Source: a virus
DNA length: 35,507 nucleotides
Reading direction: 5' to 3' (one strand)
Virus record (IMG/VR): IMGVR_UViG_3300023223_000055
Span: 1-35,507 of that record
Shown: positions 1 through 35,507 of the stretch, piece after piece
Layout of the letters: every line of letters starts with the position of its first letter
Position numbering within the stretch: position 1 is the stretch's first letter
Notes under the pieces: model-generated
The model's database searches: none
Told to the model about the DNA's origin: nothing
The model's input: only the letters and a program-made list of their open reading frames with translations
Translations under genes and position numbers: made by a program

Positions 1-203
1 CCACCTGCATTGATAATCCATATCTTCTTACCATCTGTTGCAGCTGTGCTTGTATCGGGAAGAGTAACCTGTATTTTTCCACCACTTGTATCAACTGATA
101 TATACTCTGAAACTGAATCTAGGGTTGTATCTGAGGATATAGCAAGGTCTACTCTAGTGCCTTCCCACTGCTTATAAAAATCTGATTGTATTTTATCTGC
201 CAT
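1..203 (-). CDS. Tail fibre protein, N-terminal part (runs off window edge)
   Basis: The ATG at 203 overlaps the stop of the upstream fibre gene by one base (TAATG). The frame stays open for 67 codons and two bases to the window edge. The protein starts MADKIQSDFYKQWEGTRVDL and ends in GKKIWIINAGG, a beta-rich motif common in phage fibres. If the genome is circular, the two leftover bases plus base 35507 complete a Gly codon and the frame continues into the gene at 34388-35507 without a stop. I therefore regard this as the 5' end of that gene. The fibre role is inferred from the continuation and neighbours. Confidence 0.75.
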   Translation of the reverse strand, partial: MADKIQSDFYKQWEGTRVDLAISSDTTLDSVSEYISVDTSGGKIQVTLPDTSTAATDGKKIWIINAG

Positions 204-1543
204 TATGCCACCACCTTCGCTCTCATCTTCATACTTGTCGCTGTTATATCCACTATTCCGCTATTGCTTTCCACAAATACTTGTATGGTTTCTCCTGTAT
301 CTACAGATAAGTATCCTGCCGGTTTAAAGATAGGAGAGATAGGAGCAATACCTATCGCTGTTCCAAATGTCTGTGTAAACGCTGTATTGGTTTGAACAAC
401 ACCATCTATGGCTATATACATCGTATATTGTTCACCCTCAGTAGCTACATCAACAGTTACTTGAATCTCTGCCTCTACTTCAGCAATGATGGTCTTAGTT
501 CCATTGTAAGTCAGAGTCTGGTTAGTAGCAGTCATGCGTTCTACAGTTCCGCCTGTCGTAGTTCCCGCAAGTAACACAGGTACATCTTGAGTAACAATAT
601 CAGTTACGGTGGCATTACTATTCATAAATAGCTCACCAATAACAGTACTGTCAGTGATGGTTTGAACATCATTTACATCAATTGGATCATCTGTCTTATC
701 AAGACCTGTTGCATCAAAGAAAGTTCCGCCGGTGTAAGCTATAGTATTAAAGAATATTGATGGTGCTGTTATTGCAGAATCAACATCAAATGCTATACCT
801 GAAGCCCCTGTAGATAGATTCAGCCTATCAAACAGAACAATTCCACCCCAAGTCCCATCTACAGTAAACTGAGTGAAGTCAGTTGCATTAAACCAGTTTA
901 AAGACACTATGGATGATAGGCCAGCTGTGCCAGTAATAGTTAAACCACCTCCGACAAACACAATAGCGACACCATTCCATACAGGCTGAACTCCTGTCAA
1001 CGTTCCCATATCAGCAGCCAAAGCAAATACAACCAGTTCACATGATAAGAATCCAGAATTAGGCGCTCCTACTCCAGTGAAATCAAACACAGTGTTGGTT
1101 AGATTACCGTTAAACTGTACATTCTGAAACCTACAACGGGTCATTGCAGTTGCCTTAAGCATAGGATCAGCGGTAATGGTTATTGGATTACTACCCGCTG
1201 TTAAGTCTTTAATTGATGCATTGTTTGCGAATACCAATGTCTTAGCAATAGTTGTTGCTTCACATAAAAGATAGGTAGTGTTGTCTTTTAGTATTATCTC
1301 GGTGGATGTAAATGATGCTGCTTTGTCTTCCCAATCGCTATTAGAACATATTGTCTCAATAGTAGAACCTGCAGCAATAGCACTGATTAATACTTGATCC
1401 GTACCATCTTGCAAACGCGCTTTCAAAGAGCCGTTAAGGTCGGTGACTAAAGTTCCACGTTGTACATTCAGTGCAGTAGCGTCAGTAGATTTCTCTATCT
1501 GGCCTGTATTTGTAAGAAAACCATTGATGAATGTTACAGCCAT
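203..1543 (-). CDS. Tail spike/fibre-like protein, beta-helix type
   Basis: A 446-residue protein rich in Thr, Ile, Val, Asn and Gly with regularly spaced beta-strand patterns, as in phage spikes built on a beta-helix. The last ~110 residues (from about TNQTLTYNGTK) look like a compact beta-sandwich domain. They share layout and phrases with the end of the 561-residue protein at 31902-33587, so the two are probably paralogues. I chose the ATG at 1543; an in-frame TTG lies four codons upstream, and neither has a clear Shine-Dalgarno. It lies just after terL and before the split fibre gene. Receptor binding is inferred from composition and context only. Confidence 0.65.
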   Translation of the reverse strand: MAVTFINGFLTNTGQIEKSTDATALNVQRGTLVTDLNGSLKARLQDGTDQVLISAIAAGSTIETICSNSDWEDKAASFTSTEIILKDNTTYLLCEATTIAKTLVFANNASIKDLTAGSNPITITADPMLKATAMTRCRFQNVQFNGNLTNTVFDFTGVGAPNSGFLSCELVVFALAADMGTLTGVQPVWNGVAIVFVGGGLTITGTAGLSSIVSLNWFNATDFTQFTVDGTWGGIVLFDRLNLSTGASGIAFDVDSAITAPSIFFNTIAYTGGTFFDATGLDKTDDPIDVNDVQTITDSTVIGELFMNSNATVTDIVTQDVPVLLAGTTTGGTVERMTATNQTLTYNGTKTIIAEVEAEIQVTVDVATEGEQYTMYIAIDGVVQTNTAFTQTFGTAIGIAPISPIFKPAGYLSVDTGETIQVFVESNSGIVDITATSMKMRAKVVA

Positions 1544-1629
1544 AGAAACGCCCAAATCAGAATAGCATTTGGATTACTACGGGAGCAGTTCCTAAAGCAG
1601 ATTAACATATTTGCCTTGACAAGTAAAGC

Positions 1630-2955
1630 CTATATTCTTTTAGAACCGAACGTGTCTCTGTTAGTATCAAGCAAGTCACTGAATTTAACTTCAGTATCTA
1701 TAGGTCTTTGAGTTCTATTATGTGAGTTATTTGAATGAGAATCAATTATAGCATAGCGGAATGCGTCACAGCCATGACTACTCCAATCGTGAACAGGGTC
1801 ATTGCTATAGATATTCCTATCCTCGTTATATTTCCTATGATACTGAGCCAACGACTCTAGCCCCATCTTACACTTCTCTTTGTCAAAGATACACTTGTTG
1901 AACATCATAGAAGCTGCATAAATATCATCTCTCACACTCTGTGTCACTGACTGTACACTGATATCCCTGCCATCAATACCTAGCTTAGCAATCATTTGCC
2001 TAGCTGACATAATGCCGTCCATTGTCCACTTCTTATGCTCTGAGTCATGAGGTAATATATGCTTCTGATAGATATATGGCTTGCTCTTGATTAGCTTCAC
2101 CAAGTCTCTTGGGTCTTCGCTTATACTCTCATAGTAATCTATAAATTGTATCTGTCCACCAACCCACTGATAGAACCATATAGCTGTGGCATCACTTGCA
2201 CCAATATCCCAAGCAGTACGCACGCTATTAGACTCATCATATAGGTTGCTAACAAATCTTCCTTCATCCTTTGCTCGTTTAAGCTCTTTTGCATAGATAT
2301 AGCCTTCTCTAATTGCTTTGCACTCTCCTCCCCAAATGTGTGGGTAATCATCAGGCCGTACGGCAAGGCAGTGTAATCTTTCATCATCTAATTCCTTCGG
2401 AAACCAAGGGTTATCATCCCAGTTAATCTTTACTATTCTACTATTTGGCGGGGGATCATTAACAACAAACATCTGGTGTACTTCGTCACTCTCATTAGCT
2501 GGATTATATGTAACCCATATCTCAGAACCAGGAGCACGGATAGTAGGTACTAATAACTCCCAAGATTCTTTACTAATCCTATCCCCTTCCTCTACCCAAC
2601 AAATATCTACACCCTCAGTAGATTTAATCTCACTGGCATTATGCTTCAATCCCTTGAAGATGAAATCGCTGCCGTTCTTATGTCGTATGTATGTCTCACC
2701 AACATCAAACTGGTCATCAAGGTTAAGCCTAACAATAGTATCTGCTATTAGCTTTAATGCTGAGTCTTTAATGGATTTCTGAAGCTCCCTAGCACATAAC
2801 ACCCTGATAGGCATCTGTGCTGCTCTGGCTACTAACATCTGCGCAACTGACCAAGACTTACCTGATCCCCTACCACCAAGTGCGACTCTGTAACGAGCTT
2901 TACCAAGGAATAGAGGTTTAAGCTTCTTCGGAAGTTCTATCTGCTGCTTAGTCAT
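1630..2955 (-). CDS. terL: Terminase large subunit
   Basis: The ATP-driven packaging motor and headful nuclease, 441 residues with the start at 2955. Walker A is GGRGSGKS at residues 27-34 and Walker B is VDICWVE with its catalytic Glu at about 116-122. A coupling-like segment VTYNPAN follows near 148. The nuclease half starts at AWDIGASD (Asp250/255), with a further acidic site FIDYYE near 273 and a late HGCDAFRYA. Length and motif order fit phage large terminases of the PBSX/Terminase_3 type. I preferred ATG 2955 over 2982 because GGAG lies just upstream and it overlaps the 38-codon gene by 8 bases. terS is four genes upstream, with small genes between them. Confidence 0.95.
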   Translation of the reverse strand: MTKQQIELPKKLKPLFLGKARYRVALGGRGSGKSWSVAQMLVARAAQMPIRVLCARELQKSIKDSALKLIADTIVRLNLDDQFDVGETYIRHKNGSDFIFKGLKHNASEIKSTEGVDICWVEEGDRISKESWELLVPTIRAPGSEIWVTYNPANESDEVHQMFVVNDPPPNSRIVKINWDDNPWFPKELDDERLHCLAVRPDDYPHIWGGECKAIREGYIYAKELKRAKDEGRFVSNLYDESNSVRTAWDIGASDATAIWFYQWVGGQIQFIDYYESISEDPRDLVKLIKSKPYIYQKHILPHDSEHKKWTMDGIMSARQMIAKLGIDGRDISVQSVTQSVRDDIYAASMMFNKCIFDKEKCKMGLESLAQYHRKYNEDRNIYSNDPVHDWSSHGCDAFRYAIIDSHSNNSHNRTQRPIDTEVKFSDLLDTNRDTFGSKRI

Positions 2956-3064
2956 CACTCTCCGGTGGTTTGTAAGAATCATTGACCTCTAAATCAGGAT
3001 TTTCCTTCTTAATGTCTTCAATCATTCTCTTTTGCCAATCCATTAAAACTATCTCTGTAACCAT
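2948..3064 (-). CDS. 38-residue hypothetical protein between terS and terL
   Basis: A short gene starting MVTEIVLMDWQKRMIEDI and ending KPPESDD. It has a strong ribosome binding site (GGAGGAATAGAT before the ATG) and overlaps the terL start by 8 bases. Its last codons (CCG GAG AGT) supply the GGAG used by terL, so at minimum it couples terL translation. No family is recognised. It is mostly helical and charged. Confidence 0.65.
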   Translation of the reverse strand: MVTEIVLMDWQKRMIEDIKKENPDLEVNDSYKPPESDD

Positions 3065-3066
3065 AT

Positions 3067-3270
3067 CTATTCCTCCAGTGATTCTAGTTCTTTCTTGGTA
3101 AGGACTTCTTCAATTCCTATACCAGGATTAGGACGGCCTATATATCTTCTAATGTTATCTATCTCAACTAGACGAAACCTCAAATCAATTGGTATCTTCT
3201 CCCATCTTTCATCTGGATATCTCTTATGCCAGGGGTCGTGTTCTTTCTTCTTGAAAATACTAAACATCAT
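3067..3270 (-). CDS. 67-residue hypothetical protein
   Basis: Begins MMFSIFKKKEHDPWHKRYPD and ends KKELESLEE; basic N-terminus, acidic C-terminus. It starts at a double ATG (3270 or 3267) inside the end of the preceding DUF551-like gene, whose PPEV codons provide GAGG as ribosome binding site. No domain is recognised. The tight overlap with neighbours on the same strand supports it as a real gene. Confidence 0.7.
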   Translation of the reverse strand: MMFSIFKKKEHDPWHKRYPDERWEKIPIDLRFRLVEIDNIRRYIGRPNPGIGIEEVLTKKELESLEE

Positions 3271-3454
3271 TCACCTCAGGTGGGTTAGGCAACGGCATCC
3301 AATGGGTAACACCTTGTATCTGCTCATATTGCTCTGACCAATCAACCCACTCCTTATGAATGTCACACCAAACTACGTGATATACATTTTCACCATCATA
3401 GACTAACCCTTCTTCTTTAAGCGCTGTCTCTACATTAATCCATTCACTCATCAT
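3260..3454 (-). CDS. DUF551-like small protein (copy 2)
   Basis: A 64-residue protein with the pattern SEWINVETALKEEG near the start and GVTHWMPLPNPPE near the end. These are the two hallmarks of the DUF551 family of small phage proteins of unknown function. The middle is shorter than in copy 1. It starts at ATGATG inside the last codons of copy 1, with CGGAG from that gene's PPE codons as ribosome binding site. Two further relatives lie in this genome (3444-3704 and 8174-8362). Position between terS and terL is notable but does not prove a packaging role. Confidence 0.8.
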   Translation of the reverse strand: MMSEWINVETALKEEGLVYDGENVYHVVWCDIHKEWVDWSEQYEQIQGVTHWMPLPNPPEVNDV

Positions 3455-3704
3455 TCATCTCCGGTGGTTCTGGTAGTGGTTGCCAGTGGGTGGGGTTATA
3501 CAGGTAATCGCCTATTCTCTTCTTATTCTTCCAAGTGCCAACCCATATAACACTATCGTCATACAGCAATACATTCCCATCCTTAGGCGCTGTCTCTATT
3601 GGCAACCATCCTCTGCGACGTGCATCAAGAATATCACTTAGCTTCTCCAAGTCTTTATTCCTCCTCTCTAAAGTCTCATCTATTTCACTCCAAAATCTAC
3701 TCAT
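3444..3704 (-). CDS. DUF551-like small protein (copy 1)
   Basis: 86 residues. The first ~30 are a charged helical extension (IDETLERRNKDLEKLSDIL). The DUF551 pattern follows: WLPIETAPKDGNVLLYDDS, then PTHWQPLPEPPE near the C-terminus. It overlaps the end of terS by 8 bases and uses GAGGAAGAAG as ribosome binding site. The family has no established biochemical function. The core closely resembles the early-operon copy at 8174-8362, which suggests duplication or repeated acquisition. Confidence 0.85.
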   Translation of the reverse strand: MSRFWSEIDETLERRNKDLEKLSDILDARRRGWLPIETAPKDGNVLLYDDSVIWVGTWKNKKRIGDYLYNPTHWQPLPEPPEMNDE

Positions 3705-4173
3705 CTTCTTCCTCGTCTTTAAACACTATTTCCAATCCACTCACCTTATACTCACCATCTACACTACCGCTCATCTCAATAGCTTTCTTAGCACCATATA
3801 CTCTCGGAGTCATCTTCTCTAAGAACCTAAACCTAGTATCAACCTGGGCCTTCGCTCTTGCCACTGTCTTATGATTTTCCTTTATGTTACCAAACTCATC
3901 TACTGCTATGTCAGAGCTACTTTCATCAATCAATTGTAAGCACTCATCCACTAGGTAATGACACTGTGTTTCCCTTGCTTCTTCATACTTATGCTTATAT
4001 TCATCAGGATAATCGCGTAACCATCTGTAAAACATAGAGTTTGTCACTGGTATAGATTTTTCCTTTAGAGAAGCTATAACAGACTGTCCATTGGATAGAC
4101 ATTCAAACACATATTCCATGTATTTATCACGTTCTTTATCTGATATATTGGGACTTTTAGGTGGTCGTGTCAT
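3697..4173 (-). CDS. terS: Terminase small subunit
   Basis: 158 residues. The N-terminal third (KYMEYVFECLSNGQSVIASL ... TNSMFYRWLRDYPD) is a helix-turn-helix DNA-binding region typical of small terminases that recognise pac sites. A helical oligomerisation segment with ARAKAQVDTRFRFLEKMTPR follows, and the tail is acidic (FKDEEEDE). A good GGAGG precedes the ATG. Known role of the family: binds concatemeric DNA at the packaging start and recruits the large subunit. It sits about 740 bases upstream of terL in the same operon. Assignment from pattern and synteny. Confidence 0.85.
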   Translation of the reverse strand: MTRPPKSPNISDKERDKYMEYVFECLSNGQSVIASLKEKSIPVTNSMFYRWLRDYPDEYKHKYEEARETQCHYLVDECLQLIDESSSDIAVDEFGNIKENHKTVARAKAQVDTRFRFLEKMTPRVYGAKKAIEMSGSVDGEYKVSGLEIVFKDEEEDE

Positions 4174-4381
4174 TTTGCCTCCGATTCCATTCTTCTTTAA
4201 AACTTGGGAGGTGTTCCCTTAACCATTCTTTGTCATATTCTTTATCAGCTAAACGAAATATACCAAAGTGCTTTCCATCATGGGTTATACCTTCACCATG
4301 AACGTACTCTAGATTATTACAAGGATGTTGTGATTTGCCTCTATCAATGTGTGGCCACATATATTCAAATGGATCGTTCAT
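4157..4381 (-). CDS. 74-residue hypothetical protein
   Basis: Starts MNDPFEYMWPHIDRGKSQ and has GAGGAG as ribosome binding site. It is polar and rich in His, Trp and acidic residues (HGEGITHDGKHFGIFRLADK). It overlaps the start of terS by 17 bases, implying coupled translation. No family is recognised; a role linked to packaging is only suggested by position. Confidence 0.75.
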   Translation of the reverse strand: MNDPFEYMWPHIDRGKSQHPCNNLEYVHGEGITHDGKHFGIFRLADKEYDKEWLREHLPSFKEEWNRRQNDTTT

Positions 4382-4402
4382 ACAATTACTCCTCAGAGTT
4401 TG

Positions 4403-4546
4403 TTATGATTTCTTTTTCTTCTTCTTAGACTTTCCCGCCTTAGACAGGGCAATTGCAATAGCGGCTTCAGTTTCCTTACCACTCTCAATAAGCTCTTCAA
4501 TATTAGCGCCTATGATACCTTTACTCTTTCCTTTGCGTAGAGGCAT
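4403..4546 (-). CDS. 47-residue conserved basic protein
   Basis: Reads MPLRKGKSKGIIGANIEELI, continues with ESGKETEAAIAIALSKAGKS and ends in a poly-Lys tail. The layout (MPL-KGKS, a Gly-Lys turn, A-AIAL-KAGKS) matches a widespread family of tiny phage proteins of unknown function, possibly nucleic-acid binding because of the basic ends. It starts within the stop of the preceding gene (TAATG). Family recognition is from memory. Confidence 0.75.
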   Translation of the reverse strand: MPLRKGKSKGIIGANIEELIESGKETEAAIAIALSKAGKSKKKKKKS

Positions 4547-4734
4547 TATGCGTGACTCTTAATAGCCAGCTCATCACCGAAGAAATCTAACACAGAACTA
4601 ATACTTACTACAGCCTGTCCGATAATACTCTCACCTTCGCAACAGCAGCGAACATTTAATATCTTACCAAAGTGTTCACTATTATTAACCTTGATCTTAC
4701 GCCAGGTCTTACCTTTATTCTTTCTATGGGCCAT
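4546..4734 (-). CDS. 62-residue hypothetical protein with CCC motif
   Basis: Begins MAHRKNKGKTWRKIKV, a strongly basic N-terminus, followed by NVRCCCEGESIIGQAVVSIS. AAGGAG stands at good spacing before the ATG. The three adjacent cysteines are unusual for a small cytoplasmic phage protein and could bind metal, though no second Cys cluster is present. No family recognised. Confidence 0.7.
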   Translation of the reverse strand: MAHRKNKGKTWRKIKVNNSEHFGKILNVRCCCEGESIIGQAVVSISSVLDFFGDELAIKSHA

Positions 4735-4777
4735 AACAATCTCCTTATTGTCAAGTTACTTCTCTTCTATAACACAT

Positions 4778-5131
4778 TTAAGTCTTTATCTCAACTATTG
4801 TTTTATCCTGCACCATTAATTTACATCCATTAGCCTTAACACTAACAGCTCCATCATCAATTTTCTGTATTACACCTTCACTCATTATCTCTTTCCGAAA
4901 CTTCTCTACATCTACTCCTGAACGAAGCTTAACATACTGAAGCAAAGCATAGTCAGATATGCTTGGGGGATTGTTTAATCTATCATCAATCTGCTTGCGC
5001 TCTAATAGGCAATCATTTAACCACATTTGATTCTTTCTAGTCTCCTTTCTCAAATCCGTTAACTCCTCCTCAACTTCATAAATAAATAAGCCTAGTTGAT
5101 TTAATCGTTTTTCATCTTCTAGTTTAGTCAT
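4778..5131 (-). CDS. 117-residue hypothetical protein, N-terminal coiled coil
   Basis: Residues ~1-55 are charged and helical with heptad-like spacing (LGLFIYEVEEELTDLRKETR). The C-terminal half, from about SISDYALLQYVKLR, looks like a small alpha/beta domain ending in KLMVQDKTIVEIKT. The start overlaps the end of the zinc-ribbon gene by 8 bases. I do not recognise a family. Confidence 0.7.
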   Translation of the reverse strand: MTKLEDEKRLNQLGLFIYEVEEELTDLRKETRKNQMWLNDCLLERKQIDDRLNNPPSISDYALLQYVKLRSGVDVEKFRKEIMSEGVIQKIDDGAVSVKANGCKLMVQDKTIVEIKT

Positions 5132-5303
5132 CTTCCTCTATCTCCAATATTGTTACTTCAAAGTGTCCATAGTCACAGCCTGGGCATCTATCAGCTTGTT
5201 TAGGGGCACGCCTTGATCTCCACAACTGTTTGCAACTTGTGCATTCTATTTTGAACTCACGCTTAGGGAATTGTATTACTGTATTATTTTGTGTTCTACC
5301 CAT
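5124..5303 (-). CDS. 59-residue zinc-ribbon protein
   Basis: Reading from the ATG at 5303 the protein contains IECTSCKQLW and, about 20 residues later, DRCPGCDYGH: two CxxC knuckles typical of a small zinc ribbon. The C-terminus is acidic (EIEEDD). It overlaps the upstream gene by 28 bases and the downstream gene by 8. The ribosome binding site (TAAGGA) is very close to the ATG, so translation probably depends on coupling. A DNA- or RNA-polymerase-binding role is possible but unsupported beyond the fold. Confidence 0.7.
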   Translation of the reverse strand: MGRTQNNTVIQFPKREFKIECTSCKQLWRSRRAPKQADRCPGCDYGHFEVTILEIEEDD

Positions 5304-5506
5304 TTCCTTAGTCCCTGTTTAATTGCTATTGCATCAAGATTGCGCTTAACCTGTCCTTCGGTCAATCCCAACCCCTCTAAATGCTCCTTTGCTTGCTTCA
5401 TATCTGGCTCCTCGTAATGAATATGCATATACTGTGGCATATCGTGGGTTTTATATGACCTCTTACGCACCCTAACTTCTTTCATGTACAACACTGGTAT
5501 TTTCAT
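5276..5506 (-). CDS. 76-residue hypothetical protein
   Basis: Starts MKIPVLYMKEVRVRKRSYK and ends KQGLRKWVEHKIIQ; basic and probably alpha/beta. I chose the ATG at 5506 because it forms an ATGA overlap with the stop of the preceding gene, the junction style used throughout this operon. A GTG four codons earlier (5518) would also be in frame. The segment LGLTEGQVKRNLDAIAIKQG resembles a small helical domain. No family recognised. Confidence 0.65.
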   Translation of the reverse strand: MKIPVLYMKEVRVRKRSYKTHDMPQYMHIHYEEPDMKQAKEHLEGLGLTEGQVKRNLDAIAIKQGLRKWVEHKIIQ

Positions 5507-5748
5507 CTTCCACCCCACTTGTAGTCATGACATGTACGCTTAAATAGGCTGTCCTGTAATCTTCCGTTTGATTCCTCTTCAACTATCTCTGCAACACCGA
5601 GCGGCCGCCACAATCTCCACAATGATTCGCTAACGTGGTATATCTTCCCCTTTTCAAATTCCTTAACATCACCATAACTAGCGCGATCTCGTCGCTCCCC
5701 CGCCATTGGTATTCCCTTCGTTTCTTTTAGCATCCTTACTCTTGCCAT
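5503..5748 (-). CDS. 81-residue conserved hypothetical phage protein
   Basis: Reads MARVRMLKETKGIPMAG, then EFEKGKIYHVSESLWRLW and GVAEIVEEE. This looks like the small phage family starting VRMLKETKG and continuing with a K-x-Y-x-V-x-E-x-L module; function unknown. AAGGAG directly abuts the first ATG with no spacer, so initiation may instead occur at Met6 (5733). Confidence 0.7.
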   Translation of the reverse strand: MARVRMLKETKGIPMAGERRDRASYGDVKEFEKGKIYHVSESLWRLWRPLGVAEIVEEESNGRLQDSLFKRTCHDYKWGGR

Positions 5749-5752
5749 CTCC

Positions 5753-5926
5753 TTACTCCTGTATTACTGGTTTACCGTTGCGTTGGATTATTTCAAGCCC
5801 AATAGATTCCCACGCATCTTTATTATATACTCCTGCGCAGGGTATAAGCTCATCATCACCATCAAATTGCTCATAAGTACATATATCCCCCACCTCTGGC
5901 TCTGCATCATTTGGTAAGATGATTAT
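5753..5926 (-). CDS. 57-residue protein with possible AUA start, or frameshifted gene
   Basis: The reading frame encodes IILPNDAEPEVGDICTYEQF, then DGDDELIPCAGVYNKDAWES and IGLEIIQRNGKPVIQE, a well-formed small protein ending just before the next gene's AAGGAG. No ATG, GTG or TTG lies at its start: an in-frame stop sits just upstream, and the only GTG is 11 codons in. The codon at the natural start is ATA (5926-5924), overlapping the stop of the 15-codon ORF as ATAA. Either a rare AUA start is used by re-initiation, or a one-base change broke an ATG, or an indel broke a longer gene. Confidence 0.5.
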   Translation of the reverse strand: MIILPNDAEPEVGDICTYEQFDGDDELIPCAGVYNKDAWESIGLEIIQRNGKPVIQE

Positions 5927-5970
5927 TCTATCTTATGTATAGCCCTAGCCACTTTCTCTAATGTTTTCAT
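5923..5970 (-). CDS. 15-residue ORF, leader peptide or 5' piece of a broken gene
   Basis: MKTLEKVARAIHKIE then stop. The ATG has a ribosome binding site (GAGAGGTG) and overlaps the previous gene's stop as ATGA, as for real genes in this operon. Its own stop overlaps an ATA codon that begins the next open frame. It may act as a coupling leader or be the N-terminal fragment of a frameshifted gene. Confidence 0.45.
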   Translation of the reverse strand: MKTLEKVARAIHKIE

Positions 5971-6281
5971 TCTTCACCTCTCAATTCTTTAAGTGCTTGT
6001 TGTGCTATCTGGTATGCATCTACAAGACAACTATTCCTCGCTAACTCCAAAGCCTCCACAGCCTTATCAATCTTGGCTTGCTTCTTTGCACAAGTAATCA
6101 GCCAATTATCCCACTTAGCATCATACTCACGCTGCATCTCATCCCAATGCGGTTGGATTATGTCTAGGGCTGTCTCTGCATCAAACAAAAACGAGTCAAC
6201 TATATTCCCTTCTGTAAATTCATCCCTCGCTGTTGCCATACCACTAGCAATCTCTTCTTTCAGTTCGCTTAGTTTAATCAT
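5967..6281 (-). CDS. 104-residue hypothetical helical protein
   Basis: Almost entirely helical and charged: MIKLSELKEEIASGMATARD at the start, DNWLITCAKKQAKIDKAVEA in the middle, QQALKELRGEE at the end. Its ATG overlaps the stop of the membrane microprotein gene upstream (ATGA), with AGAAGGAGAATG as ribosome binding site. The C-terminal 'kAveALElAr ... ALkEl' pattern is common in small phage accessory proteins of unknown function. Confidence 0.75.
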   Translation of the reverse strand: MIKLSELKEEIASGMATARDEFTEGNIVDSFLFDAETALDIIQPHWDEMQREYDAKWDNWLITCAKKQAKIDKAVEALELARNSCLVDAYQIAQQALKELRGEE

Positions 6282-6442
6282 TTCATTCTCCTTCTCATAA
6301 GGTGAAAGGCCACAACTACAAAGAAAGAAACAAGTACAACTGTTATCTCTATGGCTGGTAGTTTCTCAATTAGCTCAAGGGCCACATCCTGCCATGTAGT
6401 CTCTGGTTCCTGCATAACCATCTGCTGTTGTTCAGGAACCAT
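6278..6442 (-). CDS. 54-residue single-pass membrane microprotein
   Basis: MVPEQQQMVMQEPETTWQDV is a polar N-terminus; ITVVLVSFFVVVAFHL (residues ~33-48) is one membrane helix, followed by MRRRMK. The basic tail suggests N-out, C-in topology. It overlaps both neighbours (11 bases upstream, 4 downstream). Function is unknown; it lies in the leftward operon far from the lysis genes. Confidence 0.65.
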   Translation of the reverse strand: MVPEQQQMVMQEPETTWQDVALELIEKLPAIEITVVLVSFFVVVAFHLMRRRMK

Positions 6443-6878
6443 TCATCAACTCCCAATAGTTGAATTTATCACCAAGGCAATCTTCTATATCAACCATAAT
6501 ATCATCGTCATAACCAATTACTTTATTTTGATACATAACCACATATTTAGCTATTTCCCTCTCTCCTAAGACAAACTCAACTCCTGCCGTACTCAACCTC
6601 CAGTATCCTGATGCTTTCTTTCCTATATCATTCTTGTCCTTAGGTTTTTTATATAGCAGTCCAAAATGCTTAGCTTTTGAGAAATCACCACAACCAGCAG
6701 AAGCGAAGAATTTACTTATGTGAACAAACTCTTCATCTCCTCCGGCCAGATATAGATTTATTAGCTCCTGTGCTATAGTTGCGTGTACCTTTCTTTTATA
6801 AACCTTTAGATAACTCCCACAAGACTCACATATCTTTTCCGAACCATCCATTAATTCATCTAGCAATTGGTCATCCAT
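6432..6878 (-). CDS. 148-residue hypothetical protein with Cys knuckle
   Basis: An N-terminal CESCGSYLKVYKRK (residues ~17-30) gives one CxxC pair. A helical region follows (ATIAQELINLYLAGGDEEFV), then KAKHFGLLYKKP and GYWRLSTAGVEFVLGER, which resembles a winged-helix DNA-binding core. The combination suggests a small nucleic-acid-binding regulator, but no family is identified with confidence. GAGGAG precedes the ATG, which overlaps the end of the 41-codon gene. Confidence 0.7.
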   Translation of the reverse strand: MDDQLLDELMDGSEKICESCGSYLKVYKRKVHATIAQELINLYLAGGDEEFVHISKFFASAGCGDFSKAKHFGLLYKKPKDKNDIGKKASGYWRLSTAGVEFVLGEREIAKYVVMYQNKVIGYDDDIMVDIEDCLGDKFNYWELMNGS

Positions 6879-6996
6879 AATATCTCCTCACAATAGAGTA
6901 ATCTACGTTATCAATTATTTCTTCGTGTTCTACTTCTTCTTTAAATTCACCCATTAGTGAAAATAAAGACAATTCATACATTTCATTCTTTTTCAT
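6871..6996 (-). CDS. 41-residue acidic microprotein
   Basis: Starts MKKNEMYELSLFSLMGEF and ends NVDYSIVRRYYG, with an acidic middle (EEVEHEEIID). AGGAGG lies 11 bases upstream of the ATG, which overlaps the preceding stop as ATGA; its end overlaps the next start by 8 bases. No family recognised; coupling on both sides is the main evidence. Confidence 0.6.
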   Translation of the reverse strand: MKKNEMYELSLFSLMGEFKEEVEHEEIIDNVDYSIVRRYYG

Positions 6997-7178
6997 ATCG
7001 TTATATCAACCTCCTCAATATATTCCCAATTTACGACCTTGCTCTCAGGTATCATTCCCGCAACTCTGTCTATTATTTCATAGTTATGCCCACCCTTGTA
7101 AAAGCATCTAAACTTGTAGCCCTTTGCAGTCTCAACTATAACCACTCTATCCTTTTCTGGCTTCATTGTCATTTTCAT
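6993..7178 (-). CDS. 61-residue hypothetical protein
   Basis: Reads MKMTMKPEKDRVVIVETAKG with YKFRCFYKGGHNYEIIDR, a likely small beta-rich fold. The start overlaps the previous stop as ATGA and the end overlaps the next start as ATGA. No family recognised. Confidence 0.65.
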   Translation of the reverse strand: MKMTMKPEKDRVVIVETAKGYKFRCFYKGGHNYEIIDRVAGMIPESKVVNWEYIEEVDITI

Positions 7179-7411
7179 ACCATCTGTTCCTTTTCTTTAC
7201 GACAGTCACCATCCCAATTACGAGCATCAGTTTCAACTTCATCCGTGATATCAAGCCATTCATCACATCGCATATTATTCTTTGGGCCGTCCTCGCTTTT
7301 GTCTAAAGCCATAAAATTATTAAATAATCCGTAGCTATCTACATACTCTAACATATCATTATAGTTATCATAGAATGTGGCTTCTTGTCCGTGTGCTATT
7401 AAAATATACAT
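7175..7411 (-). CDS. 78-residue hypothetical acidic protein
   Basis: MYILIAHGQEATFYDNYNDM at the start, WLDITDEVETDARNWDGD near the end; strongly acidic. CAAGGAGAAGAATAATG gives a good ribosome binding site and a one-base TAATG junction with the upstream gene. No family recognised. Small acidic early proteins are often host-takeover factors, which is speculation here. Confidence 0.65.
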   Translation of the reverse strand: MYILIAHGQEATFYDNYNDMLEYVDSYGLFNNFMALDKSEDGPKNNMRCDEWLDITDEVETDARNWDGDCRKEKEQMV

Positions 7412-7770
7412 TATTCTTCTCCTTGCTTCCGATAATTAAATCCAAAGGCTGTCCAATGCTCACCGTCTATTATATCTTTGTGTGACTTGACCCTACTTAC
7501 TTTCCAGTCTCCAAAATCATCCACACCAAAACTTTTAATTCCCATTACATAGAACTCAGATTGATTAGATAGTTTCACAGGATCTTTCCCATAAAAGTTT
7601 TGAAATTGCTCACAAATAACAACGGTTAAAGAGTCAGCACACGTATATGCTCCTTCAATAACTACAATATCACCAGTATAAAGAGGCTGCCCCATAATAT
7701 CATTTGCTTCCGTTGGTATGCCAACTTCACATTGTTTGCAATCACCTGAATAGATGTAAAGTTTTTCCAT
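7411..7770 (-). CDS. 119-residue hypothetical protein, SH3-like barrel pattern
   Basis: Begins MEKLYIYSGDCKQCEVG. The stretch DIMGQPLYTGDIVVIEGAYT resembles the 'G-x-x-L-Y-x-G-D-I-V' strand pattern of small phage SH3-like/YopX-type proteins. There are four Cys residues, including CKQC, so metal binding is possible. It starts at the TAATG junction with the 35-codon gene. Function unknown. Confidence 0.7.
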   Translation of the reverse strand: MEKLYIYSGDCKQCEVGIPTEANDIMGQPLYTGDIVVIEGAYTCADSLTVVICEQFQNFYGKDPVKLSNQSEFYVMGIKSFGVDDFGDWKVSRVKSHKDIIDGEHWTAFGFNYRKQGEE

Positions 7771-7877
7771 TACCAGTCCCTCTTTACTTGATTAGCTTCT
7801 TCTTGCTTAGCTATTACACAGGCAACTATAAATGCTGCTACTGGTAGGGTACTCATTAAGATTGCGAATATTGACAT
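7770..7877 (-). CDS. 35-residue membrane microprotein, first gene of leftward operon
   Basis: MSIFAILMSTLPVAAFIVAC forms one membrane helix, followed by VIAKQEEANQVKRDW. AAGGAG stands at ideal spacing and the stop overlaps the next ATG as TAATG. It is the first gene after the strong leftward promoter at 7912-7940. Function unknown; it may modify the host membrane early in infection. Confidence 0.65.
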   Translation of the reverse strand: MSIFAILMSTLPVAAFIVACVIAKQEEANQVKRDW

Positions 7878-7908
7878 TTTATTTCTCCTTGCGTTATTCG
7901 TTAGTTCC

Positions 7909-7914
7909 TATAAT
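7909..7914 (+). promoter_or_regulatory. Possible rightward -10 box
   Basis: A perfect TATAAT on the plus strand, overlapping the leftward -10. No good -35 lies at 16-18 bases upstream (TCCTTG), so it would be weak or activator-dependent. It is the best candidate for transcription of the regulator at 7969. Confidence 0.3.
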
Positions 7915-7940
7915 ATAATAAATGACTAATGCTAAGTCAA
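7912..7940 (-). promoter_or_regulatory. Strong leftward sigma70 promoter
   Basis: On the minus strand TTGACT (7940-7935), a 17-base spacer and TATATT (7917-7912); five of six consensus matches in each box. Predicted transcription start is near 7905, about 28 bases before the first leftward gene. It is the only strong promoter I see for the whole small-gene and terminase unit. Confidence 0.7.
7923..7939. promoter_or_regulatory. Candidate operator overlapping the leftward -35
   Basis: TGACTAATGCTAAGTCA is an imperfect palindrome with perfect 5-base arms (TGACT/AGTCA) and 12 of 16 symmetric positions. It covers most of the leftward -35 box and lies between the divergent genes. The 17-base size suits the XRE-type regulator encoded at 7969-8184, so autoregulation and repression of the leftward promoter are plausible. 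Confidence 0.45.
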
Positions 7941-7968
7941 TAGATTATTTTAAATTAAAGGAAGAAAA

Positions 7969-8184
7969 ATGAACATTGGGAAGAGACTTAAAGATATTCG
8001 GGAGAAAACCAAGGTTGAGGGTCGGTTTGTGTCTCAAAAAAAACTTGCAGAATTGTCTGGAGTTAACGTCACAAGCATAGCTTTTATAGAAATCAACCAA
8101 ATAAAGAACCCCGGAGTTAAAACAATTGAAAAACTAATGAAGCCACTTAACAAGACTCTAAAGGATTTCTTTAATGTCAAATGA
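7969..8184 (+). CDS. XRE/Cro-type helix-turn-helix regulator
   Basis: 71 residues, essentially a bare HTH_XRE domain: MNIGKRLKDIREKTKV, then SQKKLAELSGVNVTSIAFIE (residues 22-41, the helix-turn-helix), then a capping helix GVKTIEKLMKPLNKTLKDFF. Without an oligomerisation or cleavage domain it looks Cro-like rather than CI-like. AAAGGAAG is the ribosome binding site. It is the first rightward gene, divergent from the leftward operon across a palindromic site, so it probably controls the switch between the two units. No integrase accompanies it, so lysogeny is not supported. Confidence 0.85.
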   Translation: MNIGKRLKDIREKTKVEGRFVSQKKLAELSGVNVTSIAFIEINQIKNPGVKTIEKLMKPLNKTLKDFFNVK

Positions 8185-8362
8185 ATGGATGGATATAGAA
8201 ACAGCTCCAAAAGATGGGACTGAGATATTAATATATGATGATAGCTGCTTTTGTGTTGTTCAACTGAATAAGGGAAAGTGGCACTCAACAAGTTGTATTG
8301 ATTACTATAACACTTATGACCCAACCCACTGGATGCCACTGCCGGAGGCCCCTAATGAGTAA
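8174..8362 (+). CDS. DUF551-like small protein (copy 3)
   Basis: 62 residues: SNEWMDIETAPKDGTEILIY at the start and PTHWMPLPEAPNE at the end, the full DUF551 pattern. It overlaps the regulator by 11 bases and the DUF1064 gene by 8. Its CCG GAG GCC codons provide GGAGG for the next start. The function of the family is unknown. Confidence 0.85.
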   Translation: MSNEWMDIETAPKDGTEILIYDDSCFCVVQLNKGKWHSTSCIDYYNTYDPTHWMPLPEAPNE

Positions 8363-8669
8363 ATATGGAAATAAGATAACAGTTGTAGACAATATAACAT
8401 TCCATTCAAAGAAAGAGGCTAAACGATACTTATACCTTAAAGTACTGGAGCGAGGGGATCATATCCAAGATCTGCAACTGCAGCCATCATTTGATATTGT
8501 AGTTAATGATCAACACATCTGTAAATACATTGCTGATTTTCGCTATACAGAAGAAGGTAAGGATATCATTGAAGATGTAAAAGGAGGGAACGCAACCAAG
8601 ACTCCCGTCTACAAACTAAAGAAGAAACTAATGAAAGCTATATACGATATTGACATTTTGGAAACATAG
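8355..8669 (+). CDS. DUF1064-family PD-(D/E)XK nuclease-like protein
   Basis: 104 residues from the ATG at 8355. Starts MSKYGNKITVVDNITFHSKK with EAKRYLYL, the usual 'fdSkkEa.ry' opening of DUF1064. Asp61 in YIADFRY and DVK at 74-76 match a PD-(D/E)XK core. Some members are proposed to be Holliday-junction resolvase or VRR-like nucleases. An in-frame ATG at 8298 exists, but GGAGG with spacing 6 fixes the start at 8355. A rho-independent terminator follows. Likely role: recombination or replication-intermediate processing. Confidence 0.85.
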   Translation: MSKYGNKITVVDNITFHSKKEAKRYLYLKVLERGDHIQDLQLQPSFDIVVNDQHICKYIADFRYTEEGKDIIEDVKGGNATKTPVYKLKKKLMKAIYDIDILET

Positions 8670-8691
8670 TATATAGTCTTTGTCATAGAAA

Positions 8692-8729
8692 GGCCGTCTT
8701 GCATCTCCTTGCCAAGGCGGTCTTTTTTT
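8692..8729 (+). terminator. Rho-independent terminator after DUF1064 gene
   Basis: GGCCGTCTTG (8692-8701) pairs with CAAGGCGGTC (8713-8722) as a 10-bp stem with two G-U pairs and an 11-base loop, followed by seven T. It separates the regulator unit from the replication gene, which then has its own promoter. Confidence 0.85.
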
Positions 8730-8750
8730 GTCTTAATTCCGCTACAATTC

Positions 8751-8783
8751 CGTCACAGTTACGTCACAGTTACGTCACAGTTG
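8751..8783 (+). repeat. Three tandem 11-bp iterons (CGTCACAGTTR)
   Basis: CGTCACAGTTA at 8751 and 8762 and CGTCACAGTTG at 8773, head to tail with no spacer; a degenerate start (CCGCTACAATT) precedes them. The 11-bp period matches one helical turn, so a protein would bind one face. They lie 11 bases upstream of the replication-gene promoter: origin iterons or an autoregulatory operator. Confidence 0.85.
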
Positions 8784-8794
8784 CATATTTGACG

Positions 8795-8822
8795 TTGACA
8801 TCACTTTACTATTGTGTATTGT
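8795..8822 (+). promoter_or_regulatory. Sigma70 promoter for the replication gene
   Basis: Perfect TTGACA (8795-8800), a 16-base spacer, and TATTGT (8817-8822, 4 of 6). The start would be near 8829, giving a ~110-base leader before the ATG at 8942. It follows the terminator and the iterons directly. Confidence 0.6.
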
Positions 8823-8825
8823 TCT

Positions 8826-8934
8826 GATTAAAGTTGGTCAAAGACTTTAACATCAGCTGGCTAGGGGGATACCCCGAAAAGATGAACCTCGTACATCCTG
8901 CCAGCTTAGTACAACGAGGAAACACTACGAGGAG
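8826..8934 (+). promoter_or_regulatory. Structured mRNA leader with possible pseudoknot and RBS decoy
   Basis: Visible pairings: TTAAAGT (8828-8834) with ACTTTAA (8844-8850); AGCTGGC (8855-8861) with GCCAGCT (8900-8906), enclosing a GGGG/CCCC hairpin (8864-8875); and CCTCGT (8887-8892), which lies inside that stem but pairs with ACGAGG downstream. ACGAGG occurs twice, at 8914-8919 and at the ribosome binding site 8927-8932. Pairing with the first copy makes a pseudoknot and leaves the ribosome site free; pairing with the second hides it. No known riboswitch class is recognised. If transcription starts at ~8829, the first hairpin loses only one base. Confidence 0.5.
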
Positions 8935-8941
8935 TGTTATT

Positions 8942-9568
8942 ATGTCAAAAAAATCTTTCTATATGTACCACGATCTCTGCGAAGTCTTTAATGACTTAAC
9001 GGATGATCAGGCCGGTCAATTAATCAAGGAAATTACACAATATTCTAAGACAGTATGCGACGGCATGCCACCGGATGCGACCGCATTGGAAGGTATTATG
9101 TTAGCTCTTTTCAGACCATTTAAAAGTCATATAGACCGTGACTTTGAATCGTGGGCTAAGGTGTGTGAAAAGAATCGTGAAAATGCCACAAAAAGATGGT
9201 CGTCTGATGAGCCTGTATGCGACCGCATGCCAAAAGTACCTGTGGATGCCGATAAGGATAAAGATAAAGATAAGGATAAAGATAAGATTATTAAAAAAGA
9301 AATAACTAAAGTTATTACCAAAAAAAATAATTCTATTGGTTGTAGGTGGAAGGAAGAGTTTGCAACAATGGAGTATGTCAAACACGGAATGGATACTTAC
9401 GGATGGAGTCAGAACGATACTGTTGACGAGCTTGAGGCTTTCCAAGATCATTGGTTTGCACAGTCTGGAGCTAAAGGAGTTAAGCTTGATTGGTTAGCTA
9501 CTTGGAGAACCTGGTGCAGAAACAAAATTAAATTTGAAGGAGAAAGAAATGCAAGATTTACGAAGTAA
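8942..9568 (+). CDS. DUF6291-like replication-initiation protein
   Basis: 208 residues. The N-terminal domain (FYMYHDLCEVFNDLTDDQAG, QLIKEITQYSKT) is the DUF6291 type found in phage replication modules. A (DK)n linker coded by GATAAR repeats follows. The C-terminal part (TVDELEAFQDHWFAQSG, GVKLDWLATWRTWCRNK) resembles the end of O/DnaT-like replication proteins that load host helicase. AGGAG with 7-base spacing fixes the ATG at 8942 rather than a TTG at 8834. With iterons upstream it is the best origin-binding candidate; the phage would depend on host polymerase, primase and helicase. Confidence 0.7.
   Translation: MSKKSFYMYHDLCEVFNDLTDDQAGQLIKEITQYSKTVCDGMPPDATALEGIMLALFRPFKSHIDRDFESWAKVCEKNRENATKRWSSDEPVCDRMPKVPVDADKDKDKDKDKDKIIKKEITKVITKKNNSIGCRWKEEFATMEYVKHGMDTYGWSQNDTVDELEAFQDHWFAQSGAKGVKLDWLATWRTWCRNKIKFEGERNARFTK
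9251..9286 (+). repeat. Six tandem GATAAR hexamers inside the replication gene
   Basis: GATAAG/GATAAA in six consecutive copies encoding alternating Asp-Lys. It forms a flexible charged linker in the protein. Hexamer slippage keeps frame, so linker length can vary without loss of function. Confidence 0.85.
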
Positions 9569-9911
9569 CGAAACTATCCACAAGATTGATGATGAAACGA
9601 TTGAACGATACGAAACCATTAATGACTTGCTAAGCAAAGGGGTTATCAACACACCAGAAGCTAACCTAATCCAATACGTCTTTGCTACCCAGAAGGTGTT
9701 GCAAAACCCTGATAAGCATAGCAGGAAAGGTGAGTACGAGGTGCAGCACAGGGAGTTGGATAGCCCAGAGTATATGCTAATCAGCTCTTTCAAAGAACGA
9801 AAGATCAACCGACCAGCACTTGAAGGATGTAAACAGAAGCATAAACGAGTTTTTGAAGATTTCATAATGAAGTCTGGAAAGCCATCAGGAACTACTCAGG
9901 CATACCTATGA
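9549..9911 (+). CDS. 120-residue hypothetical protein
   Basis: Starts MQDLRSNETIHKIDDETIER with GAAGGAGAAAGAA upstream, inside the end of the replication gene (20-base overlap). It is charged and mainly helical, with LLSKGVINTPEANLIQYVFA as a possible folded core. No family recognised. Position right after the replication protein suggests a replication accessory role. Its last codons form the left arm of a long inverted repeat. Confidence 0.75.
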   Translation: MQDLRSNETIHKIDDETIERYETINDLLSKGVINTPEANLIQYVFATQKVLQNPDKHSRKGEYEVQHRELDSPEYMLISSFKERKINRPALEGCKQKHKRVFEDFIMKSGKPSGTTQAYL

Positions 9912-9962
9912 TGTGGGGTAAGACGTTTTAACTACTAACAACGCTGTAGGTTATGCCTGAGT
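9894..9962. repeat. Long inverted repeat straddling a stop codon
   Basis: ACTCAGGCATA (9894-9904) pairs perfectly with TATGCCTGAGT (9952-9962), and CCT with AGG extends it past a one-base bulge, giving 14 bp around a 40-base loop. The left arm lies in the last codons of the 120-residue gene; the stop is in the loop. No T-tract follows, so it is not a classic terminator. Candidates: mRNA processing site, 3' stabiliser or protein-binding site. Confidence 0.75.
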
Positions 9963-10000
9963 TAATCCTAGAGCTCAATTAAAAGACAAGGAGAAGTACA

Positions 10001-10192
10001 ATGATTAATATATTCAAGAAAAAACTAAAACCGAAGTACAGACTTAGACCAACCGCTGCTGGAGATTATTTCCTAGATCGGTATGATTCCTTCCTAGGGT
10101 ATATGTCTGTCGCTATTGTTGACTCACCAGAAGAAGCTGACAAGATTATTGCCAACCTTGAAAGAGAAACAATTTATTATCGGGAGAAGTAG
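10001..10192 (+). CDS. 63-residue hypothetical protein
   Basis: Starts MINIFKKKLKPKYRLRPTAA, basic N-terminus, then DYFLDRYDSFLGYMSVAIVD and an acidic-helical end. It has an ideal AAGGAG. Small beta-alpha fold likely; no family recognised. The ~90 bases upstream hold only the inverted repeat and the ribosome binding site. Confidence 0.7.
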   Translation: MINIFKKKLKPKYRLRPTAAGDYFLDRYDSFLGYMSVAIVDSPEEADKIIANLERETIYYREK

Positions 10193-10193
10193 G

Positions 10194-10337
10194 ATGAAAG
10201 CAGATATGAGATTATTATTAATGGCGTTTAAAGCCGGCTACCTAGACAGCGACTACGAGGATGCATTCTGCCGTTGGTTGGAAGATATAGGTGCTGAGAC
10301 TACACTGGAAGTTAAGGAGAAAGACGATGAACTATAA
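10194..10337 (+). CDS. 47-residue hypothetical protein
   Basis: Starts MKADMRLLLMAFKAGYLDSD one base after the previous stop, with GGGAGAAGTAGG as ribosome binding site. The pattern 'MAFKAGY-D-DYEDAFCRWLE' suggests a small helical protein; function unknown. Its end overlaps the next ATG by 11 bases. Confidence 0.65.
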   Translation: MKADMRLLLMAFKAGYLDSDYEDAFCRWLEDIGAETTLEVKEKDDEL

Positions 10338-10614
10338 AGAACTAGTGGAACTGGATGGGAAGAGAACGCAAGGAGAGTGGCATATTGGTCATATCAATGA
10401 AGATTATAAGGAGCTAATGGATATAGAATGTGGTGGAGTAGATATAGCAGAAGATGTTGTTGACTTTAATGCTAGCTTCATCGCATCAGCACCAGAAGCT
10501 GTACGTATGCTTAAGGTGGCTGTGAGGGCTTTGGAGCTAATAGGTGGCAACGGTAATTACGGGAAAGGAGTAGCAAGGAAAGCACTCAACGAGATTAAAG
10601 GAGAAGAAAGATGA
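10327..10614 (+). CDS. 95-residue phage accessory protein (Ead/Ea22-like module)
   Basis: Starts MNYKELVELDGKRTQGEWHI and contains ASFIASAPEAVRMLKVAVRA, the 'FIA-AP-V--L' segment of a common family of small early phage proteins of unknown function. AAGGAG precedes the ATG. A close relative of the C-terminal half is encoded at 10975-11313, including a 27-base identical DNA segment. Confidence 0.75.
   Translation: MNYKELVELDGKRTQGEWHIGHINEDYKELMDIECGGVDIAEDVVDFNASFIASAPEAVRMLKVAVRALELIGGNGNYGKGVARKALNEIKGEER
10498..10524 (+). repeat. 27-bp direct repeat, copy A
   Basis: Identical to 11191-11217 (begins GCTGTACGTATGCTTAAGGT). It encodes AVRMLKVAV in both genes. Identity at third codon positions implies recent duplication or recombination between the two genes rather than protein constraint alone. 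Confidence 0.9.
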
Positions 10615-10982
10615 CTAAATACTACGATGACCCACTACAAGCAGCGTGGATGGCTAGAGAGTTTGGTGTTGCAATGAATCCAGAAGGTGACGGTATGGAT
10701 GAATATGCAGGGAAGGTTTATAGTCACGAAATAGTAGACCTAGCACAGAAGGGGAGATTTGATGTTAAATACTACATACACCCAGACTCCTACCATATCT
10801 TTGAGCCACAGGATTGGGACTTAGGCAGATATGTAGGAACGTATCCATTCGCTTGGTTCAAAGAAAATGGATGGTTTACACAGAATGAAAAATGCGAACC
10901 ACCTGATGCTGGGGACGTTATAGAAATAACCAGACGCGACAACAAAGCATTCTTTATGCCATTGGAGGAAGAAGATGAGTAA
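10611..10982 (+). CDS. 123-residue hypothetical protein
   Basis: Starts MTKYYDDPLQAAWMAREFGV, with a ribosome binding site GGAGAAGAAAG. It is rich in aromatic and acidic residues (FEPQDWDLGRYVGTYPFAWF) and ends in EEEDE. A 4-base ATGA-type overlap joins it to the previous gene and an 8-base overlap to the next. No family recognised. Confidence 0.75.
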   Translation: MTKYYDDPLQAAWMAREFGVAMNPEGDGMDEYAGKVYSHEIVDLAQKGRFDVKYYIHPDSYHIFEPQDWDLGRYVGTYPFAWFKENGWFTQNEKCEPPDAGDVIEITRRDNKAFFMPLEEEDE

Positions 10983-11313
10983 TATGAAAATAAGCATGAC
11001 ATTCACACATACAGTTAATTACTCTGGCAACGGCACTGGCGCAATAGGTGAGGCTGCATCTGACTTCAATACGTGGTTGAAGGATGGCTTGGAGCAAGGA
11101 ACATTGAAATGTGGAGAAGACTTTGAATATACCGATTGGGGGGAAGATGATGACGAAGATAATGCCAGATTCATAGCAGCAGCCCCTGACGCTGTACGTA
11201 TGCTTAAGGTGGCTGTGGAGGGATTAGAGTTTATCGTTAGTAAGAAGTATGGAACACCATCACTTATAGCACAACAAACACTAACAGAGATTAAAGGGGA
11301 AGGCGATGACTAA
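10975..11313 (+). CDS. 112-residue accessory protein, paralogue of the 95-residue gene
   Basis: Starts MSNMKISMTFTHTVNYSGNG with GAGGAAGAAG upstream. The C-terminal part NARFIAAAPDAVRMLKVAV and LEFI mirrors the gene at 10327-10614, while the N-terminal part differs. It looks like a shared module attached to different N-termini. Function unknown. Confidence 0.75.
   Translation: MSNMKISMTFTHTVNYSGNGTGAIGEAASDFNTWLKDGLEQGTLKCGEDFEYTDWGEDDDEDNARFIAAAPDAVRMLKVAVEGLEFIVSKKYGTPSLIAQQTLTEIKGEGDD
11191..11217 (+). repeat. 27-bp direct repeat, copy B
   Basis: Identical to 10498-10524. A deletion between the copies would fuse the two paralogues in frame and remove the 123-residue gene, since 693 bases (a multiple of three) separate them. 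Confidence 0.9.
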
Positions 11314-11569
11314 AGAAATGGAAATCCGAAGAAAAGTAATAGCTCACGTATGTCCTGAGTTGGCAAGCAAAGAGATTAACAACCAGATTGTTATATTACA
11401 AGGCCAGATGCGTAAAGCCTGTGTTCTTTATAGGCAAGCAAGAATCTATAAAACCGAAGGAGCGAGGGAGCGAACTTGCGAATACATAAACAGTATCTTG
11501 GAAGATGGAATGTATAATACCAAGGCTGGTAAAAGAGAGCCTATTATTAATAGAGATAATTTAATATAA
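11306..11569 (+). CDS. 87-residue hypothetical helical protein
   Basis: Starts MTKEMEIRRKVIAHVCPELA, overlapping the previous gene by 8 bases, with AAAGGGGAAGGCG upstream. It is basic and helical (IVILQGQMRKACVLYRQARI). No family recognised. A strong promoter starts just after its stop. Confidence 0.7.
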   Translation: MTKEMEIRRKVIAHVCPELASKEINNQIVILQGQMRKACVLYRQARIYKTEGARERTCEYINSILEDGMYNTKAGKREPIINRDNLI

Positions 11570-11573
11570 TGTA

Positions 11574-11601
11574 TTGACACTATAATATAATATTGTATGA
11601 T
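11574..11601 (+). promoter_or_regulatory. Strong sigma70 promoter before the recombination block
   Basis: Perfect TTGACA (11574-11579), 16-base AT-rich spacer and TATGAT (11596-11601, 5 of 6). Start near 11608, leaving a short leader with AAGGAG before the ATG at 11623. It gives genes 11623-13253 their own expression. Confidence 0.75.
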
Positions 11602-11622
11602 ACAGTAATCAAGGAGATGATA

Positions 11623-11811
11623 ATGACTAAATCTTTAACAGCAGTAAACTATTTGAAGATGGCTATCCAAAAGATAGAGGATGCACAGGATTGGGATATT
11701 GCCACTATTCTGAAATTCCTAATACAACTTAACACATTAGATGCTTTATATAAAGTTACAGCTTGCGAGCATGACATAACGTTATCAGAGAAGAAAGGGA
11801 GTATACACTAA
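11623..11811 (+). CDS. 62-residue hypothetical protein
   Basis: Starts MTKSLTAVNYLKMAIQKIED with AAGGAGATGATA upstream; helical, ending HDITLSEKKGSIH. Its stop overlaps the next ATG by one base (TAATG). No family recognised. Confidence 0.7.
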   Translation: MTKSLTAVNYLKMAIQKIEDAQDWDIATILKFLIQLNTLDALYKVTACEHDITLSEKKGSIH

Positions 11812-12473
11812 TGACTAAAATGGATAGTTATGTTGCTAAGATATTACAAGAGCACCTGCCTAGTGATATTAAGAAAGAAGATGCAGTCTGGTTTCATAAA
11901 CAATCAGGGCAGTGGATTGCTAAGCATAGAACTTTAGAGATTATAGCTGTCAAGTGTGGTGTGTATTTCAATGATCCTGTAATTATTGAGTCTGATGTAG
12001 CTAATGGTATATGTGTTTTGTCTGCCACTGGTCACATTCCTGTTGAGTCAATTGACGGAGGTTTACGAATTTGTCGCAGCGAGTGGTCAATAGGTGAAGC
12101 ATCTCCTGCTAACTGCAAGAATCAATACCCTGCTGCTATGGCAGAGAAGCGTGCTAAGGATCGTGTTATATTAAAGCTACTAGGTCTACACGGATACGTT
12201 TATAGTGATCAGGAGATAGATACTACTGACCAGCCCGCAAAGAAAACTAAGAAAGAGGTTATGCAAGATGCTGCTGAAAACTCTGCTGGGGAGGTAGATT
12301 ACTATGAGCTAGCAGGAGATGTTGAGGAGGCACTATGTTCCTGTACTGATCTTAAGAGACTTGGTGATGTATGGAAGCAGAACTCTAATAACCTACGTTG
12401 GATAAAAGAATTTGATGCAGGGTTATATGAAAACTTAAATGATACTAAAAATGAGCTTAAGGAAAGATTATAA
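11811..12473 (+). CDS. Conserved phage protein, likely single-strand annealing/recombination factor
   Basis: 220 residues. The core contains EASPANCKNQYPAAMA and AMAEKRAKDRVILKLLGL followed by HGYVYSDQE, a strongly conserved signature in phage proteins found next to SSB and recombinase genes, often left unnamed. The C-terminal ~70 residues are acidic and helical. Context (own promoter, SSB-like gene downstream, DUF1064 nuclease in the same arm) supports a recombination/annealing role. I cannot assign it firmly to ERF, Sak or RecT. Confidence 0.6.
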   Translation: MTKMDSYVAKILQEHLPSDIKKEDAVWFHKQSGQWIAKHRTLEIIAVKCGVYFNDPVIIESDVANGICVLSATGHIPVESIDGGLRICRSEWSIGEASPANCKNQYPAAMAEKRAKDRVILKLLGLHGYVYSDQEIDTTDQPAKKTKKEVMQDAAENSAGEVDYYELAGDVEEALCSCTDLKRLGDVWKQNSNNLRWIKEFDAGLYENLNDTKNELKERL

Positions 12474-12628
12474 TGGAATGGTTACTAGTTATTATTATAT
12501 TATTTTTGTGGAGAATCTGTGCTCACATTATACAAATAAATGAAACTATGAAGAACATTGAATTTATGATGATTACAACAAACCCTTATATAGGAACTGA
12601 ATATGACCCAACACAAGATAACAGCTAA
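12473..12628 (+). CDS. 51-residue membrane microprotein
   Basis: MEWLLVIIILFLWRICAHII is a clear N-terminal membrane helix; the rest is polar (NETMKNIEF ... EYDPTQDNS). It begins at the TAATG junction with the 220-residue gene and its 3' end overlaps the SSB-like gene by 26 bases. No independent ribosome binding site stands out, so it would depend on coupling. Function unknown. Confidence 0.5.
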   Translation: MEWLLVIIILFLWRICAHIIQINETMKNIEFMMITTNPYIGTEYDPTQDNS

Positions 12629-12881
12629 GCGACCAGACACTGGAAAGTATTGGACCTACGGAAAGCTTAACGAATCAAACCCTGAATACAAATCATCATT
12701 CTATGGTGGTATGAAGAAAACTCAGGAGCTTGTTGATTTAATTGAATCAGTACCAATGGGTGAGTATATTAATTTCTCTTGCTATCCAGATGATGGAGAA
12801 TATAAGAAAAAAGAAGGATATGAGAATTCATCATTTGCAGAAACAGCTAAAGGAATGGATAACGAAGAAATTCCATTCTAG
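12603..12881 (+). CDS. Small SSB-like protein with acidic C-terminal tip
   Basis: 92 residues. The body (TGKYWTYGKLNESNPEYKSS, then a helix TQELVDLIESVP and INFSCYPDDGEY) could be a reduced beta-barrel. The C-terminus MDNEEIPF closely matches the SSB tip (acidic residues then I-P-F) that recruits host replication proteins. It is shorter than typical SSBs (about 140-180 residues). The call rests mainly on the tip and on the neighbouring recombination gene. Confidence 0.5.
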   Translation: MTQHKITAKRPDTGKYWTYGKLNESNPEYKSSFYGGMKKTQELVDLIESVPMGEYINFSCYPDDGEYKKKEGYENSSFAETAKGMDNEEIPF

Positions 12882-12924
12882 CTAAGAGTCATAGTGTTTA
12901 GCATCTTGCTTTCTCGGCACTTAT

Positions 12925-13047
12925 AGAGGCATTCTCCGCGCACCCCTCCCTATACCCTAACCTAGTGCGTTTGCCTCTGAAACCCTATTATGGTGGGGCA
13001 GTAGTTACTTGCAAACTTCCTGCTGTCCTACCACCAAACGCAAGGAG
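12925..13047 (+). promoter_or_regulatory. Structured RNA region upstream of the last rightward gene
   Basis: Within a 171-base non-coding gap: AGAGGC (12925-12930) pairs with GCCTCT (12973-12978) and CGCAC (12939-12943) with GTGCG (12965-12969), forming one arm. GGTGG-GG-CAG (12992-13001) pairs with CTG-CC-CCACC (13023-13035) with small bulges. GCGTTTG (12967-12973) is complementary to CAAACGC (13035-13041), and this pairing excludes the first arm. AAGGAG (13042-13047) follows directly. The mutually exclusive stems next to the ribosome site look like a cis-regulatory switch or a small RNA. No known class is recognised. Confidence 0.45.
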
Positions 13048-13052
13048 TTATT

Positions 13053-13253
13053 ATGACTAATTATTTTGACAGACTAACAAGTGAAGAATTTTTTGATACC
13101 CTTACTAAGGAATTTGTAAAGGAAGAAATAGAACCACGTATAGCAAAGGCGCTCACTGATTTTGGGAGCGGATGGTATGACGAGGGCGATATTCATAGCA
13201 GAGAGATAGAGGCATTGATAATTCTTGCTAATGGGATGCTAGAATATGATTAA
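13053..13253 (+). CDS. 66-residue hypothetical acidic protein
   Basis: Starts MTNYFDRLTSEEFFDTLTKE with AAGGAG five bases upstream, directly after the structured region. It is acidic and helical. It is the last rightward gene, converging on the lysis genes of the other strand. No family recognised. Confidence 0.7.
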   Translation: MTNYFDRLTSEEFFDTLTKEFVKEEIEPRIAKALTDFGSGWYDEGDIHSREIEALIILANGMLEYD

Positions 13254-13281
13254 GGCAGGAAATAGAAAACCAAATCAGTGA

Positions 13282-13302
13282 TAGCCCAGAAGCATGAGGC
13301 TA
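13282..13302. terminator. Weak hairpin between the converging units
   Basis: TAGCC (13282-13286) pairs with GGCTA (13298-13302) around an 11-base loop. It lies where the two units meet and works in both directions, but the stem is only 5 bp and no T-tract follows, so termination here is doubtful. Confidence 0.2.
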
Positions 13303-13488
13303 AGGACAAATGCGTCTAAAGCGCTCATTGTGATTATCAAGGGAGCGTAGAAGGGTTTCCGAAACAACGTCAATATCTGATTCGGTATAGTCAATGATAT
13401 CAAATACTATGCAGGATACATCACTTCTTTGGTTTCTTTGGCAACCGCTTGCGCAACCGATCACGCACAGCATCAGTATTATCGCCAT
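13300..13488 (-). CDS. Outer-membrane spanin (o-spanin) candidate, lipoprotein
   Basis: 62 residues from the ATG at 13488 (an earlier in-frame ATG lies at 13521). MAIILMLCVIGC is a signal sequence with a lipobox (V-I-G-C), so the mature protein would start at Cys12, with a second Cys soon after. It lies in another frame and overlaps the 3' end of the upstream gene by 68 bases, the Rz/Rz1 style. Known role: lipid-anchored partner that fuses inner and outer membranes during lysis. Its mature part is short and not proline-rich. Confidence 0.5.
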   Translation of the reverse strand: MAIILMLCVIGCASGCQRNQRSDVSCIVFDIIDYTESDIDVVSETLLRSLDNHNERFRRICP

Positions 13489-13645
13489 TGTTGTCCACTT
13501 TTGTTGCAATTTCAATAGCATCTAACATTGCCTCTTTATTCTTATTATTAGCTACAGACTCCCCAGCATCCAACATCTGCTTATCACGAAGATAAGACAT
13601 AACACTAGAAAAGATACTGAGGATAGGCTGTAACCAGTTAAGCAT
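13421..13645 (-). CDS. Inner-membrane spanin (i-spanin)-like candidate
   Basis: 74 residues: a hydrophobic N-terminus (MLNWLQPILSIFSSVMSYL) then a charged helical part and a strongly basic end (RLRKRLPKKPKK). The anchor-plus-helix layout and the overlapping lipoprotein gene fit a spanin pair, but the anchor is not strongly hydrophobic. It overlaps the holin candidate by 8 bases. Confidence 0.4.
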   Translation of the reverse strand: MLNWLQPILSIFSSVMSYLRDKQMLDAGESVANNKNKEAMLDAIEIATKVDNNGDNTDAVRDRLRKRLPKKPKK

Positions 13646-13859
13646 CGGCTTTAACTAATGGAGCTTTCGCTACTGCACGGCCATAGACACCAAGTGCTAG
13701 ACCGATCCAGGTTACGATATCTCCAACCAACACGGCAGCTATATCTTCTGTAACACCAAATGTTAGAATAACGTCAGAACCAATAGCCGTTTGACCAAGG
13801 GCAGCAATGACGATGCCCCATATAGTCTTAGATTTTAATGCATTTAATACAATATCCAT
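13638..13859 (-). CDS. Holin candidate
   Basis: 73 residues with two membrane segments: SKTIWGIVIAALGQTAIG and VLVGDIVTWIGLALGVYGRA, short loops and a basic C-terminal stretch. The 'SKT-WG-IIAALGQ ... IGLAL-VYGR' pattern is typical of small two-helix phage holins. A strong AGGAGG precedes the ATG. Known role: forms the inner-membrane lesion that times lysis. It sits between the coiled-coil membrane protein and the spanin-like genes. Confidence 0.7.
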   Translation of the reverse strand: MDIVLNALKSKTIWGIVIAALGQTAIGSDVILTFGVTEDIAAVLVGDIVTWIGLALGVYGRAVAKAPLVKADA

Positions 13860-13867
13860 GATACCTC

Positions 13868-14188
13868 CTATGGTAAGGTTAATGCTAGAAATGCTGCTAT
13901 CTTTTTACCAAAGATGGCTATTACTGTACCAAGTCCTGTAAAAAATGCAACTATTAAGCCAATAATCCACCTGAACTTAACTTCTAGTATCTTTACTCTG
14001 GTGTTGGTGGTGTGTAGAATACTCTTTATATCTGCAGCTATTTCAACTTGCGTATCTTTTATATCGCCAATATCTTTACTATGCTGATCTAACGTTTTTT
14101 TCATGTGCTTTATATCTGTGGAATTGACAGCACCCTCTTTCATTAATACTATAATATCTGTATAGTCTTTTCGTCTTTCTTTACTCAT
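13868..14188 (-). CDS. XhlA-like coiled-coil membrane protein (lysis associated)
   Basis: 106 residues from the ATG at 14188. Residues ~1-75 form a charged helix with heptads (IKHMKKTLDQHSKDIGDIKD); residues ~78-103 are a membrane helix (WIIGLIVAFFTGLGTVIAIF). This is the layout of haemolysin XhlA-type proteins that act with holins. The start has no Shine-Dalgarno, and the ATG is embedded in TGTTATAAT, which resembles an extended -10 for the genes below. An in-frame TTG at 14212 is an alternative start. Confidence 0.6.
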   Translation of the reverse strand: MSKERRKDYTDIIVLMKEGAVNSTDIKHMKKTLDQHSKDIGDIKDTQVEIAADIKSILHTTNTRVKILEVKFRWIIGLIVAFFTGLGTVIAIFGKKIAAFLALTLP

Positions 14189-14241
14189 TATAACACAATC
14201 GTTAGTAAACAATCAGTTAGCATTTTTATATAAATTGCTAA

Positions 14242-14490
14242 TTAAAGTATACAAACAATAGACCCCCTTAGAATTCTTAAATTGTTACACAGCCAATCTA
14301 CTGCAAAGGATGCAGAGCAGAGAATTGCAAATAAGTGCCACCCAATATCACGGCTAGCAAAATAACAACAAATGCCAAATAATATAGAATATCCCGCATA
14401 GCAAAACACCTTCTTAATTTTCCCAGAACCCCTCAAGGCGTTCATTACCGAGTAAGCCACAATCAAAAATATGAACAATCCTATAATCAT
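14242..14490 (-). CDS. 82-residue multi-pass membrane protein
   Basis: Two or three membrane helices: MIIGLFIFLIVAYSVMNAL, KVFCYAGYSILFGICCYFA and HLFAILCSASFAVDWL, with many Cys residues. It lies just before the lysis genes, so it could be a second holin or an antiholin; it could also be a superinfection protein. No family recognised. Confidence 0.55.
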   Translation of the reverse strand: MIIGLFIFLIVAYSVMNALRGSGKIKKVFCYAGYSILFGICCYFASRDIGWHLFAILCSASFAVDWLCNNLRILRGSIVCIL

Positions 14491-14491
14491 A

Positions 14492-15439
14492 TTAATTCAA
14501 AGCCATATATATAAAGTCTTCATTTAGAACATTGATGCCAGTAGTAGTAGCATTAACTGTGAATCCATCATCATCAAGAGTGAGATTCAAAGTAGTTTCT
14601 ACGTCACTTATGTTCCAGGTAATAACATTATTATCACCCCTACCAGAATCCCATATAAACCAATCACCAACCCCATCCCTTCGTTTAATCATAACAAAAT
14701 TAACCGGGAAATTAGTTGTTATCTTATTACCACTAGCGCCTGTTCCTACATATCCACCAATATCACAAGTTCCAGCTTTAGATGCAAATGTATACATAAT
14801 ATAACTATCAGTATTGGTATTAACGTCAGCATTCGTTCCCAAGGTTACGTTGGTTGCGCCAGGAGCAGTATCGTTCCAGTATGTAGCATCATTCGCTTCA
14901 GCTGCGGTACTGTTAATCTTTATAACAAAATCCTCTGGAGTCGTTCCCCCATTAAGATCACTATGGAATACAGCCCAATCAGTAGCGTCAGTGGTGAGAT
15001 TCTTAATTATAGTAAATTCAGGAGTAGCGTTAAGTCCGTGTGCAATTGTATTGCCAGCACTACCATTACCTGTATAAGAAGTAATAGAAAATACGCGGTT
15101 TGTCTGTTTAAATACCCAGTTTATAAACGCTCCAGTATTGAAGTTTATATTAGCTTCAGTGCTTAGCGTGTATGTTGAACTGGTGGTAGAAGATATCCAA
15201 GTAACAGGAGATAAATCTTGATTATCTGAAGACGCTAATGTTAAAGTTCTATCATCTAATCCTCTGACAGTATCTATACATTGGACAAATGCCACGTTAT
15301 CAGTGCGTCTAAACAATACCAAATCCAATCCGAAAGAATCCAGCACAAGAGCCGCTCCAGTACCTGTGTATGAATTAGATTTAATGATAGGTGGGGCAGT
15401 TGAAATAGCCCCTGAGAATAGAACTAATTTACTAACCAT
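14492..15439 (-). CDS. Tail fibre/receptor-binding-type protein with three internal repeats
   Basis: 315 residues with a repeated unit opening with Y-T/V-G-T/N-G (SYTGTGAA near 23, SYTGNGSAGNTIAHGLNATP near 120, GYVGTGASGNKITTNF near 225) followed by 'f-iiK/R--dg--dW-v'. This arrangement is common in distal phage fibre proteins. Its ATG overlaps the stop of the 280-residue fibre gene. It probably sits at the tip of, or binds, that fibre. Role inferred. Confidence 0.65.
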   Translation of the reverse strand: MVSKLVLFSGAISTAPPIIKSNSYTGTGAALVLDSFGLDLVLFRRTDNVAFVQCIDTVRGLDDRTLTLASSDNQDLSPVTWISSTTSSTYTLSTEANINFNTGAFINWVFKQTNRVFSITSYTGNGSAGNTIAHGLNATPEFTIIKNLTTDATDWAVFHSDLNGGTTPEDFVIKINSTAAEANDATYWNDTAPGATNVTLGTNADVNTNTDSYIMYTFASKAGTCDIGGYVGTGASGNKITTNFPVNFVMIKRRDGVGDWFIWDSGRGDNNVITWNISDVETTLNLTLDDDGFTVNATTTGINVLNEDFIYMALN

Positions 15440-16281
15440 TAAACAATCCTTCCAATAACACTATATTCAGCATCAGTTTCTTTAATAATAATTGCGGACT
15501 GGAATTGTGAATCAATGTCTACACTAGTATTAGAACCGTTTATATTATCCGTTCCTTCTGGTGCTATAGTTACTGTTCCTGCGCCTTGGGCTATAACAAG
15601 TACGTTAAACCCGTCATTTAGATCCTCTGTGCTATTCTGTGGTATTGTGAGAGTAATTGCACTTGCGCTTTCCATATAAACCACTGTACCACTATCTGAC
15701 TGCGTTAAAGTATATGCAGATGTCTTGTTCTGGATAGCTACATCAGCTGTTTGAGTTGCAATAACACTCTCAATTTGGAAATTAGTACCATCATAAACAA
15801 CAGCAACAATTCCGTTATTAGGAATATCGCCAGCAGCTAATGTGTCTGTAACGTTCTTTACAATGCTTTGAGCACCAACCGTACTAACATTTAATGTAGT
15901 AGCGCCGGTATTAGCAAAGTTTGCCTTAAATTGAAATCTCTGTCCTGCAACATAAGAGGTAATAGCAGGAGATAAGGTAAGAACATAAGCATTGGCTGAT
16001 CCTGTTGAAGTTGCATAAATTACACCTTGATCCTGATATTGACCAGTAGCTAGATATTCATTCCTTGCATCAGAGTTTTTTACACCCGTATGATTAAACC
16101 CACCCATAGGAAGATCAGCAGAGATTGTTGTCTGTCCGTCCTTAGTTATACAAGTAGATAGACCTGTTGCAAACCCATCGTCTTCTGCGTCCGTTCTAGA
16201 GGCTGTAACAGGAATACTGTTAGCCTTGTCATCCGTCCAATCGTGGACTCTTACAAATGTACCTGATCCATTAAATGCCAT
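15439..16281 (-). CDS. Tail fibre protein with conserved virion-anchoring N-terminus
   Basis: 280 residues. The N-terminus MAFNGSGTFVRVHDWTDDKA, then SRTDAEDDGFATGLSTCITK and MGGFNHTGVKN, is a well-known opening of podovirus and siphovirus fibres and probably attaches to the tail. The remainder is beta-rich, ending in EYSVIGRIV. It follows the ejection-protein genes, away from the main fibre cassette. Confidence 0.8.
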   Translation of the reverse strand: MAFNGSGTFVRVHDWTDDKANSIPVTASRTDAEDDGFATGLSTCITKDGQTTISADLPMGGFNHTGVKNSDARNEYLATGQYQDQGVIYATSTGSANAYVLTLSPAITSYVAGQRFQFKANFANTGATTLNVSTVGAQSIVKNVTDTLAAGDIPNNGIVAVVYDGTNFQIESVIATQTADVAIQNKTSAYTLTQSDSGTVVYMESASAITLTIPQNSTEDLNDGFNVLVIAQGAGTVTIAPEGTDNINGSNTSVDIDSQFQSAIIIKETDAEYSVIGRIV

Positions 16282-16285
16282 TTTC

Positions 16286-16393
16286 TTATCCTATCAAATA
16301 TTTTAATAAACAAAAAACTACTAGGAATGGGACTGACACAAGACAAGCTCCCATTAATATAGCTATAGACCAAGTTATTACGTCACTTGTCAT
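16286..16393 (-). CDS. 35-residue membrane microprotein
   Basis: Starts MTSDVITWSIAILMGACLVS and continues as one long hydrophobic helix to VVFCLLKYLIG. The ATG overlaps the stop of the 709-residue gene (ATGA), with GGGAGAG as ribosome binding site. Its place among ejection genes suggests a virion or membrane role, but nothing more can be said. Confidence 0.6.
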   Translation of the reverse strand: MTSDVITWSIAILMGACLVSVPFLVVFCLLKYLIG

Positions 16394-18519
16394 CTTTCTC
16401 TCCCGTTAACTGAGTTCAGAGGAAGGAACTCTCCTGTTGCTATGCTCTGTCCAGTTATTGCTTGCTGTATCTGCGGTTCAGCAGCTCTGACCTTATCAAT
16501 TGCGGTTGAGAATAATTTTCCAATTGTGGCCCTGCTCTCTTGCGCGTTTGCACTATTAATCTTTTGCAGGAATACTTTACCACGTTTTCTATCAAATAGG
16601 ATATTAGCCACTTCCTGCCTAAACTGTGGAGTTTGCAGTGCTTCAGATATATCTTCTATTGTTTTATCGGTTCTGAAAACAAAATCCTTTAGTTGTCCAA
16701 ACTTCTTAACTGAGCCACCAAGTATTTTACCTGTTGTAGTTTGCCCAGCCTGTGCCAATTCCTGTCCAGCTATTTTTAAAGGTTCTGTTTGTGACCCTTG
16801 TGTTATTCTGTTAAATTGTGTGAAATCATCTCTCACTTCCATAACCTTCTGAAATGCGTCTGCCTTTTCCCTTCCGCCCAATGAAGCTGCCAATTGCTTT
16901 CTTGCCTTTGGGGCTTTAAACACAGCAGCAGCACTACCATCAGCTCTAACAGAACGTTCTATCTTCTCTAGTATGTTGGACTTTGCCCCTGCTTCAAATG
17001 AATCCTCAAGATTATTAGCTACAGCAAATGCTCTTGTTCTGGCAATAAGTTCAGGTTGTTGATTAAATATCTTTCCAACAGCTACAACAGAGTCTACATC
17101 ATCAGCAGCAAGTAAAATACCTAATGGATTCTTCTTGTCTCTGGTTAACTGGTTTAACACATCACTCTCATCAGAGAATGTCTTAACCGCCTTGTCATAG
17201 GTAGGAAACTTCTTAGACATCTCTACACGCAACTTCTTCTGTGCTTCTAAGATAAGAGCCTTCTGGAAACTGTCATCTGCTGCTCTAGCTTGTGCTCCTA
17301 GCTTCTTGAATGTAGCATCAAGTACAGGCATAGAGTTATCAGGCAAGCCACCAAACATTCCAGTTTTGCGCAAATCATCCATAGTTTGACCAATCATAGG
17401 ATTAGTAGTTCCATCAGGTCTTTTGAAGTTCTTAAGTCCTGAAACAACAGGAATTCTTAATCTATTTCCAGCTTGTACAGACTTAGTATAAAGAGGCTCA
17501 GCAGCTATCCTACGTGCTTCTATAGCTCCATTCTTCAATGAAGTTAGAGATTGTTTGAATACATCAGCTCCTTCTTGAGCGGTTTTAACATCTTTACCAA
17601 CAGTATTAAGCACGTTTCTTTCTGCTTTAGTAATTGTATCAGAAATCTTTTTAATACTTTTCTGAGCAAGATTAGAGGTTTGAACATCTTGTGCTAATAA
17701 TGAAGCTGTAGTTTTAAGTGATTGGTCTTGTGTTACTGCTGCCAAAGGTGAAGATATACCAGCTGCTTGAGCTTTATTTATATCGTTAAGTAGTTCAGGT
17801 GCTGTACCGTCAGTAATCTTACTTTTTACAAACTCCTCTGCCTGAGTAAACTTATTGGGACTCTTTGACCTAACAAGTGAATTTATAGTCTTTTTAACCA
17901 GTGGGGCACCAGCTCTTGCAGCACCTGATAATACACCCGCAGTAGCTGCACTTATTGCGCCGCCCTCCAAAGCATCTTGTATGATTTTACCAGCCTCTTG
18001 TTCTTCACTAAAACCAGCACCGGCTGCTGTTCCTAATGCTCCTGCAGTTCCGACAGTTGCAGCGGCGCCTTTTAGACCTTTTAAAGCTGCTGCTTTAGCT
18101 ACACCAGCACCACCTGTGGCAATACCACCAGTAATATTACCTATTATAGCAGTAACAGGGTTTTCCTCACGTAGCTCTTTCTCTCTGCCACGTATGCCAC
18201 TCTTAGCTTCCGAAAATAGCTCACCAACAGATTTCTTCTGCAGCTCTTCAGGTGTAAGACCTAGTATGCCACCTAAACTCAATACTCCTGCTGTTGCACC
18301 AGCTGCAATCTCATCAGCAAAGCCTAGTGTTGCTCCTTGAGTAAACTCACGAAGACCTGTTTCAGCTATTCCAGCAGTACCACCAAGCTCCTCTTCTCTC
18401 ACAGATCTTCTGGATTGTTCGGCTTTTAGAGCTTCTAGACGCGTCTGTGGCTCAGGAGCAGATGCCTGTATCTCTCTTCTTCCCAACTCTGCTTGTAACT
18501 GTTCTAATCTAGTAACCAT
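16390..18519 (-). CDS. DNA ejection/internal virion protein (large)
   Basis: 709 residues. The N-terminus is helical and charged; then comes FTQGATLGFADEIAAGATAG, a motif seen in ejected proteins of P22-like phages, followed by Gly/Ala-rich hydrophobic stretches (about 100-210) able to insert in membranes. The rest is long-helical. Known role of such proteins: leave the virion first and form a conduit across the periplasm. I see no lytic transglycosylase signature. It is third in a row of ejection-type genes. Confidence 0.65.
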   Translation of the reverse strand: MVTRLEQLQAELGRREIQASAPEPQTRLEALKAEQSRRSVREEELGGTAGIAETGLREFTQGATLGFADEIAAGATAGVLSLGGILGLTPEELQKKSVGELFSEAKSGIRGREKELREENPVTAIIGNITGGIATGGAGVAKAAALKGLKGAAATVGTAGALGTAAGAGFSEEQEAGKIIQDALEGGAISAATAGVLSGAARAGAPLVKKTINSLVRSKSPNKFTQAEEFVKSKITDGTAPELLNDINKAQAAGISSPLAAVTQDQSLKTTASLLAQDVQTSNLAQKSIKKISDTITKAERNVLNTVGKDVKTAQEGADVFKQSLTSLKNGAIEARRIAAEPLYTKSVQAGNRLRIPVVSGLKNFKRPDGTTNPMIGQTMDDLRKTGMFGGLPDNSMPVLDATFKKLGAQARAADDSFQKALILEAQKKLRVEMSKKFPTYDKAVKTFSDESDVLNQLTRDKKNPLGILLAADDVDSVVAVGKIFNQQPELIARTRAFAVANNLEDSFEAGAKSNILEKIERSVRADGSAAAVFKAPKARKQLAASLGGREKADAFQKVMEVRDDFTQFNRITQGSQTEPLKIAGQELAQAGQTTTGKILGGSVKKFGQLKDFVFRTDKTIEDISEALQTPQFRQEVANILFDRKRGKVFLQKINSANAQESRATIGKLFSTAIDKVRAAEPQIQQAITGQSIATGEFLPLNSVNGRER

Positions 18520-19599
18520 TTAATCCGCCTGACCTGATAGTTCTTCAATTTGTTTTCTAATCTCAGCATCTGATAGAGCTGTGAAATCTTGTGTTTCCTG
18601 TGTCACTTCTTCAACTTGTGCCTGTTGTTCTGCTAAGCCTAAATCTATAACAACATTCTGTGGATCAAGTCCTGACCTTTCAGACAAGTCTGAGAAAGTT
18701 TGTATATTTTTAGTATGTTGAGAATCAGCAGCAGCGAATAATCTTTCTGAACGATTGACAAAATCTTTACGGGTTTTATCTGAAAGTCTTTCACCCTCTA
18801 TAGCTTTATTCCATTGCGCTCTAACTCTTTCGGGAACACTAGCTGAATTAGCTGCTGTTGCAAACTCACCTTCACGAACCGTAGAGCCTGGGTCTAACAC
18901 TTTCATAAAGTTAAAGATTAGAGCTAAATCGCCAGCAGGACTTGGGTCAATCGCTGAAGCTTGCACCCTACTAAACGCATCTCTTTGTAAGAAGAAGTTT
19001 TTAGATAAGCCAGTGAACTCCTTACGCACCTTCTGCTCTTGCTCAACTAGTTTAGTGGGGTCTGCACCGCCTGCAGCTTCTCTCTCTAGTTTACCAACTT
19101 CAGCTTCAAACTTACGTTCCTCTAGCTCTGCAAATCTTTCTTTACGTGGACGCTCTTTCTCTTCTTTCTCACGTTCTCTGATAGATTCTCTTGATTTAGC
19201 AAAAGAAGATAGTGCAGCAGTTAAGAAATCTCCAGCTTCAAATCCTGTAGATGTTGGTTTAATTCCAGATCCTGCTGATTCAAGAATACCTCCTAATGTT
19301 GCACCGAATCCCCCTCCGCCTGCTGGTATTGCTCCTGGTGCTCCAGCGACTTCTGGTGCTGCTCCTAATGCTCCTGGCACTGTAGGTGCTACTTGTCCTG
19401 GTTGTGGAGCTGCCTGTTGTGCTCTACGTTGTCCTAAGGCTTGTTCAATAGCTCTTTGCTGAGCAATGCCTGTAAGTGCCTGTGTTCCAGGGACAGGGGT
19501 TTGTTGGAATGGTTGAATAGGCGTAAACTGAGGCGCCCCACCCAAAGGGAATGACTGTTGCGCTAATTGTCCTGTTAATTGTTCTGCAAGTGTTACCAT
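18520..19599 (-). CDS. Ejection/internal virion protein (Gln/Ala-rich)
   Basis: 359 residues. The first ~110 are low-complexity Gln, Pro, Ala and Gly. A highly charged helix follows (RESIREREKEEKERPRKERF), then a helical domain with ALIFNFMKVLDPGSTVREGE, a segment common in phage structural/ejection proteins. The C-terminus is acidic and helical. Its ATG overlaps the preceding stop (TAATG). Confidence 0.6.
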   Translation of the reverse strand: MVTLAEQLTGQLAQQSFPLGGAPQFTPIQPFQQTPVPGTQALTGIAQQRAIEQALGQRRAQQAAPQPGQVAPTVPGALGAAPEVAGAPGAIPAGGGGFGATLGGILESAGSGIKPTSTGFEAGDFLTAALSSFAKSRESIREREKEEKERPRKERFAELEERKFEAEVGKLEREAAGGADPTKLVEQEQKVRKEFTGLSKNFFLQRDAFSRVQASAIDPSPAGDLALIFNFMKVLDPGSTVREGEFATAANSASVPERVRAQWNKAIEGERLSDKTRKDFVNRSERLFAAADSQHTKNIQTFSDLSERSGLDPQNVVIDLGLAEQQAQVEEVTQETQDFTALSDAEIRKQIEELSGQAD

Positions 19600-20909
19600 T
19601 ATACAGTCTCCATATTAACTGGTAATTGACTATAATCAACACGGAAGAAACCATCTTCTCCAATAATTACAGCAGTAGGTGTATGCGACAATACATCTTG
19701 TGCCATAACGCCACGATAACGATCAGTACCGAATTTCTTATCTTTATAATCAAATTCATAAATATCAAGTCCATCAGTATTGCCAACAAGTTCAATATTT
19801 TCTTTTAGGTTTTTATCAGATCCGGCTAATTGTCCACCAGCAGTTCCACCAGCAACAGCTCCAGCTGGGCCTCCAAAGAAGCCACCTGCTGCTGCTCCGC
19901 CTATAGTTCCTAGAGCGCTAATTAAGGGATTAGCGGGAGTAGCTCCTGTTGACCCAGCACTTATTGCTGTAATAGGAGTTGGCTGGAATGGAGTACCAAG
20001 TAAACCAGTTCCTTGTACCTCTGCTACTTGCTGAGCACGTTGTTGAGCTTCTAAGTTTGATAGTGCTAATTGTTTTTCTAAAGAACGTTGGAATTCTAAA
20101 TCTCTTTCACCCAACTCTTGACCACGCTGTGCAGCAGCTAATTGTTGTGCAGCTAATTCTTGCCCACCAACACCTAAAGCAAATTGTGATTCTAGACCAG
20201 CTTGTTGTAATCCTACGCCAGCCTGTGTAGCTTGCTCTCCAAACAATTGACCACGCTGTGCCAGTTCCAACTGCGATAAACGCTCTTGTTCTGCTCGTCC
20301 TCCTGCCACACTTGATAGTGCTAGATTCTCAAACTGAGTGCCTTGAGAAGCATCCAAGCGATTCAACTCTTTCTGTGCAGCTTCGCTATTAATGGGAATA
20401 CCACGATTGGCTAGTGATTGGGACAAATCTTCTCTCTGTTGTTGGAATTGTGGAGCTAGTAGATTCTGTGCTCTCTGGAATGTAGCTTGCTCTGCAGATG
20501 CAGCTAATCCACCAAAGTCACCACCTAACTCTGGTAAAGCACCTCCAAATTGAGAAGCACCAGCACCAAAATCAACACCTCCAAGCTGTGCAATATCAGC
20601 TTGTTGGAATCCACTTAAATCATCTGCTAACTGTGTAGCAAAAGGAACTCTACCTCGTATTTCATCCGCTGATCTTGGTGCAACTAATTCACCACCGAGT
20701 TGTCCGGCTAGATCAATTCCTAGCCCTTCTTGGAGTTCCCGCAACTGTTGCTGCGATATTGACTCTTCAGTTAATTGCGTAACAAGGCCAGGATCAGGAA
20801 TGAAGTTTCCTGCTTCATCAAATGTACCAAAGGTTGTTGAACCTGTTGGAGTTTGAATATTTATCTTCTCTGGTGGCGGTGTTACCGCTGGATCTGGGGA
20901 ACCGCCCAT
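19599..20909 (-). CDS. Virion protein with C-terminal S74-type intramolecular chaperone
   Basis: 436 residues. Residues ~60-300 are Gln/Ala/Leu-rich and mostly helical, as in ejection proteins, followed by a Gly-rich segment (~305-360). From residue ~364 comes SDKNLKENIEL, IYEFDY, YRGVMAQDVL and VDYSQLPV, the peptidase S74/endosialidase chaperone pattern. The SDK at 364-366 would supply Ser and Lys for self-cleavage. S74 domains usually trimerise fibres; here the domain is fused to a non-fibre body. Only about 73 residues follow the cut site, so the domain is a short form. Confidence 0.75.
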   Translation of the reverse strand: MGGSPDPAVTPPPEKINIQTPTGSTTFGTFDEAGNFIPDPGLVTQLTEESISQQQLRELQEGLGIDLAGQLGGELVAPRSADEIRGRVPFATQLADDLSGFQQADIAQLGGVDFGAGASQFGGALPELGGDFGGLAASAEQATFQRAQNLLAPQFQQQREDLSQSLANRGIPINSEAAQKELNRLDASQGTQFENLALSSVAGGRAEQERLSQLELAQRGQLFGEQATQAGVGLQQAGLESQFALGVGGQELAAQQLAAAQRGQELGERDLEFQRSLEKQLALSNLEAQQRAQQVAEVQGTGLLGTPFQPTPITAISAGSTGATPANPLISALGTIGGAAAGGFFGGPAGAVAGGTAGGQLAGSDKNLKENIELVGNTDGLDIYEFDYKDKKFGTDRYRGVMAQDVLSHTPTAVIIGEDGFFRVDYSQLPVNMETV

Positions 20910-20911
20910 AG

Positions 20912-21346
20912 CTATAATCCTCTATTTAATTCAGACATATTGTTAACTTGCACTTCAAAAGATTGTCTTTGAAATATCTTCTGAAATGCTTTTCTTTTAA
21001 TTCTTGTGGAAATAGTTTTATATCCCAAACTCTTAGCTACTGCACAAACCATCTCTATTCCAAATGGGAAACTAGCTTTATATTCATCTTTAGTTGAATC
21101 AGGATTTTTAACGAAATGTTCTACGTAACAATGAGCACTATTAGTAGTATATAACCAATAAGCACCCACCGGCTTGTCACCTATATAAGAGACAAAACCA
21201 ATATTTGATAGATGGTCAAGAGGAATAATGGGATGACCATATTTCTTCCACCAACTTTTTATAATATTATAATGATTTTCAGCCACGAATTCCTCAACAG
21301 AAACTTTGTCTTTGCTTACTTCTGAGGAAGGGCCTACAATAGTCAT
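20912..21346 (-). CDS. GNAT acetyltransferase-like virion-module protein
   Basis: 144 residues from the ATG at 21346 (an in-frame TTG lies at 21370). GFVSYIGDKPVGAYWLY matches the GNAT beta4-beta5 region, VEHFVKNP the following strand, and FGIEMVCAVAKSLGYKTIST the CoA-site helix and strand. The canonical Q/R-x-x-G-x-G/A loop is not clear, so activity is uncertain. T7 gp13 is another internal virion protein described with an acetyltransferase-like fold. It lies between hub and ejection genes, so a structural role is possible. Confidence 0.6.
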   Translation of the reverse strand: MTIVGPSSEVSKDKVSVEEFVAENHYNIIKSWWKKYGHPIIPLDHLSNIGFVSYIGDKPVGAYWLYTTNSAHCYVEHFVKNPDSTKDEYKASFPFGIEMVCAVAKSLGYKTISTRIKRKAFQKIFQRQSFEVQVNNMSELNRGL

Positions 21347-21370
21347 AACATATAATTCCTTTATAATCAA

Positions 21371-22921
21371 CTAAAACGTATTATTGAGTCTGAAGCTATG
21401 GTCTGTTCTAAACCATTCCGCAGAATCTCCATTTAATGCTATACTCATTTTCGTACTTATTGCCACACCGGAGCCAATTAAAGCAAAGCGTATAATCTGT
21501 GCTATAGCCTCATCAGCCCACTGGAATGTGTCCCATTGTCCAACATCCCATTGCGTACCACTTGCAACACTAGTCGTAGCATCTGCCACCACAGGAACAC
21601 CAAAATCAATAGCTTCCCCCATAGTTATATTAAGCTCAGCAGGTGAACGAATTACTTCCTTACTGCTCAAGAATGACTTGTTAAAAGGGCTACCAAAGTC
21701 AAAGAAAGCTCTCTCTCCAACAGTTGCAATATCATCTCCTTCATCATCAAAACCAACATCAGCACGTCTTATAATGCTATCTACACCATAATATAACTGT
21801 CCTTCAATTACTCCGAAGGTTCTTGCTTCCCAAGCTTTAAACCTACAGGCAGCACCTGTAACAGTATTGATCACATACTGATGATAAGTAGTATTAGTAG
21901 CAACCGGAATATTAAAGATAAGCATATCATTAGAAGGGTGTAAAATAGCTTCAAAACCATAATTGCCTCCATAAAGGTCAAATGCTTCTTTAATGGCTCC
22001 TGACAGCTTAGAAGGACTAACGTTTAACCCTCCGCTGTTAACTACCTCTAGCAAACTAACTTGGTCTGCTTCTGTGATAATCTTTAAATCACCCTTAAAT
22101 TTAGTGATTCCTCGGATAGAGATAGGAGGTGGAATAGTATAAACCCCTTCTAACTGCCAATCATTAGCATTGGTTGGGTCAGACCCATTATAAATAAATA
22201 CCTTACCTGTCGTCATTATAAAGCACGCTAAATCATCAGCTCCAAAACCACCATCTCTTGTAATGGTTCCCATAGCCAACAAATCACCACCATCTGCTGA
22301 TATAGCATCTAATTCAAACTCAGAGAAATCACCCTGGATAGCATTTACATCTCCAACGAAGAAACGCTGCTCTTGTGTAGACCAGATATATAAACGACTC
22401 TTAAATACATTACATCCATCCATGTCATCCTGGTCGGTTCCAACAATAGTTACACCTGCACCATCTTTCAGGACAATAGCCAAACTAGAAAGAGTAGTGC
22501 CATTATAACGCTGTGGGGTATCAACACCATTAAACCATAACACATTACCAGTCATATTAACCGTCTGCCAGCGAGCATTAGCGAATCCACTACCTATCTG
22601 TGTTCCTGTTCCTGCTAAGCCATTGGTCCAAGTAAATATCTTATCAGAAGCAGCTGCAAGTCTTGTAACTGATCCTCCAGCATTAAGACTAGTAATCGTC
22701 TCTACATTAGATCCAAAGCCAGAGTTAAAGTTCTCTGAACCATTACGACTCTTTACGCTACCAACTTGAGGAAACCAGTTATCAAGAGTAATAGCATCAA
22801 TAGGGGGCATTAATGATAATGCGTCTCTTGTGTTCCAACCACCAATAGGAGCAGGGATATTACCCCTTGTTCCTTCAGTTATACGCTCTTGTCTTAGCTG
22901 ATCTCTATTTACTGTTGTCAT
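21371..22921 (-). CDS. Tail hub/stabilisation protein (P22 gp10-like position)
   Basis: 516 residues, beta-rich, opening PAPIGGWNTRDALSLMPPID then ITLDNWFPQVGSVKSRNGSE. This opening is conserved in podovirus tail hub/stabilisation proteins. The rest looks like a beta-propeller or repeated beta domain (NVLWFNGVDTPQRYNGTTLS). The start overlaps the stop of the adaptor gene as ATGA. It would close the head below the adaptor ring. Confidence 0.75.
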   Translation of the reverse strand: MTTVNRDQLRQERITEGTRGNIPAPIGGWNTRDALSLMPPIDAITLDNWFPQVGSVKSRNGSENFNSGFGSNVETITSLNAGGSVTRLAAASDKIFTWTNGLAGTGTQIGSGFANARWQTVNMTGNVLWFNGVDTPQRYNGTTLSSLAIVLKDGAGVTIVGTDQDDMDGCNVFKSRLYIWSTQEQRFFVGDVNAIQGDFSEFELDAISADGGDLLAMGTITRDGGFGADDLACFIMTTGKVFIYNGSDPTNANDWQLEGVYTIPPPISIRGITKFKGDLKIITEADQVSLLEVVNSGGLNVSPSKLSGAIKEAFDLYGGNYGFEAILHPSNDMLIFNIPVATNTTYHQYVINTVTGAACRFKAWEARTFGVIEGQLYYGVDSIIRRADVGFDDEGDDIATVGERAFFDFGSPFNKSFLSSKEVIRSPAELNITMGEAIDFGVPVVADATTSVASGTQWDVGQWDTFQWADEAIAQIIRFALIGSGVAISTKMSIALNGDSAEWFRTDHSFRLNNTF

Positions 22922-23619
22922 GAGCTTGGGAAGTTCCCATCTTGAATGTTAACAATTACACTAGGTCTGTCAATAAATGGCTGTAGTTTAGTATTACCTT
23001 TGTCTCTGGCTATAGCTATATTAAGGCTACGCTCATATTCATCCAAATCATCTTGGTAGGCATCACCGTAACGCTTCCTAATGCGATATTTAAGATTCAG
23101 TTCTAGCAAGTACTCAGGGAATACAGTAGTATCGGTATCTGCTGCAAATGATGTCTTGGTAGTGGTCCCATCAGTATCAAGAACCCACTCATCAGTGATA
23201 TAATCATAGTTGATGGTTGCTACACCAGATGGTACAGGAATGATCTCAATCTGATTACTTTGGAATCTCCACTTCTTTTCAATACCAGCAGGGGCAACAA
23301 TACCATTCTCAAGGAATGTAAACTGCCTGTCCGTCATTAACTGCATTCTGGTGTTATTGGTGAAATCCCATAGCGTATCAGAAACAAACCTATCAAAGTC
23401 TGTTTCTACCGCATATTCTTTAGTAGATATAACAGTTGCAAATGTGCCTGTCTTCTGGATATTCTGCCAGTCATGAGAGCGGAGTAAATCCTGCCCCGCA
23501 CGATTAGCAAGGGCAAGAATGTTCTTAACAGATTCAACGTTATTACCTACAACACTAAGAGGTGCTGCTAGTAGCCCCGTTTCGTTTGCGACGTTTTGTA
23601 CTGATGTCAGTAGGGTCAT
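22918..23619 (-). CDS. Head-tail adaptor/tail completion protein
   Basis: 233 residues. Starts TLLTSVQNVANETGL, the usual opening of podovirus adaptor proteins; RAGQDLLRSHDWQNIQKTGT and then IEIIPVPSGVATINYDYITDE and LELNLKYRIRKRYG follow the family pattern. The family binds under the portal (P22 gp4 or T7 gp11 position). Its first 65 bases overlap the end of the previous gene in another frame. Confidence 0.75.
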   Translation of the reverse strand: MTLLTSVQNVANETGLLAAPLSVVGNNVESVKNILALANRAGQDLLRSHDWQNIQKTGTFATVISTKEYAVETDFDRFVSDTLWDFTNNTRMQLMTDRQFTFLENGIVAPAGIEKKWRFQSNQIEIIPVPSGVATINYDYITDEWVLDTDGTTTKTSFAADTDTTVFPEYLLELNLKYRIRKRYGDAYQDDLDEYERSLNIAIARDKGNTKLQPFIDRPSVIVNIQDGNFPSS

Positions 23620-24157
23620 CTTTCTTCACCTTAGGTTTTGTTTCCCTAGCTTCTAAAAGATTAGCAATCTGCTCTTTTAATTCAGCGCATGTTGCTTCTA
23701 AATCTGCTATTTTATTTCTATTATCTACTGCGTCTCCCTGCATTATATACTTTTTAGCAGTATCACGCAATACCCTACCTTGACCGCCCATTCTAGCTAC
23801 TGAATCATCACCTAAAGCAGCTACTTGCTCTACTGTGTGTACTCCATGAGATGATAACATCTTCACTTGTGATTCATTGGGGAAATTCCAATTTTGAATG
23901 GTAGTTCCTTCTAGGTCATGCTTTTCTCTATTTAAAAAAGCTTGATATTGGTTGGGATATTGTCTTTTATCTTTGTCTGAAGCTTTGCCTCTAAAGCTAT
24001 CTTTTTCTTTAAATGGAACAACTTTATGTACATACAGAATGTCATCGTAAATTGCTTTTCCTGCCTGTTCTGTTTCCCAGTTATTCTGCTTACTTTCAAT
24101 GTAAAATGTAACAATCGTGGGGTCTAGTTGTCTTTGCATATCGTATGAATTAAACAT
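23555..24157 (-). CDS. Conserved virion-module protein with helix-hairpin-helix-like region
   Basis: 200 residues. The N-terminal part (DPTIVTFYIESKQNNWETEQ, YPNQYQAFLNREK) is followed by VEQVAALGDDSVARMGGQGR, an HhH-like or SAM-like helical repeat, then a coiled coil and a basic tail (STKRRKRNG). Proteins of this design occur downstream of coat genes in many phages; function unknown. AAAGGAATAGT precedes the ATG. Confidence 0.65.
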   Translation of the reverse strand: MFNSYDMQRQLDPTIVTFYIESKQNNWETEQAGKAIYDDILYVHKVVPFKEKDSFRGKASDKDKRQYPNQYQAFLNREKHDLEGTTIQNWNFPNESQVKMLSSHGVHTVEQVAALGDDSVARMGGQGRVLRDTAKKYIMQGDAVDNRNKIADLEATCAELKEQIANLLEARETKPKVKKDDPTDISTKRRKRNGATSSTS

Positions 24158-24179
24158 TACTATTCCTTTATATTAAGTT

Positions 24180-24218
24180 AAGTTAAAGGGGGTGAGCCGC
24201 GTCACACTACCCACCCCC
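24180..24218 (-). terminator. Hairpin between decoration and downstream genes, possible attenuator
   Basis: On the minus strand GGGGGTG (24218-24212) pairs perfectly with CACCCCC (24194-24188) around a 17-base loop and is followed by TTTAACTT. The T-run is short, so partial termination after the coat/decoration genes is more likely than full. No promoter is seen before the next gene. Confidence 0.5.
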
Positions 24219-24224
24219 ACACTA

Positions 24225-24704
24225 CTAATGTACGAAATCGCACATAATAATAAATGCAGAAGCATCAAAAGCTCTAGCACAAATATCAGTATTCGCAGCA
24301 GTAGCTACGTTTACATCAAGAGTACCATCTCCAGCCCCAGTTGGGGTTAGAGCATCGCCATCAACACCAGCTGTTAGTGCAATAGTTAGAGTAGCAAGTC
24401 CTGAAACTTGTACCCAACCAAATTCACCATCAGCTAAAGCAGCACCAAGAACACCAGCACCTACTTCATCACTATCTGACAAGTCAGAAGTAACAATAGT
24501 ACCTGTAGCGTCACCAACTGCAACTGTAGCGTAGTAGGCAACTTCACCTGCTACACCAGCAACTGCTGCTGTGGCTGCTTCATATTGGATAAACTTATGC
24601 AGATTACCGTTTTGGTCGCGTCCAATCGTACCCAAAGATACACCGCTTGGTGTATTAAGAGACGTGAACACATCAGTAGGATTAACACCTAAAATATACG
24701 TCAT
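24225..24704 (-). CDS. Capsid decoration-like protein
   Basis: 159 residues, small, Ala/Gly/Thr-rich and beta-patterned (GVSLGTIGRDQNGNLHKFIQ, AGEVAYYATVAVGDATG). It lies immediately after the coat gene, where decoration or head-fibre proteins usually are. AAAGGAATAAG precedes the ATG. Function inferred from size, composition and position. Confidence 0.6.
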   Translation of the reverse strand: MTYILGVNPTDVFTSLNTPSGVSLGTIGRDQNGNLHKFIQYEAATAAVAGVAGEVAYYATVAVGDATGTIVTSDLSDSDEVGAGVLGAALADGEFGWVQVSGLATLTIALTAGVDGDALTPTGAGDGTLDVNVATAANTDICARAFDASAFIIMCDFVH

Positions 24705-24727
24705 TTTCTTATTCCTTTATATTAGGG

Positions 24728-25690
24728 TTAGTCTTTAAGAACGCCTTGACGCGCACCATTTGACATAGTCATATTACCCATGAAGATAATAGGAACCACA
24801 GTTGCATCTTGGTTGATGCTGGTCTTATCATCCATAGGCGCAAAGAATGCGTCACGGTGAACATCTAGACCCAAGAAATCAGTATTCAAGAAATACATGT
24901 GATTCGTTGGGATTGCGTTCGTTCCATCTAGTACAACATTTGCTGTATTAAACTTTAACGTCTGGAAACCACCATCTGCAGTTTGAACATCAGCAAAACG
25001 CTTCAGGTCTTGTAAAGCAGATTCATAGAAACCATAGTAGTTAATATCAGCAGGAAGTAAATCAGGCATATCAACGCCACGAAGTACTGTATTCCAAACA
25101 GTTGACATATAACCAATGATGTTAGCAGCAGTTGCAGCAGCACCACCATCTGTAGTCGCGTCAAAAGACTCGTTTCTCCAGAAAGTAAATGTTGCACGGT
25201 CAATGCCGCCAGGTGTACCAGTAGTAGGATCATCAGCAACAAGCAATTGCAAGCCACCGACTTCTTTACCACCAGAACCAGTACCATCAGAGTACATACC
25301 TTCATTGATATTGTTAGCCATAGTATTCATAGCATTAACAATACGTGATTCCAGAAGGTCAAAGATGCGCTCAGAGCCCATGTTTTGGCGTTCTTCTTCA
25401 CCTGAGATAGATACGTTTACAGCTGCATTCTTCCAGTTGTAAGTAGCTGATGTGATTACATCACTTGGAGAAATATCCAGAGTGTCATAACCGTTGTAGT
25501 ACTGGAACGTTCCAGTTTCATCATAGTAGATAGGTTTGACAATTTCACGTCCGCCGTCAAGCATACGGATTTTGCCTTTACTCTTAAGTGTGGAGAGAAG
25601 TGCATTCTTCTCTGTCACGTTGTCGGCAATCTCTTTCGCACGATTCCGAAGAGTCGTAGTAATGAGTTCCGATAAATTTGGATTAGCCAT
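24728..25690 (-). CDS. Major capsid protein
   Basis: 320 residues. TTLRNRAKEIADNVTEKNAL then IVKPIYYDETGTFQYYNGYD, DISPSDVITSATYNWKNAAV and VSISGEEERQNMGSERIFDL form the recognised opening of a phage coat family with the HK97-like fold. The C-terminal half has ADINYYGFYESALQDLKRFA and HMYFLNTDFLGLDVHRDAFF. AAGGAGG precedes the ATG. It follows the scaffold-like gene in the canonical order. No N-terminal prodomain is evident, which fits a separate scaffold. Confidence 0.9.
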   Translation of the reverse strand: MANPNLSELITTTLRNRAKEIADNVTEKNALLSTLKSKGKIRMLDGGREIVKPIYYDETGTFQYYNGYDTLDISPSDVITSATYNWKNAAVNVSISGEEERQNMGSERIFDLLESRIVNAMNTMANNINEGMYSDGTGSGGKEVGGLQLLVADDPTTGTPGGIDRATFTFWRNESFDATTDGGAAATAANIIGYMSTVWNTVLRGVDMPDLLPADINYYGFYESALQDLKRFADVQTADGGFQTLKFNTANVVLDGTNAIPTNHMYFLNTDFLGLDVHRDAFFAPMDDKTSINQDATVVPIIFMGNMTMSNGARQGVLKD

Positions 25691-25706
25691 GCTAAATCCT
25701 CCTTAG

Positions 25707-26801
25707 TTAGTTTGATAATGCTGCATAAGTACGTCTGAGGTCGTCAGATAGACTTAAGCTTTCCTTTGGCTTTACTGCTGATTTTTTACCAGATGAACTA
25801 GATATGCTCTTTCCAGCCTTCTTAGCTTTCGCTATTCTAGCCTTCTTTGCATCAACGCTTTCAACAGGCTTGGATGGCACCTGTCCTTTCATTAGCTTTG
25901 CACGTACCTGAGGGTTAGTCCAAACAGAAAGCTCATAAGCCTCCTGCAAAGTCTTCCCTGACATAATATGCTCAGCCATTTCTTTTGTTACGTCTTCACA
26001 ATATGGATGCACTAAGTTACCGTCTTTATCGGTTTCAGTTGCAAACGTCTCTGCACTCTGTATCAACTGCTGATGGTTAGCAGTGGCCCTTTGCGCATCA
26101 TCATTAGAGTTTTTGGCCTTCAACTCTTGAATTTCCGCTTTTAATTCTTTGACAGCAGGGTCTTCATAGCTGTCCTCTACATTGCCGCCGTATGTTAAAT
26201 CGGTTAGGTCAATATTGTTTTGCTTGGCAAGCGCTTGTAAAGCTGCTTCCGGGTCTTTAGTCATATATTCATCCCAGGCCAATAATGTCTGAACCACACC
26301 TTCTTGTGTCAGTCCTTGACGTTGCATTGAGTTCTCTCTGCCTTTAAACAGAGAATTAATTGATTCACTTGATTTCTTCATTTCAGCCAATTCACGACCG
26401 TTAGAATTCCACCCTTTAAGCATATCATTATATCGCTTACTCAGAGCTTCTGCTGCTTCAGGATTGGTTTTAGCAAGAGCGTCTAAGGCTTCCTTCTCTG
26501 TGTCATTCCAGAAAGTGCTGCGACCTTCAACTAATTCATCAGTGAAAGGAGTAGTCTGCTCCTCATCTCCCTCTTCAGCTTCCTCCTCTGCATCATCGCG
26601 TTCTCCGCTAGAAACGTCTTCCTCAGTTTCATCAGTAATTTCATCTGCCCCCTCTGTGGCATCTGCTTCTTCCTCTGTGGTTTCGTCTTCTGTTTTAAGC
26701 TCATTATAAGTAGCCTGTAATGTTTCTCTTAATGATGGTGCAGCTTCCGTTGTTGTTTCGGATTGCTGCTCTGATTCCAATGCAGTTCCTTCTTCAGTCA
26801 T
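25707..26801 (-). CDS. Scaffolding protein
   Basis: 364 residues, highly acidic N-terminus (EEDVSSGERDDAEEEAEEGD), helical centre, and a basic Lys/Ser-rich C-terminus (AKKARIAKAKKAGKSISSSS) followed by DDLRRTYAALS. This charge layout, and position between portal and coat, match phage scaffolds, whose basic C-terminus binds the coat. The start overlaps the 85-residue gene by 8 bases. Confidence 0.8.
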   Translation of the reverse strand: MTEEGTALESEQQSETTTEAAPSLRETLQATYNELKTEDETTEEEADATEGADEITDETEEDVSSGERDDAEEEAEEGDEEQTTPFTDELVEGRSTFWNDTEKEALDALAKTNPEAAEALSKRYNDMLKGWNSNGRELAEMKKSSESINSLFKGRENSMQRQGLTQEGVVQTLLAWDEYMTKDPEAALQALAKQNNIDLTDLTYGGNVEDSYEDPAVKELKAEIQELKAKNSNDDAQRATANHQQLIQSAETFATETDKDGNLVHPYCEDVTKEMAEHIMSGKTLQEAYELSVWTNPQVRAKLMKGQVPSKPVESVDAKKARIAKAKKAGKSISSSSGKKSAVKPKESLSLSDDLRRTYAALSN

Positions 26802-27051
26802 CTATAATATCCTTTTCGCTATAAGTGTCTAAAAATTCTTCTCGTTTAAGTTTCATTTCATTCTTTTTGTCTTTAGTGTACTCATCTCCAATCTGATAAA
26901 CATCGTGTTGTCTATTGTGATTTTCTAAATCTTTTGTGCTACCAACCCATTTACCATCAATAGGGCTATGGAAACCTGTCATACCGCTAATGTTTAAACT
27001 GGTTATCTCTCCACTAGCTACTTTATCCCAGAATTCTTGACCTGTAGCCAT
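26794..27051 (-). CDS. 85-residue protein between portal and scaffold
   Basis: Starts MATGQEFWDKVASGEITSLN with MTGFHSPIDGKWVGSTKDLE and a charged helical end. Small proteins of this type lie between portal and scaffold in related podoviruses; role unknown. The ATG overlaps the portal stop (TAATG). Confidence 0.75.
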   Translation of the reverse strand: MATGQEFWDKVASGEITSLNISGMTGFHSPIDGKWVGSTKDLENHNRQHDVYQIGDEYTKDKKNEMKLKREEFLDTYSEKDIIDD

Positions 27052-29093
27052 TAACTCTCCCTCACAATATTCTTATTAGGATTAACTGCTTCTAAACGTA
27101 ATTTACGTTCACCAAGAGCTAAATCAGCAGCTTCTAATGCATTCTCTATATCTCTCTGTTGAACCTCTGCACCAGCCTTTGCAGCTTCTAAGTCTAGTTT
27201 CTGCTGCTCTATTTGCAGCTCTGCTATCTTGAGTTGTGTATTTACCTGCAGTTCTTGAGCTTCAAACTGTAACTTAGCTGCTTCATTCTGGGCTTTCAAT
27301 ACTTCAGGGTCTGGTGGCTCCTGTTGTTGCTGCTGTTGTTGCTGCTCTTGCAAATCAGCTATGGATGCCTCAATCTGGTCTTCCAACTGTCTGCCCTGTC
27401 TAAAGTTTCCAAACGCACTAAAGAATAAAGCCTTAGTTCCTTCCGTTCCAATAGTCTGAGACAGCAAAGGAAGTATCTCACCAAAAGAAGTTATAGATGC
27501 AATCATTTCTTGGGACTGCTGCTGCTCCATAATCTCATCAGCAACAATGGTAGAATCAGTTTCAATATCAACCCAGAATGTACGAGGTTTAGTATTCTGC
27601 ATTATCTGCTCCATCTCAGGAGTGACTGTAATACCAGTCATAAGCTCTAACACTTTAGGATCTATATTCTCAACCAGAGCCTCTCCAAGAAGCTCATACG
27701 TGTCCCTAATGAATCGTTGTACTTCTCTTTGTTGCTGAGATATCCGAATAGTACCAAAGTTACCCTTGATACGGTTAGTTTCAGCAGCCTCATTAGGATT
27801 AGTCTTGCCACGCATAATGTCAGAGATACCAATAATCTCAAATATCACCTGAAGTAAGCTTTGTCGTTCCTGCTCTAGAGTTATAATAGTGTTTGCTTGT
27901 TCAGAGATATCAAGCACATCAAATACTTGGCCCAATCCACCTTTGTCTGCAAACTTAGCATAGTCCTCAATTGGAATAAATTCACCATCTCTAGCATTAT
28001 TAAGCTGCTGCAACTGTGGTAAACCAGAATCATAAACGCCACGATAGCGCATATTATCAACTAATACAGCAATACGAGTTGTTAGCATATCAAGCTGGAT
28101 AGCTTGGTCTTGGTATTCCAAGAAGAAAGGAACAGGAATTAATGTATTGTTTGTATGTATACTCATTAGAGGAGCAGGAGAAGGGAAGAATCCTTGTAGC
28201 CCCATTGGGTCATCGTCCTTCTCATCTAATTCACCTTCAGAATTGAATATCTTATCAAATCCGCGTACAGTAAAGAACCTTTCACGTTTTCTTTTGTCCC
28301 ATATTTCCCACACTTCAGCCATAGGCTCCTGTGGTGTGACTCTGTTGCGAGTAGATTTTTTTATTTTAGCGGTAAAAGGAATTTGTTTTGCTAGGTCCTC
28401 TCCGAATTCTTCTTCAAAGTCCTCTTCGTCCATCATGGCCATGTAACCAGTCCACCAGACGTTATCCCATCTTGTGGCTTCACTATGTGCCCATTCGTCC
28501 CAAGCGTGGTATTTAACCTTGATTTCTTGGAAGACTAATTCTTCTTCCATTTCTGTGGTAAAGAACTCACCCGTTGTATCATCTTGCTCCGCACCCTCTG
28601 GGGCTTCAAAAACAGCAGCTTCCAAAATCTCACCTGTTTCCTCATCTATCACAGCTCCCGTTACTTCAATTGGCTCGGCAGGGGTTTTAATCTCTACTTC
28701 TTCAAACACATTATCTAATTCTATTCTAATCTGTCCACGACCTGGAAGCTGGTAATCTTGCACAGCTGCTGCGAATTCAACTTCAACTTTGTTCTCATCA
28801 TTAGTATATGAAATAGCTCTTTCCATCAAATCAGATACATCTCTAGCTGCTTTAGAGTCGGTGTTCCTACGTCTGATTACAGGTTCTGGCACTCTGCTGA
28901 ATAACAAAGGTTTGATAGTTTGTGTGTTGCTATAAAGAATATTGTAAAGACTTTCAGAGTCAGAAATTCGCTTCTCATTGCGATATCGCTCTATAATAGA
29001 TTCGCCTTGCTTGCGCCAATCCTCTGTGCGGAATAATGATTCATCTATTTGAGCGAACCACTTTTCTGCTTGTGTTTGTGATTTGTCGGACAT
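27051..29093 (-). CDS. Portal protein
   Basis: 680 residues, near the length of P22-type portals. The N-terminus (EKWFAQIDESLFRTEDWRKQ, then NILYSNTQTIKPLLFSRVPE) matches podovirus portals. The middle holds WDEWAHSEATRWDNVWWTGY and VWEIWDKRKRERFFTVRGFD, and the stem region is MRGKTNPNEAAETNRIKGNF. The C-terminal ~110 residues are Gln-rich and coiled-coil (poly-Gln near 590), like a P22 barrel. Known role: 12-fold DNA channel and terminase dock. It has its own promoter (29117-29144). Confidence 0.9.
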   Translation of the reverse strand: MSDKSQTQAEKWFAQIDESLFRTEDWRKQGESIIERYRNEKRISDSESLYNILYSNTQTIKPLLFSRVPEPVIRRRNTDSKAARDVSDLMERAISYTNDENKVEVEFAAAVQDYQLPGRGQIRIELDNVFEEVEIKTPAEPIEVTGAVIDEETGEILEAAVFEAPEGAEQDDTTGEFFTTEMEEELVFQEIKVKYHAWDEWAHSEATRWDNVWWTGYMAMMDEEDFEEEFGEDLAKQIPFTAKIKKSTRNRVTPQEPMAEVWEIWDKRKRERFFTVRGFDKIFNSEGELDEKDDDPMGLQGFFPSPAPLMSIHTNNTLIPVPFFLEYQDQAIQLDMLTTRIAVLVDNMRYRGVYDSGLPQLQQLNNARDGEFIPIEDYAKFADKGGLGQVFDVLDISEQANTIITLEQERQSLLQVIFEIIGISDIMRGKTNPNEAAETNRIKGNFGTIRISQQQREVQRFIRDTYELLGEALVENIDPKVLELMTGITVTPEMEQIMQNTKPRTFWVDIETDSTIVADEIMEQQQSQEMIASITSFGEILPLLSQTIGTEGTKALFFSAFGNFRQGRQLEDQIEASIADLQEQQQQQQQQEPPDPEVLKAQNEAAKLQFEAQELQVNTQLKIAELQIEQQKLDLEAAKAGAEVQQRDIENALEAADLALGERKLRLEAVNPNKNIVRES

Positions 29094-29116
29094 TATTCGC
29101 CTGTATGTTGTGTTTA

Positions 29117-29144
29117 ATTATGTAGGATTTATCATAAAAGTCAA
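29117..29144 (-). promoter_or_regulatory. Sigma70-type promoter before the portal gene
   Basis: Minus strand TTGACT (29144-29139), 16-base spacer, CATAAT (29122-29117, 5 of 6). The start would be ~20 bases before the portal ATG. The -35 is identical to that of the leftward promoter at 7.9 kb. An inverted repeat ATCATAA/TTATGAT (29131-29158) surrounds the -35, a candidate operator. Confidence 0.65.
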
Positions 29145-29158
29145 TATATTATTATGAT
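29131..29158. promoter_or_regulatory. Inverted repeat around the portal-promoter -35
   Basis: ATCATAA (29131-29137) and TTATGAT (29152-29158) are perfect 7-bp arms separated by 14 bases that include the -35 box. Binding by a dimeric regulator would block the promoter. The sequence differs from the 7.9-kb palindrome, so a different protein may be involved. Confidence 0.45.
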
Positions 29159-29166
29159 TCATCATA

Positions 29167-29418
29167 TTACGGTGTGAATGTTCCTAATTGACTCCAGCTA
29201 CTAGCGCCTTTGGATGCAGCATACTCATTCATCAAGCCGTTAATCTCTGTGTCAGTTGATACTAACTTAATTTGTAGCCACTCTATGAATGCACCATTGA
29301 ATGTAGCATCAGTTGCACCATCCACTAAAAACGCTGCATATAAGTCCCCATTGTACGTTCCAGTAGTTCCACCAATGCTGCGGAACACTGCATGTCTTAG
29401 TCCTTGTTGGGTAGTCAT
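29167..29418 (-). CDS. 83-residue hypothetical protein of the fibre cassette
   Basis: Starts MTTQQGLRHAVFRSIGGTTG, continues TYNGDLYAAFLVDGATDATF NGAF-type phrases and ends WSQLGTFTP. It is a small compact protein found with fibre genes and may be a tail-attachment or chaperone subunit. ATGA overlap with the 57-residue gene. No family recognised. Confidence 0.65.
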   Translation of the reverse strand: MTTQQGLRHAVFRSIGGTTGTYNGDLYAAFLVDGATDATFNGAFIEWLQIKLVSTDTEINGLMNEYAASKGASSWSQLGTFTP

Positions 29419-29588
29419 CGTGTTACCTCTTCTTTAGTTAATTCAAGTTCATTAAGTATAGCTATTAATTCCATCACCTCATCAATACTAGTTGTACTTT
29501 TATAAGTTAATTTCCTAGCTTGTCGCTTACCATTACTATCTCTAGGCGTGTCATCAAGAGTGATAGTCCGTGTTATATTCCTTTTCAT
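29415..29588 (-). CDS. 57-residue hypothetical protein
   Basis: MKRNITRTITLDDTPRDSNG, then a basic stretch GKRQARKLTYK and an acidic helix ELIAILNELELTKEE-like end. TTAGGAG precedes the ATG, and the stop overlaps the next start as ATGA. No family recognised; coupling supports it as real. Confidence 0.6.
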   Translation of the reverse strand: MKRNITRTITLDDTPRDSNGKRQARKLTYKSTTSIDEVMELIAILNELELTKEEVTR

Positions 29589-29596
29589 ATTAACTC

Positions 29597-31426
29597 CTAA
29601 TTTGGGTCAAAATAAGTTATCACCATACCGTGCTGTACAATGTCGTTTGTGCTTGTTCCCTCACCTGTTACTCTAATAGTAATAGCGCCTGTTTCGGTTT
29701 CCGTTAAGGTTCCGTTATGTGTTCTGAATTCAACAGGCACTCCTGATGCGGCCGGTCGGCTAACAATAGCCATATAGTCTTGTGTGCTAGCTCCTGTACG
29801 CAGAATTCTAGCGGTTATCTCCCAATTCTGAATCCCGTTGTTTGCTAGCAATGTGCCTGACTCCATCTCGCTACCGAAATATACTTTAAGTGTTTTGGTA
29901 TTGGCATTATTAGCACCTGTTCCCCACGCATGTAACTCAACCCCCTGACCATCGGCACTGAATGCATCAGCCGGGAAGGTGAACGTCATTAGATCGTCTT
30001 CACCCGTTGTTACATTCCCAACAGCCGTACTATTAGTACTAAGTATCTGAACTGGTTTTGCATCTGTGCTTGAACCACCAACATCTAGATCAGCTGTTCC
30101 ACCATTAATATCTGGGGCTGTCAAAGTCTTGTTAGTCAATGTCTGGGTATCTGTTGTGCCTACAATAGTACCACTAGGAGGAGTAGGACCATCTATAGCA
30201 TCACCGTTAGCATCCCACGTTACCAAATCACCACTTGTTCCTGCAGTACCTGTTACAATGTTAGTATCCGTTCCTGTAGGCGAGGCAAGATCAACAGTAG
30301 CTATATTTGTTATAGTGTTAGCACTTGAATCAATAGTTTTGTTTGTCAAAGTCTGAGTTGTATCAGCTCCTACTATTGCAAAGTCAGCATCTGGAACAGT
30401 AAGTGTTCTCGTAGTTGCTGTTGTAAGACCAGAAACTTGAAATGCCACTTCTTTAGTAGCGTCAAGATTATCCTGTATTCTAAAGATATCATCAGGAACA
30501 TCCAATGCCGTAGTAAAGGTTGGGCTTGATATTGTTGGTGCTGTTCCAAATACAGCAACACCTGTTCCCGTCTCATCTGTAAGAGCGGTGCTCAAAGCTG
30601 ATGATGTAAACGAACCTAATACAGCAGCGTTACCTACAGAAGTTATTTCTCCTGTTAAATTAGCGTTAGTAGTAACAGTGTCAGCATTTCCTGTTAAGGC
30701 CCCCACAAAAGCCGTAGAGGTAATAGACGTTGCTCCAGCTATAACACCGGCGTCTAAAGTAATTGTGCTATCAAATGTTATTGCTTGTCCAGCTGTAGGG
30801 TTTATTGCAAGAGTTGAAGCTCCTGCTGAGCTTATTGTGTTGCCATTAATGGTGATATCATCAACAGTAAGTGTTGTTAATGTTCCTAACGATGTGATAT
30901 TTGGCTGTGCTGCTGCTGTTGTTGCAGTATCTGGTGCCAAGCCAGTTATAATTGATACCGTGCCAGCTGTTAGGCCTGCGGCTGTTCCTGTGCAGTTTGT
31001 TAGCACACCACTAGCCGGTGTACCCAATGCTGGTGTTGTTAACGTTGGAGAAGTTAGTGTTTTGTTTGTTAAAGTGTCTGTTGTGGCTAATCCTACTAGA
31101 GTATCAGTAGACCCAGGTAACGTAAGTGTGGTAGTTCCTGCAACCGCAGCTGCATTCAAAATAGAAGAGCCACTTGTAGACCCAGCTAGAATGAATTTAC
31201 TTACTGCGCCGCCTATAGTCCCAAAAGTCTTAGCACCTGTTACTGTTTGTACGTCAGCTAGTACCATATCTCCAGCACCGCCTGAAGAAAGGGCTACACC
31301 ACCAGCTGTGGAGCCATCACCTATATATGCCGTGTCAGTATCGGTATCAAATAATATCTCACTCTGAGCAGGAGTAATACCTGTTCTTTGCGCTGTTGTT
31401 GCTCTGGGTAGTTTCCAAGTAGCCAT
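29597..31426 (-). CDS. Long tail fibre protein with TLTNKT repeats
   Basis: 609 residues. The N-terminus (MATWKLPRATTAQRTGITPA, then ILFDTDTDTAYIGDGSTAGG) is a common fibre opening. TLTNKT occurs three times (near 120, 355 and 420), each closing a beta repeat such as LTSPTLTTPALGTPASGVLT. The last ~130 residues (from VTTGEDDLMTFTFPADAFSA) form a globular beta domain likely to bind the receptor or cap the trimer. AAGAG lies before the ATG, four bases after the previous gene. Confidence 0.85.
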   Translation of the reverse strand: MATWKLPRATTAQRTGITPAQSEILFDTDTDTAYIGDGSTAGGVALSSGGAGDMVLADVQTVTGAKTFGTIGGAVSKFILAGSTSGSSILNAAAVAGTTTLTLPGSTDTLVGLATTDTLTNKTLTSPTLTTPALGTPASGVLTNCTGTAAGLTAGTVSIITGLAPDTATTAAAQPNITSLGTLTTLTVDDITINGNTISSAGASTLAINPTAGQAITFDSTITLDAGVIAGATSITSTAFVGALTGNADTVTTNANLTGEITSVGNAAVLGSFTSSALSTALTDETGTGVAVFGTAPTISSPTFTTALDVPDDIFRIQDNLDATKEVAFQVSGLTTATTRTLTVPDADFAIVGADTTQTLTNKTIDSSANTITNIATVDLASPTGTDTNIVTGTAGTSGDLVTWDANGDAIDGPTPPSGTIVGTTDTQTLTNKTLTAPDINGGTADLDVGGSSTDAKPVQILSTNSTAVGNVTTGEDDLMTFTFPADAFSADGQGVELHAWGTGANNANTKTLKVYFGSEMESGTLLANNGIQNWEITARILRTGASTQDYMAIVSRPAASGVPVEFRTHNGTLTETETGAITIRVTGEGTSTNDIVQHGMVITYFDPN

Positions 31427-31690
31427 TTATACTCTTAAGCCTCCGTCATTAATTCCGACACCCACAGTTCTTGTGCCGCCGTCTAGTATTCCTGCTGAAC
31501 CACCACCACCCCCTCCTGAGGGAGTCTGAAATGTTAATGTCCCTGCTCCATCTGTTTCAAAAGTCTGTCCATTTGTTCCATCAGTAGTAGGAAATGAATA
31601 AGCATCATTAAATGTTATAGTGCCATCTTCAGCTATTCCAATACCTAAAAAATCTAACTCTCTGATTAACTCCTGCCTGAAATTTGACAT
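31427..31690 (-). CDS. 87-residue fibre-associated protein, Gly-rich
   Basis: Helical N-terminus (MSNFRQELIRELDFLGIGIA), then ITFNDAYSFPTTDGTNGQTF ETDG-type fibre repeat, then a Gly-rich linker and VGVGINDGGLRV. It reads as a minimal fibre fragment or connector that joins the 609-residue fibre to the tail, or as a remnant of a longer fibre gene. Confidence 0.65.
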   Translation of the reverse strand: MSNFRQELIRELDFLGIGIAEDGTITFNDAYSFPTTDGTNGQTFETDGAGTLTFQTPSGGGGGGSAGILDGGTRTVGVGINDGGLRV

Positions 31691-31693
31691 ACC

Positions 31694-31900
31694 TTATACA
31701 ATCCTATAGCCTTTAAATCCGCATCCATCACAGATAACAGGTGTTTGAGGTGGAATGGTGGTGAATTTAACACCGGGATATATATCCTTCAATTCTGTCT
31801 CACAATCATTACAATTTACACCACTCGCTGTTTTTGTATATAGAGCTTCAAAGGTAGCTAAGTTTGTTGCGTTATCTTCATCTAATGTTGGATTTACCAT
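31694..31900 (-). CDS. 68-residue zinc-ribbon protein of the fibre cassette
   Basis: Two CxxC knuckles: GVNCNDCETEL (about 29-35) and VICDGCGFKGYRIV near the end, ~24 residues apart. The N-terminus is acidic. Translation starts just after the 561-residue gene. A metal-binding protein among fibre genes is unusual: virion component, chaperone or regulator are all possible. Confidence 0.65.
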   Translation of the reverse strand: MVNPTLDEDNATNLATFEALYTKTASGVNCNDCETELKDIYPGVKFTTIPPQTPVICDGCGFKGYRIV

Positions 31901-31901
31901 A

Positions 31902-33587
31902 TTATTCTCCTAATACTTCCAATGTCATATCAGTTATAGTTATGTCATCTCCAGTACCATCACCAGCTATCATGATTTGAATTGTGTCAGTTTGCGACAT
32001 AGGAGTGCTATCTATTATTGTTACTTGTACTTTTGTTGTTTTAACTTCCATTGGGGCAAAAGGAGCTGTAGCAAATGTCGGTGTTGCACCATTAACTGAT
32101 ATTGCGAAACGATACTCAGCAGTTGAACCTGTTTTAGTTGCACTTACAGTGGCTCTTATTCCTGCAGTAATATCTTTATCTCCATCATAAGTAAACTCAC
32201 CCAAATCAGTGTCTGTTAGAGTGAATCTCTCAGTAACCGTATTCTCTGCCATTCCTGTGACATCAAGAGCAGTATAAGCATTAACAGCAACTGATGTTAG
32301 ATCAGTATTACCATTCATCTGACCGAGACCAATAATTCTACTATTCTCAGCTTTCCCATTCAGAGCAGCAACAACACCAATATCGGTTTGGTCTTTACTA
32401 GTAGCAGATGCTGTACCCCCTGCTGCTTCCGTGACAAACACCGCTGGAATAGTAAAACTGTTATTATCGACAATAGATAAAATGTTGAATGTTCCGTTAT
32501 AGTTTGTGGTTCCTGCTATAGTGGTAGTTTGATCCTTCACCAAACCATGATTTGCTGCCGCTACTACTGTCTGATTAAACGAAGCTGTACTGTCCGTCAC
32601 AAATACTATAGGAATATCAAAGCTGATTAGATCGTCCGAGACTCTAGTAACCGTATGCAACGCATTAAATGAGCCTTGTGTAGCGTTAGAAATAAGAACC
32701 GATTGACCTATTACAAGCTTTGCAAGAAAGACATTTAGAGTAACGGTTGTGTCGACACCTGGGTTTGTAGCTGAATCTGCAAAACTGAGAATAGATAAAC
32801 CGTCATCACTAAATGCGCCTGTAATCGTTGCAGATATTGGTTGAGTAAAGAAGTTTGATACTCCATCAAAAGAATTACCAATAATATCAACTGTTCCTGT
32901 TGAGGCACTATCTATGCAAAAGACTGAATCAGCTGCATCCAATTCCATATTACTTATACTAGCACCTATTGTGCTTTGTTCTCCCATAAAACATAGAGCA
33001 GCTGATTGCGTGGTTACCGCAGAAAGATTTGCAATACGACCTGATGAGAATGATGATAAGAATTGAGCTGTATTATTTCTAGAAACAATACCTCTTTCAA
33101 AATTTACGAATGTTGAATTTGATGCAGATAATGTCAAATCAACAAGGTTTCCTAATTCTCCAAAGTTAAGCAACGGAACACCCGTCATTATAAGGGAAGA
33201 AAAGAATTCTCCACCAACTAAATCAAACAATTTTGTTGTTTGTGGTGTTGAATCAGCAAGATTAATATTACGTAAAGCAAGAATACCAATATTCCTCCCC
33301 CAAAAGTGAGGTACTGAACTACCAGATATATTAATAGTTGAAGCCTGTATTGCAGTTGTGAATTCAGTTACTTGTGGTATAGATGGGGTAGTAGCTTTAG
33401 GTATCAGAATACGAGGCAAGATAACTCCGGGATGTATTATATATTTTGTATCCAAAGCCGCTGCAAAGCGCATTTGACCATCTGGCGCTAGTGTTAACGG
33501 CATCTGTGATTCATCATATATATCAATAATAGACGGATTCTTTGTAGCTGCTTGTTGTGTTGTTAAATTAAAATTTGGGCCTGACAT
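31902..33587 (-). CDS. Tail spike/fibre-like protein, beta-helix type
   Basis: 561 residues, beta-helix-like and Ser/Thr/Ala-rich. Internal repeats read 'NHG/ALHTVT-v-D--ISFDIPIVFVT' and 'NYNGTFNILSIVDNNSFTIP' (about residues 280-400). The C-terminal ~130 residues (TERFTLTDTDLGEFTYDGDK onward) parallel the end of the 446-residue protein at 203-1543. TAGGAGATAAAA precedes the ATG. Probable spike or receptor-binding subunit; no enzyme site is identified. Confidence 0.7.
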   Translation of the reverse strand: MSGPNFNLTTQQAATKNPSIIDIYDESQMPLTLAPDGQMRFAAALDTKYIIHPGVILPRILIPKATTPSIPQVTEFTTAIQASTINISGSSVPHFWGRNIGILALRNINLADSTPQTTKLFDLVGGEFFSSLIMTGVPLLNFGELGNLVDLTLSASNSTFVNFERGIVSRNNTAQFLSSFSSGRIANLSAVTTQSAALCFMGEQSTIGASISNMELDAADSVFCIDSASTGTVDIIGNSFDGVSNFFTQPISATITGAFSDDGLSILSFADSATNPGVDTTVTLNVFLAKLVIGQSVLISNATQGSFNALHTVTRVSDDLISFDIPIVFVTDSTASFNQTVVAAANHGLVKDQTTTIAGTTNYNGTFNILSIVDNNSFTIPAVFVTEAAGGTASATSKDQTDIGVVAALNGKAENSRIIGLGQMNGNTDLTSVAVNAYTALDVTGMAENTVTERFTLTDTDLGEFTYDGDKDITAGIRATVSATKTGSTAEYRFAISVNGATPTFATAPFAPMEVKTTKVQVTIIDSTPMSQTDTIQIMIAGDGTGDDITITDMTLEVLGE

Positions 33588-33596
33588 TTTTATCTC

Positions 33597-34358
33597 CTAC
33601 CAGCTAAATAAGTTTGTGCCATCTGAATAGAGTCTTATAACTCCATAATCGGCTGTTATATCTACACTCGTTGCACCATCTATTGTTTCTGCACCTTCTG
33701 TATCAATAGTAATTGTTGTTCCATTGGCTACCAAAGTTCCTGACTCATCTTTAACAAAGAATTTCCAGGGTTGGGTAGGAGTACCTAGTATAATCTGGGC
33801 TGTTGATATAGTTAGTGTTCTATCTAATGTACCATCAGTAAATCTATATGATTCTTTAATACCACCCAATCCATTTGTAGAATTGGATGCCACAGTAGTT
33901 ACACCACTTCCTGCAAATATTCCTGTAGTAGTTACTATCTCATCTGCTGGATTGATGGCTAAAACTAACTGATTGATGAATGCAGACCCAGTATCAGTCA
34001 AAGTATCAAAACTAAATACTCCACCTTCCCAACGTTGAGCCATTATTTTCAGGTCAGTACCCCGACTAGTATCTTCATATACATTTCTAGGTCCGAAGTT
34101 ATCAGTATATAATGCGCCACGATTAGCGCCTGTATAACCTGATGTTCCACCTGTTTCTAAATGTAGTATTGCATTTGGTCCAGTCGTTCCTATACCTAGA
34201 TTACCAGATGAATCAATAGTCATCCTTGTGACATTTCCGTTAGTACGAAAGAATAGTTCTCTTGCACTGTTATCGTAAAGAACTGCGCCATCAGAACTAT
34301 TTAATGCACTTCCGAATGCCATTCCTTGAACAGTAGATACACCTCCTAAGAAATTCAT
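33597..34358 (-). CDS. Distal part of a split tail fibre gene
   Basis: Open from 34413; the first usable ATG is at 34358 (TTG at 34361). It contains VTRMTIDSSGNLGIGTTGPN and ILHLETGG, a classic fibre repeat, and ends GVIRLYSDGTNLFSW, a typical fibre C-terminus. Removing one copy of the 8-bp duplication at 34414-34429 joins it in frame to the gene upstream (DTGLTADANSSLIIEDSNG). It has no convincing ribosome binding site, so on its own it is probably poorly translated. Confidence 0.65.
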   Translation of the reverse strand: MNFLGGVSTVQGMAFGSALNSSDGAVLYDNSARELFFRTNGNVTRMTIDSSGNLGIGTTGPNAILHLETGGTSGYTGANRGALYTDNFGPRNVYEDTSRGTDLKIMAQRWEGGVFSFDTLTDTGSAFINQLVLAINPADEIVTTTGIFAGSGVTTVASNSTNGLGGIKESYRFTDGTLDRTLTISTAQIILGTPTQPWKFFVKDESGTLVANGTTITIDTEGAETIDGATSVDITADYGVIRLYSDGTNLFSW

Positions 34359-34387
34359 CAAATTCAGACCATTGCTATCTTCAATAA

Positions 34388-35507
34388 TTAATGATGAATT
34401 AGCATCAGCAGTAAGGCCAGTAGGCCAGTATCATTCTTAGTTATATGCAATAAATCTTGTGGAGCAGTTTCATTAATACCAATGAAGCCAGTGCTTACAT
34501 TCCCAAATATTATATCTCCGATACTTAAGAAATTACTTGTTGAACCTGCTGCTACATTGATATTATGCCCTATCAATATATTATCGCTACCTGTCGTTAA
34601 ATTATCCCCATTTAAATTCCCGATACTTACATTTCTGTCACCTGTTAGTAGATTGAAAAAACTTCCGTCACCAAACACAACATTATCATCTGCTGCGCCC
34701 ATAATTTGAGCGGTAAGCGTTCCCATCAATAAGTTTCTTGAACCAGTCGGAGTGGACGCGCCACCAGCGGCAGCTGACCCAAAAACAATGTTACTATCGC
34801 CCGTAGTCCAAGCTTTTCCTGCACCTACACCTATAAATATACTATTTCTGTCGTTATAAGCCTCACCAGCCTCAAATCCAAGAGCTATATTATTACCTTG
34901 TCCAGTGCTTAAAGTAGTTAAAGCTTCTTTTCCTATAGCGATATTACTAAAACTTGTTGTTATTGCATCTAAAGCATCAATGCCGATGGCAATATTTCTA
35001 GTTGCAGTTGTTATAGTTCCAGGTAAACCATCAGGTAAAGAAATATTATCTAAACTATCTGTAAATGTTCCTTCTCCTGTTTGGCTTGGTAGATTATTAG
35101 CATCTATTCTTCCTGGAGTAGTAACATTATCAGAATCATCTATAATAACAGCAGAATCTTGAATATTATTACCACCTACTCCATTCCACCTAGCAATAGC
35201 ATTATCTGTTGCAGATGCAGGGCCTACAACATCACCGCCTCCCATTCCTTCCCATGCAACACCATCAAAGTTCTCAATGTCATCGGTTGTGGTATTATAA
35301 ATCATTAAGCCAGCAGCAGGAGTAGATATAGCATCACGCTGTGTAGTAGTCATTCTAGGAGGCAATAGCCCTCTAGTGGTGCTTGTTACTTCAAACTGTG
35401 CAGATGCATCGTGTGCACTTGTATTAACGGTAGCAGTATTGAGTGTAGTATCTACAAGGAATGCTGGATTGCTTGTATTGTTTTCAATAAGAAACTTTGT
35501 AGCGCTA
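34388..35507 (-). CDS. Proximal part of a split tail fibre gene (5' end across window edge)
   Basis: The frame is open to base 35507 and continues from the piece at 1-203 if the genome is circular (440 residues in total). RGLLPPRMTTTQRDAI and AAGLMIYNTTTDD are a hallmark fibre segment. Next come beta-roll repeats of the YadA-head kind (SNIAIGKEAL, NNIALGFEAG, NSIFIGVGAG, DNILIGHNIN), then FIGINETAPQDLLHITKND. The last 12 residues (LLALLLMLIHH) are out of character and arise from the 8-bp duplication. The intact gene would be 701 codons. Confidence 0.75.
   Translation of the reverse strand, partial: SATKFLIENNTSNPAFLVDTTLNTATVNTSAHDASAQFEVTSTTRGLLPPRMTTTQRDAISTPAAGLMIYNTTTDDIENFDGVAWEGMGGGDVVGPASATDNAIARWNGVGGNNIQDSAVIIDDSDNVTTPGRIDANNLPSQTGEGTFTDSLDNISLPDGLPGTITTATRNIAIGIDALDAITTSFSNIAIGKEALTTLSTGQGNNIALGFEAGEAYNDRNSIFIGVGAGKAWTTGDSNIVFGSAAAGGASTPTGSRNLLMGTLTAQIMGAADDNVVFGDGSFFNLLTGDRNVSIGNLNGDNLTTGSDNILIGHNINVAAGSTSNFLSIGDIIFGNVSTGFIGINETAPQDLLHITKNDTGLLALLLMLIHH
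34414..34429. repeat. 8-bp tandem duplication splitting the fibre gene
   Basis: AGGCCAGT occurs twice in direct succession (minus strand ACTGGCCT). Two copies send the fibre frame into a stop 14 codons later; one copy restores the frame through to 33597. It is the site of a natural insertion, a slip-strand switch, or an assembly error. Confidence 0.9.

Follow-up and report, generated by a model that had tools for sequence, protein, structure and literature searches.

An 8-bp tandem duplication at the frame break of a probable single tail fibre gene in an uncultivated tailed phage

The window analysed here, a 35,507-nucleotide stretch comprising the whole of an IMG/VR virus record, carries long tail fibre sequence that is divided between two reading frames, and the division coincides with a short tandem repeat. 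This raises the question of whether the repeat switches the fibre between a truncated and a full-length form, as the first-pass annotation had proposed, or whether it marks the loss of a fibre gene by mutation. The features of the locus are as follows.

203–1, minus strand: N-terminus of the fibre, whose ATG at 203 overlaps the TAA of the upstream gene (203–1555).
34388–35507, minus strand: proximal fibre part as written, whose codons carry on from 203–1 over the contig ends; stop at 34388–34390.
34414–34429: perfect 8-bp tandem duplication (AGGCCAGT twice on the plus strand; the gene lies on the minus strand), at the frame break.
33597–34430, minus strand: distal fibre part in the other frame, a shaft with the motif RMTIDSSGNLGIGTTGPNAILHLE followed by the C-terminal tip.
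33597–33830, minus strand: C-terminal tip domain, ITIDTEGAETIDGA...LYSDGTNxF, conserved in seven other viral contigs (L002–L008), where it closes a fibre encoded by a single gene.
31902–33587, minus strand: following gene of the operon, whose start lies 9 nt past the full-length fibre stop (33597), an operon-like spacing; it has no family match.

The whole window was scanned in six frames with a codon model fitted to the remaining structural genes. Across the contig ends (203–1, then from 35507), the frame-0 coding log-odds were unbroken at +26 to +30, although the record has no terminal repeat; the reading of the fibre frame through a circular junction is sound, the coding statistics being continuous in one frame. 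The frame-0 log-odds remained at +16 to +50 up to 34.4 kb, beyond which the signal passed to frame 2 with log-odds of +21 to +39. The maximum-likelihood position of the switch was 34426, which lies within the duplication, and stop codons bound the switch to 34432–34391. No second mid-gene frame change was found in the structural module (~14–35.5 kb plus 1–3 kb, about 23 kb).

The proximal part contains head repeats of the TGxxNIAIG type and, immediately before the break, the capping-loop motif GINETAPQDLLH. The upstream frame then terminates as ...KNDTGLLALLLMLIHH*, with its stop at 34390–34388 preceded by the residues ...NDTGLLALLLMLIHH, so that the contig as written encodes a truncated product of 440 residues (67 + 1 + 372). 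The downstream frame begins with TGLTADANSSLIIEDSNG... and is open for 277 codons, to 33597, with no further decay, which implies that the break is recent, artefactual or reverting. Removal of one copy of the repeat restores the frame into the distal fibre, and the coding frames join at the site, as had been claimed. The accompanying statement that the restored gene has exactly 702 codons is arithmetically right (2114 nt in total; 2114 − 8 = 2106 nt, that is to say, 702 codons with the stop included) and is not specific to the loss of a copy, since the opposite change of one added base also restores the frame (2114 + 1 nt, 705 codons). Neither half of the fibre matched Pfam, and the S74 chaperone domain was not detected in the fibre.

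The duplication itself is as first described, with two perfect copies of AGGCCAGT head to tail at 34414–34429 and a match that reaches 34430 (17 matching bases). The tandem pair is unique in the window, where the chance expectation for the exact 16-mer is 0. Perfect tandem pairs with a unit of at least 8 arise by chance about 1.0 times per 35.5 kb (dinucleotide shuffles), whereas the chance of such a pair landing within 34391–34432, the only 42 nt that permit the frame change, is ~1e-3. An 8-bp repeat alone is therefore unremarkable, but its position inside the frame-change zone is not. A survey of 965 kb yielded 105 tandem pairs with a unit of at least 7 that is not a multiple of 3, and 3 of these 105 were so placed that a broken frame could be rejoined; on reading, the other two (in L038 and L096) look like chance overlapping ORFs in GC-rich DNA.

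Homologous fibres read through the site. In tblastn searches, the one-copy junction peptide gave a one-frame alignment over the site in the Planctomycetota metagenome-assembled genome L096 (42%, 5e-19) and likewise in S-CRES1/2, P-TIM68, S-CBP1, HTVC304P, and CRP-823; at a looser limit, 50 phage records covered at least 80% of the 112-aa junction query. In the one-copy form of the fibre, the segment leading from the Leu of the capping loop to the invariant Phe after it has 42 residues; it also has 42 in three homologues (L089, L092, and L094), 43 and 44 in two others, and 24 and 39 in a further two. Scans at the protein level, with either half or the junction as the query, found no near orthologue, and an alignment of 8 sequences was too diverged for scanning. 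The fibre-like gene of S-SM2 (L091, GU071095) is itself interrupted: a frame break of one base at 2456–2500 divides it between SSM2_039 and SSM2_040.

Comparison with known fibres and adhesins revealed that (i) the shaft repeat and the capping-loop motif are common to the window's fibre and the marine phage fibres with GIGTTxPxxxLH shafts (S-CRES2, P-TIM68, S-CBP1, and HTVC304P); (ii) these marine fibres are single genes, whereas the window's fibre is split; (iii) the GIGTTxPxxxLH capping-loop shaft of this trimeric-fibre class is thus present here, and the single-gene organisation of the class is recovered only with the two frames joined; and (iv) the shaft has detectable sequence similarity (1e-6) to the Bdellovibrio mosaic adhesive trimer (MAT) proteins (PDB 8ojn and 8ond). 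The capping-loop consensus of the MAT proteins is V-G-G/N-x-x-x-P-x-x-x-L (PMC10769870), which the stretch GINETAPQDLL, just ahead of the break in the window's fibre, resembles. The MAT proteins are adhesins of a bacterial predator, unlike the phage fibre, and the likeness covers the shaft. At the other end of the fibre, the tip domain with its ITIDTEGAE core forms the C-terminus of single ORFs in the seven contigs L002–L008; its structural model was of low confidence (pLDDT 57) and gave no useful fold match.

Taken together, the continuous homologues, the shared spacing, the tip domain, the 9-nt gap to the next gene, and the ATG/stop overlap at the start indicate that the two parts derive from one ancestral gene of ~702 codons, likely in the one-copy frame. 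The proposal of a single long fibre truncated by a frameshift at a tandem duplication is accordingly borne out by the coding statistics, the homologue spacing, and the distal tip domain. The spacing in the homologues favours an ancestor with one unit, from which one duplication of 8 bp would have led to the present sequence.

The gene setting bears on what such a loss would cost. About 8 kb of fibre and adhesin genes (29167–35507 and 1–1555) lie between the terminase large subunit gene (TerL) and the portal gene. By contrast, TerL is succeeded immediately by the portal gene in L100, the closest relative, and the two genes are nearly adjacent in L101, so the window's fibre plausibly sits in an inserted accessory cassette for host recognition. 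The best TerL match among the relatives was 51% and the major capsid protein (MCP) matches were 63–72%, and the fibre was matched in none; the MCP relatives L100 and L101 lack it. In the neighbourhood of the fibre, the minus-strand ORF at 29597–31426 encodes a 609-aa protein with an Mtd_N (major tropism determinant N-terminal) domain (3.4e-7), and further tail-fibre-like proteins lie elsewhere in the genome, at 14492–16281. Two minus-strand ORFs of the tail region (22918–23619 and 23555–24157, together 22918–24157) overlap by 65 nt, for which recoding or a late start is possible. A perfect 11-bp tandem repeat (CGTCACAGTTA in 2.9 copies, 8751–8782), just past a terminator-like hairpin and T run, is apparently intergenic and iteron-like or operator-like.

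The locus is probably best explained as an ordinary loss-of-function frameshift, caused by the 8-bp duplication, in an accessory gene of ~702 codons for a long, trimeric, receptor-binding tail fibre in an uncultivated tailed phage. Replication slippage, with one base of microhomology, would have duplicated 8 bp and destroyed the frame; the truncated product would end just behind the shaft capping loop and lose the distal shaft and the tip domain. The mutation would have reached fixation or a high frequency in the population that was sampled, and the loss may be tolerated because the fibre gene sits in an accessory adhesin cassette, with further candidate host-recognition genes next to it. We observe directly the duplication, the change of frame at this point, and homologues that read through; we infer that the virus truly carries this allele, that the product is non-functional, and that the fibre is dispensable. 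Against this explanation, an unbroken orthologue was not seen, the close relatives searched being without this fibre, and the allele could be a minority variant or an error of assembly.

A precedent exists in phage lambda, whose common laboratory strain has the tail fibre gene stf reduced by a frameshift to two truncated frames (PMC9659904). The lambda stf gene (ORF401 and ORF314 of lambda PaPa) is likewise an accessory tail fibre gene split by a frameshift, and lambda is still viable (PMC9659904). As there, two adjacent frames in the window correspond to one intact homologue. The lesion here is an 8-bp tandem duplication, unlike that in stf, and the likeness is one of gene organisation.

The next reading is an assembly or consensus artefact, in which the fibre of the population is intact and the extra 8 bp of the contig (or a missing base) is wrong. 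The undecayed downstream frame is compatible with such an error, and a relative shows that essential genes in this collection can be frame-broken: in L101, a contig with ambiguous bases, the major capsid gene (5380–6340) and apparently the portal gene (1983–3963) are frame-broken, probably through sequencing or assembly errors. However, the ~23 kb of structural genes in the window have no other mid-gene frame change, and assemblers produce a perfect 8-bp repeat by mistake far less usually than they do 1-nt indels. We regard an artefact as possible but unlikely.

Decidedly improbable is a third reading, in which an in-frame duplication of 9 bp (CAGTAAGGC twice, encoding TGLTGL) came first, made by the flanking CAGTA repeats, and one base was then lost or misread. 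The site can indeed be read as CAGTAAGGC-CAGTA(-)GGC-CAGTA, that is to say, as a 9-bp in-frame repeat minus one base; Tandem Repeats Finder reported 2.6 copies with one indel, from 34409; and among frameshifts and sequencing errors, indels of one base are the most frequent. The AGGCCAGT duplication would then be a by-product. Yet this reading needs two events instead of one, and it adds three residues to the protein, giving a Leu-to-Phe spacing of 45, compared with 42 in three homologues and 43–44 in two.

The slipped-strand switch that the first-pass annotation had placed first, in which the copy number of the 8-bp unit toggles the fibre between full-length and truncated forms, is very improbable. 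It would account for the exact coincidence of a tandem repeat with the break in a receptor-binding gene and for an undecayed downstream frame. As in slipped-strand phase-variable genes, the frameshift lies at a tandem repeat with a unit length not divisible by three, and the unit number alters the frame (two 8-bp units; the loss of 8 bp restores it). Unlike in those genes, there is no multi-unit tract that is present in both states and exceeds chance, since chance alone yields a comparable perfect tandem pair in every 35 kb or so; and with two units OFF and one unit ON, the ON state has no tract to slip. A gapped exact pattern for alleles with 0 to 3 extra copies recovered no second allele in viral and genome contigs, a collection from which near-identical records may be missing. 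The slippage switches known to us retain a repeat tract in both states. In the open-access full-text literature, no phage fibre was found that is switched by such gain or loss of a unit. Two units are the minimum that any duplication produces, and the toggle is thus not supported; the fixed mutation and the assembly artefact, which had been named as alternatives to it, are both more likely. The intact allele having a single unit, the ON-to-OFF step would call for a duplication of the ordinary, rare sort, and a somewhat raised rate could be expected for the OFF-to-ON step alone; reversion may be somewhat faster than point mutation. A low-level, reversible contingency locus, operating by precise gain and loss of a single 8-bp unit, so that virions bearing the distal fibre would be mixed with virions lacking it, has at best a slender chance; should both alleles coexist in several samples, this would be an unusual slippage-based host-range switch of a phage.

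Extremely improbable is the production of both halves from the two-copy sequence by programmed −1 ribosomal frameshifting or from a second start: a −1 shift within 34432–34391 would fuse the two frames and add three residues, but the zone has no XXXYYYZ heptamer, on which the programmed shift was rejected, and no homopolymer of 5 or more, the internal starts (34361, 34358, and 34322) have no well-spaced Shine–Dalgarno sequence, and the homologues use a single frame.

For annotation, the locus calls for caution, since gene calling would yield two proteins for the one fibre, and linearisation of the contig additionally severs its N-terminus. If the break is an ordinary frameshift, as we consider probable, it would represent another accessory tail fibre lost by mutation.
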